Of a stretch of 64,000 bases of DNA, positions 1 to 64,000 are shown piece by piece. Under the pieces are notes generated by a model. That model had not been told where the DNA came from, searched no databases, and saw only the letters and a list, made by a program, of their open reading frames with translations. Numbering within the stretch: position 1 is the first letter of the stretch; every line of letters starts with the position of its first letter. The DNA is from Planctomycetota bacterium (GTDB lineage: Bacteria; Planctomycetota; UBA1135), in NCBI GenBank assembly GCA_008501825.1, contig QQUA01000007.1:62001-126000 (forward strand), given 5' to 3'. Made by a program: the position numbers and the translations under genes.

Positions 1-111
1 CGGCTGGATCAGGGTCGGGGGACCTTGGGCGGCCGAAATGGTCGCCGAAAGGAAAGCAAAACCGGCAACGATAAGGGGCCGGCCTAGGGGATGAAGGACG
101 GAGAAACGCAT
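1..111 (-). CDS. Secreted protein, N-terminal fragment (cut by window edge)
   Basis: Only the first 37 codons are inside the window; the gene continues past base 1. The peptide opens MRFSVLHPLGRPLIVAGFAF and goes on through LSATISAAQ, which is a classical Sec signal peptide: short basic start, hydrophobic core, Ala-X-Ala-like cleavage site. It is divergent from the NtrC-type regulator at 240, with 128 bp between them that must hold both promoters. No Shine-Dalgarno sequence is obvious. The function of the mature protein cannot be judged from this piece. Confidence 0.55.
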   Translation of the reverse strand, partial: MRFSVLHPLGRPLIVAGFAFLSATISAAQGPPTLIQP

Positions 112-239
112 GCAACTAGCCTAACGAAACCCCCCGTCCTCTCGAACCTCGGTCGGGAGCCTGCAACCAAAGGGTACCCCCAAAAAAAGGACCGCGTCGG
201 GGGCTCGGCTGCCAAGCCCCGCCGGCCTACTCTGATGAG

Positions 240-1625
240 GTGACAGAGCCCCTGCGCCTGCCTAAACCCGCTCCCCATATTTTGGTGGTGGACGACGAGC
301 GCATGATTCGCTGGAGTCTGCGGTCCTGCCTGGAGGACGCTGGCGGCCGGGTGGAGGAAGCCGCCACCTTGGAGGAGGCCCGCCGCCGCTTGGATGAGCA
401 GTGGCCGGAATTGGCGATTTTGGATTTACGCCTCCCCGACGGCAACGGCATGGAGTTGTTGCACGAGTTGCGGGCGGAAGACCCGGATTTGCCGGTTTTG
501 ATCATCACCGCCTATGGTTCCTTGGAAGGGGCGGTGGAGGCGATGCGGGCGGGTGCTTACGACTACGTCTCCAAACCTTTTGACCTGGATGATTTGCTGC
601 TGACGGCTCGCCGTGCCCTGGAGCGGCGGGAATTAAGACGCTTGGCCGACAGCCGGGCCAGGGATGCAACTTCCTTGTGGCCGGTGGCGGAATCGCCGAC
701 CTCGAAACGGGTATTGGAACTGCTGCAACGAGTCGGTGCCAGTGGCGCGACCACGGTGTTGCTCACCGGGGAAACTGGGGTCGGCAAAGGTTTGGCCGCC
801 CGGGTCTTGCACGCCGCCTCGGGAAATGGCGAAGAACGTCCCTTCATCTCAGTCACTTGTACCGCCATTCCCGAACCTCTGTTGGAGTCCGAAATATTCG
901 GCCACGAGCGAGGCGCGTTCACCGATGCCAAAGAAAGCAAGAAGGGATTGGCCGAATTGGCGTGGAGCGGAACTTTGTTCCTGGATGAAGTCGGCGACTT
1001 GCCGCCGGCGGTTCAGGCCAAGATGTTGACTCTGTTGGAAGAACGGACCTTTCGCCGAGTCGGCGGTACCCGTTTGATTCGTTTGGAAGCTCGGACCGTA
1101 GCGGCCACGAATCGCGATTTGGAGAAGGAAGTGGCGGCCGGCCGCTTTCGAAGCGATTTGTATTACCGGTTGAAAGTCGTTCCCGTGGAAATCCCTCCGT
1201 TGCGGGAGCGGGCGGAAGATATTTTGCCCTTGGCTGAATTTTTCCTGGAAACCTTCCGCCATCAACTCGGCGTCCGTTTGCAAGGTTTCGCGGAAGCTGC
1301 CCGAAAAGCCTTACAACATTACGCCTGGCCCGGAAACGTTCGGGAATTGCGCAACGCTGTGGAAAGAGCGGCTTTGATGGCGCCGGGGCAATGGGTGGAA
1401 CTGGAGGATTTGCCGGGGGAAGTGGCGGGCTTTGGTTCCATGGCGGTGACCGGAGATCTACCGGAGTTGCCGCGGGAAGGAGTCGATTTCATGGCCTTGG
1501 AGAAGGCTTGGGTGGTGGAGGCCTTGCGTCGATGCCAGGGAAACCGCAGCCGCGCCGCTCGCTTGTTGGGCATGAATCGAGATCAAATCCGGTATCGAAT
1601 CGACAAATTCGACCTTGGAGATTGA
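240..1625 (+). CDS. NtrC-type sigma-54-dependent response regulator
   Basis: Three-domain activator of 461 residues that would drive open-complex formation by sigma-54 polymerase. Receiver domain about 13-125: acidic pair D18/D19, phospho-acceptor D62, T90 and K112. AAA+ domain about 150-385: Walker A GETGVGKG at 177-184, Walker B TLFLDEVG at 245-252 and the arginine-finger region GRFRSDLYYR near 301. Fis-type helix-turn-helix at about 434-457. The sigma-54 contact loop reads GAFTDA (225-230) instead of GAFTGA. The start is GTG at 240, because the ATG five bases upstream is in another frame and stops at once. The histidine kinase at 2775-4331 converges on this gene and is the likely partner, with IS copy 1 inserted between the two 3' ends. 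The promoters it controls are unknown. Confidence 0.93.
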   Translation: MTEPLRLPKPAPHILVVDDERMIRWSLRSCLEDAGGRVEEAATLEEARRRLDEQWPELAILDLRLPDGNGMELLHELRAEDPDLPVLIITAYGSLEGAVEAMRAGAYDYVSKPFDLDDLLLTARRALERRELRRLADSRARDATSLWPVAESPTSKRVLELLQRVGASGATTVLLTGETGVGKGLAARVLHAASGNGEERPFISVTCTAIPEPLLESEIFGHERGAFTDAKESKKGLAELAWSGTLFLDEVGDLPPAVQAKMLTLLEERTFRRVGGTRLIRLEARTVAATNRDLEKEVAAGRFRSDLYYRLKVVPVEIPPLRERAEDILPLAEFFLETFRHQLGVRLQGFAEAARKALQHYAWPGNVRELRNAVERAALMAPGQWVELEDLPGEVAGFGSMAVTGDLPELPREGVDFMALEKAWVVEALRRCQGNRSRAARLLGMNRDQIRYRIDKFDLGD

Positions 1626-1637
1626 AGGCACCCCAGG

Positions 1638-1663
1638 GAAACTGGCACAAACTAATGGAGGTT
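1638..1663 (+). repeat. Left terminal inverted repeat, IS copy 1
   Basis: Begins GAAACTGGCACAAACTAATG and ends GGAGGTT. Its last 7 bases pair with AACCTCC at 1671-1677, giving a sub-terminal hairpin with a 7-base T-rich loop. Confidence 0.85.
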
Positions 1664-1742
1664 ATTTTTAAACCTCCGGCGTAACCAAAGCCCCCTCAAG
1701 CCGTCTGCCTAGCCGAAACCTTTTCTTTCGGAGGCACCGGCG

Positions 1743-2762
1743 ATGCCGCGTTTTCAACCCCCGCACTGCCCCTGGGACGCCTGTCCCAGCCGCACCGATT
1801 CCGTCCCCTTCCGCTTTCAAAAACGAGGCTTCTACAGCGGCCGACAGCAACGCAGAATCCAGCGCTTTTGGTGCCACGGCTGCCGCCGTTCCTTCTCGTC
1901 GCAAAGCTTCAAGTTCCACTATCGCCTGAAGTACGGCCGGCTCCATCTCGACTTCTGGCCACTGGTGGTGAGCAAAGTCACCCTGCGACAAAGTGCTCGC
2001 ATGCTGGGAGTGGATCGCCGCACCTTGGCCGACCGCCTGTTGCGCATGGGCGAACACGCTCGCCGCTTCCATCGCTTGCGATTACAGGAGGTGGCCGCTC
2101 GAGGCGGGCTGCCGGGAGTGTTTCAACTGGATGAGTTGGAAACCTTCGAAACCGACCGCAGACTGCAGCCGGTGACCGTTCCGGTGCTGATCCACCGTGC
2201 CAAGTATTTCGTCGTTCACCTGACCGCCGGCACCTTGCCCTGCCGGGGATCGCTCCCTCCGCGGTTGAGAAAGAAGAAGGAGGAACGAGAAAAACTGTTC
2301 GGCAAGAGACGCTCGCAGTCCCGGCAAGGAGTGGAAGCTTGCTTGCAGACTTTGAAGGAAGTCTTGCCTCCAAGGCAGCCGGCGGTGCTGCAAAGCGATC
2401 GCAAGAAGATCTATCCCAGCGTCTTGAAATCGGTGTTTGGAGCGGCAGGTTTCCAGCACCTGAAGGAGTGTTCCAAGCGCAAGCGGGATCGGGGCAACCC
2501 GCTGTTTCCGATCAACCACACCCTGGCCCAGATGCGGGACAACCTCTCCCGACTGGTGCGTCGCAACTGGGGCCACTCCAAGAAGCGGAGTTGGCTGCGA
2601 CTGCACATGTGGCTGTGGCTTTTGTGGCGCAACTACGTGCGGCCGATCACCGCCGAGGGCGAGCCCCCGACTCCGGGGATGTTGCTGGGGGTGACTTCCC
2701 GGCGTTGGACCGCCAGGGAGCTGTTTCGGTGGAGGATCTTTTCTTCCCCCAACCTCCAATAG
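1743..2762 (+). CDS. Transposase of IS copy 1
   Basis: Protein of 339 residues that would cut and join the element's ends. The N-terminus has a zinc-ribbon-like pattern (C9, C14, C44, C47), then a helix-turn-helix-like stretch near 79-100. The catalytic core has candidate acidic residues D130 (in QLDELETFE) and D219 (in LQSDRKK). The C-terminal basic helix (INHTLAQMRDNLSRL, then HSKKRSWL) resembles the end of IS1 InsB. The third acidic residue was not placed with confidence. A GGAGG lies 9 bases before the ATG. The stop codon falls inside the right terminal repeat. The frame is intact, so the element may be active. Confidence 0.88.
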   Translation: MPRFQPPHCPWDACPSRTDSVPFRFQKRGFYSGRQQRRIQRFWCHGCRRSFSSQSFKFHYRLKYGRLHLDFWPLVVSKVTLRQSARMLGVDRRTLADRLLRMGEHARRFHRLRLQEVAARGGLPGVFQLDELETFETDRRLQPVTVPVLIHRAKYFVVHLTAGTLPCRGSLPPRLRKKKEEREKLFGKRRSQSRQGVEACLQTLKEVLPPRQPAVLQSDRKKIYPSVLKSVFGAAGFQHLKECSKRKRDRGNPLFPINHTLAQMRDNLSRLVRRNWGHSKKRSWLRLHMWLWLLWRNYVRPITAEGEPPTPGMLLGVTSRRWTARELFRWRIFSSPNLQ

Positions 2763-2776
2763 TTTGTGCCAGTTTC
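2751..2776 (-). repeat. Right terminal inverted repeat, IS copy 1
   Basis: Read on the minus strand it begins GAAACTGGCACAAACTATTG and ends GGAGGTT, matching the left end at 25 of 26 positions. Bases 2775-2776 are also the first two bases of the histidine kinase stop codon (TCA on the plus strand). Confidence 0.85.
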
Positions 2777-4331
2777 AACTCGCTCCTACCGAATAGGGCA
2801 GCCGCAACTCCACCACCGCTCCGCCATCATTGGGAAGCAGACGCAACCCTCCTCCCAGGGTTCCCAGATGGCGCACGCAAATCGGTAAACCCAGGCCGGA
2901 TCCCCGGGTTTTGGTGGTAAAGAAGGGTTGCAACACTTCCGCCCGGATTTCCTCGGAAAAGCCGGGACCCTGATCGCGAAACAGCAATCGAGCTCCATCG
3001 GGGGCTTGTTCCAACTGCAAGCGGATCTGGGCCGGAACTTCGCTGGCTTCAAGAGAGTTTTCCAGCAGATTTCGCAACACTTGTTCGAACAATTGGAAGT
3101 CCAGTTGCACTTTGGGGTTGGCTTGCAAATCGAGGTGAACCTCCGCGCCGCGCTGTTCCAACTCCAGTGCCATGCGCCGGTGCCACTCCTGTAACCAATC
3201 GGCTAGATCCACTTCCTTTTGGTGACTGCTGGCAGGCCGGCCAAAGCGCATCAAGTCGGTGACCAAGCGATCCAGACGGGCGATTTCGCGACCAATGTTG
3301 TCGAACACTTCCACTTCATTGGGATCCGGATCCAATCGCCTTCGCAAGATTTGCAGGGCACCATGAATGCCCGCCAGGGGATTGCGCACTTCGTGAGCCA
3401 CTTGGGAAGCCAATTCCCCGATGTGGGACAGATGCCGGGCAGTATCCAAAGCGGTTTTCAATCGCTCGGCTTCGGTGATGTCTCGCAAGATCACCCCATA
3501 GCCGGCGACTTGGCCGTCGATGCCGACGACTTTGGTCCGAGTCAAGGAAACCGTCAGTTCGCGGCCGTCCTTGGTCAGCCGCTTGGTGACGTAATTCCGT
3601 AGGGTGCCGGTGCGTTCGGTTTCTTCGGCGATGCGGCCGAGTTCCCCGCTTTGGACCAAATTGGGAGGGACCAGCAGGTCGTAATAACTGCCGATGGCGT
3701 CGGAGGCACGATAGCCGAACATTTGCTCCGCCCCTTTGTTCCAGGCCCGGATGGTTCGCTGTCCATCGACGAATAGGATGGCATCGGTACTCAAATCCGC
3801 TAACTGGGCCAACTGATAGGGAGCCAGGGGGCCGGAGGCACTAATTTGAAATCCGGTGCGGTATTCGGCTCGGGCTCCCGAAACCGCCCAGTGCAGCCGA
3901 ACCGAGCCGTCGCCTAAGACCGTGGTGCGGACGGCCAGGTGCTTGGCGTGCAAACCCTCCAGTAAGCCGGCGCACCAGGCGGCCAAACCCTTTTGGCCTT
4001 CCCCGGGATCCAGCCAGAAGACGTCTTCCTGGCGCCGCAGCGGCAAGCCAATCAATTGCCGGAGAATGATTTCCGCCTGTTCCGCCATCGGCTTGGCGGC
4101 CAGGGTGGGATTTTCTTCCAACCGGTGCCCGGCCAGGCGATCGCCGAACCGGCGCCCGGCCCGGCGCAAGCCCAGCTCCAGATCCAGAGGGTCGAAGAAG
4201 GCGGCCAGCTCCTGTTCGAGGGCCGCCATCCATTGGTGCCAAGGGCTTTCTTTCAAAGCCGAGTTCCGCCGTTTCGGGGTTTGGATGGATGGTGCTTGCT
4301 CTGGATGGTATCCGGTTCTAACCTGCTCCAT
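2775..4331 (-). CDS. PAS-domain sensor histidine kinase (NtrB-like)
   Basis: Soluble kinase of 518 residues. Residues 1-165 have no recognised domain. A PAS domain follows at about 175-288, then a dimerisation helix with phospho-acceptor H313 in SQVAHEVRNPLAG. The ATPase domain has an N box near N421/N425, G1 DQGPGF at 453-458 and FFTTKTRGSGLGL at 470-482. No membrane segment is visible, so the signal is probably cytoplasmic. The start at 4331 is preceded by AGGGA with 7-nt spacing; an ATG at 4229 would leave more room for the divergent purD promoter. It probably phosphorylates the NtrC-type regulator at 240-1625. The last stop codon is completed by IS copy 1, so the C-terminus may have been altered by the insertion. 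Confidence 0.92.
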   Translation of the reverse strand: MEQVRTGYHPEQAPSIQTPKRRNSALKESPWHQWMAALEQELAAFFDPLDLELGLRRAGRRFGDRLAGHRLEENPTLAAKPMAEQAEIILRQLIGLPLRRQEDVFWLDPGEGQKGLAAWCAGLLEGLHAKHLAVRTTVLGDGSVRLHWAVSGARAEYRTGFQISASGPLAPYQLAQLADLSTDAILFVDGQRTIRAWNKGAEQMFGYRASDAIGSYYDLLVPPNLVQSGELGRIAEETERTGTLRNYVTKRLTKDGRELTVSLTRTKVVGIDGQVAGYGVILRDITEAERLKTALDTARHLSHIGELASQVAHEVRNPLAGIHGALQILRRRLDPDPNEVEVFDNIGREIARLDRLVTDLMRFGRPASSHQKEVDLADWLQEWHRRMALELEQRGAEVHLDLQANPKVQLDFQLFEQVLRNLLENSLEASEVPAQIRLQLEQAPDGARLLFRDQGPGFSEEIRAEVLQPFFTTKTRGSGLGLPICVRHLGTLGGGLRLLPNDGGAVVELRLPYSVGAS

Positions 4332-4358
4332 CCCGTGGTCCCTGCAAGTGCGAAAAAG

Positions 4359-5648
4359 ATGCGCGTTCTCCTCGTTGGTTCGGGCGGTCGTGAGCACGCT
4401 TTGGCGTGGAAACTGGCTCAATCGCCTTTGTTGGAAAAACTGTGGATCGCTCCCGGCAACCCTGGCACGGCCGATCTGGGTGAAAACCTGGAGATTGCCG
4501 TCAGCGATTTGGACAGTTTGGTTAGTTTTGCCCGGGACCACGCCGATCTGGTGGTGGTCGGGCCGGAAGCTCCTTTGGTCGCCGGATTGGTCGATCGTTT
4601 GGCCGAGGTCGGGGTCAAAGCCTTTGGCCCTCGGGCCCAAGCCGCCGAGATCGAAGGATCTAAAGCCTTTTGTAAAGAGCTTCTCATGCGCTACCGGGTG
4701 CCTACCGCCGCCTACCGCGTGTTCTCCGAACTGAATCCGGCGGTTTCCTATCTGGAAGGCGGAGCTCGCTATCCCTTGGTGGTGAAGGCCTCGGGGCTGG
4801 CGGCGGGCAAGGGCGTGGTGATTTGCAAGGACAATCAGCAGGCTCGACAAGCGGTCAAAGCCATGATCGAGGACGGCGTTCACGGCGAGGCCGGCCGCAC
4901 CGTGCTGATCGAGGAATTTCTTCAGGGCCCGGAAGCTTCCGCCTTCTGCCTGACCGACGGCCGCACCTTCTTGACCATGGAAACCGCCCAGGACCACAAG
5001 ACCCTGTACGAAGGGCATCGTGGTCCCAATACCGGCGGCATGGGGGCGATCAGTCCCAATCCTCTGGTCAGCCAGAGAAGTTTGGAGGCGATCGAGAAGC
5101 AAGTGCTGCTACAAACGGTCCACGGACTCAATCACGAAGGCCGCCGTTTTCATGGCGTCCTGTATGCCGGATTGAAGCTGACTCCTGCCGGACCCAAAGT
5201 TTTGGAATACAACGCTCGCTTCGGCGACCCAGAGTGCCAGGCTTTGTTGCCGCGGTTGAAATCCGATTTGTTGCCGATCTTGATGGCCTGTGCCGAAGGC
5301 AAGCTGGACCAGATGGAGGCACCCGAATGGGATCTGCGGCCGTCGGTTTGCGTGGTTTTGGCTTCCAACGGCTATCCGGGCAAATATGAAACCGGTTTAG
5401 CCATCGAAGGCTTGGACGAAATCAAAACCGGACCGGACCTGCAAGTCTTCCATGCCGGCACGGCCATGGCCGGCGAGCAACTGGTGACCTGGGGAGGTCG
5501 CGTTTTAGCGGTTACCGCCTTGGGAGAAAGTCTTGGAGAAGCGCGCCGTTTGGCCTATGAAGCGGTGGATCAGATCCACTTTGAAGGCAAGACCATCCGC
5601 CGTGACATCGGGGCGGCGGGGGTGGAAGCCATGGAGGCCATGCGGTGA
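4359..5648 (+). CDS. purD: Phosphoribosylamine--glycine ligase
   Basis: GAR synthetase, 429 residues, second step of de novo purine synthesis: it joins glycine to phosphoribosylamine using ATP. The N-terminus MRVLLVGSGGREHALAWKL is the family signature. The ATP-grasp region contains VVKASGLAAGKGVV, the GPNTGGMGA motif and EYNARFGDPECQ. Length is normal for the family. It is divergent from the histidine kinase with a 27-bp gap and overlaps the downstream Fur-family gene by 4 bp (GTGA). Other purine genes of the window (purL, purQ) lie 3 kb away on the other strand. Confidence 0.97.
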   Translation: MRVLLVGSGGREHALAWKLAQSPLLEKLWIAPGNPGTADLGENLEIAVSDLDSLVSFARDHADLVVVGPEAPLVAGLVDRLAEVGVKAFGPRAQAAEIEGSKAFCKELLMRYRVPTAAYRVFSELNPAVSYLEGGARYPLVVKASGLAAGKGVVICKDNQQARQAVKAMIEDGVHGEAGRTVLIEEFLQGPEASAFCLTDGRTFLTMETAQDHKTLYEGHRGPNTGGMGAISPNPLVSQRSLEAIEKQVLLQTVHGLNHEGRRFHGVLYAGLKLTPAGPKVLEYNARFGDPECQALLPRLKSDLLPILMACAEGKLDQMEAPEWDLRPSVCVVLASNGYPGKYETGLAIEGLDEIKTGPDLQVFHAGTAMAGEQLVTWGGRVLAVTALGESLGEARRLAYEAVDQIHFEGKTIRRDIGAAGVEAMEAMR

Positions 5649-6127
5649 ACGAAGCCACGGCGCTCAAACGCTTCGAGCGCTACCTGAAACAGCGAGACTT
5701 GCGAGTAACTTCCCAACGCCGGGACATTCTCTCCCTGGCTTGGAGTACTCACGAGCATTTCAGTGCCGAGGAACTTTATGCCTGGGCCAAGGAACGGGAC
5801 GCTTCCACTTCCCGAGCGACGGTTTACCGCACCTTGGCGTTGCTGGTCGAGGGAGGCTTTTTAAGTCCATTGGATAGCGGCCGGGGGCAATTGCTGTACG
5901 AGCACATCCTCGGCCACCATCATCACGACCACATGATTTGTTTGCAGTGTGGCAAGATCCTGGAGTTTCGCTGCGAAGCGATTGAACAGTTGCAACTCGA
6001 GGAAGCCAAGCGTCGCCGTTTTCACTTGGTGAATCATTCCCTGACTTTGGAAGGCTATTGCGGATCCTGCTTGAAGGAGAATCCGAATCTGGCCGTGGAT
6101 CCGGCGGAAGCGGAAGTAGAGTTCTAA
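5645..6127 (+). CDS. Fur-family metal-responsive repressor
   Basis: Winged-helix regulator of 160 residues in the Fur/Zur/PerR family, which represses metal uptake or peroxide genes when metal is bound. The DNA-binding half holds RVTSQRRDIL and SRATVYRTLALLVEGGF. The dimerisation half has the His-rich HHHHDHMIC and two structural-zinc CxxC pairs (C99/C102 and C139/C142). The start is GTG overlapping the purD stop by 4 bp, so translation is probably coupled to purD. Sequence alone does not say whether it senses iron, zinc or peroxide. Confidence 0.92.
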   Translation: MNEATALKRFERYLKQRDLRVTSQRRDILSLAWSTHEHFSAEELYAWAKERDASTSRATVYRTLALLVEGGFLSPLDSGRGQLLYEHILGHHHHDHMICLQCGKILEFRCEAIEQLQLEEAKRRRFHLVNHSLTLEGYCGSCLKENPNLAVDPAEAEVEF

Positions 6128-6152
6128 GCTCAGCGGCCGGCAGGGAAATCGT

Positions 6153-7811
6153 TCAGGGCTTGGCCACTAAATCGAATTGAATCGAAGAGTCGGCCCCGGC
6201 CAATCCATTCCAACTGGCCTCCAGGTGTCGAGCGTCCTTGACTTGAATGCGAAGAGGCTCTTGAGGGGGAACGGAGATATCTGCGAACAGATGAGCCGAC
6301 GGCGCTACGGAATGGAGCCGGATGCGATCCCAAAACCGATCTCGGACAAAGATTTGGATTTCGGATGCGCCGTAAAAATGCCCGCCTTTGGACAAAACCA
6401 GCAGCGGAATTGGAATCGGGGCCCGCAGCCCTTGAGGACGGGCGGTGCCGAATAATTGACCCTCCGGCCAAGAAACCGGCCAGTATTCTCCCGACACGGA
6501 AAAGGCATGGGTGTGCGGTCCTAAATGCGATCGAATCCAATATTCCTTGGGAACCCCAGAGCTCATGGACAGTTTGACTTGGTTCTTTAACTGGAAACGG
6601 TGGCAGAGGGCGTAGATTTCCAAATTCGGAATGGGAATTCCGCGGCGCTCCGAAACTTCCCGAAGCCCTTCAGCATCGAACCGAACCATATCGGATTTCT
6701 TTAGGGGAAGGGTGATCGAAACCATGCCCTTTTGCCACATATTTTGCGTAATTTCTACACCGCCGGGCTGGTGTTGAGGCCCACTGTAATGAATCCAACC
6801 TTGGTCAAATTCTCGAACCCAAAACTCCACCGCATCCCACTGCTGGCGGCCATTCCAATTGCCCACCGAACTCAAAGCGATTTCGCTGCCATCGTCTTTG
6901 GGATGCCAGGCAAGGTTCAGGAGCTGTAATCCGCTTTCCTCATGGGAAGGATCGCTTTCCGGCTGAATCCTAATTCGGCCTAGCGGAAGGCTGAGATCTT
7001 GTTCGTGAATCCACAGTTCTCTTTTTTCTCCCCGTTGCAGGGCGGGAAGCAGCTCTTCCGAGTGGAGTATGCGCAAGTGGGATGATTGAACAGACCAATG
7101 CCAGGGCGCTGGAACCGGCAAAGTCAAGCGAAAGGTCTGGTCTTGGCCGGAGCTGAGTTTCACCAAGCGGTTGACCGATCCAGAACCGGCAAGGCTGGCG
7201 AAATTGCCGCCGAAATCGCCGGGGTGAGCGAGAAATTTCAAAGTTTCGGAGGTCTCGGGTTGCGGGTAATCGGTGCCAACGAAATGGACGATGAGCTGTC
7301 CTTCTCCGGCCTTCATGAAAACGGGAGCGGCGGAACCATTTTCAAAATATGGACGCAAATTAGGAAAGGAAGCACGACCTTCAAGATGGTTCAAGTGGGC
7401 AGAAGCCTGAACTTCAAGATCCAGGGGAACTTCCATCCAAATCAAACCTTGATGATCGCAAATTCCTGTACGACTTTGATTTGGTTCCGGAAGCGAAGAG
7501 TCTTGCCAATGAACTTCCAGCTCTGCTCCCGGCACGGGAGCGCCGTCTCCGATCCCCGAATCTTTCACTTGAAACTGAACGAATTCCAGCAGAAGTTGGG
7601 GATGTTTTTTTCTTTCGGAAACGGTGACCCTTGGACGATCATCTGTGGACAAAGGAGGGAGATCTTTTTCTTTTTCCGGCGACACCGTTTTTTCCGAGGC
7701 GACCACCCCTATGGAATCCGCAGGCTCGAGAGAGCTTCGCCAGAAAACGAGGGCGAAAACAATCACCAGCGTGAAAAGGAAAAGACCCAGAACTTTTTTT
7801 GCCTTTCCCAT
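6153..7811 (-). CDS. Membrane-anchored protein of unknown function
   Basis: 552 residues. One N-terminal membrane segment follows a basic start (about residues 8-24, VLGLFLFTLVIVFALVFW), so the body should be outside the cytoplasmic membrane. A charged linker follows. Near residues 90-140 the pattern VPGAELEVHW, DHQGLIWMEVP looks like a beta-sandwich of the carboxypeptidase-regulatory type; this is a weak structural guess. The remainder is beta-rich with many Trp residues and no recognised catalytic motif. It converges with the Fur-family gene and is separated from the next minus-strand gene by a strong terminator, so it is probably its own transcript. Confidence 0.75.
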   Translation of the reverse strand: MGKAKKVLGLFLFTLVIVFALVFWRSSLEPADSIGVVASEKTVSPEKEKDLPPLSTDDRPRVTVSERKKHPQLLLEFVQFQVKDSGIGDGAPVPGAELEVHWQDSSLPEPNQSRTGICDHQGLIWMEVPLDLEVQASAHLNHLEGRASFPNLRPYFENGSAAPVFMKAGEGQLIVHFVGTDYPQPETSETLKFLAHPGDFGGNFASLAGSGSVNRLVKLSSGQDQTFRLTLPVPAPWHWSVQSSHLRILHSEELLPALQRGEKRELWIHEQDLSLPLGRIRIQPESDPSHEESGLQLLNLAWHPKDDGSEIALSSVGNWNGRQQWDAVEFWVREFDQGWIHYSGPQHQPGGVEITQNMWQKGMVSITLPLKKSDMVRFDAEGLREVSERRGIPIPNLEIYALCHRFQLKNQVKLSMSSGVPKEYWIRSHLGPHTHAFSVSGEYWPVSWPEGQLFGTARPQGLRAPIPIPLLVLSKGGHFYGASEIQIFVRDRFWDRIRLHSVAPSAHLFADISVPPQEPLRIQVKDARHLEASWNGLAGADSSIQFDLVAKP

Positions 7812-7914
7812 ACCTGGTTCGATGAGGGAGTTGGAAATGGGGAAACCTAGAAAGGCTTCTGGGGAACACTCTTAATCATAGAATTTTTGGCTCCAGTTCC
7901 AAAGCTTCCATAGA

Positions 7915-7945
7915 GAAAAAAATCAGCCCCGACGAAGCGGGGCCG
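7915..7945 (-). terminator. Rho-independent terminator
   Basis: On the minus strand a GGCCCCG / CGGGGCT stem with a short CTTCGT loop is followed by GATTTTTTT. It ends the purL-purQ-lipoprotein transcript. The rest of 7812-7981 shows nothing else. Confidence 0.8.
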
Positions 7946-7981
7946 ATTGGGTGGTCCGGGAATGCAGAAGGCGGAAGTGGC

Positions 7982-8386
7982 TTAATGCCCCCAAGCCTTC
8001 AGGGTTTCCCGGACCGCCAAGCCCAGTTCTTCGGCGATTTCAGGGCGACCGCGTAAGCCGCTGCGTGCGGAGACTCGCAGCCGAGCGACGTCTTCCCGGC
8101 CTTCGACCAGAAAAATTTCAAAACGGGCGTTGTAGTCCTCGGCATCGAATTGGACCCGCATCGGACCGGGATAGGTTTGCACTTCCAAACCCCGTTCCCG
8201 GGCGACGGCTTCCGCTCCCCGATACACCCGGTCGGGGGTGGCATCGAGAATGATTTCTCCGGAATCGTCGGAGGCATCGTCGTAAGCCCAAATGCCAATG
8301 GCGGCTCCGACTCCGGCGACGGCCACCACGCAGGATGCTTGCAAGGGAAGGGTCAAGAGCAGGAGGAGGGCGGCGAAGCGAGGCAT
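7982..8386 (-). CDS. DUF3568-like lipoprotein
   Basis: 134 residues. The hydrophobic leader ends at an imperfect lipobox LQASC (C19) and is followed by a Gly/Ala-rich stretch (VVAVAGVGAAIGIW). The mature part has the pattern of small DUF3568 proteins: an acidic linker, then a mixed alpha/beta domain starting ILDATPDRVYRGAEAVA and ending RETLKAWG. The role of this family is unknown. It lies 75 bp after purQ on the same strand and just before a strong terminator, so it may be the last gene of that transcript. Confidence 0.7.
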   Translation of the reverse strand: MPRFAALLLLLTLPLQASCVVAVAGVGAAIGIWAYDDASDDSGEIILDATPDRVYRGAEAVARERGLEVQTYPGPMRVQFDAEDYNARFEIFLVEGREDVARLRVSARSGLRGRPEIAEELGLAVRETLKAWGH

Positions 8387-8461
8387 GACCGTTCAGGTTT
8401 GTTGGGAAGATTCCGTGAAGCCGGGATTGTAGCGCTGGGGGGATAGAATTTCAGCGCTGAA

Positions 8462-9244
8462 TCAAACTTGCACGGAGCCGAGATAGGGAGCCAGCAGCGC
8501 CCGGAAAAAGGCCATGCCTTCTTCTCCCGTTCCCCAAGCTCCGGCGCCTCCGTCGGGCAAGCTGAAGGGCCCGAGATTCCGTTCCGGATGGGGCATCAAG
8601 CCAAGAATGCGTCCGCTGGCGGAAACCAGGCCGGCAATGCCGCCGGCGCTTCCGTTGGGGCAATCGGGGTAGCTTTCCGAAACTTCCCCAGCGGCGTCGG
8701 CGTAGCGGAAGGCAATGCGGCGGTTTTGTTCTAGACGGATCAAGTCCTCCGGGCTGGCCACCACCAACTGGCCTTCGGCGTGGGCGGTGCAAGCCGGCAG
8801 CAGGCTTCCTTCCGGAAGAACTTGGGCCAGGCCGGCCTCGACCCGCAGCCGCGACCAGCGACATTCGAAGCGGTGGTGGACGTTCCAAGCCAGGCTGACG
8901 GAAACCCCTTCCAAATCCGGAAGCAGGCCGGTTCGCACCAAGGCTTGGAAGCCGTTGCAAACTCCGAACAGGCTGCCACCGGCTTGGTGCAGTGCTCGGA
9001 GTTGTTCTCCAAGAAAGGCCGCCACTTCCAATCCCAAAACCCGGCCGGCGCCGAGGTCGTCGCCGTAAGTAAAGCCTCCGGGAATGGAAAACAAATCGCA
9101 TTCCAAAACCTTGGCCGGCTTGGCCATCAATTCCCGAATGTGGCATTCCTCCACTTCGGCTCCGGCTTGTTCCCAAGCGAAGCGCAATTCCCGATCGCAA
9201 TTCACGCCTGCGGCGAACAACTGAAGGACTTTGGCCGAGCTCAT
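8462..9244 (-). CDS. purQ: Phosphoribosylformylglycinamidine synthase, glutaminase subunit
   Basis: Class I glutamine amidotransferase of 260 residues that releases ammonia for PurL in FGAM formation. Catalytic Cys96 lies in SLFGVCNGFQAL, and the His-Glu pair is in LMPHPERN near the C-terminus. FSIPGGFTYGDDLGAG is a typical PurQ signature. The ATG overlaps the purL stop as ATGA, so the two subunits are coupled and likely made in equal amounts. Confidence 0.95.
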   Translation of the reverse strand: MSSAKVLQLFAAGVNCDRELRFAWEQAGAEVEECHIRELMAKPAKVLECDLFSIPGGFTYGDDLGAGRVLGLEVAAFLGEQLRALHQAGGSLFGVCNGFQALVRTGLLPDLEGVSVSLAWNVHHRFECRWSRLRVEAGLAQVLPEGSLLPACTAHAEGQLVVASPEDLIRLEQNRRIAFRYADAAGEVSESYPDCPNGSAGGIAGLVSASGRILGLMPHPERNLGPFSLPDGGAGAWGTGEEGMAFFRALLAPYLGSVQV

Positions 9245-12198
9245 GCTTGTTTCCGCTGCGGGTAATCTTCCATGCCGTTGGCTTGCGCCAAATTCGACAA
9301 GCTCATTTCCAGCCAGGAATCGGCTTGCCAAAGGAATTCCACCTCCTGATTTTCGCACACCATGCCGATGCTGGCCCAACGCAAGGTCCGAAGTTCTTCG
9401 GCCACGGATTCCATCCATTCTTCCGCCACCTCCAAGAGGAAGCGGGTGGGGGTTTCGCTAAACAACCGAAGGGCGGCGTTTTGATCGCGGTCGAGAGAAG
9501 AGACGGCGGCGACCGGAACTCGGGCCAAATCCAGGATGGCTCCGAAACCGCCGCCTAGGGCCATTTCGGAAACGGCCACCGCCAAGCCGCCTTCGGCGAG
9601 ATCATGGCAGGAAACGGCCAGGCCCCGGTCCAGAATCCGGTGGACGGCATCGAAAACGGCGGGAGCTTGATCGAAGTCCGGGCAAGGCGGTGGCGAGTCC
9701 GGCCACTGCAAGACATCGCCAAGGGCGGACCCGCCGCCTTCGGGACCGGTTTCTCCCACCAGAATCAATAGGTTGCCGGGTGCTTTGAAAAAGGTGGAGG
9801 AAGCCCGATTCACGTCAGCCACCGGTGCCACGGCGGTGCACAGCAGCGTCGGTGGGATGGCCACTTCCTGGTCTCCGACTCGATATTCGTTGTTCAAGGA
9901 GTCCTTACCGGAAATGAAGGGCGCCCCGTAAGCCAAAGCGGCGTCGCGGCAAGCTTCCGCCGCCCGGACCAGGCTGCCCAAGCGATCGGCCTTGCGGCAA
10001 TCGCCCCAACAGAAGTTGTCCAAGATGGCGACTTGGTGGGGGGTGCCGCCGGCGGCCACCACGTTTCGAATCGCCTCGTCGATGGCGCAGGCGGTGCCGG
10101 CGTAGGGATCCACCAAAGCGATTCGCGGAGCCAGGCCGCAACCGATGGCGACGCCACCGGGAAGTTCCAAGCGAGGTTTTAAAACGGTGCCGTCTCCGGG
10201 GCCGCGGCCGGCAGGACCCTGATAGGGCTTTCGAGCCGTCCCGCCTTGGACCTCGTGGTCGTATTGACGCACCACCCATTCTTTGGAAACCACGGCCGGG
10301 TGGGCCAAGACTTGGGCGAGGAGATCTTCCCGGGAACGTATTTCATCCGCCTTGGGCCAAGGCGTGGCGGACCAGGTGGGGCGGATCACTTCCGCCGATC
10401 TTTGCGGTTGCGGAACGCCGCCGTGAAGAAAGTCCATGGCCATGTCGCCGACTTCTTCTCCGTGCCAAAGCAACTGCAAACGACCGCTATCGGTGAATTC
10501 GCCGAGAACCACGGCTTCCACCTCATAGCTTTCACAAAGTTGCAACAAGGCCGCTTCGTGTTCCGGGGGCACGGCCAAAACCATGCGTTCCTGAGCTTCG
10601 CTGATCCAAATCTCGTCGTAACCCAAACCGGCGTACTTCAAAGGGGCGGCACTCAACTCGACCACGGCGCCCCCGGCCAAACCCCGGTCCGCCCTGCCTT
10701 CCCCCATTTCGCCGATGGCGGAAGAAAATCCGCCGGCGCCACAATCGGTGACCGCCCGATACAACCGGCGATCCCGGGCCGCCATCATCAAATCCAGCAC
10801 TTTCTTTTCGGTAATCGGATCGCCGATTTGCACTGCGGTGGCGTCCACGCTTTCACTTTCTTCGTGTAAAGCTTCCGAAGAGAAAGTCGCGCCGTGAATT
10901 CCGTCCCGACCGGTGCGACCGCCGATGGCTACGATTTTGTCTCCCGGCAGGACTTCCTTATGCACGCAATCTCGGGGCAACTCGCCGATACAACCGGCGA
11001 AAACCAGAGGATTGGCGGTGTAACCGGGGTGCCGCAAAACGGTGCCGGAAACCGTGGGAATGCCCATCCGGTTGCCGTAGTCCCGAACCCCGGCAATCAC
11101 GCCTTCCAAAACCCGATCCGGGTGTAAGCAACCAGGCGGCAATTGCTCGAAGGGCAGTTTTTCCGGGCCGACGCAGAAGACGTCGGTGGCGGCGAAAGGC
11201 CGCGCTCCCAAGCCGGTGCCGAGAATGTCTCGAATCACCCCGCCGATGCCGGTTCCGGCGCCGCCATAAGGTTCCAGCGCGCTGGGATGATTGTGAGTTT
11301 CCACCTTGACCGCGATGCCGATGTCGTCGGTAAAGGCCACCACTCCGGCATTGTCTTCAAAGACGCTCCAGCACCAGTCCGGCGACAGGCGCCGGGTGGC
11401 TTCGAATACGGTTTCCTTCAACAGGTTTTGAAATTCTCGCCGTTCCAGTTCGGCGCCGTTTTCATCCCGCACCACCAATCTCACCGGACCGGTCAAAGTC
11501 TTGTGTTTGCAGTGCTCGGACCAGGTTTGGGCAAAGGTCTCCAGCTCGACGTCGGTCGGTTCCCGGCCTTCCTGCCGATAGTGGCTTTGAATGGCCTCCA
11601 TCTCCTCTTGAGATAGGGCCAGGGCCATGCTCCGGCTCAGAGCCACCAGGGCTGCCCCGTCCATTTCCAGGATCGGCACCTCCCGCCTCGGGCTGGGGCG
11701 AGGGTTGGGTTGCGGGTGCAAAGCCAGGGCCCGGTCGCCGAGGCAGACTTCCTCGATGGTGGGGTTGGCCAGGGCCCGGCCGCCGGCATTCAGAAAGGCC
11801 CCGGGGTCGACTTGGCCCTCCACCCGGAACCAGCGATAGCTTTCCGCCTGCTCCACCGGGATCTCCAAGATGCCGAAGGCCCGGCAGGCGGTTTGTCCTT
11901 CCGGATCGGCCACGCCGGCTCGCCGCCGCACCACCAAGGTGGCGGCTCCCAACTCGGGGATTTCGCCCGGGGCCAGGATGCGGGCCTCCTCGACCACCGG
12001 ATCGGCCAAGACTTCCTGAGTCAAGTGCTCGACTTGCTGGGCCGATAAGTTGGACGGCAATAGGAAGCCCCGGCCGCTGGTGAGCTCCGGAGTCAGGGAT
12101 AATCCCCGTTGGGCCAAGGCCTTGCGGGCCGCCTTGCCGACCGGGTCGGGCCGGCCTTTTCGGGGTTCCAATTCAATTCGCCAGGCGCCTGAGCTCAT
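9241..12198 (-). CDS. purL: Phosphoribosylformylglycinamidine synthase, large subunit with PurS-like N-terminus
   Basis: 985 residues. FGAM synthase turns FGAR, ATP and ammonia into FGAM. The first ~210 residues contain two PurS-like segments, one beginning RIELEPRKGRPDPVGKAARK and one beginning TLVVRRRAG. The synthase core follows with TWSEHCKHKTL, VKVETHNHPSALEPYGGA and a second ATPase-like half with DCGAGG and SGKDSLNNE. The glutaminase is the separate purQ, so this is a PurS-PurL fusion rather than the single-chain ~1,300-residue enzyme. I chose the ATG at 12198, where similarity starts, over an upstream ATG that would run toward accA. It is divergent from accA. Confidence 0.94.
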   Translation of the reverse strand: MSSGAWRIELEPRKGRPDPVGKAARKALAQRGLSLTPELTSGRGFLLPSNLSAQQVEHLTQEVLADPVVEEARILAPGEIPELGAATLVVRRRAGVADPEGQTACRAFGILEIPVEQAESYRWFRVEGQVDPGAFLNAGGRALANPTIEEVCLGDRALALHPQPNPRPSPRREVPILEMDGAALVALSRSMALALSQEEMEAIQSHYRQEGREPTDVELETFAQTWSEHCKHKTLTGPVRLVVRDENGAELERREFQNLLKETVFEATRRLSPDWCWSVFEDNAGVVAFTDDIGIAVKVETHNHPSALEPYGGAGTGIGGVIRDILGTGLGARPFAATDVFCVGPEKLPFEQLPPGCLHPDRVLEGVIAGVRDYGNRMGIPTVSGTVLRHPGYTANPLVFAGCIGELPRDCVHKEVLPGDKIVAIGGRTGRDGIHGATFSSEALHEESESVDATAVQIGDPITEKKVLDLMMAARDRRLYRAVTDCGAGGFSSAIGEMGEGRADRGLAGGAVVELSAAPLKYAGLGYDEIWISEAQERMVLAVPPEHEAALLQLCESYEVEAVVLGEFTDSGRLQLLWHGEEVGDMAMDFLHGGVPQPQRSAEVIRPTWSATPWPKADEIRSREDLLAQVLAHPAVVSKEWVVRQYDHEVQGGTARKPYQGPAGRGPGDGTVLKPRLELPGGVAIGCGLAPRIALVDPYAGTACAIDEAIRNVVAAGGTPHQVAILDNFCWGDCRKADRLGSLVRAAEACRDAALAYGAPFISGKDSLNNEYRVGDQEVAIPPTLLCTAVAPVADVNRASSTFFKAPGNLLILVGETGPEGGGSALGDVLQWPDSPPPCPDFDQAPAVFDAVHRILDRGLAVSCHDLAEGGLAVAVSEMALGGGFGAILDLARVPVAAVSSLDRDQNAALRLFSETPTRFLLEVAEEWMESVAEELRTLRWASIGMVCENQEVEFLWQADSWLEMSLSNLAQANGMEDYPQRKQA

Positions 12199-12319
12199 GC
12201 GGAAGCTTCGATGGAGGCCGATGAGGCAGTATCCTAGGAGCGCGCCTGGGCGGCCGCCACGGATGTCGCCCCCTTCCACCATGGCCAAAGACCGCAACGC
12301 CAAGCGCCCGACCGGGCCG

Positions 12320-13423
12320 ATGTCCCTTCCGTTCGAAAAGCCGATCGAAGACGTCCGTTCTCGATTGGAAGAACTGGAAGAACTGGCTTCGAAAACCAGC
12401 CACGATCTCAGCGAGGAAATCGATTTTTATCGCGATCGGCTGGCCCGGCTGACCAAGGAGACTTACTCGCAGCTTTCTCCTTGGCAGCGAGTGCAAGTCG
12501 CCCGGCATCCCGATCGCCCGTTGACCTCGGACTACATCCAACACCTGTTCGAGGATTTCATCGAGCTCCATGGGGACGGTTTTTACTCCGACGATCCGGC
12601 GGTGGTGACCGGATTGGGAACCATGGACGGCCGCAAAATGATGGTCATCGGCCACCGCAAGGGCCGCGCCACCAAGGAGCGGATGAAGTGCAATTTCGGT
12701 TCCGCTCATCCGGAAGGTTATCGCAAAGCCTTGCGCAAGATGCAGTTGGCGGAGCGCCTGCAAATTCCGATTTTGACCTTGGTGAATACCCCCGGCGCCT
12801 ATCCCGGCGTTGGAGCGGAAGAACGAGGGCAAGCCCGTGCCATCGCCGAAAACATCTTCGAGATGTTCGGCATCAAGGTCCCGATCCTGGTGGTGGTGAT
12901 CGGGGAAGGCGGATCCGGCGGAGCTTTGGGCATCGCCGTCGGCGATCGGGTCGGCATGCTGGAGAACTCCTGGTACTCGGTGATTTCTCCCGAAGGCTGC
13001 GCTTCCATCCTGTGGCGCAGCGCCGAGGGCAAGGAACAAGCCGCCGAAGCCCTGAAATTGACCGCCGGCGACTTACAAACCCTGGGCATCGTCGATCAGG
13101 TGATTCCGGAACCCATGGGCGGGGCTCACCAGCAGCCCGATCTGGCCATGGCGGCGGTGAAAGATCAGATCGTGGCCTGGTTGGATGAATTGCAAGCCAA
13201 GCCTTTGACGGATTTGTTGGCCGAACGCCACCTCAAGTTCCGCCAGATTGCCCAAATCGAAGCCCAGGCCGAAGCTCCGGCCGGCGACGGCGAGGCCGAA
13301 GCGGCGCCGGCCGACCCGCAATTGTCCGATCGTCGCTTCCCGCCTCTACGCGACGAGGATTTACCGGCTCCGGAGGTGGGGCGGCGATCCGCTCCAAAGC
13401 CCGATCCGGGGACTAAATATTGA
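12320..13423 (+). CDS. accA: Acetyl-CoA carboxylase carboxyltransferase subunit alpha
   Basis: Transfers carboxyl from biotin to acetyl-CoA with AccD, the first step of fatty acid synthesis. The N-terminus MSLPFEKPIEDVRSRLEELE and ARHPDRP match the family. The core has VNTPGAYPGVGAEERGQA, VVIGEGGSGGALGIAVGD and SPEGCASILWR. It is 367 residues long, with an extra ~45-residue Pro/Ala/acidic tail absent from the usual ~320-residue form. An in-frame ATG at 12281 (or 12263) could add 13-19 residues; no Shine-Dalgarno favours any of them. No accD is in the window. Confidence 0.95.
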   Translation: MSLPFEKPIEDVRSRLEELEELASKTSHDLSEEIDFYRDRLARLTKETYSQLSPWQRVQVARHPDRPLTSDYIQHLFEDFIELHGDGFYSDDPAVVTGLGTMDGRKMMVIGHRKGRATKERMKCNFGSAHPEGYRKALRKMQLAERLQIPILTLVNTPGAYPGVGAEERGQARAIAENIFEMFGIKVPILVVVIGEGGSGGALGIAVGDRVGMLENSWYSVISPEGCASILWRSAEGKEQAAEALKLTAGDLQTLGIVDQVIPEPMGGAHQQPDLAMAAVKDQIVAWLDELQAKPLTDLLAERHLKFRQIAQIEAQAEAPAGDGEAEAAPADPQLSDRRFPPLRDEDLPAPEVGRRSAPKPDPGTKY

Positions 13424-13485
13424 GTTCCGGCGAGGGAAAACCCCCCAACGAGCCGGAGATCGCCTCCGTAGAAGAGGAGGAAACC

Positions 13486-14139
13486 ATGGGCGCACCCCAA
13501 CTACGCTTGATCCACCACCAGCCGCAGGCGGCGGAAGCCGCTGAAGCCGGTGTTGTCGATCCCTGGGAAAGCCTCAGCGATGAAGAGCTTTTGGCTCTGT
13601 GTTGTAACGGCGAACGGGAAGCCTTCCGGCTCCTGGTCGAGCGTTACGAAGAGAAGGCTTTCCACACCGTTCGACCGATCGTCGGCTCGGTGGAAACCAC
13701 TCGGGAAGTTGTCCAAGAGGCCTTCCTCAAGGTTTACGCCAATCGCGAACGCTTCGACCTGCGGCGCAAATTCAGCGCCTGGTTCTACCGCATCTTGCGC
13801 AACCAAGCGGTCGATCGGGTTCGGCGCCAAGCCCCCGGCACCCCGGGAGCGGCGGTGGAATTGGTCGGTGATTGGGACGGGAAAGGCTCCGGTCCGGTCC
13901 ATGCTGCCTCGATTCAAGAGCGGCAACAGGCCGTCCGGCGCATTTTGAAGGATCTTCCCGCCAAGTTCCGCTTAGTGCTTTCGCTCCGGGATTTGGAAGG
14001 CTTGAGCTGCGGGGAGATCGCCGAGCGGGTCGGGACCACGCCGGGAACCGTGCGTTGGCGCCTGCATCACGCCCGCAAATTGTTCCGAGAACATTGGGAA
14101 CGCCTCCTCGGAGAAGAGGAGGGAGGAGCGGAGCTATGA
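13486..14139 (+). CDS. ECF-type sigma-70 family sigma factor
   Basis: 217 residues. Region 2 is visible as FRLLVERYEEKAFHTV, then VVQEAFLKVYANRERFD and SAWFYRILRNQAVDRVRR. Region 4 follows with LPAKFRLVLSLRDLEGLSCGEIA and a helix-turn-helix at VGTTPGTVRWRLHHARKLF. The start is set by a strong GAGGAGG six bases before the ATG at 13486; the frame is open back to a TTG that overlaps the accA stop. The anti-sigma gene follows with an ATGA overlap, and an HtrA-like gene comes next. This order suggests a cell-envelope stress pathway, by inference. Confidence 0.92.
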   Translation: MGAPQLRLIHHQPQAAEAAEAGVVDPWESLSDEELLALCCNGEREAFRLLVERYEEKAFHTVRPIVGSVETTREVVQEAFLKVYANRERFDLRRKFSAWFYRILRNQAVDRVRRQAPGTPGAAVELVGDWDGKGSGPVHAASIQERQQAVRRILKDLPAKFRLVLSLRDLEGLSCGEIAERVGTTPGTVRWRLHHARKLFREHWERLLGEEEGGAEL

Positions 14140-14744
14140 ACTGCCGCACCGCCCGCAAATGGATGCCGTTGCACTGCGGTGGAGACCTGCCACTGGCCAA
14201 GGCTCGGGCTTTGGAAGAGCACGTCGCCAGTTGCCAGACTTGCCACGGGGAATTGCAGACATTCCGGGATTCCCGGGGAGCTTTGCTTGAGCTTCGGGAC
14301 GAAGCCGATCTGAACGCTTCCGGCATCTGGCGGACTTTGGAGCCGCGTTTGGATGCTCTGGAAGCTCGCCAGGCTCGGATTCTGCCGTGGTATCGGCAAC
14401 CCCGCAGGCTGGCCCAAGCTGCTGCCGTGTTGGTTTTGGTGGCCGCTGCCCCGCTGATGTGGCCGGGCTTGCCCTCCGGAGGAGAGGATGGCTCCACCTC
14501 CGGCAACGGTGGTTTGGCTGAATTGGCCGGAGGCAACGGTGCCGGCGCCACTCCCGTCATGCCGGCCGTGCATGGGGCCCTTCCTGCCCAAAGCCCCGAT
14601 CCCGGCGGCTTGACCCCGGTACCTAGGGACGCTCAAGAGCGCATGATTCTGCGCATGGCCAACCAGCACAACGGCGTATTGCCTCTTGGTCAGCAAGGAC
14701 CGACGACGAGGCTGGTTGGAAATGGCGGAGATGTCGAATACTGA
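14136..14744 (+). CDS. Zinc-finger anti-sigma factor, membrane-spanning
   Basis: 202 residues. The N-terminal zf-HC2-type domain has an early Cys (C3) and the HVASCQTC motif that coordinates zinc and holds the sigma factor. One membrane helix lies near residues 90-108 (RLAQAAAVLVLVAAAPLMW), so the Gly/Ser-rich tail is periplasmic. The start ATG overlaps the sigma stop (ATGA), as is usual for sigma/anti-sigma pairs. The periplasmic part would be where a site-1 protease acts, yet the next gene encodes a protease fold with no catalytic residues. Confidence 0.88.
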   Translation: MNCRTARKWMPLHCGGDLPLAKARALEEHVASCQTCHGELQTFRDSRGALLELRDEADLNASGIWRTLEPRLDALEARQARILPWYRQPRRLAQAAAVLVLVAAAPLMWPGLPSGGEDGSTSGNGGLAELAGGNGAGATPVMPAVHGALPAQSPDPGGLTPVPRDAQERMILRMANQHNGVLPLGQQGPTTRLVGNGGDVEY

Positions 14745-14816
14745 TCCAGCACAGGGATGGGGGGGCTACCTCCCGTGGCTCGGCTTCTCGGGCCCTGAAA
14801 TTCGGACAAGTCGACC

Positions 14817-15917
14817 ATGATTGTTGAAATTGCCCTGTTGTGGCTGCAGGAGGGAGTTGGAACTCCGCCGCCACAGGCCGAGCCGATTTTGGAACCTTCG
14901 CCGGTGCAAGTCATGGTGACCCCCAGCGCCTTGGGTGCCTTGGAGGAGGAGCTGTGGAATTTGCACCAGGGGCTGCGGCCGAATTTGGTGCAAATCCGGA
15001 TCGACTTGGACCCGGAAGCCAAAGATCCTCAGTTCGAACCGGAGTGGGATCTATTGGTCTCCGGCGTCTTCATTGCCGAAGGCGGGTACGTGGTGGCCCC
15101 GGGTCCGGTAGAAGCCGGCGAGGGGCGGATTTCGGTGGTGCGTTTCGACGGCAAGACCTTTCCGGCCAAATTGATCGATGCCGACGTCGATTACGGACTC
15201 ATTCTGTTGAAGGCTCCGGCTCTGGGCTTGAAGAATCCGACTTTCGGCCACCCCTCCTGTATGCGGGTGGGTTCGGTCGCCATCGGGTTGAGCAATCCCT
15301 TCGGCACCTTGGAAGGTTCCCTGAGTTTGGGTTTTGTGGCCGGTAAATACCGAGGGCTGGGGCAAGCGAAAAACCTGCTGCAACTGAGCAATCCGGTGAA
15401 CCCCGGCGACGGCGGTGGCTTGGTGGCCAACCGCAAAGGCCAATTGGTCGGCATCATGCTGACTTCGATGCAGCAATTGGGCTGGTCTTTGGCTCAATCC
15501 GGGGAACAAGACACCCAGGGGTGGCATCGAGCTCAAGGCATTTCTTTTGCCGTGCCGGTGGATCAGGTCTTGCGGACCTTCCAGAAGCACCTTCCTTGGA
15601 AGCTGCCGCCGACGCCGCGACTTGGAGTGGCCATACGGCAACACTTCGATCCAGAGCGCCGGGCTGCCCTCGGCCTGCCGGGTTCTTGGAGTTTGGAAGT
15701 CGTGGAAGTGGTTCCCGGCGGGCCGGCGGCCAAAGCCGGGATGAAAAAGGGCGATATCCTGCTTGCGATTGGCGGTCAGAACTTGGTCAGCACCGATTGC
15801 GTGGCCGAGGTGTTATGGCAGGTTCGCGGCCGGACCCAGATGATTTTTCTCCGCGGCGAAATTCGCCAGCAGGCTCAAGTGCAATTACAACCGGTGGTGG
15901 CCGGTTCGAAGCACTAA
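14817..15917 (+). CDS. HtrA/DegP-like pseudoprotease with PDZ domain
   Basis: 366 residues with the layout of S1C proteases: trypsin-like domain about 50-260 and a PDZ domain about 265-360 (VVPGGPAAKAGMKKGDILLAI). All three catalytic positions appear lost. The usual TNxHVV becomes APGPVE (His to Pro97). The Asp of D-LAVLK is Gly127 in YGLILLK. GNSGGPL becomes GDGGGLV (Ser to Gly199). The surrounding fold signatures (LSNPFG, ISFAVPVDQV) are kept, so this is not random decay. It probably binds rather than cuts peptides. The N-terminus is only weakly hydrophobic (MIVEIALLWL), so export is unsure. It follows the ECF sigma and anti-sigma genes by 72 bp. Confidence 0.85.
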   Translation: MIVEIALLWLQEGVGTPPPQAEPILEPSPVQVMVTPSALGALEEELWNLHQGLRPNLVQIRIDLDPEAKDPQFEPEWDLLVSGVFIAEGGYVVAPGPVEAGEGRISVVRFDGKTFPAKLIDADVDYGLILLKAPALGLKNPTFGHPSCMRVGSVAIGLSNPFGTLEGSLSLGFVAGKYRGLGQAKNLLQLSNPVNPGDGGGLVANRKGQLVGIMLTSMQQLGWSLAQSGEQDTQGWHRAQGISFAVPVDQVLRTFQKHLPWKLPPTPRLGVAIRQHFDPERRAALGLPGSWSLEVVEVVPGGPAAKAGMKKGDILLAIGGQNLVSTDCVAEVLWQVRGRTQMIFLRGEIRQQAQVQLQPVVAGSKH

Positions 15918-15923
15918 TCGAGT

Positions 15924-16940
15924 TCAACCCTGGGTTGGGGTGGCTTCTTCGGCCAGCGGCACGTTGCGGCGGTTTTTATAGGCCTGAATGATGTCCAGAG
16001 CCTGAGATACTTCTTTGCTTTCGATTTGGCGATCGGTTTTCCGCACGAACACTTGCATGTCTTCGGCGGCGGAACTCAGATCGCCCAGCCAGTAGTAACA
16101 CATGCCGCGGTTGAAGTACTCGTGGGAGAGTTCAGGATTCAAATTTAAGATGGCGGTGAGTTCTTGCACCGCCTCGGGGTATCTCTTGCTGTCCAAGTAA
16201 ATCGTAGAAGCCAAGCCGCGGGCTTGGATTTCCATGTCCATGTCGGCTCGGAGCGCTTGGCGCAGGGCGTCTTCTTGCGGCAGGTTCAATTCCTGCAAAG
16301 CCAATCGTTCATTCTTATAGCGCCGGGAGCGTTGCAACTCCGAAATCAGCTTTTGCAAGACTTCCAAGGCTTCATCGGTGCGCTCCATGTGGGTATAGCA
16401 GTTGGCCAGCAACCGCATGGTGAAGCGATCGTCGGGAATGGCGGTGGAAGTTTCGGATAAAAACTCTTCGGCCTGATTCAAGTGATCTTCGGCTTTGCCC
16501 TGGGCCGTTTCCGCTCGAGTTTTCATGTCCGCCAAGGATTCCCCTTCTTCTCCGGCCATTTCTTCCAAACGGGCTTCCAAAATGGCCGACTCGCCCAACA
16601 GGAATTCAGCGTAGCGGAGGTGATATTCCCCCAAGGAATACGTGGTGCGGTAATCCGGATCCAGATCGTGGGCCTTTTCCAGATATTCCCTGGCGGCGGC
16701 CACGTGTTTGAGATCTCGCCATTGCAGCAGCGTTCGTCCCATCACCAAATTCAGTTTGGGATGATCCGGCTCCAGAGCCAGGCCCATGCTGGCTTGCTGT
16801 TGCGCCCGGGGCAGATCGCCCACGTCGTAATACTGCCGCGCCCGGCGATAGAAATCCTCCAACCGGGTCAGCTCATTCTCTTCCGAGGAGGAGCAGGCCG
16901 CCAGCAGAAGGGTGAGGGCAAGCAGGTGGATGAACCGCAT
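15924..16940 (-). CDS. TPR-repeat lipoprotein
   Basis: 338 residues. The signal peptide ends in lipobox LLAACSSS (C16), so the protein is lipid-anchored. TPR-type helical repeats cover the mature chain, clearest at PRAQQQASMGLALEPDHPKL and near 265-300 (NPELSHEYFNRGMCYYWLGD). A charged coiled stretch lies in the middle. It would serve as a scaffold for protein assembly; no partner is evident. Its 3' end nearly touches that of the convergent HtrA-like gene (6 bp). Confidence 0.88.
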   Translation of the reverse strand: MRFIHLLALTLLLAACSSSEENELTRLEDFYRRARQYYDVGDLPRAQQQASMGLALEPDHPKLNLVMGRTLLQWRDLKHVAAAREYLEKAHDLDPDYRTTYSLGEYHLRYAEFLLGESAILEARLEEMAGEEGESLADMKTRAETAQGKAEDHLNQAEEFLSETSTAIPDDRFTMRLLANCYTHMERTDEALEVLQKLISELQRSRRYKNERLALQELNLPQEDALRQALRADMDMEIQARGLASTIYLDSKRYPEAVQELTAILNLNPELSHEYFNRGMCYYWLGDLSSAAEDMQVFVRKTDRQIESKEVSQALDIIQAYKNRRNVPLAEEATPTQG

Positions 16941-17041
16941 GTTGCAGCTTGATTTTGGACTTGGGAGGCGCTCCGGTCAAACCGGGCCTTGGTGATGTCG
17001 GCGCACCGGCGGGGGGATGGCCCCCAGGTTTCGGCCGCAGG

Positions 17042-17080
17042 CAAAAGAGCCGAGGCCGCCCTGGCATAGGGCGACCTCGT
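17042..17080 (-). terminator. Probable terminator of ndk
   Basis: CGAGG-C-CGCCC ... GGGCG-A-CCTCG forms an ~11-bp stem with one mismatch at 17051-17079. On the minus strand it is followed by a CTCTTTTGC stretch. It lies between ndk and the TPR lipoprotein. Confidence 0.6.
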
Positions 17081-17122
17081 CGGGCGGCAACGGAATTTCC
17101 CGGGCGGGAGCTTCCAAAGGGA

Positions 17123-17581
17123 TCAGGCGTCGTCCGAATCCCACATCCAGGGTTGGGCAATCGGAGTCCAGTCTTCCAGGCCGTCGGGAAAGAAGAGCTT
17201 CAGTTCCCGTTCGGCGCTGGCCGGGGAGTCGGAGCCGTGGACCAGATTGAAGGAGCGGGAGGCGCCAAAGTCGCCGCGCAGGGTGCCGGCATCGGCATCC
17301 GGGCCGAAGGTGGCTCCCATCATTTTGCGGACGATGGCGACCGCCTGGGGCCCGCGCAGCGCAAGCGCCAGGATGGGGGAGGCGGTCATGAACCGGACCA
17401 AGCCTTCGTAGAAGGGCTTACCGACGTGATCGGCGTAGTGCTGGGCGGCAAGTTCGGGGGTCATGCGCAACAGGCGCATGCCGGCGAATTGCAGGCCTTT
17501 GTCCTCGAAGCGGCTGAGGATGCGCCCGACCAAGCCCCGGTGAAGGGCATCGGGCTTGAGTAAAACGAGGGTGGTTTCCAC
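17123..17581 (-). CDS. ndk: Nucleoside diphosphate kinase
   Basis: 152 residues; exchanges the gamma phosphate between nucleoside di- and triphosphates. Signatures are TLVLLKPDALHRGLVG at the N-terminus, HVGKPFYEGLVRFM, and the catalytic H115 in FNLVHGSDS. The C-terminus is ~10 residues longer than usual, with a Trp/Asp-rich end. It is divergent from the ATP synthase operon and carries its own terminator. Confidence 0.97.
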   Translation of the reverse strand: METTLVLLKPDALHRGLVGRILSRFEDKGLQFAGMRLLRMTPELAAQHYADHVGKPFYEGLVRFMTASPILALALRGPQAVAIVRKMMGATFGPDADAGTLRGDFGASRSFNLVHGSDSPASAERELKLFFPDGLEDWTPIAQPWMWDSDDA

Positions 17582-17663
17582 GATGCTAGAAGGCGGTTGC
17601 GGTTTTCCGGAGGAGAAGGGTAGGAGCGCTGGCGAAGAATGGCTAGAAGCTGAGCAATGTTTC

Positions 17664-17691
17664 TTGACCCAGGAAGGGGCAGATCTACAAT
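17664..17691 (+). promoter_or_regulatory. Sigma-70-like promoter of the ATP synthase operon
   Basis: TTGACC at 17664-17669 and TACAAT at 17686-17691 with a 16-bp spacer, the best -35/-10 pair in the region between ndk and the first atp gene. The rest of 17582-17914 holds no convincing gene. It includes a small GACGGTGACCGTC palindrome just downstream of the promoter, in the predicted leader. Confidence 0.55.
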
Positions 17692-17914
17692 TTTGGCCCC
17701 TTCTGGACGGTGACCGTCAAACGTTTCAAAGACGGTAAACGGACACTGCTCTTTCCCTGTTCACGAGACCGGATCCCGGTGCCCCGGATTTCCTTTCCCG
17801 CCGTACCTGAAGCCCTTGCCGGCCGACGCTTGCCAGGCTCCTTTCACCGGCGGGTTCATTCCATCGCTGCCCCCCTTGAAGCCCAAAGCCAAGTCCAAGG
17901 ACAAACGCAAAGAA

Positions 17915-18184
17915 ATGAATTCCATGCGGTTGTACTCCGCTGGAATCGAGTTTTGCGCCATTTTGGTTTTCTTCGCCGGCGGTGGCTGGTTTTTGGACCA
18001 GCAATTGGAAATCCTGGACGGCTTCCCCTTGTTTCTTCTGAGCGGCATGGTGCTCGGTTTGGGCCTGGGGATTTACCGCCTGCAACTGACCCAGTCCAAG
18101 CCTCGAAAACCCGCCGACCCTGCTTCCGGGCAGGATTCGAAGGCGTCCGAAACTCCTCCGGAGGATCCTCCGTCGAGTTCATGA
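17915..18184 (+). CDS. atpZ: AtpZ/AtpI-family ATP synthase accessory protein
   Basis: About 90 residues with two membrane helices, IEFCAILVFFAGGGWFLDQQL and FPLFLLSGMVLGLGLGIY, followed by a basic-acidic cytoplasmic tail rich in Pro/Ser. The layout fits the small AtpZ-type proteins that open many atp operons and work with AtpI in c-ring assembly or cation supply. The start at ATG 17915 is conservative; a TTG at 17816 would add a basic 33-residue leader. It overlaps the next gene by 4 bp (ATGA). Confidence 0.75.
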   Translation: MNSMRLYSAGIEFCAILVFFAGGGWFLDQQLEILDGFPLFLLSGMVLGLGLGIYRLQLTQSKPRKPADPASGQDSKASETPPEDPPSSS

Positions 18185-18573
18185 AGGCCCTCGTCTTGGC
18201 TTGGATTCTTGGCACGGCCAGTTGGTGGGCGTGGCCCGAAGCCTGGCGGCTGGGATTGCTTTTGGGCTGGTCCATGGCTTTGCTTTTGGAAGCCTGGCTG
18301 CTGGCCAAAAGAAAACGCTTGCTGCTGATGGCGCCGCCGCCTCCGGATCACCCCCGGCGCGGTGGCCAAGATTTGTTGCAAGTCTTGGTTTCCGGCTTTC
18401 TCCTCAAGCTGTTCCTGCTTGCGGGAGGAGGCTTTCTGGGAGCCAAAACCGGTCTCTTTCATTACCCGTCCTTTCTCCTGGCATTCCTAGTGGGAGTGTT
18501 CTACGGAGAAGGGATCGGCTTCGTCCTGCTCCTGCGCCTTCCACCTTCACCCAAGTCCGAACACGGCAAGTGA
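18181..18573 (+). CDS. atpI: ATP synthase subunit I (AtpI-like)
   Basis: 130 residues with about four hydrophobic helices (LVLAWILGTASWWAW, LGLLLGWSMALLLEAWLLA, LVSGFLLKLFLLAGGGF, FLLAFLVGVFYGEGIGFVL). This is the size and pattern of AtpI, a membrane factor thought to help assemble the c ring. Identification rests mostly on position between atpZ and atpB, since AtpI sequences vary. Overlaps on both sides (ATGA and GTGA) show tight coupling. Confidence 0.7.
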   Translation: MKALVLAWILGTASWWAWPEAWRLGLLLGWSMALLLEAWLLAKRKRLLLMAPPPPDHPRRGGQDLLQVLVSGFLLKLFLLAGGGFLGAKTGLFHYPSFLLAFLVGVFYGEGIGFVLLLRLPPSPKSEHGK

Positions 18574-19415
18574 ACCTCCCCCTCGCATCCATCCTGAATC
18601 CCAGCGCCCTTCCTTCGGGTGGTGGAGACTCTGATGCGTTTTCGACCTTGTTCGGCCACGTCGTGCCGCACCAAGGTTTGCTGCCGATTTTGCACCAGCC
18701 CACCGAGCTATTCGGGCTGCCGATTTACAACATTCAGTTTTTTCAAATCCTGTCGATCTTGGCCATTTTCCTGGTATTCAGGACCATCGCCAAAGACATC
18801 CAAAGCAATGGCGGGGGACGATTCAGCCGGGTTTTCGCTGGCTGGACCAACTTTATTCGAGAGGAAATGGTTCAACCCTATCTCGGTGAACACCACGGTA
18901 GGATCTTGTTGCCGCTGTTCCTGTCGATCTTCTTCTTTATCGCTTTCATGAACTTGTTCGGCTTGGTCCCCGGCGGCGCCACCGCCACCGGTAGCGTCTG
19001 GACCAATGCCGCCCTGGCCACCGTCTCCTTCTCCTGCATGGTCGTTGGAGGCATGGTGGTGCAAGGGCCGATCGCTTTTTGGAAAAACCTGATTCCCCAC
19101 GGCGTGATGCTGCCGCTGATCCCGCTGATGTTCGTGGTGGAAATCATGGGCTTGGTCGTCAAGCCCATCGCTCTGACCATTCGTCTGTTCGCCAACATGA
19201 CGGGCGGTCACTTGGTGCTGCTGGCTTTCATGGGCCTGATCTTTTACTTCGGCACCAACATGGGGACAGCTGCCGGTTTCGCCATCCTTCCGTTGGGATT
19301 CGGCATGTCCGTCTTCATGATGATCATTGAGAGCTTCGTGGCTCTCATTCAGGCATACATCTTCACGTTGCTGTCCATCATCTTCGTGGGCATGTGCCTG
19401 CATCCGGACCACTAA
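18570..19415 (+). CDS. atpB: ATP synthase F0 subunit a
   Basis: 281 residues with at least five membrane helices. It forms the half-channels for protons next to the c ring. The essential arginine is in LTIRLFANMTGGHLVLL, and the C-terminal helix includes ESFVALIQAYIFTLLS. The start is GTG at 18570 overlapping the atpI stop (GTGA); no ATG lies between it and the start of similarity. The N-terminal segment FGHVVPH before the first helix is typical. Confidence 0.95.
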   Translation: MNLPLASILNPSALPSGGGDSDAFSTLFGHVVPHQGLLPILHQPTELFGLPIYNIQFFQILSILAIFLVFRTIAKDIQSNGGGRFSRVFAGWTNFIREEMVQPYLGEHHGRILLPLFLSIFFFIAFMNLFGLVPGGATATGSVWTNAALATVSFSCMVVGGMVVQGPIAFWKNLIPHGVMLPLIPLMFVVEIMGLVVKPIALTIRLFANMTGGHLVLLAFMGLIFYFGTNMGTAAGFAILPLGFGMSVFMMIIESFVALIQAYIFTLLSIIFVGMCLHPDH

Positions 19416-19440
19416 CGTTCCCGCTTAAACCCCAGAAACA

Positions 19441-19740
19441 ATGCTTCACGCACTGCTTCCCATCGTCACTGAGACCGCCGTCAACGCAGCCGCCGTGGCT
19501 CAGGAGACGACTTCCAACTCCAACCTGATCCCCTTGGCCGCCATTGGTGCCGGCCTCGCCGTGATCGGTGGTGGTTACGGAATCAGCAAGGCCGCTGCCT
19601 CGGGTAATGAAGCCATTGCCCGTCAGCCCGAAGCTGCCAGCGACATTCGGGGTAACTCCCTGATCCTTTCGGCTCTGATCGAAGGCGCCACCTTCTTTGG
19701 CGTTCTCGTCGCTCTCCTGTTGGCCCTCAAGCAAGTCTGA
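19441..19740 (+). CDS. atpE: ATP synthase F0 subunit c
   Basis: 99 residues forming a hairpin of two helices: LAAIGAGLAVIGGGYGI and ILSALIEGATFFGVLVALLL, joined by the RQP loop (61-63). The ion-binding carboxylate is E81. It is followed by Gly-Ala rather than Ser/Thr, which fits protons rather than sodium as the coupling ion. The first ~28 residues (MLHALLPIVT and an Ala/Thr-rich stretch) are extra compared with the ~75-80-residue standard form and may be a leader. Confidence 0.95.
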   Translation: MLHALLPIVTETAVNAAAVAQETTSNSNLIPLAAIGAGLAVIGGGYGISKAAASGNEAIARQPEAASDIRGNSLILSALIEGATFFGVLVALLLALKQV

Positions 19741-19815
19741 TTGGCATTGCGGGAACCCAGCTCTTGCCGGCTGCCGCACGCGGCCGGCAAGGCCTGACCC
19801 GCAGGAGCTCCCTGC

Positions 19816-20355
19816 ATGCACTTGCCCATTCTTCTGGTACTTGCCAGTGAAGAAGGAGGTGGCGGTCTCAACGCCATCTTCAGCGCCGAGTATTCCTTTT
19901 GGTGGACCCTTCTGATCTTCCTGGTCTCCTTACCACTGATGTGGAAGGTAGTGTTCGGCCCGATCGCCGACGCTTTGGACCGGCGTGAGCAAGCTTCTCG
20001 GGAAGCCCGCCTGGCGGCGGAAGCAGCCCGCGAGGAAGCCCAGCGCATTCAGGAAGCCATGAAGAAGGACCTGGAAGCCGCCCGTCAAGAAGCCAATCAA
20101 CAAGTCGCCGATGCCCGCGCCCGAGCCGAAACTCGGGAGAAGGAAATTCTGGCGGCGGCTCAAGAGCAGGCTGAAGCGGACCGGCGACGGGCCCAAGAGG
20201 AAATCGAGCGGGCCTTGCAATCGGCCCGACAAACTCTGCGGGCGGAAGCCGTCGCCCTCGGAGTGGAGATCGCCGAACAGGTCATGGAGCGCAAGTTCAG
20301 CGCCGAAGACCATCAGCGATTGGTGTCTTCCTTCCAGGAAGAAATGCGGTCTTAA
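19816..20355 (+). CDS. atpF: ATP synthase F0 subunit b
   Basis: 179 residues: a membrane helix near residues 29-48 (FWWTLLIFLVSLPLMWKVVF) and a long charged coiled coil (about 55-140) that forms the stator. AGGAG lies 8 bases before the ATG. Only one b-type gene is present, so the stator should be a homodimer. The short segment before the helix (ASEEGGGGLNAIF) is Gly-rich and may be exposed outside. Confidence 0.93.
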   Translation: MHLPILLVLASEEGGGGLNAIFSAEYSFWWTLLIFLVSLPLMWKVVFGPIADALDRREQASREARLAAEAAREEAQRIQEAMKKDLEAARQEANQQVADARARAETREKEILAAAQEQAEADRRRAQEEIERALQSARQTLRAEAVALGVEIAEQVMERKFSAEDHQRLVSSFQEEMRS

Positions 20356-20404
20356 GGACCCAGGTCCACGAGGCCCCAGACTCACGCCAAGACCAAGCTG
20401 ACGC

Positions 20405-20968
20405 ATGTCAAAGCAAGATCACGCCGGAGGCGCCGCCCAGCGCTACGCCAAAGCCCTGTTCGAAGTGGCTTTGGAAAAGCAGGCCTTGGAGGCCGTTGCC
20501 CAGGACATGGAGCTTCTGGCCCAAGTTTGTTCCGACCCTGAGGTCGGGGCTTGGTTGACGGATCCCCGCGCCGATGAAAACCGCAAAGCCGAGATTTTGC
20601 AGCAGCAACTCGGCGACAAAGTCCATCCGCTGAGCGGCAACCTGCTTCGGGTGCTGGCCAGGCGGAAGCGGCAAGCGGCCCTCGGCCAGATTCCGGTGGC
20701 CTTTCAGGCCATGGTGGACCGGCACCAAAACCGCCTGCGCGGCACCGTCGAAACTGCGGTAGCCCTGTCAGCGGAACAAAAATCCGGTTTGGAAAGTTCA
20801 TTGGGCAGTCGTTTGCAACGCGACGTTTGCCTGGAAGTTCAGGAGGACCCCCAGCTTCTCGGTGGGGTTCGCATCACCCTTGGCAGCACCCGGTTCGATG
20901 GAACCGTTCGTGGCCGCCTGGAACGCCTTCGCCAGCGCCTTGTCGATGTTGACTTGGGTACCCGCTAA
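20405..20968 (+). CDS. atpH: ATP synthase F1 subunit delta
   Basis: 187 residues linking the b stator to the top of F1. The N-terminal helical domain (AAQRYAKALFEVALEKQ) and the C-terminal LLGGVRITLGSTRFDGTVRG region are family signatures. It sits between atpF and atpA in the standard order, 49 bp after atpF. Confidence 0.94.
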   Translation: MSKQDHAGGAAQRYAKALFEVALEKQALEAVAQDMELLAQVCSDPEVGAWLTDPRADENRKAEILQQQLGDKVHPLSGNLLRVLARRKRQAALGQIPVAFQAMVDRHQNRLRGTVETAVALSAEQKSGLESSLGSRLQRDVCLEVQEDPQLLGGVRITLGSTRFDGTVRGRLERLRQRLVDVDLGTR

Positions 20969-21028
20969 GCCGCAAGGACCGCTTCCCCTTCACAGCCTTC
21001 AGATTCTTCTTCACCCCCGCGACTAGGC

Positions 21029-22609
21029 ATGGAACTGCAACCTTCGGAAGTCACCTCGATTCTGAAAAAGGAAATCGAAGGCTTTGAGACCTCCGCCTCC
21101 AAGGAATCGGTCGGCACGGTACTCCAAGTGGGGGACGGTGTGGCCCGGGTTTACGGTCTCGACGACTGCATGATGGCGGAGCTGCTGGAATTCCCCGGCG
21201 GCGTCATGGGCATGGCCCTCAACCTGGAAGACGACAACGTCGGGGTCGTGCTGCTGGGTGACGCCACCAAAGTCAAGGAAGGCGACACCGTCAAAACCAC
21301 CGGACGCATCATCTCCGTTCCCACTGGGGACGCCATGGTCGGTCGGGTGGTCAACGCTCTCGGACAAGCGGTGGACGGCAAGGGACCGATTCAGGTTTCC
21401 GATGCCGACTATCGGCCGGTGGAACAAGATTCTCCGAACGTCATCGAGCGCCAGCCGGTGAAAGAGCCCCTCATGTCGGGGATCAAAGCCATTGACTCCA
21501 TGATTCCGGTCGGCCGGGGTCAGAGGGAATTGATTATTGGCGACCGTCAAACCGGCAAGACCGCTCTGATCATCGATGCCATCATCAATCAGAAAAAGAC
21601 CGGGGGCGGCGATCCCAGCAACCCCGATCAGGTGATCTGCATCTACGTGGCGGTCGGTCAGAAGCAATCGACCGTGGTCGACGTGGCCCGGCGATTCGAG
21701 GCTGCCGGCGCCATGCCCTATACCATCATCGTCAACGCTGCGGCTTCGGACGAAGCCTCGATGCAGTTCTTGGCACCTTATTCCGGAACCGCCATGGGCG
21801 AGTATTTCCGGGATCGGGGCCGCCACGTCCTGATTGCTTACGACGACCTCAGCAAACAAGCGGCGGCTTATCGCCAGGTGATGTTGTTGCTGCGCCGTCC
21901 GCCGGGCCGGGAAGCCTTCCCCGGAGACATTTTCAACCTGCACAGCCGGTTGTTGGAACGGGCGGCAAAGTTGGCCGACAACGCCCACGAGTTGAGCCCG
22001 CAGAAATACCAAGCCGGCGGCGGTTCCCTGACCGCCCTGCCGGTGGTGGAAACCCAGGAAGGCGATGTTTCCGCTTACATCCCCACCAACGTCATTTCGA
22101 TTACCGACGGCCAAATCTTCCTGGAGGGCAATTTGTTCTACTCCGGGGTTCGTCCGGCGGTGAACGTGGGTATCTCCGTCAGCCGGGTGGGCGGCTCCGC
22201 CCAAACCCCGGCGATGAAGAAGGTCGCCGGCGGTTTGCGGATCAACTTGGCCCAATACCGGGAACTGGAAGCTTTCGCTCAGTTCGGCTCGGATTTGGAC
22301 AAGGCCACCCAGCAAGCCCTGAACCGCGGAGCCCGTTTGGTGGAATTGTTGAAGCAAGGCCAATACGCGCCGCTGCGCAACTCCCACCAGATCGCCGCCA
22401 TTTACGCCGGAACTTCCGGCAGTCTGGATGAAGTGCCGGTCGACAAGATCGCCGATTTCGAAACGGCTTTCTTGGAATTCATGGACGACACTCATCCCGA
22501 GTTGTTGACCGCTTTGGACGATTGGAAAGCCAAGTGGACCGACGAAATGCAGAGCCAAATGCAAGCGGCGGTCGACGAATTCCTCGCCCAATTCAAAGCC
22601 AGCCTCTGA
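21029..22609 (+). CDS. atpA: ATP synthase F1 subunit alpha
   Basis: 526 residues, the non-catalytic nucleotide-binding F1 subunit. The P-loop is GDRQTGKTA; the chain also has [13 protein letters not shown] and the C-terminal helical domain with LREL-type repeats. Length is slightly above the usual ~503-513. An intact open frame of similar size exists on the opposite strand but has no protein signature. Confidence 0.97.
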
Positions 22610-22632
22610 TCCTCTAGGCCCAGGAACCTACC

Positions 22633-23502
22633 GTGGCGAATCTCCGCGACTTAAGGCAACGCATCTCCAGCATCGGGAACATCCAAAAGATCACCCGGGC
22701 CATGGAGATGGTGGCCACCACCAAGTTGCGCCGGTATCAAGACCGGGCGGTTTCCGCCAAGCCTTACACCGGGGAAATCGAAGGTCTGGTGCGCCGCTTG
22801 AGCGGAGCCGTGGCCGGCAATCCTTCCGCCGCCGGCGAAGCCCAGCGCTTGTTCGCCTCGGTCAACCCCAAGGCTCCCCAGGGAGTCCTGTTCGTGGGTT
22901 CCGACCGCGGTCTTTGCGGGGCTTACAACACCAACGTGCAGCGTTTGCTGGATCAAGAGTTGGCCGAGCTGGAAGGCGAGTACCACCTCTACGTCATCGG
23001 CCGCAAGGCCATGCAACACGCCAAGCGCAAGGGCTACCCGGTGGCCATGTACCTCGAGGATTTGGTCCTCGAGAAAATGAACTTCAGCGATGCGGCCAAC
23101 ATCAGTCGCTTGCTGGTTCAAGAGTTTTTGGACGGCAACGCTTCTTCCATCCACCTTTGCTTCACCCGCTTTGCGTCGATGGTGCGTTTCGTCCCCGGCT
23201 TTGAGGGCTTTCTGCCGATTGCCCCTCCCGCTGACGCTGAAGTGGAAGAGGACACCATCCTGGAACCGGATGGGGCCAGCCTCTTGGGCCGTTTGATCCC
23301 GAGGTTCTTGGAGACCGTGGTCTATCACAGTCTGCTGGAATCCGTTACCTCGGAATACGCTTCGCGGCGCATGGCGATGAAGAACGCCACCGACGCCGCC
23401 GGCGAAATGAAGGCTGAAATCACCCGCGACTACAACAAGGCGCGGCAGCAGAAGATCACCAGCGAGATTCTCGAGATCGTCTCCGGAGCCGAAGCTCTCT
23501 GA
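22633..23502 (+). CDS. atpG: ATP synthase F1 subunit gamma
   Basis: 289 residues forming the central rotor shaft. The N-terminal coiled helix ANLRDLRQRISSIGNIQKIT and the C-terminal ASRRMAMKNATDAAGEM are hallmarks, and SDRGLCGAYNTN is the conserved central motif. GTG start at 22633 with AGGA 7 bases upstream. Confidence 0.96.
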   Translation: MANLRDLRQRISSIGNIQKITRAMEMVATTKLRRYQDRAVSAKPYTGEIEGLVRRLSGAVAGNPSAAGEAQRLFASVNPKAPQGVLFVGSDRGLCGAYNTNVQRLLDQELAELEGEYHLYVIGRKAMQHAKRKGYPVAMYLEDLVLEKMNFSDAANISRLLVQEFLDGNASSIHLCFTRFASMVRFVPGFEGFLPIAPPADAEVEEDTILEPDGASLLGRLIPRFLETVVYHSLLESVTSEYASRRMAMKNATDAAGEMKAEITRDYNKARQQKITSEILEIVSGAEAL

Positions 23503-23521
23503 TCCCCCGACACCTGCCTGA

Positions 23522-24964
<1,443 letters not shown>

Positions 24965-24976
24965 GCTGAAGCGCTC

Positions 24977-25393
24977 ATGGTCACCGACCGCAAACTCAAG
25001 CTGCGCATCGTTTCGCCGGAAGCCGTCCTGTTGGAAGAGGAGGTGGCTTCGGTCACCTTCCCCGGCGAAGACGGCTTGTTCGGCGTGTTGCCGCGGCACG
25101 CCGCCATGCTGAGTTTGAGCGAAAGCGGCAAGCTCAGCGCCCGCATGGCCGATGGCACCATGCTGGAATTCGTGGTCCACGACGGATTCGTCGAAGTACG
25201 GAACGACCAAATCACGGTGTTGACCCGCTCGGCGGAACGTCCCCAGGACATTGATGCGGATCGGGCCCGAGAGGCAGGCGAACGCGCCAAGGTCCGCCTT
25301 CGTGGCACCAAAGAAGAAGTGGATTTGATTCGGGCCCAAGCCGCCTTGAAGCGAGCCTTGGTCCGCCAGCGCTACGCGGAAACTAGAGTCTAA
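24977..25393 (+). CDS. atpC: ATP synthase F1 subunit epsilon
   Basis: 138 residues: N-terminal beta-barrel (LRIVSPEAVLLEEEVASVTFPGEDGLFGVLPRHA) given here only by its parts RIVSPE and PGEDGLFGVLPRHA, then a C-terminal helical hairpin with basic residues ending RYAETRV. It joins the rotor to the c ring and can inhibit ATP hydrolysis. Its TAA shares a base with the aspS ATG, so the two genes are probably cotranscribed. Confidence 0.94.
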   Translation: MVTDRKLKLRIVSPEAVLLEEEVASVTFPGEDGLFGVLPRHAAMLSLSESGKLSARMADGTMLEFVVHDGFVEVRNDQITVLTRSAERPQDIDADRAREAGERAKVRLRGTKEEVDLIRAQAALKRALVRQRYAETRV

Positions 25394-27201
25394 TGGGCAC
25401 CTCCGCTGGTGCTGCCCGAAGCCACCGTTGCGGAGAGCTCCGAGCGGAGCACGTCGGCCAGGAAGTGGTCTTGTGCGGATGGGTGCAATCCCGTCGCGAC
25501 CACGGGGCGGTGGCCTTTATGGATCTGCGGGATCGATATGGCTTGATCCAAGTCGTCGCCGACGAAGACAGTCCCGCTGAATCCAGGGAGTTTCTTGGCA
25601 AACTCCATTTGGAAGACTGCATGCAGGTCACCGGCACCGTGCGCATGCGAGGGGAAGGCAATCGCAATCCCGACCGGGCCACTGGCGACGTCGAAGTGGT
25701 GGCCAAGAAAGTCGAGCGACTTTCCATTGCCAAACCGGTTCCGATCGAGATCCTGGACGATTTGGACGCGCCGGAAGAGTTGCGATTGCGCTATCGCTAC
25801 TTGGATTTGCGGCGCACGCCGATGCGCCGCTTCATCGAGCAGCGCACCCAGGCCAACCATGCCATTCGCAGCAATTTGGTGGAGCAAGGGTTCGTGGAAG
25901 TGGAAACTCCCATGCTCACCAAATCCACTCCGGAGGGCGCCCGGGATTATCTGGTCCCGAGTCGAATGAAAGCAGGGCACGTTTACGCCCTGCCGCAATC
26001 GCCGCAAATCTTCAAACAGTTGTGCATGGTCGCCGGTTTGGATCGCTACTTCCAAATCGCCCGTTGCCTTCGAGACGAAGATCTGCGCGCCGACCGCCAA
26101 CCTGAATTTACCCAGTTGGATTTGGAAATGTCCTTTGTCGAAGAAGAGGACGTTTTCCAAACCGTGGAGCAGGTGGTGGCGGCTCTTTATCAAAGCTTGT
26201 TCGGCCAAACTCTGGAACGGCCTTTCGAACGCATGTCCTATGCCGAGGCCATGCGCCGCTATGCCAGCGACAAGCCGGATCTGCGCAACCCATTGGAAAT
26301 AGTCGACCTGCAGTCCGTTGCCGGTGACCTCGGTTTCAAAGTGTTCGATTCAGTGTTGAGCGCCGGTGGCATGGTGCGAGGCCTTCGGGTACCCGGTGGC
26401 GCTTCCTTGAGCCGCAAGGCGATTGAAAGCATCGAACAAACCGCCCGGGATGCCGGCGGAGCCGGAGCCGCTTGGTGCAAAGTGACCGAGGGCGGTCAAG
26501 CGACCGGACCTATGGGCCGCTTCCTCAAGGGAGAGGCCGGCGCCGCCTTCCTGGCCGCCCTTCAAGCGGAGGCCGGCGATTTGGTTTTGGCGGTGGCCGA
26601 CCGAAAGCGGGTGGCTTTGGTGGTCCTGGATCACGTCCGCCGCAAAGCCGGTCAACTAATGGACCTAGTGCAAGGACCGGATCGGTTGCTGTGGATTACC
26701 GAATTCCCTCTATTCGAAGAGGTGGAAGACGGGGTTTGGGCTCCGGCTCACCATCCCTTCACCTCCCCGGTGGAGGAGGATTTGGACATCCTCCGCCAGG
26801 GGCAGAAAGATGGGGTCCGCTCCCGGGCCTATGACCTGGTCCTCAACGGGGTTGAACTCGGATCGGGCTCGATCCGAATCCATCGCCGGGAGGTCCAAGA
26901 GGTGGTCTTCGAAGCCATCGGACTGAGTCCGGAACAGGCTCGCCGGCGCTTTTCATTTTTGTTGGAGGCTTTCGACTACGGTCCGCCTCCTCACGGTGGC
27001 TTCGCCATCGGCTTGGATCGGCTGTACGCCCTGTTGTTTCAGGCCGAGTCCATTCGCGACGTCATCGCCTTTCCGAAAACCTCTTCCGCCGCCTGCCCCC
27101 TGACCGGGGCGCCGGGCCAGGCGGATCCCGCCCAACTGGAAGAGTTGGGCTTACAACTCTCCGAACGGGCTTCCGTGGTGGAAAGCCCGGAATCGGTCTA
27201 A
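25393..27201 (+). CDS. aspS: Aspartyl-tRNA synthetase, bacterial type
   Basis: 602 residues; charges tRNA-Asp. OB-fold anticodon domain at the N-terminus (GWVQSRRDHGAVAFMDLRD), class II core with the motif 2 region RCLRDEDLRADRQPEFTQ, the bacteria-specific GAD insertion in the middle, and motif 3 GFAIGLDRL. His37 in RRDHG is the residue found in non-discriminating enzymes that also charge tRNA-Asn, where discriminating forms tend to have Leu. If so, a GatCAB amidotransferase should exist elsewhere in the genome. It is coupled to atpC by a TAATG overlap. Confidence 0.96.
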   Translation: MGTSAGAARSHRCGELRAEHVGQEVVLCGWVQSRRDHGAVAFMDLRDRYGLIQVVADEDSPAESREFLGKLHLEDCMQVTGTVRMRGEGNRNPDRATGDVEVVAKKVERLSIAKPVPIEILDDLDAPEELRLRYRYLDLRRTPMRRFIEQRTQANHAIRSNLVEQGFVEVETPMLTKSTPEGARDYLVPSRMKAGHVYALPQSPQIFKQLCMVAGLDRYFQIARCLRDEDLRADRQPEFTQLDLEMSFVEEEDVFQTVEQVVAALYQSLFGQTLERPFERMSYAEAMRRYASDKPDLRNPLEIVDLQSVAGDLGFKVFDSVLSAGGMVRGLRVPGGASLSRKAIESIEQTARDAGGAGAAWCKVTEGGQATGPMGRFLKGEAGAAFLAALQAEAGDLVLAVADRKRVALVVLDHVRRKAGQLMDLVQGPDRLLWITEFPLFEEVEDGVWAPAHHPFTSPVEEDLDILRQGQKDGVRSRAYDLVLNGVELGSGSIRIHRREVQEVVFEAIGLSPEQARRRFSFLLEAFDYGPPPHGGFAIGLDRLYALLFQAESIRDVIAFPKTSSAACPLTGAPGQADPAQLEELGLQLSERASVVESPESV

Positions 27202-27261
27202 AATGGCCCCATGGGCTCCAGGCCGCCAACCTTAACCCTTCACCTTTCGAGGTAAACCACC

Positions 27262-27804
27262 ATTCCTTCCAGACGCCGCAGAAGATTCATCCCGCCCGAG
27301 AAAGAACGGTATCGTCTTAACGAAAAGATCCGGGTTCGGGAGATTTTCCTGATTAACGCCGAAGGAGTTCGCGTCGGCATTGTGCCCACCGACGACGCTC
27401 GGCGCCAAGCCAAGGAAGCCGGATTGGATCTGGTCGAGGTGGCGCCCAACGTACGGCCGCCGGTTTGTCGAATTCTGGACTATGGCAAGTTCAAATACGA
27501 ACAGAAGAAGAAGCAGAACAAGTCCAAGAATGCTTCCGCGGTATTAAAAGAAATTCGGGTACGGCCCAAGATCGACAAGCACGATTTGGAAATCAAGATC
27601 CGTAAGGCCCGCGAGTTCCTGGAAGAGGGGCACAAGGTGCAAGTCACCTGCCTGTTCCGCGGCCGGGAAATGGCCTATCAACACATCGGCTTGGAAGTCA
27701 TGAAACGAGTGGTGGAGGCTTTGGAAGACATTTCCCGGGTAGAGCGGGAGCCCCGTCGCGAGGGTCGTCGCCAAACCTTGTTGTTAAGTGCAGTAAGGCG
27801 ATAA
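27262..27804 (+). CDS. infC: Translation initiation factor IF-3, AUU start
   Basis: 180 residues from an ATT codon at 27262; this length equals that of E. coli IF-3. The frame is closed by a TAA nine bases upstream. No ATG/GTG/TTG lies between that stop and the conserved N-terminal region KERYRLNEKIRVREIFLINA; the first standard start in the frame would be a GTG at 27382, which would delete it. GAGGT lies 8 bases before the ATT. The protein keeps VCRILDYGKFKYEQKKK and the C-terminal domain (RGREMAYQHIG). In E. coli the AUU start is the basis of IF-3 autoregulation. It is followed by rpmI and rplT in the usual order. Confidence 0.9.
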   Translation: MPSRRRRRFIPPEKERYRLNEKIRVREIFLINAEGVRVGIVPTDDARRQAKEAGLDLVEVAPNVRPPVCRILDYGKFKYEQKKKQNKSKNASAVLKEIRVRPKIDKHDLEIKIRKAREFLEEGHKVQVTCLFRGREMAYQHIGLEVMKRVVEALEDISRVEREPRREGRRQTLLLSAVRR

Positions 27805-27832
27805 CCGGCGAGAAAAGCCCGGCTCTGAAGGC

Positions 27833-27860
27833 TTGATTCCTGCGCCGGGAACGCTATGCT
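27833..27860 (+). promoter_or_regulatory. Candidate promoter before rpmI
   Basis: TTGATT at 27833-27838 and TATGCT at 27855-27860 with a 16-bp spacer, 37 bp upstream of the rpmI start. It could give rpmI-rplT-pheST extra transcription independent of infC. Confidence 0.35.
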
Positions 27861-27897
27861 GTTGGGCCATTTTCCGGTCCCCCGCAAGGCTCAGACC

Positions 27898-28092
27898 GTG
27901 CCCAAGCAGAAGACCAAGAAGTCCGTCTCACGCCGCATGAAGCTTACCAAGAACGGTAAGCTCCTCCGCCGGCACATGGCCACCGGGCACCTGTTGTCGC
28001 CCAAGTCGGCCAAGCGTCGCCGTAAGTTGCGTCGCAGCACCGTGGCGAAAGGCAAGATCGCCAAGAACCTGGCCAGCTTGATTCATAGCTGA
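27898..28092 (+). CDS. rpmI: Ribosomal protein bL35
   Basis: 64 residues, very basic, the family's usual length. The N-terminus (M)PKQKTKKSVSRRMKLTKNGK is the bL35 signature. The start is GTG at 27898 with AAGG upstream; the longer frame from 27856 adds 14 residues that the family lacks. Component of the 50S subunit. Confidence 0.93.
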   Translation: MPKQKTKKSVSRRMKLTKNGKLLRRHMATGHLLSPKSAKRRRKLRRSTVAKGKIAKNLASLIHS

Positions 28093-28198
28093 TCGCACAG
28101 GCCGGCGATTTGGGCCGTGTTTTTTTTGCCGGCTCAATCTTGGCTGCCTTGCCGTCGTTTTCGCCTTCCCTTCCAAAAGCCCGTTTCGATCGGAAACC

Positions 28199-28558
28199 AT
28201 GACTCGCGCCCGTAACGTCGTCCCCCGCCTTCGCCGCCGCCGCCGCTACATGCGGCAAGCCCGCGGTTATTGGGGTGCCCGGCATCGCCTCCTTCGGACC
28301 GTCAAGGAATCTCTGCTCCGGGCCGGCCAGTTTGCCTATCGCGATCGTCGCAACCGCAAGCGGGTCATGCGGAGGCTATGGATCCTGCGTCTGAACGCGG
28401 CTTCTAGAACTCACGGATTGCCCTATAACCAATTGATGGCTGGGCTGAAGAAGGCCGACGTGGGCATCGATCGCAAAGCCCTCTCCGAATTGGCCTTCCA
28501 CGATCCCCAGGCCTTTGGGGAAGTCGTGGCGGTGGCCAAGTCGGCCCTGGCTGCCTAG
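28199..28558 (+). CDS. rplT: Ribosomal protein bL20
   Basis: 119 residues, basic, with the signature TRARNVVPRLRRRRRYMRQA and ARGYWGARHRLLRTVKE. It binds 23S rRNA early in 50S assembly and in many bacteria represses its own operon. The 106-bp gap after rpmI has a run of eight T inside a loose GCCGGC/GCCGGC inverted pair, which might act as a weak attenuator. Confidence 0.96.
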   Translation: MTRARNVVPRLRRRRRYMRQARGYWGARHRLLRTVKESLLRAGQFAYRDRRNRKRVMRRLWILRLNAASRTHGLPYNQLMAGLKKADVGIDRKALSELAFHDPQAFGEVVAVAKSALAA

Positions 28559-28571
28559 CTCGCCTGGCGCC

Positions 28572-29648
28572 ATGCGTGAGCGCCTCGAGGAGCTCCGCCG
28601 GGAAGCTCTGGCCATCGTTGCCGAGGCTGGAGAAGAAGCCCGTTTGCGGGAGGTGGAAGTTCGATTCCTCGGTCGAAACGGGGAAATCACCGGCTTACTG
28701 CGCCAGCTTGGATCGCTTCCTGCGGATCAGCGTCCTGCTGCCGGCCGGGAAGCCAATTTGGTCAAGGCGGCGTTGCAGGAAGCCTTGGACCAGCGCCGGG
28801 ATCAACTCCAACAAGCCTCGCTGGCCCGGGAACTCCGGGGCGAGGGATTCGATCCGACTTTGCCCGGACCGCCGCCGCCCGCCGGCGCTTTGCATCCTTT
28901 GAGCCAAGTGCAGCGGCGACTGGAGGATTTATTTAGCTCCATGGGATTCCTGGTGGCCGACGGCCCGGAAGTGGAGTGGGAGTCCTACAACTTCGACGCC
29001 CTGAACATTCCTCCGGACCATCCTGCTCGGGAGGCCCAGGACACCATCTTCGTTCGAGCTCCCCAAGCCACCGCAGAGGCCTCTGCCGCCGCTGAAAGCG
29101 ATGGCAAAGCCGATGGCGTGGTGCTTCGCAGCCACACCTCCACGGTGCAGATCCGGGCTTTGAAAAAGCACGGTCCCCCTTTGCGAGTCGTGGCTCCCGG
29201 CCGGGTATTCCGGCAAGAGGCTCAAGACGCCACCCACGAACACACTTTCCATCAAATGGAAGGCCTGGTGGTGGATCGTGGGGTTGGAGTGGCCCACATG
29301 CTCCACGCCATGAACAGCCTGTTGGAAGGCCTGTTTGGAAGGAAGTTGGAAACTCGATTGCGACCCGGTTTCTTTCCCTTCGTTGAACCCGGCTTCGAAT
29401 TGGACGCTCGTTGCCCATTCTGCGACAGCGGATGCCGAGTTTGTAAAGGCAGCACTTGGATTGAGTTGATGCCCGGAGGCTTGGTGCATCCCAACGTGCT
29501 TGAAGCTTGTGACGTCGATCCGGAAGTTTATAGCGGCTATGCCTTCGGCTTGGGCCTTTCCCGGGTGGTGATGTTGAGCTACGGCATCGACGACATTCGC
29601 TGGCTGTTAAGCGGCGACTTGCGTTTCTTGCGCCAATTCCCGTCATGA
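28572..29648 (+). CDS. pheS: Phenylalanyl-tRNA synthetase alpha subunit
   Basis: 358 residues, class II catalytic subunit. It has an N-terminal coiled coil, then LFSSMGFLVADGPEVEWESYNFDAL (here LFSSMGF and GPEVEWESYNFD), HTSTVQIR, GRVFRQEAQDATHEHTFHQ and the C-terminal GLGLSRVVML. A CPFCDSGCRVCK stretch may bind zinc, as in many bacterial PheS proteins. ATG at 28572; it overlaps pheT by 4 bp. Confidence 0.96.
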   Translation: MRERLEELRREALAIVAEAGEEARLREVEVRFLGRNGEITGLLRQLGSLPADQRPAAGREANLVKAALQEALDQRRDQLQQASLARELRGEGFDPTLPGPPPPAGALHPLSQVQRRLEDLFSSMGFLVADGPEVEWESYNFDALNIPPDHPAREAQDTIFVRAPQATAEASAAAESDGKADGVVLRSHTSTVQIRALKKHGPPLRVVAPGRVFRQEAQDATHEHTFHQMEGLVVDRGVGVAHMLHAMNSLLEGLFGRKLETRLRPGFFPFVEPGFELDARCPFCDSGCRVCKGSTWIELMPGGLVHPNVLEACDVDPEVYSGYAFGLGLSRVVMLSYGIDDIRWLLSGDLRFLRQFPS

Positions 29649-32098
29649 AAATCTCTCTGAATTGGGTCGGCGAATTCGTCGACTTGGATGACCAGGACCC
29701 GGCCCAGGTGGCCGAGTTGTTGAGCCTTCACACCGCCGAGGTGGAGGGCTTGGAGGTCTTTGGAGATAACTTGCGGGAGGTGGTCGTCGGCGAGGTGGTG
29801 GAATGCGGCCGGCACCCGCAAGCGGACAAATTATCGGTGACTCGAGTCGCCTTCGGCGCCGGCGAAACCGTGCAGGTGGTGTGCGGAGCCCCGAACGTCC
29901 GGCAGGGTTTGAAAGTGGCCTTCGCGCCGGTGGGGACGGTGCTTCCCGGCGGCCTGAAACTGAAAAAGGCCAAGCTTCGCGGCGAACTTTCCATGGGCAT
30001 GATTTGTTCGGCCCAGGAATTGGAACTCAGCGAAGACCATCAAGGGATTCTGGAATTGCAGCCGGAAGCCAAAGTCGGTCAACCCTTGATCGAGCATTTG
30101 GCGCTGGCCGATCCGGTGCTGGAGTTGGACAACAAATCGCTGACTCATCGCCCGGATTTATGGGGTCATTACGGATTTGCCCGGGAACTGGCGGCAATCC
30201 TGCAACGGCCTTTGAAACCTCTTCCGGTTTTGGCCGATTGGCCGGAGGCGCAGTCGGAGATTCCGATTCACCTGTTGGATCCGGAAGGTTGCCCGTTGTA
30301 CTTGGGCTTGCCGGTAGAGCTTGGCGGTCGCCCGAGCCCATCCCCGGAGTGGTTGCAAAGGCGCCTGTTGGCGGTGGGGCAAAGGCCCCTGAGCGACATC
30401 GTCGATCTCACCAACTTTGTCCTGTTGGAGTTGGGCCAGCCGACACACGCTTTCGATTTAGATCGTTTGTCCGGCCCGGAAATCCAAGTGCGGGCGGCCG
30501 AAGAAGGAGAAGTGCTGACCACCTTGGACGGCCAGCCCCGAAGCTTGCAGGCGCAAGATTTGGTCATTGCCGACGGCAGTGGAGGAGTGGCTTTGGCCGG
30601 CGTCATGGGCGGCGGCGAAACCGAGGTCGGGGATTCGACCGAGCGCATCCTGCTGGAGTCGGCGGTGTTTCACCCGGTTCGCATTCGGCGCACTTCCAAG
30701 CGTTTGGCTCTGCGGACCGAGGCTTCTTCCCGATTCGAAAAGTCTTTGGATCCGGCGTTGGCCGAGCAAGCCTTGCAGCGCTTCGCCTATTTGTTGGCCA
30801 AAGTGCGGCCCCAAGCCCGCTTGATGGCGGCTCCGGCCAAAACCGGCCAGGCTGCGGCCCCGCAACGTCGCCTGCAGTTGGAACCGGCTAAAACCAGTGC
30901 TTTGTTGGGACTTCCGCTGCAGGCCGAAGAAATGCTGCGGCCGTTGCAGGCCTTGGGTTTCCAAACCGAAGCCAAGGATGAAAGTCGCCAGGCCTATTGG
31001 GTCGAGGTCCCCAGTTGGCGGGCCACCAAGGACGTCACTTTGGACATTGATTTGGTGGAAGAAGTGGGCCGGTTGGCGGGTTACCATCGCATTGAAGCCG
31101 TGCCTCTTCGGGCACCGGTGGAGGCGCCGTGGAAAGATCCGGTGCGGAATTTGGCCCGGCGGCTTTGCGATCGCATGGCCGGGACCCATCACGGCTTTGA
31201 ATCCCAGGCCTATTCTTTCCTGGACCAGCGCTGGGCGAAACGCTTGAACCTGCCTTTGGAGGCTTTCGCCCGGTTGCAAAACCCGGTTCAAGAAGGGGTG
31301 GATTTGGTTCGCCGCGATCCGATTCCGAGTTTGCTGGAGCAAGTGCCGGCCAACTTGCTGGAAAACGAGCGGGGTTTGTTGTTTGAATGCGCCAAGGGCT
31401 ATCAACCCGGAAACGGCCCGCTGCCGGAAGAAAGGATCTGGTTCGGGGCGGTGGCTTGGAGCCCGAAATCGAAAACCGAAGACGGGCCGGAAAGCATGTT
31501 CGGAAGGATGCGCAGCCTCACCGAGGATTTGCTGCGTTGCGCGCCGTTGGATGATTGGCAGGTGCAAACCGGCCTTCCTTCGAAGCAAGATGCCTTGCAG
31601 GCTCCTTGGGCTCATCCCAGTCAGAGTCTTTGCTGGCATAGTTCGCCGAAGACCAAGGATGCCGGCCGTATTTTGGCCGTTAGCGCCATGTTGGATCCCC
31701 AATTGCGGGAGGAACTCTCTCTGGAAAACGTGGCGGTCGGCCTGTTCTTGCTCGATTTGGCGGCGCTGACTCAACTTTGCGAGGGCCGCTTGCCGCGGTT
31801 CGAATCTCCGGCCCGGTTTCCCGCCATCAAGGTCGACGTAGCCTTGGCGTTGCCGGTGACGGTGGCCTATGACCAGGTGGAGAAAGCCTTGCGCGAGGCC
31901 GGCGGCAAGCTGTTGGAAGACCTGCGCTTGTTCGATATTTTTCAGGGAGCTTCCTTAGGCGAAGGCATACGGAGTCTGGCTTTTCATGCCACCCTCCGTT
32001 CCGCCAGCAAGACTTTGAGCGAAAAGGACGAGCAGAAGTTCCTCAAACGGGTTGAAGCGGCGGCTCAACGCCTCGGCGGAAACTTAAGAAGTTGCTGA
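29645..32098 (+). CDS. pheT: Phenylalanyl-tRNA synthetase beta subunit
   Basis: 817 residues. In order: N-terminal MKISLNWVGEFVDL, EMAP-type tRNA-binding domain (about 40-150, VGEVVECGRHPQADKLSV), B3/B4 editing domain, B5 (DIDLVEEVGRLAGYHRIE), core, and the C-terminal anticodon-binding FDX-ACB domain (RFPAIKVDVALALPVTVAYDQ, here given by its parts PAIKVDVAL and YDQVEKALREAGG). Coupled to pheS through ATGA. It converges with the glycosyltransferase; the 56-bp gap has only weak stems. Confidence 0.96.
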   Translation: MKISLNWVGEFVDLDDQDPAQVAELLSLHTAEVEGLEVFGDNLREVVVGEVVECGRHPQADKLSVTRVAFGAGETVQVVCGAPNVRQGLKVAFAPVGTVLPGGLKLKKAKLRGELSMGMICSAQELELSEDHQGILELQPEAKVGQPLIEHLALADPVLELDNKSLTHRPDLWGHYGFARELAAILQRPLKPLPVLADWPEAQSEIPIHLLDPEGCPLYLGLPVELGGRPSPSPEWLQRRLLAVGQRPLSDIVDLTNFVLLELGQPTHAFDLDRLSGPEIQVRAAEEGEVLTTLDGQPRSLQAQDLVIADGSGGVALAGVMGGGETEVGDSTERILLESAVFHPVRIRRTSKRLALRTEASSRFEKSLDPALAEQALQRFAYLLAKVRPQARLMAAPAKTGQAAAPQRRLQLEPAKTSALLGLPLQAEEMLRPLQALGFQTEAKDESRQAYWVEVPSWRATKDVTLDIDLVEEVGRLAGYHRIEAVPLRAPVEAPWKDPVRNLARRLCDRMAGTHHGFESQAYSFLDQRWAKRLNLPLEAFARLQNPVQEGVDLVRRDPIPSLLEQVPANLLENERGLLFECAKGYQPGNGPLPEERIWFGAVAWSPKSKTEDGPESMFGRMRSLTEDLLRCAPLDDWQVQTGLPSKQDALQAPWAHPSQSLCWHSSPKTKDAGRILAVSAMLDPQLREELSLENVAVGLFLLDLAALTQLCEGRLPRFESPARFPAIKVDVALALPVTVAYDQVEKALREAGGKLLEDLRLFDIFQGASLGEGIRSLAFHATLRSASKTLSEKDEQKFLKRVEAAAQRLGGNLRSC

Positions 32099-32154
32099 TT
32101 CACCTTGGCCGATTAGGCCACCGGCTACCCTTGCAACCGGCCCGAGTTGGGGAG

Positions 32155-33666
32155 TCATTGCGAAGAACTTCTCGGCCGGGTGGCGAACAGAGCTTTGTCT
32201 TCCATTTGCAGCCAAAGATGAAGCTCAATACCGGCTGCGGCGGCGCGGCGGGGTAATTCCTCCAAATGCTGCGGCGAGTCTTCTAGCTGGTGCAACAACA
32301 ACCACACCGGCTCATCTCGTTGTAAGTGCTCCATGGCCCGGCCGTAGCGTTTTTCGATCCCGCGCAAATTCGGAACCCGTTCCAAATCCTGAGCAAACTT
32401 CCAAGCTTTGGGAATCGGACCGCAAACTTTGATGTCCTTCCTTTGCAGGCGAAAGGCTAAGCCATAAGACCAGCCCATGAATTGGGCTCCGGGCCAATCT
32501 CGGGCGCCTTCCTCAGTGAGCACCCTTGCGAAGGGGTCGTCGCTTCGGGCTCGTTCCGGCTCCAGGAAAATTCCAGCGGCTGCGGCGAACAGCAGCAAAC
32601 AACCCAGAACCAATCGCTGCCGCCAAATGAGCCGTTGCGGTTCTTGCCAAAAACCGGAAAGCCAAAGAGCGAATCCCGGTATGGCCGGTGCCAGGTAAGC
32701 TGGCTGCTTTCCTTGAGGCAAGCTGAATAGGAAAACCGGTAGCCAAGCCCAAGCCAAATACAAAAGCTTTTCTTCCCGGCAGCTTTTGATTTGCAGAGGA
32801 TCGGGCTGCTTTGGTCCGCCGGGAGTGGGCGCGAAACCAGGCGTATTGCCAGAACGCAGTTTCCGGAACATCGGGATCAGCAACCAAAGGTGGGTGGCGG
32901 CGACCGCCAGCATCGGGAAAAACCACCAAGGTTTGCCGCGGGCGTGGACGTTACTGCCGACTCGGCCTAGAGTTTCGCGAAACAGCCAGAAATCCAGGAG
33001 TTCTGGGTCGGCAGAAATTGCCAAGGCGTACCAAGGCAGAGCTACGGCGAGATTCGGCAGCCACAAACGCCAAGAAAGCAGGCCAAGCAGGCGCTTGGGT
33101 TGCCGGCAGAGTAGGCACCAAAGAGCCAGCACGGCCAAGGGAATCAACCAGGCGATCGGGCCTTTGACCAAAAAGCCGAATCCCATCGCCAATCCGCAGG
33201 GGAAGAAGGCCGATGGCCGTCCTTCGAGTCCCCGGCGGCCGCTCAAAACAGCCGCCGCCACGGTGGCGCTAAGCACCATGTCCAAAGTGGCCAATTGAGC
33301 CAAGGCGGCCATCAAGGGACTGGTTAAGGTGATGAAAGGAGCCACCCAGGGGGCTGGATCTTTTCCCTTGCGTTCGCGGTAGAGAAGCCAAAGCAGGCCG
33401 CACATGGCCAACCAAGCCGGCAAGCGAATCGCCACCGAAGGCGGCAAAGGAGTGGCCAGGAATGCCGCCATCCCCCAATACACTCCTGGCGGCTTGTCGG
33501 GATAAACGACTCCGTTTTGTCGAGGTAATAGAAAATCCGCCTCAGCCAGCATTTCCCGTGCCGCTTCGCCGTAACGCCCTTCGTCCGGCTCCGCCAATGG
33601 GCGAAACCAGACCATGGCCGCCAGCAGGGCCAGCAAGCAAAGCAGCAGGGTCTTATCTTGGAGCAA
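32155..33666 (-). CDS. ArnT/PMT-like membrane glycosyltransferase
   Basis: 503 residues with about ten membrane helices in the N-terminal two thirds. The first outer loop has the catalytic acidic motif EPDEGRYGEAAREML, followed by YPDKPPGVYWG, as in GT83/GT39 enzymes that move a sugar from a polyprenyl-phosphate carrier to lipid A or protein. The C-terminal ~120 residues form a soluble domain. The target (lipid A or glycoprotein) cannot be told. It is divergent from an initiating sugar-phosphate transferase, which fits envelope glycan work. Confidence 0.88.
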   Translation of the reverse strand: MLQDKTLLLCLLALLAAMVWFRPLAEPDEGRYGEAAREMLAEADFLLPRQNGVVYPDKPPGVYWGMAAFLATPLPPSVAIRLPAWLAMCGLLWLLYRERKGKDPAPWVAPFITLTSPLMAALAQLATLDMVLSATVAAAVLSGRRGLEGRPSAFFPCGLAMGFGFLVKGPIAWLIPLAVLALWCLLCRQPKRLLGLLSWRLWLPNLAVALPWYALAISADPELLDFWLFRETLGRVGSNVHARGKPWWFFPMLAVAATHLWLLIPMFRKLRSGNTPGFAPTPGGPKQPDPLQIKSCREEKLLYLAWAWLPVFLFSLPQGKQPAYLAPAIPGFALWLSGFWQEPQRLIWRQRLVLGCLLLFAAAAGIFLEPERARSDDPFARVLTEEGARDWPGAQFMGWSYGLAFRLQRKDIKVCGPIPKAWKFAQDLERVPNLRGIEKRYGRAMEHLQRDEPVWLLLHQLEDSPQHLEELPRRAAAAGIELHLWLQMEDKALFATRPRSSSQ

Positions 33667-33702
33667 GGAAAGCGGCCTTCAAGGTTGGTTGATTCTCGGG
33701 AG

Positions 33703-33722
33703 GAGGTTAGTTTTGTAACCTC
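33703..33722. promoter_or_regulatory. Perfect palindrome between divergent envelope genes
   Basis: GAGGTTA, six-base loop GTTTTG, TAACCTC, in the 119-bp space between the glycosyltransferase and the sugar transferase. It could be an operator for both genes. It resembles the hairpin at the left end of the IS. Confidence 0.4.
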
Positions 33723-33785
33723 GCGAGGTCCGTGCAAGCCGCAACCCGCGGAACCTTCATCCATGGCCCGGTCGCGCAGAACTCC

Positions 33786-35306
33786 ATGAAGAAGTGGCTT
33801 CGCAAGCACTTCGATACCTGCTTCATCGTCGCGCAGGTGTGGGTGGATGGTTTCGTGACCCTGGCCTGCTGCTTTCTTGGCTTTTGGATTTTTCGAGAAA
33901 TCCTGAATTCCACGCCGGGAAACCAGCCGATTCACCTACCGCCTTTGCGCCAATATTCCCAGTTGATGGTGCTGATTACCGGTGTCACCCTTTGCTGTTT
34001 TTGGGGGGCCGGACTGTATCGCTGGAAGAAGTCGATCTTGAACGTGGAGGAGTACCGGGCCGCCTTCAAGGCGACTTTGTTGTCTTTTCTGATCACCAAT
34101 ACCCTGGTGTTCCTGCTCCGGGAGCCGGCCAAGGATTCGACGGATGAGCTACAAACCGAATACCTCGCGGAGCACAACCCTATTTATCGGGCCATCGACC
34201 AGGTTCACCAATACATTTCCCTGCATCCGAACGTGGACTTCTATTCCCGGGTCATGTTCGTCATCATTTTCCTCTTGATATTCTTCGCCACCTTCATGCA
34301 GCGGGCGATTTCCTTTCTGATTTCATCCAGTCTTCACGAGCGGGGCCTCGGCAATACCAACGTCGCCGTGTTCGGAACCGGACCCATGGCGCAACGGGTG
34401 CAACAAAAGTTGCGGCTGTTTCCAACCCTGGGTTTCAATTTCGTCGGTTTCCTGGACGACGACGAACGGCGCCACGGCGAGAGCATCCGCGGCTTCCGGG
34501 TTTTGGGCGGGCGCCAGCAATTGGATGAACTCCGCCAGCGCTACGGCATCCGACGCTTGTTGATCGCCAAACCCGATCTGCCGGAAGACGACTTGGTGGA
34601 ACTTTGTGCCCGATGTGACAACTACAGCATCCAATATCAAGTTGTCCCGCGGCTGTACCACTTCTTCAGTAAACGCTTCACCGTCGACAATCTCGACTCG
34701 ATCCCGTTGATCACCCTGGCCGACAAGGTCAATCAACCGCTGTATCGATTGGCCAAGGGCATCCTGGATTTCATGGTGGCTACCTTCGTCTTGACCGTGG
34801 CCTTCGTGCCCATGGTCATCATTGCCTTCTTGATCAAGCAGGGTTCCAAAGGGCCGGTGCTGTTCTCCCAAATCCGGGTCGGGCAGGGGGGCCGTACCTT
34901 CCGAATTCTGAAGTTCCGAACCATGTACGTAGAAATGTGTGGGGACGATATCACCCCGCAAAGCAAGGACGACCCACGCATCACCAAAATCGGCCGCTTT
35001 TTGCGGGCGACTTCTTTGGATGAATTGCCTCAGTTCATCAATGTGTTGCGAGGTGAGATGTCTATGGTCGGGCCGCGGCCGGAAATGCCGTTCATTGTCG
35101 CCAAGTACACGCCTACGGAGAACCTACGTCTGGACGCCAAGCCCGGCATCACCGGATTGTGGCAGATCTCCGAAGCCCGAAAGGCACCGATCCACGAAAA
35201 CCTGGATTATGACTTATATTACATCGAGAATCAGTCGATATTTTTGGACATAGTCATCTTGGCGATGACCTTCCTGTCCGTGTTCCGCGTTCGCGGCACC
35301 AGTTGA
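33786..35306 (+). CDS. Undecaprenyl-phosphate sugar-phosphate transferase (WbaP/EpsE type)
   Basis: 506 residues; would start an exopolysaccharide or O-antigen repeat by putting a sugar phosphate on undecaprenyl phosphate. Four or five N-terminal helices come first, then a nucleotide-binding-like domain (VAVFGTGPMAQRVQQKL, FVGFLDDDERRHGES). The C-terminal bacterial sugar transferase domain has FRILKFRTMYVEM, SLDELPQFINVLRGEMS, MVGPRP and PGITGLWQIS. The ATG at 33786 is used; a GTG at 33732 is possible but its spacing is poor. No other capsule genes are beside it. Confidence 0.92.
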   Translation: MKKWLRKHFDTCFIVAQVWVDGFVTLACCFLGFWIFREILNSTPGNQPIHLPPLRQYSQLMVLITGVTLCCFWGAGLYRWKKSILNVEEYRAAFKATLLSFLITNTLVFLLREPAKDSTDELQTEYLAEHNPIYRAIDQVHQYISLHPNVDFYSRVMFVIIFLLIFFATFMQRAISFLISSSLHERGLGNTNVAVFGTGPMAQRVQQKLRLFPTLGFNFVGFLDDDERRHGESIRGFRVLGGRQQLDELRQRYGIRRLLIAKPDLPEDDLVELCARCDNYSIQYQVVPRLYHFFSKRFTVDNLDSIPLITLADKVNQPLYRLAKGILDFMVATFVLTVAFVPMVIIAFLIKQGSKGPVLFSQIRVGQGGRTFRILKFRTMYVEMCGDDITPQSKDDPRITKIGRFLRATSLDELPQFINVLRGEMSMVGPRPEMPFIVAKYTPTENLRLDAKPGITGLWQISEARKAPIHENLDYDLYYIENQSIFLDIVILAMTFLSVFRVRGTS

Positions 35307-35332
35307 CCGGAGCCGCCGCAGCTTTGTCCTCC

Positions 35333-35830
35333 ATGAACGTCTCCGAGCATCCCGCCGAGCCGACCTCCGATTCGCCGGAAGTTGCCCAAAAGGGCTGGGA
35401 TCCGAAGACCATGCCGGACCGTCGCAAGCGGCCGACCCCTTTCTTGTCTCGCTATTCTTTTTTTGGAGGCAAACGACGGGGTAAGGACCGCAGCCGGAAA
35501 GACGACAGCACTTTCGTCGACCTGTATTCCATCCGGGTGTGGGCGGCCCTCAGCATTTTCTTGGTGTTGAATTTGCTCGACGCCCACTTCACCTTGCTTT
35601 ATTTGATCAAAGGTGGGGAAGAAGCCAATCCGATTGCGGTCATGCTCATGGACGGCGGCATCCCTGTGTTCGTCGGGGTCAAAAGTCTAGGTGTTGGGAT
35701 CGGCGCCGCTTTGTTCTGCATCTTGAAGAATTTCCCCAACGCCCGGATGGGTGTGGCCTTGGCCCTTTTGGCTTACCAAGTTCTATTGATTTATCATCTG
35801 TTTTTGTATTTTTACGCCGACTTGGCTTGA
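35333..35830 (+). CDS. DUF5658-like membrane protein
   Basis: 165 residues. A basic, disordered cytoplasmic N-terminus (about 65 residues) is followed by three helices. The first contains FLVLNLLDAHFTLLYLI then GGEEANP, the signature pattern of DUF5658. Its function is unknown. The stop of the preceding sugar transferase overlaps a possible TTG start at 35303, so the two are probably one operon. I prefer the ATG at 35333. Confidence 0.75.
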   Translation: MNVSEHPAEPTSDSPEVAQKGWDPKTMPDRRKRPTPFLSRYSFFGGKRRGKDRSRKDDSTFVDLYSIRVWAALSIFLVLNLLDAHFTLLYLIKGGEEANPIAVMLMDGGIPVFVGVKSLGVGIGAALFCILKNFPNARMGVALALLAYQVLLIYHLFLYFYADLA

Positions 35831-35856
35831 ACCGATTGAGTTCGAAGAGAAGCCGG

Positions 35857-37335
35857 TCAATTTCCCCGACCGCCGTTTTCCGGCGAACGCGGTCCTTTGA
35901 TCCCAAGGCGACGGAGCTTGCTGAATAAGGTGGCGCGATTGATGCCCAACAAACGAGCGGCTCGATTGCGGTTTCCCTGGCAGGTTTTCAGAGCCGCCAA
36001 CAGGATCCGCCGTTCAGGCTCTTCCAGCAGTTTCTTGAGGGAGTATTTTTGATCCGCCTTCAGTTCCGGCAGCGGAATGTGGTTGCCGGTGGGCTGAGGG
36101 GAACTGGCCAAGGCTTCCGGTAGGTAGCGAGCTTGAATGGCGCCGTGCTGGCTGAGCAACAAAGCTCGTTCCAGAACGTTTTCCAGTTCGCGAACGTTTC
36201 CGGGCCAATGGTAGGAAAGCAGGCGCCGGGCGGCGGTTCGGGGAACTCTGGGAACCGGTCGGCCGTGGGTTCGGGCGGCTCTTTGCAACAAATGCCGGGT
36301 CAACAACAAGATGTCGTTGGGTCGCTCCCGCAGGGCCGGCAAGGCCAAGTGAATGACGTTGATGCGGTAGTAAAGGTCCTTGCGAAAACGGCCCCGTTCC
36401 ACCAGATCCTCCAAATTGGAATTGGTGGCCAAAACCAGGCGGACGTCCGCGGTGTGGGTCCGGGTGTCGCCGACTTTTTCAAAGGTCCGGTCTTGCAGGA
36501 AGCGAAGCAGTTTGATTTGCAAAGTGGGCGAAGCCGTGCCGACCTCGTCCAGAAATAGGGTGCCGCCGTGGGCCTGTTCGAAGCGGCCGATTTTGTCGCG
36601 ATGGGCTCCGGTAAAGGCGCCGCGGACGTGTCCGAACAACTCGCTTTCCAGCAGGCTTTCCGGCAGGGAACCGCACGAAACCACCACGAAGGCTTTGTCA
36701 GCTCGATCCGAACGGCGGTGAATGGCCCGGGCCATCAAAGTTTTGCCGGTGCCGCTTTCTCCCGAAATCAAGACCGTCGCCCGAGTGGGGGCCACGGTTT
36801 GCGCCAGCCGAAACAACTCCACCATGTGATCCGCTCGGCCGACCATTTGGTCGAGGGAATTCTCCAAAGCCAAACGGCGGCGCAGAGCTCGGTTTTCCTC
36901 TTCCAGTTGGCGCTGCTTCAAAGCTCTTCGCAACACCAGCAGGATTTCTTCCGCCAACACCGGTTTCGGCAACAAGGCGAAGGCACCGTGATCGACGGCG
37001 TCGGCGGCTTCCCTCATCGAGCCCATGGCGGCAGTCAACACCGGTATCGGTGGATCGGGCAGATCCATGGCACGGTCCAAAAAACCGCCGCCGTCCAAAT
37101 CGGCGTCGCAGACCAAAACGGCGATATCTCCCCGGCGGAGTCGTTGTAAAGCCTCCCGGCTCCGGGGGCAGCTTTCCACCGGAATGCCGACTTGATCCAA
37201 TCCGGTGACCACGATGCGCTCGGTCTCTTCGTCCTGGGCCACCAGCAAAACTCTCTCGGGGGAGGTGTTCAAGCTGCCGTTGGCGAGGAGGGTTTCGCCG
37301 TTCAGGCCCTCGGGAGCAGGTCGGGGATCGCGCAT
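35857..37335 (-). CDS. NtrC-type regulator with degenerate receiver
   Basis: 492 residues. Receiver-like domain about 27-140 with phospho-acceptor position D77 and K124, but the acidic pair of the pocket reads QD (Q34, D35) instead of DD/ED, so phosphorylation is doubtful. The AAA+ domain is complete: SGESGTGKT at 191-199, intact GAFTGA at 239-244, Walker B TLFLDEVG at 259-266. Fis-type helix-turn-helix at the C-terminus (CQGNRNRAARLLGINRATLF). It converges with the DUF5658 gene. No kinase is adjacent. Confidence 0.92.
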   Translation of the reverse strand: MRDPRPAPEGLNGETLLANGSLNTSPERVLLVAQDEETERIVVTGLDQVGIPVESCPRSREALQRLRRGDIAVLVCDADLDGGGFLDRAMDLPDPPIPVLTAAMGSMREAADAVDHGAFALLPKPVLAEEILLVLRRALKQRQLEEENRALRRRLALENSLDQMVGRADHMVELFRLAQTVAPTRATVLISGESGTGKTLMARAIHRRSDRADKAFVVVSCGSLPESLLESELFGHVRGAFTGAHRDKIGRFEQAHGGTLFLDEVGTASPTLQIKLLRFLQDRTFEKVGDTRTHTADVRLVLATNSNLEDLVERGRFRKDLYYRINVIHLALPALRERPNDILLLTRHLLQRAARTHGRPVPRVPRTAARRLLSYHWPGNVRELENVLERALLLSQHGAIQARYLPEALASSPQPTGNHIPLPELKADQKYSLKKLLEEPERRILLAALKTCQGNRNRAARLLGINRATLFSKLRRLGIKGPRSPENGGRGN

Positions 37336-37393
37336 GCGGGCTCATACCCTACCGGATTCCGAGCCTCCGGCGAGAACCCCGGGCCGGAACGGC

Positions 37394-38053
37394 TCAGGGT
37401 CGACTTTGATCCGGTCGTCTGGTCAAAGCTACCGCCCCTTCTCCTCGGGTACGGCGCAGCAACCAGGGGATGGCTTCGCCCAGATGAGCGCAATACAAAT
37501 CGGCATCCAAACCCACTTCGGCCAGGCGTTGTTTGGCGCTTCGGCCCTTGCCGGTCCCGACCAATACCGAGGGCAGGCCCATGGCGGCGAAGGCTTGCAG
37601 ATCGCGAATGTCGTCACCAACTCCGGCGCTGCGTTTCCAATCAATGGAAAAGTCTTCCGCCGCCCTTTCCAGCAAACCGGGCAAGGGCTTGCGGCAACGG
37701 CATTGGCGCCGCTGCGGGACGATGCCGACGGAGGTGTGATGGGGGCAATGGTAGTAGGCGTCGATGCGGGCGCCGGTGCGGGACAATTGCCGGTCGATGC
37801 TGTGCTGAATCGCCAGCAAATCGCCCTCATCCAATAAACCCCGGGCCACTCCGCTTTGGTTGGAAACCACGACCAACAGGACGCCGGCCCGGTTCAGAGC
37901 TTGCAGAGCTTCCGCCACTCCCGGCAACACCTTGGTTTGGCCGGCGTCCCGCAAATAGGGGACCTCGCGGATCAAAGTGCCGTCGCGATCGAGGAAAACG
38001 GTAGGCTGTCCCGCCATTGCCGGCAGCTTAACCTCCTCCAGAGGCGGCGTCAT
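37394..38053 (-). CDS. gmhB: D-glycero-heptose-1,7-bisphosphate 7-phosphatase
   Basis: HAD-family phosphatase of 219 residues in the ADP-heptose pathway for LPS inner core. FLDRDGTLI is the catalytic motif, VVSNQSGVARG is motif II, and CPHH...CRCRKP forms the zinc site typical of GmhB. VGDDIRDLQA is the C-terminal Mg-binding motif. The start may be at 38053 or at an ATG 12 codons further in (38017). The ~20-residue Arg-rich tail is extra. It is divergent from the LOG-family gene, with 31 bp between starts. Confidence 0.9.
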   Translation of the reverse strand: MTPPLEEVKLPAMAGQPTVFLDRDGTLIREVPYLRDAGQTKVLPGVAEALQALNRAGVLLVVVSNQSGVARGLLDEGDLLAIQHSIDRQLSRTGARIDAYYHCPHHTSVGIVPQRRQCRCRKPLPGLLERAAEDFSIDWKRSAGVGDDIRDLQAFAAMGLPSVLVGTGKGRSAKQRLAEVGLDADLYCAHLGEAIPWLLRRTRGEGAVALTRRPDQSRP

Positions 38054-38084
38054 GAGCCCGGCCGGCCCTTGCCTTCAAAACAAC

Positions 38085-38873
38085 ATGAGTCAGAAAAGGA
38101 GTCAATTTCAACGGCGATCCATTCAGGAGGAGCTGCAGTCCCGAGACAGCGGAGACCCTTGGATGGTGTTTCGCATCATGAGCGAGTTTGTCGAGGGATT
38201 CGATACTTTACGTAACCTTGGACCGGCGATTTCGGTATTCGGTTCCGCCCGGACTCCCAGCGATCACGAGTGGTTTCGGGTGGCCGAACGGGTAGCCGAA
38301 CACTTGACCCGAAGGGGCTATTCGGTCATTACCGGCGGTGGCCCCGGATTGATGGAAGCCGCCAACCGCGGTGCCATGCGCGGCGGCGGAACTTCGGTGG
38401 GGCTCAATATCGAACTTCCCATGGAGCAGGATCCGAATGCCTATCAAGACATCTCTCTGGACTTCAATTACTTTTTTGCCCGCAAGGTCATGTTCGCGAA
38501 ATACGCCATGGGATACGTGGTGTTGCCGGGGGGCTTTGGAACCCTGGACGAGTTTTTCGAAGCGTTGACTTTGATTCAGACTCGGAAGATGCAGGATTTT
38601 CCGATGGTCTTGATGGGCAAAGATTATTGGGGCGGCCTGGTCCGCTGGATGAAACGCAGCATGATTGTGGAAGGAACCATTTCCCCGAAGGACATCGATT
38701 TGTTTTACATCACCGATGATCCTGCCGAAGCTGCAGCCGTGATTCACCGAGCTTTGGAAGAAAAGTCTTCGATCCGGCCGGAATGGCGCCGGGAATTGGC
38801 CCGAGCCCGGAAACAGGCGGCTCAAATCAACGCCACCAAGCGAATTCGCAACAAGAAAAAGAAAGGAACCTAA
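38085..38873 (+). CDS. LOG-family (lysine-decarboxylase-like) nucleotide hydrolase
   Basis: 262 residues with a Rossmann-like fold. ISVFGSARTP, VITGGGPGLMEAANRGA and the signature PGGFGTLDEFFE place it with LOG / YgdH-type nucleoside-5'-monophosphate phosphoribohydrolases. Substrate preference cannot be read from sequence. A very basic tail (KRIRNKKKKGT) ends it. IS copy 2 begins two bases after its stop codon. Confidence 0.9.
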   Translation: MSQKRSQFQRRSIQEELQSRDSGDPWMVFRIMSEFVEGFDTLRNLGPAISVFGSARTPSDHEWFRVAERVAEHLTRRGYSVITGGGPGLMEAANRGAMRGGGTSVGLNIELPMEQDPNAYQDISLDFNYFFARKVMFAKYAMGYVVLPGGFGTLDEFFEALTLIQTRKMQDFPMVLMGKDYWGGLVRWMKRSMIVEGTISPKDIDLFYITDDPAEAAAVIHRALEEKSSIRPEWRRELARARKQAAQINATKRIRNKKKKGT

Positions 38874-38875
38874 GG

Positions 38876-38901
38876 GAACCTGGCACAAAGCATTGGAGGT
38901 A
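38876..38901 (+). repeat. Left terminal inverted repeat, IS copy 2
   Basis: GAACCTGGCACAAAGCATTG then GGAGGTA. It has more mismatches to the right end than copy 1. GGAGGT at 38895-38900 pairs with ACCTCC at 38910-38915, keeping the sub-terminal hairpin. Confidence 0.8.
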
Positions 38902-38980
38902 ATTTTTAAACCTCCGGCGTAACCAAAGCCGCCTCAAGCCGTCTGCCTAGCCGAACCCCTTTCTTTCGGAGGCACCGGCG

Positions 38981-40009
38981 ATGCCGCGTTTTCAACCCCC
39001 GCACTGCCCCTGGGACGCCTGTCCCAGCCGCACCGATTCCGTCCCCTTCCGCTTTCAAAAACGAGGCTTCTACTGTGGCCGCCAGCAACGAAGAATCCAG
39101 CGCTTTTGGTGCCACGGCTGCCGCCGTTCCTTCTCGTCGCAAAGCTTCAAGTTCCACTATCGCCTGAAGTACGGCCGGCTCCATCTCGACTTCTGGCCAC
39201 TGGTGGTGAGCAAAGTCACCCTGCGACAAAGCGCTCGCATGCTGGGAGTGGATCGCCGCACCTTGGCCGACCGCCTGTTGCGCATGGGCGAACACGCTCG
39301 TCGCTTCCATCGCTTGCGATTACAGGAGGTGGCCGCTCGAGGCGGGCTGCCGGGAGTGTTTCAATTGGATGAGTTAGAAACCTTCGAAACCGACCGCAGA
39401 CTGCAGCCGGTGACCGTTCCGGTGCTGATCCACCGTGCCAAGTATTTCGTCGTTCACCTGACCGCCGGCACCTTGCCCTGCCGGGGATCGCTCCCTCCAC
39501 GCTTAAAAAAGAAGAAGGAGGAACGGGAAAAATTGTTCGGCAAGAGACGCTCGCAGTCGCGGCAAGGAGTGGAAGCATGCTTGCAGGCCCTTAAGGAGGT
39601 CTTGCCTCCAAGGCAGCCGGCGGTGCTGCAAAGCGATCGCAAGAAGATCTATCCCAGCGTCTTGAAGTCGGTGTTTGGAGCCGCAGGTTTCCAGCACCTG
39701 CAGGAGTGCTCCAAGCGCAAGCGGGATCGGGGTAACCCGCTGTTTCCGATCAACCACACCCTGGCGCAGATGCGGGACAACCTCTCCCGGCTGGTGCGCC
39801 GCAACTGGGGCCACTCCAAGAAGCGGAGTTGGCTGCGGCTGCACATGTGGCTGTGGCTTTTGTGGCGCAACTACGTGCGGCCGATCACCGCCGAGGGCGA
39901 GCCCCCGACTCCGGGGATGTTGCTGGGGGTGACCTCTCGGCGTTGGACCGCCAGGGAGCTGTTTCGGTGGAGGATCTTTTCTCCATCTGACCTCCCCGAC
40001 CTCCAATAG
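38981..40009 (+). CDS. Transposase of IS copy 2
   Basis: 342 residues, intact and almost identical to the copy 1 protein. Changes seen: S31 to C, R176 to K, T203 to A, K241 to Q, and a C-terminus ending PSDLPDLQ instead of SPNLQ. All candidate catalytic and zinc residues are kept. Same GGAGG ribosome site before the ATG. Two intact, nearly identical copies suggest recent activity. Confidence 0.88.
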   Translation: MPRFQPPHCPWDACPSRTDSVPFRFQKRGFYCGRQQRRIQRFWCHGCRRSFSSQSFKFHYRLKYGRLHLDFWPLVVSKVTLRQSARMLGVDRRTLADRLLRMGEHARRFHRLRLQEVAARGGLPGVFQLDELETFETDRRLQPVTVPVLIHRAKYFVVHLTAGTLPCRGSLPPRLKKKKEEREKLFGKRRSQSRQGVEACLQALKEVLPPRQPAVLQSDRKKIYPSVLKSVFGAAGFQHLQECSKRKRDRGNPLFPINHTLAQMRDNLSRLVRRNWGHSKKRSWLRLHMWLWLLWRNYVRPITAEGEPPTPGMLLGVTSRRWTARELFRWRIFSPSDLPDLQ

Positions 40010-40023
40010 TTTGTGCCAGTTTC
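39998..40023 (-). repeat. Right terminal inverted repeat, IS copy 2
   Basis: On the minus strand: GAAACTGGCACAAACTATTG then GGAGGTC, identical to the copy 1 right end over its first 25 bases. Confidence 0.85.
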
Positions 40024-40024
40024 T

Positions 40025-40603
40025 TTATTGGGCTTCTTCTTCCTTGGCCCGACTCAAGAAATCGCCGGTCGAGGTACTAATCTTGACGTAATCGCCCTGG
40101 TTGATATGCATGGGCACCCGGATTTTCAATCCAGTTTCAGCCACGGCACCCTTCTTGTCGTTGGTCACGCTGTCTCCTTTGACCGCCAACTCAGCTTCAA
40201 CCACCTTGAGCACCACTGAGCCAGGGAGATCGAGGCTGATCGGATTGCCTTCATAAAAGGTCACTTCGACTTCCTGATTCTCCCGAACGTAGGGCATCTG
40301 TTCGCCGACCAAGTCGGCGTTCAAGTGATACTGTTCATAGTTCTTCGAATCCATGAAGACGAAGTGCTCGCCCTCTTGATAGAGGTAGGAACACGAGCGC
40401 CGTTCCAAAAAGGCGATCTCCACGTTTTCCGAGGAACCCAACCGCATTTGCTTGACGTTGCCGCTGGTCAGGTGCTTGCACTTGATTTGGTTCATCGCCC
40501 GCCAATTGCCGGGGGCAATGTGTTGAAAATCGGTGACGACGTATAGTTCGCCTTCCAAAACCAGCACGTTGCCTTTACGAACGTCGGAAGCTTTGATTCC
40601 CAT
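40025..40603 (-). CDS. efp: Elongation factor P
   Basis: 192 residues, three beta-barrel domains; relieves ribosome stalling at consecutive prolines. KASDVRKGNVLVLEGELYVV opens domain I and GLKIRVPMHINQGDYVKI closes domain III. At the tip of the loop, where E. coli has the beta-lysylated K34 and others have a rhamnosylated Arg, the sequence is APGNWRAMN with Asn33. So neither known Lys- nor Arg-directed modification can apply at that position. The stop codon is 1 bp from the end of IS copy 2. No efp modification gene is adjacent. Confidence 0.94.
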   Translation of the reverse strand: MGIKASDVRKGNVLVLEGELYVVTDFQHIAPGNWRAMNQIKCKHLTSGNVKQMRLGSSENVEIAFLERRSCSYLYQEGEHFVFMDSKNYEQYHLNADLVGEQMPYVRENQEVEVTFYEGNPISLDLPGSVVLKVVEAELAVKGDSVTNDKKGAVAETGLKIRVPMHINQGDYVKISTSTGDFLSRAKEEEAQ

Positions 40604-40648
40604 GATGTTCGGGGATTGCGGAGTTGTGGTCCTCGCTCCGGGACCGGC

Positions 40649-41389
40649 TCAGACGGGGACGGCCCGCCAGTATCGGGCCAGCAAGGAAAGGTGGCTCAGC
40701 ACGACGCCGCCGGCGAAGGAAGCGCCGCCGGCCATGACGATCGGAGCCGCCCAACCGGTTTCGCGGGTCAACCACCAACCGGCCACGTCCATCAGGAGTC
40801 CGAAGATGGACAGGCAGGAAAGAATACCCGCAGGTCGGGCGGGAAGAAAGGCAAAGGCCAATAGGCCGGTCAGAAGCGCAAGGGTGCCCATGCCGATCAA
40901 GTGGTAGTGGCTGGACCGGGCCAGCATCATGGTGCTGGGGCCCCGATCCGGCTCCAACATAGGCAAGACTTGCTCATAGCTTTCCATCGGCGCATATTCG
41001 GCTTTACCGCCGGGTTCGTGGCAAAGCAGGCAGTCTTCGTCCAGGACCGGAAAGATCCTGGTTTCAAACATCTCGCGGTGGGCTGCAGCGTCGAAATCTT
41101 CCAAGCCCGGAGCCAGAGCCCAATCATGAAGGACTTGCAAATCTTTGTCCGGATCGGACAAATTCTCCAGCATCGATCCGTGTAGAAAAGTGGTGAATCG
41201 GTTTTGGCTGCGGTCACCGTAGTAATGAATGGTGACGTCGGCGGCACTCATGCCTTGCTGGCCGTCCAGGGGTGCATAGGCCATGTAGAGATTGACCGTA
41301 GCCGTCACCCAACCGGCCAACATGGCGAGGGAAAAGGCGCTGAGAAACAGCTTGCCGCTAAAGCTGGTAGGCAAGGTTGCAGGGATCAT
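40649..41389 (-). CDS. Membrane protein with one c-type haem motif
   Basis: 246 residues. A helix near 13-35, a ~125-residue external region, then three helices (about 163-183, 188-207, 214-236). The external region has one CLLCH motif (120-124) in a context like cytochrome c domains (ETRIFPVLDEDCLLCHEPGG), so covalent haem attachment is likely. Two His residues just before helix 2 (SSHYHLIGMG) could be ligands. It lies between efp and rpoN on the same strand. The redox partner is unknown. Confidence 0.7.
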   Translation of the reverse strand: MIPATLPTSFSGKLFLSAFSLAMLAGWVTATVNLYMAYAPLDGQQGMSAADVTIHYYGDRSQNRFTTFLHGSMLENLSDPDKDLQVLHDWALAPGLEDFDAAAHREMFETRIFPVLDEDCLLCHEPGGKAEYAPMESYEQVLPMLEPDRGPSTMMLARSSHYHLIGMGTLALLTGLLAFAFLPARPAGILSCLSIFGLLMDVAGWWLTRETGWAAPIVMAGGASFAGGVVLSHLSLLARYWRAVPV

Positions 41390-41414
41390 GGTGGGGGGCA
41401 GCGCGGTTCGCCGC

Positions 41415-42839
41415 TCAGTAGCTGCGGCGCATGGTGGAGGAGGGAATGTTCAGGGCTAAACGATACTTGGTTACCGTTCGCCGGGCTACTTTCACTCCAT
41501 CCCGATCCCGCAGAATCCGCACCAATTCTTCGTCGCTCAAAGGGGCGCTCTTGTCTTCGGCGTCGATGATTTCCTTGATCCTTTCTTGAATCGACACCCG
41601 GGATCGCTGGCCGCCGCCACTGGTCCGCTGGCCGCCGGAAAAGAAGCTTTTCAGCGGTAGGATCCCTTGGGGGGTTTGCGCATATTTGCCGCGGATCGCT
41701 CGGGAAACGGTGGATATGTGCACGCCGACCGCTTCGGCGATTTCCTGCATCTTCAGGGGGCGCAGGCGTTCCGGGCCGTAATCCAAAAACTCTCGTTGCC
41801 GCTCCACCAGGGCTTGGGCAATGCGGCGTAAGGTTTGCCTTCTTTGTTCGACGGCATCCAGAAACCACCGGGCCCGCTCAATTTTTTTAAGCAGGAATTC
41901 ATACATTCGCCGATTGCCATCTTTCTTGGCCCGATCCAAAGCTTCTCTCGCACTTCGACTCAGGCGCAATTCGGGAAGGCCGTCTCGGGTCAGGTGAATT
42001 TGATAACTGCCGTCTTCGCAGGTTTCCACGATGACGTCCGGCACGATGCGCATGGTGTGGTCCGGTTCGAAATCGCTGATCGGCCGTGAGTCCAAATGGC
42101 CGAGCAATTCAATGGCGGCACGAACGTCGGGCAAACTCACGCCCAAACTCTTGGATATCTGCGGCAAGCGGTTGGCCAGCAAATCGTCGAAGTGTTCCTG
42201 AACCAAAGTCTCGGCGATCGGATGGGGATGCTCCATGGCTTGCAGTTGCAGCAGGAAACATTCCCGAATGTCGGTGGCTCCAAGGGCCGGATGTCCGATT
42301 TCTCGCAGAGATTCCAAGACCTCTTGCCAATCCTTTTCTTGGTAGCCGAACTCCTCGATCAAGCCTTCGATGCCGTCGACCAAAAAGCCCCGGGCGTCGA
42401 GGCTGGCCAACAAGTGCTCGGCCATCAGGACTTGCTCTTCGCTGGCATCGGTCACCCGATATTCGCCCAGGATGGAATCGAGATCCTCACCTTCCGGGGC
42501 GGCAACGTTCTGGAGAGCGTCGTAACCTTCCTCGGTGGCGGCGCTGCGGCTACGGCTACCGGAGTGGACCGGCACCTCCAGGAGTTGATCCAAATCCTGC
42601 AGGCCGGGCAAATCCTCCAGCGGCCCTTCCTCCGCCTCCTCGCGGTTTTCTTCTCCTTTGTCGGAAACCTCTTCGAAGCCCTGTTCGGTTTCCAGGAATG
42701 GGTTGTCCTCCAGTTCCGCCTCAATTCGCTCCAACAACTCCGGGGTGGTGAGTTGCAGGATCTGCATGGCCTGAATCATCTGGGGCGACTGAATCAGTCG
42801 CTGTTCCAGACGAAGGTTCTGTTGGTATTCCAGGCGCAT
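41415..42839 (-). CDS. rpoN: RNA polymerase sigma-54 factor
   Basis: 474 residues. Region I is Gln/Leu-rich (RLEQRLIQSPQMIQAMQILQ), region II is acidic (about 52-120), then the core-binding domain and helix-turn-helix (MQEIAEAVGVHISTVSRAI). The RpoN box ARRTVTKYR at 452-460 recognises the -24 element. All three NtrC-type activators of the window would work through this protein. The ~30-residue Gly/Arg/Ser insertion before the last domain (SGGQRTSGGGQRS) is longer than usual. Confidence 0.96.
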   Translation of the reverse strand: MRLEYQQNLRLEQRLIQSPQMIQAMQILQLTTPELLERIEAELEDNPFLETEQGFEEVSDKGEENREEAEEGPLEDLPGLQDLDQLLEVPVHSGSRSRSAATEEGYDALQNVAAPEGEDLDSILGEYRVTDASEEQVLMAEHLLASLDARGFLVDGIEGLIEEFGYQEKDWQEVLESLREIGHPALGATDIRECFLLQLQAMEHPHPIAETLVQEHFDDLLANRLPQISKSLGVSLPDVRAAIELLGHLDSRPISDFEPDHTMRIVPDVIVETCEDGSYQIHLTRDGLPELRLSRSAREALDRAKKDGNRRMYEFLLKKIERARWFLDAVEQRRQTLRRIAQALVERQREFLDYGPERLRPLKMQEIAEAVGVHISTVSRAIRGKYAQTPQGILPLKSFFSGGQRTSGGGQRSRVSIQERIKEIIDAEDKSAPLSDEELVRILRDRDGVKVARRTVTKYRLALNIPSSTMRRSY

Positions 42840-43077
42840 GCGCTAGAAGTCTACCCTGGCCGAATGGGCTTCCTCGCAAAGCTCCGACCGCTTTCTTGAA
42901 GCCGGCCGGGCCTTCGTTCTTTATCGGGGGATGGGTTCGCGGTTGTGAACCCCAGGAGGAAAAGAAGCCGGGAAAAAAATTGGATTTTCCGTTGCCCCCG
43001 CTGGGCAGGCGGTCGCAGCTATGCTTCACTTTGCCGTTTGGCTTCGGCCTGGGGGTAAATCCGGCCGCAACCGAGAC
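42840..43077. other. Intergenic region between rpoN and agmatinase-like gene
   Basis: Holds both divergent promoters. A perfect GGGTTC / GAACCC stem with an 8-base loop lies at 42933-42952, and a GGAAAA / TTTTCC pair further on. A short open frame here (42896-43087) shows no protein character and is not called. Confidence 0.4.
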
Positions 43078-43980
43078 ATGGAAATAGGCAATCCCGGCGC
43101 TTTTCTTGGCTTCGAGGGGGAGGCTTGCGGCCCCCAGGCTCGGGGCGTGGTCCTGCCGGTGCCCTATGAAGCCACCACCACCTATCAAAAAGGCACCGGA
43201 GCTGCTCCGCTGGCCATCCTGGAGGCTTCCCAACAAGTGGAGTTCTACGACGAGTGGCTGGAGGACGAGGCGCGCCGTTTCGGCGTTCGGACCCTGCCGC
43301 CGGTGGTATTTCCCGGCCCACCCGAAGCTCTGGCGGAGGTCCTCCGCCAGCAAGTCGGGGCCCTATTGGACCGGGAGCGGGTGCCGCTGATCCTCGGCGG
43401 CGAGCATTCCCTCAGCCTTGGGCCGATTTTGGCCGCCGCCGACCGTCACCCCGATTTGGTGGTGCTGCACCTCGACGCCCACCCCGATTTGCGCGATCGA
43501 TACGAAGGCACCGCCTACGGCCACGGCTGCGTCATGCGTAGGGTCATGGAGGCTGGGGTTCGGATTCACGCTTTCGGCATTCGAGCGATCTCCCCGGAGG
43601 AAAGGGAGCTCTACCAGAGCCAACCGGCCAGTTTGAGCGCCGTCAGCGCCCGTCGATTGCTGGCCTTGAGCCCGGTGCAGCGAGTGGAAGCGGTGTTAGC
43701 TTCTCTCCCGGATGGACCGCTTTGGCTTTCTTTCGACGTGGACGGCCTCGATCCCGGCTTGGTCATGTCCACCGGGACTCCAGAACCCGGTGGGGTCGAT
43801 TGGTTCACGGTGAGCGAAGTCCTGGCTCGCTTGGATGAAGACGGGCGCCGGGTGCTGGGCGGCGACCTGGTCGAACTTCTGCCTCAACCCGGCCTTCATG
43901 CCAGCGATTTCGCCACCGCCCGCTTGGCCCATCGCATGTTGTTAACCGCTTTGCGCTCGTGGGAGCGCCATGCAAGCTAA
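43078..43980 (+). CDS. Agmatinase/arginase-family ureohydrolase
   Basis: 300 residues. The binuclear manganese site is built from GGEHS, LDAHPDLRD and SFDVDGLDP, all present. The N-terminus (VLPVPYEATTTYQKGTGAAP) is that of the agmatinase (SpeB) branch, so putrescine formation from agmatine is the likeliest reaction; related guanidino substrates cannot be ruled out. The ATG at 43078 is preferred over one at 43021. Confidence 0.9.
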   Translation: MEIGNPGAFLGFEGEACGPQARGVVLPVPYEATTTYQKGTGAAPLAILEASQQVEFYDEWLEDEARRFGVRTLPPVVFPGPPEALAEVLRQQVGALLDRERVPLILGGEHSLSLGPILAAADRHPDLVVLHLDAHPDLRDRYEGTAYGHGCVMRRVMEAGVRIHAFGIRAISPEERELYQSQPASLSAVSARRLLALSPVQRVEAVLASLPDGPLWLSFDVDGLDPGLVMSTGTPEPGGVDWFTVSEVLARLDEDGRRVLGGDLVELLPQPGLHASDFATARLAHRMLLTALRSWERHAS

Positions 43981-43997
43981 TCCCGTGGAATAAGCCA

Positions 43998-45341
43998 GTG
44001 GAAGTCCTTCTGGTGGAAGATGAGCGGACTTTGGCAATCCCCTTGGGGGACGCCCTCCGCGACGCCGGTCACAAAGTGACGGTTTTGTACGACGGTGCCG
44101 CCGCCTTGGCCTGGTTGCAGGAGGGGCGCTGCGATTTGGTGGTCAGCGACGTCCGCCTTCCCGGAGCCGACGGCTTGCAAATCCTGAAGCGAGCTCGGCG
44201 TCAGGATCCCCCTGCCGACGTTTTGATCATGACCGGCTATGCCACCGTGGAACAAGCGGTGGAAGCGATGAATGAAGGAGCGGTCAATTACCTGCAGAAG
44301 CCGTTTCCGAAAAAGGCCCTGCTTGGCCAGGTGAAGCGGGTTCAGGAGATTCGCCAAATGCAGGCCGAGTTGCTGCGCTTTCGGCAACAGGAGGGCCAGG
44401 ACGGAGGCGATTTAGGCCTGACCGGAACCAGCGCGGTAATGGAGGACGTCCGGGCCCGGATCCGTGCGGCCAGCCGCCAGGACGTCACTGTGCTGATTCA
44501 AGGCGAAAGCGGAACCGGCAAGGAACGGGTGGCCAAGGCGCTGCATCGAGAAAGCCCGCGAGCCGAACAGCCGTTTCTGGGTGTTTCCTGCGCCGCCGTG
44601 CCGGAAAGCCTGCTGGAAGGAGAGTTGTTCGGCTTTCGCAAGGGGGCCTTCACCGGAGCGGAAGAAGATCATGCCGGACGCTTTCAACAGGCCGGCTCCG
44701 GCACCTTGCTGTTGGACGATGTCGACGATTTGACCTTGGAAGCCCAGGCCAGCCTGCTGCGGGCCCTTCAAGAACGAGAGTTCAGTCCCTTGGGCAGTCA
44801 GGAAAGCTTGCCGCTACAAGCCCGGATCCTGGCCGCCACCCGGGCCGACCTGGCCGAGGCGGTTCAAAACGGCCGCTTCCGGGAAGACTTGTACTACCGC
44901 TTGGCGGTGGTTCCCCTGCGGCTGCCTCCGCTTCGAGAAAGGATGGAAGATCTACCGGTCTTGGTGGCGGAATTCCTGCGCCGTCAGGACCCTGCTGGAC
45001 GACTGCAAGTGCCGGCCGAAACCTTGCGTAAATTGGCCGAGCACGATTGGCCCGGCAACGTGCGCGAATTGGAGAACGCCGTGACTCGGGCGGTGGCGCT
45101 GGCCGGACAGGCCCGGCAACTAAGGGTCGAACACTTCCTGCCCGGCGGCCCCTTGGCCGGCACCCGCCGCCGGGCCCAAGACGTCAAGCCGTTGCGGGAA
45201 AGCGTGCGCTTGGCCGAACGAGAGGCGATCCGGGCGGCCCTGGCGGCGACCGGAGGCCGCCGGGCGGAAGCGGCCAAGTTGCTCGGCATCTCCCGTAAGG
45301 CGCTGTGGCAGAAGGCCAAGGAGCTCGGCTTGGAGGGCTGA
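43998..45341 (+). CDS. NtrC-type regulator with altered Walker B
   Basis: About 447 residues from GTG 43998 (an alternative GTG at 43959 overlaps the previous gene). The receiver is complete: E8/D9 pocket, D51, K101. AAA+: GESGTGKE at 169-176 and intact GAFTGA at 216-221. Walker B reads LLLDDVDD where LFLDEVG is usual, so the catalytic Glu is Asp. C-terminal Fis-type helix-turn-helix ([19 protein letters not shown]). It is 4 bp from the lpxH-like gene and thus likely cotranscribed with it. Confidence 0.92.
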
Positions 45342-45345
45342 GGAA

Positions 45346-46095
45346 GTGAAACTGGCTCCTTTTCATCCGGGCGCGGCACCCATAACCCTGGCTCCAGGTC
45401 GCTGGTGGGTCTTTACCGACTTGCATTTGGATCCCCAACGGCCGGAGGAAGTGGATGCTTTTGCCGACCGCCTCGGCAGCGCTCCGAAAGATTTGGCCGG
45501 TTTGCTGATCCTGGGTGATTTGTTCGACGCTTATCTGGGACCGGAACAATGGGCCCAAGCCGGCTATCGGCCTCTGGTTCAGGCCTTGCAACAGATACGC
45601 GGTCAGGTGGTGCTGTTGCGGGGCAACCGGGACGTGCTGCTGGAAGCCAAAGACGTGGCGCCGGAAGGCTGGCAAGTGGCCGATTCGGCTTTGATGGCGA
45701 CGTCCTTGGGCCGCTTGTTTTTCAGCCACGGCGACCAGTTCTGCCTGGCCGATCTTTCCTACCAGCGCTTGCGCCGGCTGCTACGCCGGCCGGGTTTGCG
45801 CTGGGGCTTGCGGCGTCTTCCCTGGGCTTGGCGCAGCAAAATGGCCCGTCGGCTTCGCGGTTACAGCCAGGAAGTGGTACCGCGCAAACCGATGGACGCC
45901 AAGGACCTGATCCTGGAGGCGGTGGGGGGCCATCTGCAAAGCCTGGCCGCCGTGGGCGCGGTCCTCGGCCACCTCCATCTCCACCGCCGCAGCGAGCTGG
46001 CCGGCGGCCGTTGGCTGCAATTGTTGCCGGCTTGGCAGATCGACACCGAGGCGGTGGAGTTCCACGCTCTGGCCGAGTCCGGTGCTTTGGCTTGA
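45346..46095 (+). CDS. lpxH: UDP-2,3-diacylglucosamine hydrolase-like phosphoesterase
   Basis: 249 residues, calcineurin-like metallophosphoesterase. Metal ligands in TDLHLD, LGDLFDA, RGNRD, FFSHGDQFCLAD and GHLHLH. The HGDxxC...D...YQxxR arrangement (HGDQFCLADLSYQRLRR) is the LpxH signature, so it probably makes lipid X in lipid A synthesis, at the inner face of the membrane. It starts with GTG. The GHTH motif being GHLH and the longer N-terminus are unusual, so the assignment is likely but not certain. Confidence 0.8.
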   Translation: MKLAPFHPGAAPITLAPGRWWVFTDLHLDPQRPEEVDAFADRLGSAPKDLAGLLILGDLFDAYLGPEQWAQAGYRPLVQALQQIRGQVVLLRGNRDVLLEAKDVAPEGWQVADSALMATSLGRLFFSHGDQFCLADLSYQRLRRLLRRPGLRWGLRRLPWAWRSKMARRLRGYSQEVVPRKPMDAKDLILEAVGGHLQSLAAVGAVLGHLHLHRRSELAGGRWLQLLPAWQIDTEAVEFHALAESGALA

Positions 46096-46130
46096 CGAAG
46101 GGGTCTTGAGCCTTAGAATTTCTCGGCTTC

Positions 46131-46928
46131 ATGTCCAGTGACGGCCCTTCGTCTCAATGTCCGGTCATTACCCTGGACGGTCTTGCCGGATCGGGGAAAT
46201 CTACCTTGGCCCGTCGCTTGGCGATGCGATTGGGTTGGGCCTATTTGGACTCGGGAGCCTGGTACCGGGCGCTGACTTGGGCCGTCTTGCAGCAGCCTTC
46301 GCCACCGCCGCAAGCTTCCGCCTCCGATCCCGACGAAGAAGCCCCAAAATCGGGCCGGTGGTCGCCCCAAGCCATCCTGGACACGCTCTTTCGAATCGAC
46401 ATCCATTGCCATCCAGATGGCTCGGTGGTGGTCGACGGCCAGCCGCTCCGGCAACAGATCCGGACTCCGGAAATTGACCGGGCGGTCGCCGACGTCGCCG
46501 ATCCGCCGGAAGTGCGCAGCGCCTTGGTCGATCGCATGCGACGGCTGCGCAGCCGCGCCGGCCTGGCCGGAATCGTGGCCGACGGCCGCGACGCCGGCAC
46601 CGTCATTTTCCCCGACGCCGGCTTGAAGGTCTTCGTTCACGCCGACTTGGAGACTCGAGCCGGGCGCCGCTTTCAGCAAGGCCGGAGCGCTGGATTGCAA
46701 CTTTCCCTCGACGATGTTCTGGAACGCCTGCGCGAGCGGGATCGCCGGGACGGGGCGCGAGGGGACTCGGCTCCCCGGCCGCTACCGGGTGGCCGCATCC
46801 TGGACAACAATCACCTCACGGTCGAGGAGGCGATCGGGCGCCTTCTTGCTTGGGTGGAAAACCCTTCGGAAAGCCCGCCGGCGGAAGCCGGCCGCGATTT
46901 TCCGGAACCGGGTTTTCGTCAAACCTGA
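46131..46928 (+). CDS. cmk: Cytidylate kinase
   Basis: 265 residues; phosphorylates CMP and dCMP. P-loop GLAGSGKST, LDSGAWYRALT, and VADGRDAGTVIFPDA (family GRDIGT region). A Pro/Ser/acidic insertion of ~25 residues follows helix 2. The C-terminus has an extra ~25 residues. It sits directly before rpsA, as in E. coli. Confidence 0.95.
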   Translation: MSSDGPSSQCPVITLDGLAGSGKSTLARRLAMRLGWAYLDSGAWYRALTWAVLQQPSPPPQASASDPDEEAPKSGRWSPQAILDTLFRIDIHCHPDGSVVVDGQPLRQQIRTPEIDRAVADVADPPEVRSALVDRMRRLRSRAGLAGIVADGRDAGTVIFPDAGLKVFVHADLETRAGRRFQQGRSAGLQLSLDDVLERLRERDRRDGARGDSAPRPLPGGRILDNNHLTVEEAIGRLLAWVENPSESPPAEAGRDFPEPGFRQT

Positions 46929-46994
46929 GGGCGGTGAAAAATCCGCCGACCTGTTCCCCGTTACCGACCCCAAACCCCCTTTTACCTTTCATTC

Positions 46995-48956
<1,962 letters not shown>

Positions 48957-48968
48957 TCTCGCGCCATC

Positions 48969-50021
48969 ATGGTCCCGCTGCCGTCCTTGTCGATCCGTTC
49001 GGAATCTGGCAAAAACGGCGGCCGAATTTCGGTAGGGCTCCTCATGCTTTTTGCATGGGGAGCCCCTTCCTGTTCCAGCGGGACGAACCAGGTTTCGGCC
49101 TTCGATCCAGACGACCCCAGGCGAGGCCAATTGACCGATTCGCGCCGGGAGGATCCTGCTTCGGCCAGAAAACCTTCGGCAAACCTTGAAGGTGGTCAGA
49201 TCTGGCTTCAAGGCGCGGTGCCCAGTCCCTTTTCCGGTTCGGTTCCGGTCTCGGACACCGAATTCGTGGATCAGCAAACCAAAGCCGGATTGCAATGGCT
49301 TCGAGCTCGCTCCGTCGAAAGCAGTCTCGGTTCCATGGCTCAATTGGCGGTGCCGGCCGGCCCACACAGCATTGGCGCCACCGTGACTTTGAAATTCTTG
49401 CTGGCCAACCGCTTTCCACGGGAGTTGGAAGTGCTTTCCCCACCGGAAGGCATGATGGTGGAAATCCACTGGGTGTTGCGGAAGTGGAATCCCTATGGCG
49501 GGGTGGAGGTGCTGGAGCGGACCGCGGTGGCCCGCATGGAAGGACCTTTCGCCTTGGCTCCCGGGGAGAGTTTGGAGGAAAGCACTTCTTTCGCTTTGGA
49601 ACCTCAGGGCGGCAGCGCCAATTTGTGGGAAGTCCGGCTCCAGGCTCAAATCCGCTGCGACGGCGTCCGCATGGGCGAGCATGAATTGCCGGTGCAGCAG
49701 ATCCGCTTCGAACCGGTATTGTTTCCCGCCCTGCCTCCAGGTTGGGAGGATTTGCAGGAGCGGCCTTTGGAGCGATTGGCCCAGGCTTTGGCCTTAGCCA
49801 CTCCCCAGGTCGATCCTCACTTGTTGCCTTGTTTGGTTTTGGCACCGGAAAACAGTCGCAACGAAGCCATGGCCATGCTCATGGAAGCCTTGCGGCAAGC
49901 GCCGGCGGAACATCGGGTGGCGGCGATTTGCACCGGTTTGCGTTGGCTCAGTGGCGAAACGATGGGAAATGAGCCGGCTGCCTGGCAAGAATGGTGGGGC
50001 AGGCGGACAATGCCGCGGTGA
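48969..50021 (+). CDS. Lipoprotein of unknown function
   Basis: 350 residues. After a ~20-residue N-terminal stretch comes a hydrophobic segment and lipobox GAPSCSSG (Cys near 35), so the mature protein should be lipid-anchored. The centre is beta-rich with a pattern like a domain for bacterial surface lipoproteins (LKFLLANRFPRELEVLSPPEG given as its parts KFLLANRFPRELEV and SPPEGMMV). The C-terminus is helical. No enzymatic motif is seen. Its 3' end overlaps the tyrS start region. Confidence 0.7.
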   Translation: MVPLPSLSIRSESGKNGGRISVGLLMLFAWGAPSCSSGTNQVSAFDPDDPRRGQLTDSRREDPASARKPSANLEGGQIWLQGAVPSPFSGSVPVSDTEFVDQQTKAGLQWLRARSVESSLGSMAQLAVPAGPHSIGATVTLKFLLANRFPRELEVLSPPEGMMVEIHWVLRKWNPYGGVEVLERTAVARMEGPFALAPGESLEESTSFALEPQGGSANLWEVRLQAQIRCDGVRMGEHELPVQQIRFEPVLFPALPPGWEDLQERPLERLAQALALATPQVDPHLLPCLVLAPENSRNEAMAMLMEALRQAPAEHRVAAICTGLRWLSGETMGNEPAAWQEWWGRRTMPR

Positions 50022-51247
50022 GTTTGAAGACCGACCCCCTGCAAGCTTTTCCAGAACTCCGGCGGCTGGCTTCGGACATCGTGTCGGAGGCGGAGCTTCA
50101 GCAGCGCTTGGAAAAGGCCGCTGCCAGCGGCAAGCGGTTGCGGGTCAAGTTCGGGATCGATCCGACCTTCACCGACGTCCACGTCGGCCATGCCGTCCCG
50201 ATTCGAGTCCTGCGCCGGTTCCAGGATCTCGGTCATCTTCCGGTTTTGATTTTGGGAGACGCCACCGCTCGCTTGGGCGATCCCACCGGTCGAAACGATC
50301 AACGGCCGGCCCTTTCCAAGGAAGAAGTCGAGGCCAATGCCGCTACCTATCTGGAGCAAATTGGAAAGGTGTTACGGTTGGATCCGGACCTCTGCGAAAT
50401 CCGTCGCAATAGCGAATGGTTCGGGCAAATGGATTTCTTCGACGGCCTGCGGTTGCTCAGCGAAGGGACCATCGCCAGGCTGTTGGAGCGGGACGATTTT
50501 CAAAATCGGATGGCGAAGAGTTTGCCCATTCATTTACACGAACTGGTGTACCCGCTGATGCAAGGGTGGGATTCGGTGCAAGTCCAGGCCGACATTGAAA
50601 TCGGCGGCAACGATCAATTGTTCAATTTGCACATGGGCCGCCTGTTGCAAGAGCGGCACGGGCAGCGGCCTCAAGTTTGTTTCACCACTCCGCTGCTGTT
50701 GGGAACCGACGGCCGCAAGATGTCCAAGTCCTACGGCAATCATCTGCCGTTGACCGCCGGGGCGGAGGATGCCTTCGGCAAGATCATGAGCTTGGACGAT
50801 CCCAGCATGGAACCGTGGTTTCGCTTGGCGACCGATCTAAGCGAAGAACAAAGTCGGGCGCGGCTGGAGCTCCACCCGCGCCAGGCCAAGGTGGCGCTAG
50901 CCAAGGAAATCGTGGCCTGGTTGCATGATTCCGAGGCCGCCGATCGAGCGGCGGAGGAATTCGAACGCCGCTTTCGCCGGCGCGAATTGCCGAGCGAAAT
51001 CCCCCAAATCCGGTTGCCGGCTGGGGAACGCCCGCTAGCCAATTTGCTAAAGGAAGCGGGTTTGGCCACGACCACCAGCGAAGCTCGCCGCTTGGTGCGG
51101 CAAGGTGGCGTGAAGGTAGACGGTCAAGTGGAAAAAAACGAGATCCGGCCGTTGGCGGTGCCGGCTTCCGGCAACGGGCCGCTTCTTCAGGTTGGCAAAC
51201 GAAAGATCGCCCAAGTCTGTGGGGAGGACGAAAGCGATCTCGACTAG
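49991..51247 (+). CDS. tyrS: Tyrosyl-tRNA synthetase
   Basis: 418 residues, class I enzyme. HIGH-like motif is HVGHAVPIRVL, signature KMSKSYGNHLPL, and an S4-type RNA-binding domain at the C-terminus (EARRLVRQGGVKVDG). The ATG at 49991 overlaps the preceding gene by 31 bp; a GTG at 50018 overlapping its stop codon (GTGA) is an equally plausible start and would fit the coupling seen elsewhere here. Confidence 0.95.
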   Translation: MVGQADNAAVSLKTDPLQAFPELRRLASDIVSEAELQQRLEKAAASGKRLRVKFGIDPTFTDVHVGHAVPIRVLRRFQDLGHLPVLILGDATARLGDPTGRNDQRPALSKEEVEANAATYLEQIGKVLRLDPDLCEIRRNSEWFGQMDFFDGLRLLSEGTIARLLERDDFQNRMAKSLPIHLHELVYPLMQGWDSVQVQADIEIGGNDQLFNLHMGRLLQERHGQRPQVCFTTPLLLGTDGRKMSKSYGNHLPLTAGAEDAFGKIMSLDDPSMEPWFRLATDLSEEQSRARLELHPRQAKVALAKEIVAWLHDSEAADRAAEEFERRFRRRELPSEIPQIRLPAGERPLANLLKEAGLATTTSEARRLVRQGGVKVDGQVEKNEIRPLAVPASGNGPLLQVGKRKIAQVCGEDESDLD

Positions 51248-51417
51248 ATTCTTGAACAATTCTCTGTAGTCGTTCCGGCCATGAAGCCGATATTTTGACA
51301 ACCATCCAGTTCATCTTCCCCATTTCGCTTCATCGAACCGCTGGCAGGCTGAAAAGCTTCTAGCGGTTGAAAAAGAAATCTTGCTTGTCGGTCGGAGGCT
51401 CCGGCCGCAGGGCGTGC

Positions 51418-52086
51418 ATGAGTTCTCAACCGAAACAAAACCTCGGGGAGGGTTCGGGTTCTACCCGCAACCTGGAACAGACTATGGAAATTGTCCGGCG
51501 GGTACGTTTGGGGGAAAGCCAAGCGGATTCCGAGTTGGTTCGCCATTCTGGGGGACGCATCTTGGGTTTGGTGATGTTCCTCATGGGAAGAAAGATGCGC
51601 AGCCGTTACGACCCGGAGGACGTCGCCCAAGAAGTTTGGCTGGAAGTTTTTAAAGCCCTGCGGCGGAAAAAGGGGCCGACGGAATCATTCGGACCCTGGG
51701 TTCGCAAGATCGCCACTCGGAAAATATCCCAGCTTCAAAACCGAAGTGACGGCCAGGCGACTTTGGAGTCGAACTTGCCTCAAGAGCGGAGCGGCCGTTC
51801 TCCGGCCTTCGATCCGCCCGATCCCGATTTGTTGCCGGCGGTGCGAAGTTATCGCCTGGAGTCGGTGGCTCGGATGGTCGAGGAGTTGGAGCAACTCGAA
51901 CAGCGCCGCCAGGAAATCTGGACCCGCTATTGGTTCGAGGAGCAGAGCACCACCGCCATTGCCAGGGAATTCGATTGGAATCGCGAGTTCGTCCGCTCTG
52001 AGTTGCAGCAAGCCAATCGCCATTTGCGCCATCGCCTGCAGGAGCGAGATCAAAGCGATCCCGCCGACTGGGGCCGGCCGATCTAG
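51418..52086 (+). CDS. Sigma-70 family sigma factor, tandem paralogue A
   Basis: 222 residues. Region 2: DPEDVAQEVWLEVFKALRR, FGPWVRKIATRKISQL. Region 4-like: LEQRRQEIWTRYWFEEQSTTAI and a helix-turn-helix. Similar along its whole length to the next gene (VRRV-GxSQA-ELV-HSGGR-L-VMF-MGR-RxR-DPED-AQEVW). No anti-sigma gene is adjacent. ATG at 51418 rather than the TTG at 51367. Confidence 0.85.
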   Translation: MSSQPKQNLGEGSGSTRNLEQTMEIVRRVRLGESQADSELVRHSGGRILGLVMFLMGRKMRSRYDPEDVAQEVWLEVFKALRRKKGPTESFGPWVRKIATRKISQLQNRSDGQATLESNLPQERSGRSPAFDPPDPDLLPAVRSYRLESVARMVEELEQLEQRRQEIWTRYWFEEQSTTAIAREFDWNREFVRSELQQANRHLRHRLQERDQSDPADWGRPI

Positions 52087-52169
52087 GTTCTTCCTAGCGG
52101 ATATCACGGCGGGACTTTGCTACGGTGGGGGGAGTTTTGGATTCTTCTTTCACCGTGGAGCTAACTACC

Positions 52170-52835
52170 ATGACGTCCCAACTCGATCATGGTTCTTTAC
52201 CGGAGCCCGATTCCCCGCCCAGCCGGGCACAAACCCTGAAGATGGTCCGGCGGGTGCTGGCCGGCGATTCCCAAGCCGGCACCGAATTGGTTCACCATTC
52301 CGGCGGTCGGGTTCTGGCGATGGTGATGTTTTATATGGGGCGCAGCATTCGCCGGCGTTTCGATCCGGAGGATCTGGCTCAAGAAGTCTGGATGGAAATC
52401 TTCCGAGCCTTGCAGTTGGGTAAGGGGCCGACGGTTTCTTTTGGGGCTTGGGTTCGGACCATCGTTAGGCGCCGTTTGGCCCGATTGGCCAGTCGAAGCC
52501 GGCCGTTTCCCGCCTCGGCCTCGGATTTGGATCCCGGGGGAAACGAGGAAGGCGGCTGGCAACCGACATCCGAGGGCACCTTGCCGCTGGTGAGGTCTTA
52601 TCGCCGCGAGGCGATCGCCCGTTTGGTGGAGGTGGTGGAAAGTCTGCCCGAACGCCATCAAAAGGTTTGGACTCGATATTGGTTCGAGGAGCAAAAGGTC
52701 CGGCAGATTGCCGAGCAACTGAATTTGAGCTCTCAGCGGGTTCGGGAGGAATTGCGTCGCGCCAATCGGGCGGTCCGGCGCCATTTCCAGGGCGAACCTT
52801 CCACCGATCCGGGGGACTGGAGCCGCAGGCGATAA
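52170..52835 (+). CDS. Sigma-70 family sigma factor, tandem paralogue B
   Basis: 221 residues, paralogue of 51418-52086. Region 2 is DPEDLAQEVWMEIFRALQL and FGAWVRTIVRRRLARL; region 4 is LPERHQKVWTRYWFEEQKVRQI followed by LNLSSQRVREELRRANR. GGAG lies ~10 bases before the ATG. The outer-membrane DUF5916 gene follows after a few bases, with its AAGGAG overlapping this stop codon, so the two are cotranscribed. Confidence 0.87.
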   Translation: MTSQLDHGSLPEPDSPPSRAQTLKMVRRVLAGDSQAGTELVHHSGGRVLAMVMFYMGRSIRRRFDPEDLAQEVWMEIFRALQLGKGPTVSFGAWVRTIVRRRLARLASRSRPFPASASDLDPGGNEEGGWQPTSEGTLPLVRSYRREAIARLVEVVESLPERHQKVWTRYWFEEQKVRQIAEQLNLSSQRVREELRRANRAVRRHFQGEPSTDPGDWSRRR

Positions 52836-52848
52836 GGAGATGGCAACG

Positions 52849-55026
52849 ATGTGGCTGGCTATGGGATGGATGATTTTGGCTCCCTTGGCTGTTCAAAGTC
52901 CGCAACAACCGGAGAGCCTCCAAATTCGGAAAACGGAACAAGCTCCCCAGATCGACGGGTGGTTGCAGGAAGAAATGTGGCAGCAAGCCGCCCGGATTGC
53001 TTCCCTGACTCAAGTGGAGCCGGAAGCCGGGAGCCAAGCCCAAGTCAATACCGAAGTGTTGCTGGCTTATGATTCCCGATTCTTGTACCTGGGCTTTCGC
53101 TGTGCCGAAATTCCCGGCCGGCCCTTGGTTCGCCGGCAAATGCGCCGGGATGGAAGCATGGTCGGAGATGATCGAGTGGAATGGATTTTGGATACCTTTC
53201 TGGATCACACCCACGCCTATCACTTCCAACTTTCCGCCGCCGGCGCTCGTGCCGATGCCTTATTGAGTTTGGACGGCTTGATTCGCAATGCGAGGTGGGA
53301 CGGCTTTTGGCAGGCGCAAGTTCAAAGTTCGGATGACGGATGGACCGCTGAAGTGGCGATTCCCTTGGCCAGTTTGAGTTTTCAGCCGGACCAGGATTGG
53401 GGTTTCAACGTCGAGCGGTTTCGGGCCTTGGAGCGGACTTTGGATCGATGGGCTACGCCTTCCCAGGCTTTCAGTTTGACCAAGGTGGTGGCGGCCGGCC
53501 GGCTGACCGGTTTAGAAGGCTTGGAACAAGGTTTGGGATTGGAATTCAAGCCGTATTGGAAAGGCAGCGTGGCCCGCGATTCGATAAGTCGGGAAAACGA
53601 TTGGAAAGGAGAGTTCGGCGGCGATCTTACTTGGCGTATGACGCCGACTTTGACCGGAGCCCTGACTTTAAATACCGACTTCGCCGAAACTGAGGTCGAT
53701 GAGTTGCAAATTAATCTCAGTCGCTTCCCGTTGTTTTTCCCGGAAAAGAGAGATTTCTTTCTCGAAGATTCACAACTGTTTCATTTTGGACCGGTCATTT
53801 TGTCTCGCCGGGCCAACCCAGATTATCTGCCCTTTCATTCTCGCACCTTAGGGTTGTATCAGGGCCAGGAGGTACCCTTGCAAGGAGGCTTGAGGTTGGC
53901 CGGGAGAGAAGGTCCCTTGGAAATGGGATTTTTGGCGGTACAAACCGAACAAGCTTCTTTTTCCACCGCCACCGGCACGACGACCGTTCCCGACGGCGAC
54001 CTCTGGGTGCTTCGACCGGCGTTCACTTTAAGCCGGGGCATGCGCTTGGGAGCTTTGTTGACCGCGGGAGATCCAACTTCCGATTCCGCCGCCCAAACCG
54101 CAGGGGTGGATTTCCGCCTGCAAGGCAAGGGCTTGGTGGACGGAACCCATGGTCTCAATCTTTATTGGATGCGCAGCTACGACGGCCAAATGGGAACTCG
54201 AGACGTGGCTTATGGTTTGCAAACCGCGCTTCAAACCCGGGAATGGGTTTTGCAATATGCCATCAACGCGGTGGGTCCCGAATTCCGTCCTGCCTTAGGT
54301 TTCGTGCGTCGCCGAGGATTTCACAAACATCGGCTGGTCGGCCGCTGGGAACCGAGGCCCGAGGCCGGTAGTTCTTGGATTCGGAAATGGCTGTTCCAAT
54401 TGGATCCGACCGTCTATACCGACTTAAGCAACGACTTGGAATCCTATCGGGTGCCGTTTCGCTTCTTCGGCTTGGAGAACCAAGTCGGAGATCGGGCCAC
54501 CCTGGCGGTGGTGGCCGAAGGCGACCGGCCGGAACAAGCCTTTGCTCCAGTTCCGAATTCTCTGATTTCGGCAGGGGATCATGATTGGATTCAAATGGAA
54601 TTGGCCCTGAGCAGTGCCGCCTCTCGACCTTTCTCCGCCCAAGCCAATGTTCAGGGCGGCCGCTGGTACGACCGTGGAGATCTGTTTCACTGGATGTTGG
54701 AAGGGGAATGGCGACCGAATCCGAACTGGAGGCTGGCCGTGGCCTACCAGCAGAGCCGAGCCCATCTTCCTGGGGGGGATTTCACCACCCGTTTGGAGCG
54801 GGTGCGTCTGGATTGGCTTTTTAGTCCGGATCTTTCTTGGCAAAACGTTTTGCAGTCCGACAACATCAGTCGCACCCTCGGCTATCAAAGCCGCTTGCGC
54901 TGGATTCTGGAAGATGGTCGGGAAATCTTCTTGGTTCTGGAGTCGGGATGGTTGGATGACGGCCGTCGCCTGGCCCCGACCCATTCCGAATTGAGTGCCA
55001 AAATTACATATGCCTTCCGATTTTGA
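52849..55026 (+). CDS. DUF5916-family outer-membrane protein with CBM9-like domain
   Basis: 725 residues. Signal peptide MWLAMGWMILAPLAVQS. An N-terminal CBM9-like beta-sandwich (PQIDGWLQEEMWQQAA) is followed by a long beta-barrel. The junction holds the family signature NTDFAETEVDELQINLSRFP (20 residues) and then FFPEKRDFFLE. The chain ends in YAFRF, a C-terminal aromatic outer-membrane insertion signal. Start at 52849 rather than 52840, because AAGGAG is 9 bases before it and touches the earlier ATG. Role: probably glycan or small-ligand binding at the surface; unproven. Confidence 0.87.
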   Translation: MWLAMGWMILAPLAVQSPQQPESLQIRKTEQAPQIDGWLQEEMWQQAARIASLTQVEPEAGSQAQVNTEVLLAYDSRFLYLGFRCAEIPGRPLVRRQMRRDGSMVGDDRVEWILDTFLDHTHAYHFQLSAAGARADALLSLDGLIRNARWDGFWQAQVQSSDDGWTAEVAIPLASLSFQPDQDWGFNVERFRALERTLDRWATPSQAFSLTKVVAAGRLTGLEGLEQGLGLEFKPYWKGSVARDSISRENDWKGEFGGDLTWRMTPTLTGALTLNTDFAETEVDELQINLSRFPLFFPEKRDFFLEDSQLFHFGPVILSRRANPDYLPFHSRTLGLYQGQEVPLQGGLRLAGREGPLEMGFLAVQTEQASFSTATGTTTVPDGDLWVLRPAFTLSRGMRLGALLTAGDPTSDSAAQTAGVDFRLQGKGLVDGTHGLNLYWMRSYDGQMGTRDVAYGLQTALQTREWVLQYAINAVGPEFRPALGFVRRRGFHKHRLVGRWEPRPEAGSSWIRKWLFQLDPTVYTDLSNDLESYRVPFRFFGLENQVGDRATLAVVAEGDRPEQAFAPVPNSLISAGDHDWIQMELALSSAASRPFSAQANVQGGRWYDRGDLFHWMLEGEWRPNPNWRLAVAYQQSRAHLPGGDFTTRLERVRLDWLFSPDLSWQNVLQSDNISRTLGYQSRLRWILEDGREIFLVLESGWLDDGRRLAPTHSELSAKITYAFRF

Positions 55027-55198
55027 CCGAAGGAGTGACGGTGTGTGGCCAAGGAGAGAGCGCAAGAGCTAGGATGGTAGAGACGGTCAGGTCGCTGGAA
55101 CCGGCGCTCGGCTCGCCCGCCTTGATCCCATAATTCGGCTGGCTTTTTGATGGAAATCGAACCAAGCCGCCTTTCTGCTGTCAGTCTTTCCATGCCAC

Positions 55199-57799
55199 AT
55201 GAATTCCAAACCTGAAGATCGGGAACCGAAACCCGAGGATCAGGGGCAATCGCCTCGTGATCCTTTGCCGGCTTCGAAAGATTTGGGTTCGGCAGCCGAT
55301 GATCCGGCGCTCTATTCCATGATTGAGGATTATTATTCCAAATTAAAACGGGGAGAAGCACCAAGCCGGGAGCGGTTTCTGGACGGTTTGGATTCCAATC
55401 AAAGGGATTTCGCCGAATCCCACATGCGAGATTTTCACTTTATCTTCCAGCAATTCGGCGAAACTCGAAAGGCGGTCAGTGCCGGCCAAATCCTGGGCGA
55501 TTTCCGCATCTTGGAAGAGTTGGGCCGAGGTGGCATGGGGGTGGTATGGGAAGCTGAGCAGATTTCCCTACGCCGGCGCGTGGCCTTAAAGGTCTTGCGT
55601 CCGACCAACGTCCGGGAAGAGCTGGCCTCGGCCAGATTTCAAGCCGAAGCTGAAATTCCTGCATCGCTGAACCATCCGGGCATCATCCAGATTTACGACC
55701 GGGGCGAATGTCAGGGAGTGGAATACATCGCCCAGGAATTGGTTCCGGGAGGCCGAACCCTGGCCACCCTCTTGCATGAGTTGCGCTTGAAGCGGGCCAT
55801 GCCGGCCGACCATTACCGCAAAATGGCCCGGCTATTTCGAGACGCGGCTCGCGCCCTGCACCTGGCTCATCAGGTCCCCGTCATTCACCGGGATATCAAG
55901 CCGTCCAATCTGTTGCTGACCGCCGACCTGCAACCAAAAATCGGGGACTTCGGCTTGGCCAGAATGGAAGGGGATTTGGGCTTGACCCGTACCGGAGATT
56001 TGCTGGGGACGGCGTATTACATGAGTCCCGAGCAAACTCGTGGCATTTCCGCCATGTTGGATTTTCGCACCGACATTTTCTCCCTGGGAACGACTTTTTA
56101 CGAGGCCTTGGTCTTGAATCGCCCCTTCGAGGGGGACAGTACCACCGAAGTCCTGGGCAAGATCCGAGAACAGGAGCCGGTGCAACCGACCACCTTGAGG
56201 GCCAAGCTGCCCAAGGACTTGGAAACCATTTGTTTGAAGGCCTTGCGTAAGCGGCCGGAAAACCGCTATTCCAGCATGGAAGCCTTTGCCGATGACTTGC
56301 AGAGGTTCTTGGAGGGTATGCCCATTCAGGCGCGGCCGCCGACTTGGTGGCAGCGAAGCATTCGCCTGGCTCGCCGGCACCCGATCGCCAGTACCGCTCT
56401 CATGACCGCTTCGGTGGCTTTACTGGTCATCGTCATCCTGGCTACCAAAGTCTTGCAGCAAGGTGTGCAACTCAACCGCCGCACCGAAGAGCTATTGATG
56501 TTGGCTGACCAGAACACGGTCCAGGAAATCATTGAAGAAAGCCACCGGCTATGGCCCGCCGTGCCTTCCATGGCCGGGAAGATGGAGGATTGGTTGCAGC
56601 GAGCGGAGACCTTCATTCAAGAGCGCCGGCCGTTTTATCAATCGGTTTTGGCCAAGTTTGAAAGCGGGACCTTTCAACTGCGTCCGGTTGGTTTTTTCCC
56701 CGGTTCCGGAGATTGGCAGTTGCAACGGCAATGGTGGATTGAACAAATCGGCGAACTCATTGGAAAAGTGGAGAGTTTGGAAGGGCCGGACGGTTTATTG
56801 GCCCGAGTGCGGCAGCGACTTCACCTGGCTCGGAATCTACCTTATTGGACCATGGAGGAGCCCGGGATTGCCGAATCTTGGCGCCAAGCCGTGGCTCGAA
56901 TCGCTGCCGATCCCCGGTTTGCCGGCTTGGAGTTCGAGCCGCAAATGGGTTTGATTCCCCTGGGACCGGATCCTGAAACCGGACTCGAGGAATTCGCCCA
57001 TTATCAAAGCGGGGAAATACCCATTCGAGACACTCAAGGCAAACTGCTTCTGCGGCCGGAGATGGCTTTGGTTTTCGTCTTGATTCCCGGCGGCCATGAT
57101 CGCTTGGGTGTGGCTCACCAGGCCAGGGAAGATTCCGATCAATTCGATTTGCCGGCCAGAAATGTCGAGTTCGAACCCTTCTTCATCTCAAAATTCGAAA
57201 TGACTCAAGGACAATGGCTGAACGTGCAGTATGAAAACCCTGCTTTTCTTCAGCCTGGCATGGAAGCATCGCTTCGTTTCGATCAGCCCGACTTGAGCTT
57301 GCTTCATCCGGTGGAACAGGTGCACTGGAACGAAGTCGTGCAATGCCTGGAGACGTTGGAACTGCGGTTGCCGAACGAGGATGAATGGGAATACGCCGCC
57401 CGAGCCGGGGCCGATGGAAAATACTTGAGCGGCGACGACTTCACTCAGTTGCAAGGTTCGGAGAATTTCGGCGATCTGAGTTTCGTCCGCGGCATGAGAT
57501 TTCCCGATTGGTGCGTGGTGGATTGGGACGACGGCTGGGCCACTCATTCTCCGGTCGGCTATTTCAAAGCCAACGCCTTTGGCTTGTATGACGTCCACGG
57601 CAACGTGGCCGAGTATTGCGCCATCAGTCCGGCGGATCAATACGATCACGGACCCGGGGACTGTTTTATGCGGGGCGGGAACTATTGGTTTGACGCTTCC
57701 ATCGGCCAATACAGTTTTCGTTTCAGGATCAAGAAGAAAAGCCGATCCGGCGCTCGCGGCTTGCGGCCGGCTCGTTCGATTCGTAACTTCACCGAATGA
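55199..57799 (+). CDS. Ser/Thr protein kinase fused to FGE-sulfatase (SUMF1) domain
   Basis: 866 residues. Kinase about 95-375: glycine loop LGRGGMGVVWEAE, K131, HRDIKPSN with D232, DFG at 250-252, SPEQTRG. A membrane helix at about 398-418 is followed by a helical stalk (420-600) and a C-terminal formylglycine-generating-enzyme-like fold (about 620-860, LPNEDEWEYAARAG, FGLYDVHGNVAEYC, MRGGNYWFD). The C-terminal domain should lie outside the membrane and probably senses rather than catalyses. The N-terminal ~90 residues are acidic. It leads the run to 61935. Confidence 0.93.
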   Translation: MNSKPEDREPKPEDQGQSPRDPLPASKDLGSAADDPALYSMIEDYYSKLKRGEAPSRERFLDGLDSNQRDFAESHMRDFHFIFQQFGETRKAVSAGQILGDFRILEELGRGGMGVVWEAEQISLRRRVALKVLRPTNVREELASARFQAEAEIPASLNHPGIIQIYDRGECQGVEYIAQELVPGGRTLATLLHELRLKRAMPADHYRKMARLFRDAARALHLAHQVPVIHRDIKPSNLLLTADLQPKIGDFGLARMEGDLGLTRTGDLLGTAYYMSPEQTRGISAMLDFRTDIFSLGTTFYEALVLNRPFEGDSTTEVLGKIREQEPVQPTTLRAKLPKDLETICLKALRKRPENRYSSMEAFADDLQRFLEGMPIQARPPTWWQRSIRLARRHPIASTALMTASVALLVIVILATKVLQQGVQLNRRTEELLMLADQNTVQEIIEESHRLWPAVPSMAGKMEDWLQRAETFIQERRPFYQSVLAKFESGTFQLRPVGFFPGSGDWQLQRQWWIEQIGELIGKVESLEGPDGLLARVRQRLHLARNLPYWTMEEPGIAESWRQAVARIAADPRFAGLEFEPQMGLIPLGPDPETGLEEFAHYQSGEIPIRDTQGKLLLRPEMALVFVLIPGGHDRLGVAHQAREDSDQFDLPARNVEFEPFFISKFEMTQGQWLNVQYENPAFLQPGMEASLRFDQPDLSLLHPVEQVHWNEVVQCLETLELRLPNEDEWEYAARAGADGKYLSGDDFTQLQGSENFGDLSFVRGMRFPDWCVVDWDDGWATHSPVGYFKANAFGLYDVHGNVAEYCAISPADQYDHGPGDCFMRGGNYWFDASIGQYSFRFRIKKKSRSGARGLRPARSIRNFTE

Positions 57800-57853
57800 G
57801 GCGGCAACCCTTGAAGGCATCGAAACCCGCTCCATTCCCCGGCGGAGGCTGGC

Positions 57854-60028
57854 ATGAGCCGATACGAGTTGTTCCTGGATGAAAGCGGTCGCTTTTTAGA
57901 AACCTCCACCGATCCTGAAGAAAGGAGAAAGGCTCGGTCGGATCAGCCGCCCAGCCAGCTAGCCGGTCTTTGGGTTCCGGGAGGGAGCCTCCAGCCCAAA
58001 GCGGCCGAAAAGGCCTTGGAGGTCCTTGCCGAGAAAGCCGGCGGCAAACGCAAGCGCCGATGGCACGGTTCGGAATTTCGTCCCGGCCCTGAGTTCGATC
58101 GCCTGGTCCTGGCGCTGTGCGAGTACTGCCGGGAACAAGCTTGGCAACCGGTTCGCCTGGTGAATCGGGAGCGGGTTCGCTACGGCGATCGGGCCACCAC
58201 CTATACCGCCATGGTGGCGGAGTTGGTGTTGCGGCTTCTGCAAAAGCAACGGTACCAAGACACCGGCCGCATTCGATTCCGTTTGGTCGCCGCCGTGGTC
58301 AAGCTCGGCGAGGAGCAGGATGGATCGCCGATCTTGATGGAGGAAAAGCTCTACCGGCAACGCATCCAGGAGGCCTTGGCTCAAGCGGCGGTTCGAAGAG
58401 GTTTGGCAGCGGAAAACCGGCTTTGGGAATTGCAGGAGTTTCGCTTAGCTTCCGCCCGGCGCTGGCCGGAACTCATGCTTTGCGACTTGATCAGCAATGC
58501 CAGTTATGGTGATTTCCGCAAATTGGGAACCGAAGCCCGGGCCGCCATGCAGGCCTGCTTCGGTGAATTCGACATTACCCTCACGGTGCAAGAATTATTG
58601 CAGCGTCTGGACGGACTCTTGCATCGAGATGCTTTCGGCCAAGCGATGTTGACCATATCGGAGGGCTTGGTCGAAAAAGGACTGCGGCCGCAATTCCTAT
58701 CCGAAGCCGATCTCCGGCGGCACAAGTTGATTGATGAATTGGCCGAGATCGGCGCTCCGGCACGGGATCCTCACTTCGCCATGGTGTTGGATGCCTTGAG
58801 CGAGAAAGTGAAGCAACAGCCGGACGCCGCCGTCGGCGCCAGCCAACTTCAATGGTTGCGAAGCAAGGTGGTGTCGCCTCTGCAGCGGCGTTTGCGCGAT
58901 TTGGGATCGGAAGAGACTTTGCTTTGGTTCGATTTCGGTTTGCAACTTCAGCAAGTGGAAGCTGCCTTGCAAAGAGGCGACTGGGCCGGAGCCCAGCCTT
59001 TGAGCCAAGACTTATTGCCGCCGGACCCGGCCCTGGCTTCCCGTTTCGAGTATGCCGAACTCTTGTTGCAAGCCCGCTTGACCCAAGCCCGTTATCACCT
59101 GGCGGTCTGGGAGCCGGAAATCGCTTTGGCTTTGGTCGAGCCGGTGGCGGCTTTTTATCAAGAACTCGGCCAACTGTTTCACGTCGCCTTGGAGGGGCTG
59201 TTCGCCGAGCAAATGCAAGCGGATCGTCGCGGTCAAGCCTTGTTGTTAGCGCTCAAAGCTCGCTGTTTGATCGGGGGAGAAGCATGTCTTCCCGTTTCGC
59301 AGTTGGCCGAAGAAGCTTTGCAGGAGTTCGACAGTCCGGCCGAACGAGCTCAAGTCCGGCGTCTCCGAGTTTTATTGGCCTGTGAAGAGCAGCAGTGGGA
59401 AGCGGCTGCCTCGGAGTTGGCTCGGGCGCTGGGTTCACCTGCCTGCGACCCGGCCAGCTTGTGGCAGGCTTTGGAAGGTCAGGGATGGCCCAGTTCCGAA
59501 GCGGTGGCCAATGGACTTTGCTGGCTACAACTTCACGTGCGGCGAGAAGCGGTGGAAGGAGAAGGGCCGGAAACAGCCGCTGTGGACCAAGTCTTGGCGG
59601 GAGCGGAGGAGATCGATTCCATGTTGGAAGAAGCCGCCGCCGGTGCCGGTCGCGGAATCGAGTGGATACGGTGGTTGAGCGCTTGGCATGCGCTCCGTGG
59701 GCAGGAAGAAGTTTGTCGGCGGGTGCTTGCCTCTCTTCCTGATCGCGGCCGCCATCCCGGTTTGGGGCCGAATCTTTGGAGTTGGCTGGCCCGCTGGCAA
59801 AGTGCTGAAGCCTTGGTGAAAGCGGGGGCTTATTCCGGGATTCGCGCCGCCTTACAGGCCCTCGATGCCGACCCCGGCGAGAACTGGCTGCCGGCTTTGG
59901 CCCGGCAAATCCCGAAAGCTTGTTCAAAGCTTCAGCAAGGAGTCGAGCGATTGCAAGCGGCTTATCAGCAGGATTGTGCGCTTCAGCCAACCGATCGCCG
60001 CCTGGAAATCTACGGCGGATGGCTTTGA
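57854..60028 (+). CDS. DUF3800 (RNase H-like) domain fused to a helical repeat region
   Basis: 724 residues. N-terminal ~230: DUF3800-type signature YELFLDESGRF (D9, E10), then RWHGSEF and the late acidic motif LMLCDLISNASYGD with D211, the set expected for a metal-binding RNase H-like fold. The remaining ~490 residues are alpha-helical, Leu/Ala/Gln-rich with TPR-like spacing, and match nothing I recognise. GGAGG lies 6 bases before the ATG. It is 54 bp after the kinase gene and 53 bp before the MutS-like gene. Function is unknown; DUF3800 proteins are often found in mobile or defence regions, which is context, not proof. Confidence 0.75.
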   Translation: MSRYELFLDESGRFLETSTDPEERRKARSDQPPSQLAGLWVPGGSLQPKAAEKALEVLAEKAGGKRKRRWHGSEFRPGPEFDRLVLALCEYCREQAWQPVRLVNRERVRYGDRATTYTAMVAELVLRLLQKQRYQDTGRIRFRLVAAVVKLGEEQDGSPILMEEKLYRQRIQEALAQAAVRRGLAAENRLWELQEFRLASARRWPELMLCDLISNASYGDFRKLGTEARAAMQACFGEFDITLTVQELLQRLDGLLHRDAFGQAMLTISEGLVEKGLRPQFLSEADLRRHKLIDELAEIGAPARDPHFAMVLDALSEKVKQQPDAAVGASQLQWLRSKVVSPLQRRLRDLGSEETLLWFDFGLQLQQVEAALQRGDWAGAQPLSQDLLPPDPALASRFEYAELLLQARLTQARYHLAVWEPEIALALVEPVAAFYQELGQLFHVALEGLFAEQMQADRRGQALLLALKARCLIGGEACLPVSQLAEEALQEFDSPAERAQVRRLRVLLACEEQQWEAAASELARALGSPACDPASLWQALEGQGWPSSEAVANGLCWLQLHVRREAVEGEGPETAAVDQVLAGAEEIDSMLEEAAAGAGRGIEWIRWLSAWHALRGQEEVCRRVLASLPDRGRHPGLGPNLWSWLARWQSAEALVKAGAYSGIRAALQALDADPGENWLPALARQIPKACSKLQQGVERLQAAYQQDCALQPTDRRLEIYGGWL

Positions 60029-60081
60029 GGGCGCCGGATCCACGTTCCTAGGAAAGGAAGAAGAGCTTAGGCTTGCACATC

Positions 60082-61935
60082 ATGCCGTCCGATCCCGCCC
60101 TGGCTTGGAAAGACTTCTTGGAGGAAAAAGCCAAGGCGATTGCGTTTCAACGCTCACGCGAACAGATTTATGGTTTGATCGCGGTGGCTTTGTTTTTCGC
60201 TTTGATTCCGATTTATCTTGTTTTGCCGGCTTATGGTTGGATTTTTGCTTTGTTGCTCCTGGTTTTGATTCTGCGCGGTCGCATGCAAGCGACCCGAAAG
60301 TTGCGGCGGCTTCGTCATGGCCGTGCTTGGGGAGAAAGGGCATTGGCTCGCCTGCAGGATCGGTATCCCGTGCCGAAGGACGACGGCGTGGCCTTCGCCG
60401 ATCCTCATCACCCCTGCAATGAGGATCTGGACGTGTTCGGGCCGGACAGCTTGTATGCCCGATTGCAGGATTGCCCAACCTTTCTCGGCCGAGAACGTTT
60501 GGCCGCTTGGTTATTGCAAGAAGGCGTACCCGAAGACGGCCAGGATCGACAAGCTTGTGTCCGCAGCCTGCAAGCGGATCGAGCATTCCGCGAAGGTCTG
60601 GAAATCGAACTGCGGGAGGTTGAATTTGCCGGCAGTCGCGATCCCTTCGAAGCCAGGCGACTGGAACAAGAACTTCGGGCCTTGCCGGACTGGGGCAAGG
60701 AAGCCAGCCCGCCTGAGGAAAGCTTCGGCCGTAAAAGCCTGCGTTTAGGCCTGGCGATGACGGCTACTCTGCTCCTGGCGGCCAAATTCATCTGGGCTTG
60801 GAGTTGGTGGGTCTTGCTGCCTTCTTATCTGCTGCATTTCGCTTGGCTGGCTCGCCACCAAAAGCGCGCAGCAGCCTTGGACGAGCGCTTTTTTCAGGCC
60901 GGCAAAACTCTGGCCGCTTGGGCTCGTGTTTTGCAATGGATCGAGCAACGCCCGGCTTCGTCGCCGTTGTGGCAACAGGCTCGACAAAGGCTTTTGGCCA
61001 AGGAAGGGGAAAGTCTGGGCGCCGGAGATGCTTTGCAAGCCTTGGGTCGGGTTTCCTCCACTTTGGCTTTCCGGCGCCATGCCATTTGGCAGTTGAGCTT
61101 CGGGGTTCTTTGGCTTTGGGATTTGCACGCCATGCTGCAAGTGGAAAGGTGGAAACGAAGGCATGGCCCCCGCCTCGGTGCCTGGTTGGAAGTCGTGGGG
61201 GACTTGGAGGCTTTTGCCGCTTTGGCCGCTTATGCCGACGGTCAGCCGAATCCATGTTGGCCTGAATTCTTGGAGTCGGATCGCCCCTGGTTTCAGGCCA
61301 AAGCTTTGGCCCATCCTTTGCTTCCCCGCGAGTCGGCGGTGGCCAACGATTTTGAGATCGCGTCCGGATCCAGACTTTGGCTGGTCACCGGATCGAATCG
61401 AAGCGGCAAGAGCACCTTTCTGCGCACCATCGGCCTGGCGATCAAGATGGCGGCTTTGGGCTTACCGGTTTCGGCCGCCACCTTGAGCCTGCGGCCGATG
61501 GCGGTCATCAGTTGCATGCGGGTGGAGGATTCGTTGCGGTTGGGCCTGTCCCGCTTTCACGCCGAAGTCCAACGGCTGCAGCGATGCGTGGCCTATGCCG
61601 GGGAGCAACACCCGGCCCTGGTGTTACTGGACGAAGTGCTTGCCGGAACCAATTCCAAGGACCGTCACCGCGGAACCTTGGCGGTATTGCAGCGCTTGTT
61701 GCAAGGTCCGGCGGTGTGTTTGGCCGCCACTCATGACGAAGACCTCAAGGTTTTGGCGGAGGAGCGCCCGCAGCAAGTCGGACTGGTTCATTTCCGCGAT
61801 TTCGTCGAGGACGGGGAAATGAAATTCGATTTCCAACTGCGGGAGGGGCCTTTGCCTCGGAGCAACGCCTTGTGGATTTTGTCCCGGGCCGGTTTGTTGC
61901 CGTCGGAAGAGGGAATTAGGGACGAATCTGAATGA
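60082..61935 (+). CDS. Membrane-anchored MutS-like ATPase
   Basis: 617 residues. Two helices near 28-65 and two near 222-258 anchor it in the membrane. Between them, NEDLDVFGPDSLYARLQDC and GRERLAAWLL resemble MutS core domain III. The C-terminal ABC-type ATPase has Walker A GSNRSGKST at 437-445, Walker B VLLDEVLAGTN near 514-524, and switch H551 in ATHDED. No mismatch-binding N-terminal domain is present, so it is not the repair MutS. The start is ATG 60082; TTG 60073 is possible. The 3' end overlaps the convergent GH5 gene by 20 bp. Confidence 0.85.
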   Translation: MPSDPALAWKDFLEEKAKAIAFQRSREQIYGLIAVALFFALIPIYLVLPAYGWIFALLLLVLILRGRMQATRKLRRLRHGRAWGERALARLQDRYPVPKDDGVAFADPHHPCNEDLDVFGPDSLYARLQDCPTFLGRERLAAWLLQEGVPEDGQDRQACVRSLQADRAFREGLEIELREVEFAGSRDPFEARRLEQELRALPDWGKEASPPEESFGRKSLRLGLAMTATLLLAAKFIWAWSWWVLLPSYLLHFAWLARHQKRAAALDERFFQAGKTLAAWARVLQWIEQRPASSPLWQQARQRLLAKEGESLGAGDALQALGRVSSTLAFRRHAIWQLSFGVLWLWDLHAMLQVERWKRRHGPRLGAWLEVVGDLEAFAALAAYADGQPNPCWPEFLESDRPWFQAKALAHPLLPRESAVANDFEIASGSRLWLVTGSNRSGKSTFLRTIGLAIKMAALGLPVSAATLSLRPMAVISCMRVEDSLRLGLSRFHAEVQRLQRCVAYAGEQHPALVLLDEVLAGTNSKDRHRGTLAVLQRLLQGPAVCLAATHDEDLKVLAEERPQQVGLVHFRDFVEDGEMKFDFQLREGPLPRSNALWILSRAGLLPSEEGIRDESE

Positions 61936-63286
61936 GGTGGTTTTCCGACTGGGGGTCGTGCCAAACGGAAACGACTTGCCGTTGAGGATCCCATTGCCAG
62001 GACCAGGTTCCCGGCGGGTCGCTGCTGAACACCTGAAAGCCTTGGGCGTAATGGAATCGTTCCGGCACGTGGATTTCGGTCGGCCCCTGAACTCCGGCCC
62101 GGTTGGAATAGCGAAGTTCGAACCACTGTCGGCTGGGATCGTAAAAATATTCCTCGATGCGGCCGGCCACGGCTTGAGGATAAGTCCGAATCATGTGCAA
62201 TAGGTTGCCGCGCTCATTCCCGGCGGCATCGATCACTCCGAAATCACCGGAGGTATTGCCAATATCGTTGCTGCGGTCATAAGACCAAGCCATCCAACCG
62301 GAGGCGTAGCGATCCATGCTGGCCATCAATTGATCCAGATAGGCCTCATAAGCCGGCGTGTTGGGCGAGGCGCCGAATTCGCCGATCATCAAAGGGACGC
62401 CGTGTCGGTCCGCTTCCCGGGCTTTGATGGACAGCACCAAATCCAACAGCCAAGGTGCGCCGAAGTAGCCGATGCCTTCGTGCACGATCGGATCGTAGTA
62501 GTGGGGGAAATACACCGCGTTGGTATCCCCATAAGCATCCATTTGCGACGGCAAACCTGAGGCGGTGGCCAAAGCTACGGGTTCGAAAAAGATTCGAGCG
62601 TCTGGGTCCTTGGTGCGGATGGCCGCTGAAACGGAACGATAGAAAGGCGCCAGTTTGTGATTCTCGAAGTAGCCGATGCCCTCGTTGCCGTAAAAGGGTT
62701 CGTTCATGAGGTCGTAGCCGATCACCGCCGGGTGGTTCCCAAATCGTTCCGCCACCGCAGCCCAGGCTTGGGCGTAATGGTCCTGCAATCCGGGATCGTT
62801 CCACAGATGGGAAAAGGCCGCTCGGACCGGCGCCTGCAAGTAATTTAGCCACCAGAGGTCGAGAGGAAAAAAAGGCAAGCCGTCGTCCCAGGTAGCCCAT
62901 TCCGGAGCGCCGTCGCCTCCGAATTTCGGACCGTAAAGATCTTGGTGGGCATCCAAAACCACTTGCAAACCGGCGGCGTGAGCCCAATCGACCCGATCCG
63001 CCACCCGATCCAGATAAGCCGAGTCGATTTGCCCCGGCTGCGGTTCCAAGTGCGACCAAAAAATCAGCAACCGCACCACGTTGAAACCCCAATCTTGCAT
63101 ACGTTGAAAGTCGGCTTGGGTGTGCCAGCCCAAGCCGCCGGCGGCGGTCTTGGCATTGTTGCTGACGTTCAAGCCGTGGAGGACGGTTTCTCGTCCCTGG
63201 TCATCGAGCAAATAACGGATTTCGGTCTGGCAGGCGCCGAAACACGAGGCCACGGCCAGCAGGATGGGGAGGAGGGCTTTTTTCAT
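61916..63286 (-). CDS. Endoglycoceramidase-like GH5 lipoprotein
   Basis: 456 residues. Signal peptide with lipobox VASC (C15) or FGAC (C19). GH5 catalytic barrel about 30-380: LHGLNVSNNAKT, WGFNVVRLLIFWSHLEPQPG, LDAHQDLYGPKFGGDGAPEW (20 residues), acid/base E196 in YDLMNEPF, nucleophile E303 in MIGEFGAS. The HQDLY-FGGDGAPEW pattern is that of endoglycoceramidases, which release glycans from glycosphingolipids, rather than cellulases. A C-terminal beta domain follows. Substrate is inferred. It is downstream of a sulfatase on the same strand. Confidence 0.82.
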   Translation of the reverse strand: MKKALLPILLAVASCFGACQTEIRYLLDDQGRETVLHGLNVSNNAKTAAGGLGWHTQADFQRMQDWGFNVVRLLIFWSHLEPQPGQIDSAYLDRVADRVDWAHAAGLQVVLDAHQDLYGPKFGGDGAPEWATWDDGLPFFPLDLWWLNYLQAPVRAAFSHLWNDPGLQDHYAQAWAAVAERFGNHPAVIGYDLMNEPFYGNEGIGYFENHKLAPFYRSVSAAIRTKDPDARIFFEPVALATASGLPSQMDAYGDTNAVYFPHYYDPIVHEGIGYFGAPWLLDLVLSIKAREADRHGVPLMIGEFGASPNTPAYEAYLDQLMASMDRYASGWMAWSYDRSNDIGNTSGDFGVIDAAGNERGNLLHMIRTYPQAVAGRIEEYFYDPSRQWFELRYSNRAGVQGPTEIHVPERFHYAQGFQVFSSDPPGTWSWQWDPQRQVVSVWHDPQSENHLIQIRP

Positions 63287-63287
63287 C

Positions 63288-63306
63288 GGGGGAAAGGGAT
63301 TCCCCC
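63288..63306 (-). promoter_or_regulatory. Hairpin touching the GH5 start codon
   Basis: GGGGGAA and TTCCCCC form a perfect 7-bp stem with a 5-base loop, ending one base before the GH5 ATG on the minus strand. There is no T-run, so it is not a clear terminator, and no separate Shine-Dalgarno is visible. Confidence 0.45.
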
Positions 63307-63337
63307 GAGTGTAGCTGACGATCCGGGACCGAGCAGC

Positions 63338-64000
63338 TTAAGGCGTTTCGCAGGGTGCCGGTAAGGGAGCCACCGGAGGATGGCGCCTCTGCCCTTCTTC
63401 CTCCACCGTGACGTAGCCGAGGGAATCAAAAGCCGCTTTCGCGTCTTCCGAATATTGGGGGGCGTAGCGGTTTTGCAAAGGGGATTGGGGCAGCAAGGCT
63501 CGATCCCGTTCGGCCAGTTGGTAATCGCGGCAGAAAGCTTCCACCGCCTGGCGATATCGAGGATCCTCCGGTTTCAAGGGTTGCAATTCCTTGGGATCCT
63601 GAACTCGATCGTAAACCAAATAAATGGGCTGTCGTTGGACGCTCAGCTTCGGATCCAAATACACCTTTCCTTCCCGCCGCAATCGCTGGCGATCGGGAAT
63701 CAACTTGCGAATGACGGTGTATCGTTCGTCGCGCCAACCATCGGTAATGTCGATGTCGCCGCGAATGTTGACCGGGCTGAGAATCCGGCAGAAAGCACCG
63801 AGCTCCGATCCTTCCTGATCATCGATCAAGGATCGAAGGGAGCGGCCTTCGGCATGGGGCAGGGGGTCGACGCCGGCATAATCCAGCAAAGTCGGACCGA
63901 TGTCGTAAATCTTGGCCAATTCGGCAATCCGTTTGCCGGGAGGAGTTAGACCGTCGGGCACTCGAAGCACCAACGGAATCTTTAGAAGTTCATGGTGCAA
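63338..64000 (-). CDS. Sulfatase, C-terminal part (cut by window edge)
   Basis: The last 220 residues of an alkaline-phosphatase-superfamily sulfatase; the 5' part, including the catalytic Cys/Ser, lies past base 64000. HHELLKIPLVLRVPDG and DIGPTLLDYAGVDPLPHAEG are the standard closing motifs. The GH5 gene follows 51 bp later on the same strand. A formylglycine-generating enzyme would be needed if it is a true sulfatase; the SUMF1 fold at 55199-57799 is attached to a kinase and is not an obvious candidate. Confidence 0.85.
   Translation of the reverse strand: MHHELLKIPLVLRVPDGLTPPGKRIAELAKIYDIGPTLLDYAGVDPLPHAEGRSLRSLIDDQEGSELGAFCRILSPVNIRGDIDITDGWRDERYTVIRKLIPDRQRLRREGKVYLDPKLSVQRQPIYLVYDRVQDPKELQPLKPEDPRYRQAVEAFCRDYQLAERDRALLPQSPLQNRYAPQYSEDAKAAFDSLGYVTVEEEGQRRHPPVAPLPAPCETP

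Follow-up and report, generated by a model that had tools for sequence, protein, structure and literature searches.

Within the window, the whole 64,000-nucleotide stretch of planctomycete DNA analysed here, genes for an ECF sigma factor, a zf-HC2 anti-sigma factor and an HtrA-like protein follow one another between accA and a gene for a TPR protein (Table 1). The sigma factor is a short protein with both regions 2 and 4 of the ECF type, and shares 53-80% identity with its orthologues in the window's family; its reading frame continues without a stop back to a TTG at 13420, which overlaps the accA stop. The start of the anti-sigma gene overlaps the sigma stop (ATGA, 14136); its product combines a zinc-finger motif with a single predicted transmembrane (TM) segment and adjoins its sigma, as is characteristic of zf-HC2 membrane anti-sigma factors. 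The sigma/anti-sigma neighbourhood described in the first-pass annotation stands, as both genes lie directly ahead of the HtrA-like gene and the arrangement is kept across the family and in numerous other families of the phylum. The accA, sigma and anti-sigma genes are tightly packed (12050-14744), and accA is upstream of the sigma in nearly every member of the class examined; the two observations hint at a link between fatty-acid synthesis and the sigma. The TPR protein has a lipoprotein-like start (LAACSSS); its gene converges on the HtrA-like gene and is conserved in the family, and it may be part of the same envelope function. A search of plasmid DNA gave no match.

Table 1. Features of the sigma/anti-sigma/pseudoprotease locus (positions within the window)
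Feature	Position	Strand	Basis
ECF sigma factor, 217 aa	13486..14139	+	Pfam/NCBIfam; Sigma70_r2 6e-15, r4_2 9e-12
zf-HC2 zinc-finger anti-sigma factor, 202 aa	14136..14744	+	Pfam zf-HC2 1.9e-5, above Pfam cut-off
Predicted TM segment of anti-sigma, residues 92-110	14409..14465	+	hydropathy, 19-residue mean 1.83
Last codon of anti-sigma, Tyr202 (...GGDVEY), putative C-terminal PDZ ligand	14739..14741	+	
HtrA-like pseudoprotease, 366 aa	14817..15917	+	Pfam/NCBIfam, alignments
Degenerate trypsin-like domain, residues 82-213	15060..15455	+	Pfam PF13365; predicted structure
P97 at catalytic His position	15105..15107	+	alignments
G127 at catalytic Asp position	15195..15197	+	alignments
G199 at catalytic Ser position, within NPGDGGG	15411..15413	+	alignments
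PDZ domain, residues 267-336, LGV carboxylate-binding loop	15615..15824	+	Pfam; G270 invariant in family
accA, upstream gene, neighbour kept in whole class; true start uncertain	12050..13423	+	synteny
TPR protein, lipoprotein-like N-terminus, convergent conserved neighbour	15924..16940	-	Pfam scan, synteny

The third gene encodes a trypsin-like (S1C) domain followed by a C-terminal PDZ domain, the architecture of the HtrA/Deg proteins; Pfam/NCBIfam profiles score it at 1.5e-13 (Trypsin_2), 7e-11 (PDZ_6), 2e-33 (DegP/HtrA_DO) and 1e-21 (DegS). AlphaFold models the full-length protein with a pLDDT of 83.6 and the protease domain alone with 86.8, and the top PDB matches of the model in Foldseek are DegP, DegQ, DegS and HtrA1 (TM up to 0.76/0.85 for the protease domain), so that the HtrA fold and PDZ domain assigned at first reading are borne out by profile and model alike. 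Positions of the catalytic triad were taken from sequence alignment with DegP/DegQ (phmmer), with DegS and DegQ of E. coli and with the five other HtrAs of the same genome, all of which retain a complete triad. The residues proposed at first reading are exact in their numbering: P97, G127 and G199 align opposite His96, Asp126 and Ser201 of DegS, and no intact triad was found elsewhere in the chain in alignments with DegS/DegQ and the HtrAs of its own genome. None of the catalytic residues of the site-1 protease DegS is present; a short hydrophobic stretch is all that is seen at the N-terminus as a possible counterpart of the DegS membrane anchor, and the protein scores 77 bits against the DegS equivalog, which has a cut-off of 423 bits. 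The absence of catalysis keeps it from being classed with the proteases or with DegS; on its sequence it is best described as an HtrA by fold and PDZ domain that lacks the catalytic residues.

The gene is retained in 22 of the 26 genomes of the window's family (21 orthologues plus one diverged copy in G018 on a separate contig, L133), with the same synteny wherever the contig permits: purL (reverse), accA, sigma, anti-sigma, pseudo-HtrA, TPR and ndk (both reverse), and atpB. Two of the four genomes with no recovered orthologue, G010 and G019, possess the locus and lack the pseudoprotease gene. Across the family, residues such as P, V, I and F occupy the His column, and Gly predominates in the Asp column and, within NPGDGGG, in the Ser column; no protein in the orthologue alignments keeps two of the three triad residues, and in L054 one alternative alignment brings a His derived from an insertion near the His column. 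Other functional positions are preserved, as R179 and Q189, opposite R178 of the L3 loop and Q191 of DegS, are invariant in the family, and the corresponding positions are Arg and Gln in nearly all of the dead proteins. The dN/dS of the pseudoprotease is approximately 0.07 in the only two pairs for which it could be computed (0.134/1.93 and 0.204/2.92). Homologues throughout the family and in numerous others of the phylum share the loss of the triad as well as the gene neighbourhood; the label 'catalytically dead' and the reading as regulatory, beside a sigma/anti-sigma pair, hold on firmer ground than the single sequence could offer. An ordinary decaying HtrA copy, which the lost triad might suggest, is rejected as next to impossible: the gene is open, syntenic and under purifying selection in 22 of 26 genomes, dN/dS is low, and the proteins belong to a single ancient dead group; no relative with an active protease at this position was found among the dead-type genes of the locus. 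The pseudoprotease gene is considered, from these comparisons, to be ancient and under selection.

Beyond the family, two types of gene accompany the sigma: gene A, the degenerate trypsin-PDZ pseudoprotease, and gene B, which encodes a HEAT-like/PDZ protein. Within the class, both genes occur in families f2, f4, f6 and f7, most loci of f5 and f8 have B alone, and the window's family has A alone. All the sigma-containing places fetched from the other families of the class (L130, L137-L196) display the gene neighbourhood seen in the window; accA precedes the sigma at every one but a single place, and an anti-sigma is present at almost all of them. Among 43 loci fetched after a profile search beyond the class, 15 hold sigma, anti-sigma and A together, and these come from 12 further families; 17 Planctomycetota families combine a sigma, an anti-sigma and a dead HtrA, and the module extends over the phylum. 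In the A proteins from outside the class, His and Asp are absent wherever the columns are covered; the third column has Ser in four loci (L204, L213, L222 and L229) and at the remaining loci one of P, C, T, Q, A, Y and R. A full-triad HtrA is encoded a little downstream in six loci outside the class (L204, L206, L211, L240, L247 and L249). In a tree, 29 dead and 18 active HtrAs are parted by one branch with an SH-aLRT of 99.8, which is consistent with one old inactivation. B genes also occur in many other planctomycete families, often behind a protein of approximately 320-360 aa with a hydrophobic segment; no sigma was detected near many of the B genes outside the class, such as those at L216, L221, L225, L227, L231, L238 and L239, and loci of this kind were set aside.

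The C-terminus of the anti-sigma is the feature that goes with the presence of the pseudoprotease. In the family alignment the extracytoplasmic tail is poorly conserved and its last residue is conserved: 16 of 20 proteins finish with F, Y or W, residues that account for 3.1% of the tail. The two family members that lost the pseudoprotease have anti-sigmas ending in ...HPRR. Across the class an aromatic end is found in 24/31 loci with A versus 3/44 without; outside the class it is found in 14/15 loci with A, and the only locus there with an anti-sigma and no A (L245, which has a sigma and an active HtrA) ends in EKRR. Pooled, the aromatic end, mostly Phe, occurs at 38 of the 46 loci that have the pseudoprotease and at 3 of the 45 that lack it (p 3e-14, uncorrected for kinship), RNDF, EVDF, SLDF, RGEF and DVEY being typical; with one vote per family the association has p = 0.03 (17 vs 4 families). 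The gene was gained or lost only three to four times on the class tree, so an independent-pairs test of aromatic end against gene presence could not reach significance. The exceptions are eight loci with the pseudoprotease that end in H, L or R and three loci without it that end in an aromatic residue. His-ending anti-sigmas beside a pseudoprotease are seen at L054, L055, L140 and L144 (RGSH, VRPH, SRVH). In family f5 (L139, L153, L155, L163, L167, L181 and others) ...IR or ...VR is a frequent end of the B protein, and Arg is the last residue of most anti-sigmas, which may point to a further recognition code at the C-terminus. None of the 23 other zf-HC2 proteins from six of the genomes has an aromatic end. 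The strongest argument for a functional tie is that the aromatic end has lasted along deep branches on which the rest of the tail changed, together with its absence from the genomes' other anti-sigma-like proteins.

The locus suggests sensing via binding instead of cutting. Of the three suggestions in the first-pass annotation (a binding-only regulator of the anti-sigma, a stress sensor without cutting, or a chaperone), the first is best supported, since the anti-sigma ends in the manner expected of a PDZ ligand. The pseudoprotease would be the envelope-side partner of the anti-sigma encoded just upstream, and its PDZ domain would grip the extracytoplasmic tail by its free aromatic end (Phe/Tyr/Trp). 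The dead HtrA core would serve as a scaffold that holds the tail away from a genuine site-1 protease, much as RseA and MucA are protected by RseB and MucB. Unfolded outer-membrane proteins, whose C-termini also end in Phe/Trp, would compete for the PDZ domain when they accumulate; the tail, once released, would be cleaved first by an active HtrA, whose gene lies downstream in several relatives and elsewhere in the window's genome, and then by a site-2 protease, freeing the sigma. The genome encodes M50 site-2 proteases and five triad-bearing HtrAs, and four of its barrel proteins end in F, F, W and L. The N-terminus of the window's pseudoprotease (MIVEIALLWLQEG...) makes a poor signal peptide; clear ones are carried by relatives at this locus and form the main basis for predicting export of the window's protein. 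The reading as a whole, a selected pseudoprotease with its PDZ domain on the anti-sigma tail, acting as a shield and displaced by competing unfolded proteins, is given a probability of roughly one half.

In the main rival, the dead HtrA assists an active HtrA as its non-catalytic partner subunit or allosteric activator, in the style of MamO and MamE; the aromatic tail would then recruit the anti-sigma as a substrate to the active PDZ domain, and the pseudoprotease would promote cutting. MamO, an HtrA-derived magnetosome pseudoprotease, sets the precedent: its triad is dispensable, yet MamE-dependent proteolysis requires MamO itself (PMC4794232). The intact HtrAs close behind the module in the six loci named above and the preserved R178/Q191 positions, as needed for HtrA allostery, fit this rival; however, the locus yielded no active HtrA in the window's family or in f2, f4, f6 and f7, where the aromatic tail persists in all but f7, and at L245 an active HtrA without the pseudoprotease accompanies an anti-sigma that lacks the aromatic end. 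A helper of this type is considered unlikely here.

Rather unlikely as well is a pseudoprotease that is simply a product of the regulon, made by the operon to chaperone or scavenge unfolded envelope proteins with its trypsin fold and PDZ domain, and with no direct contact to the anti-sigma. An HtrA core can act as a chaperone without catalysis, as in the DegP Ser mutant, and HtrA-type genes sit in other sigma operons, namely algU-mucABCD and the mycobacterial sigE-rseA-htrA; a chaperone nevertheless leaves unexplained an aromatic anti-sigma end that is present with the gene and absent in the genomes' other anti-sigma-like proteins. It is quite improbable that the aromatic end is instead what the site-2 protease, or some other PDZ or tail-specific protease, takes hold of, and accompanies the pseudoprotease by shared descent: RseP does read the hydrophobic C-termini of trimmed RseA and the independent contrasts are few, but gene loss and loss of the aromatic end coincide within the window's family, and where a family has the HEAT-PDZ gene alone, Arg is mostly the last residue.

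If the binding-only reading proves true, a sensor of this type would be added to the known controls of anti-sigma proteolysis, and the locus would be a deep, conserved case of a bacterial pseudoprotease retained for signalling; it would also provide, in a single C-terminal residue, a first mechanistic handle on the sensing of envelope damage in planctomycetes, which are rich in ECF sigma factors. More tentative, and held at somewhat less than even odds, is its extension to a phylum-wide pathway in which the pseudoprotease is a PDZ receptor, the anti-sigma imitates the C-terminus of an outer-membrane protein, and the sigma is freed by competition for the binding site. The literature searched contains no account of a phylum-wide pseudoprotease in a sigma/anti-sigma operon with a PDZ-type anti-sigma C-terminus; the main ECF classification and two planctomycete papers lie outside its coverage, and an earlier notice of the context is possible.

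Among known systems, algU-mucABCD and sigE-rseA-htrA likewise have an HtrA gene inside a sigma/anti-sigma operon, but there, unlike at the planctomycete locus, the HtrA is an active protease. The DegS/AlgW-RseA/MucA systems share with this locus an ECF sigma, a membrane anti-sigma, an HtrA with a PDZ domain and aromatic C-termini as PDZ ligands, which are putative here; the planctomycete operon differs in that its HtrA lacks the catalytic residues and the anti-sigma itself bears the aromatic C-terminus. In those systems the PDZ domain of AlgW binds the C-terminal WVF of MucE and that of DegS binds YxF, while MucB and RseB shield MucA and RseA (PMC8545111). The pseudoprotease would resemble RseB/MucB as an envelope shield encoded right behind the anti-sigma, but it has a trypsin and PDZ fold; Pfam/NCBIfam scans of the third gene matched only trypsin/PDZ-type families and gave no RseB/MucB match. 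MamO is similar in being HtrA-derived, in the loss of catalysis with retention of the protein and in having an active HtrA nearby; unlike the planctomycete protein it binds metal, has a TauE domain and lacks a sigma/anti-sigma context (PMC4794232). HtrA pseudoproteases are already known from MamO; the fixation of one beside a sigma/anti-sigma pair across a phylum, together with a PDZ-type anti-sigma end, is the new part within the literature searched.
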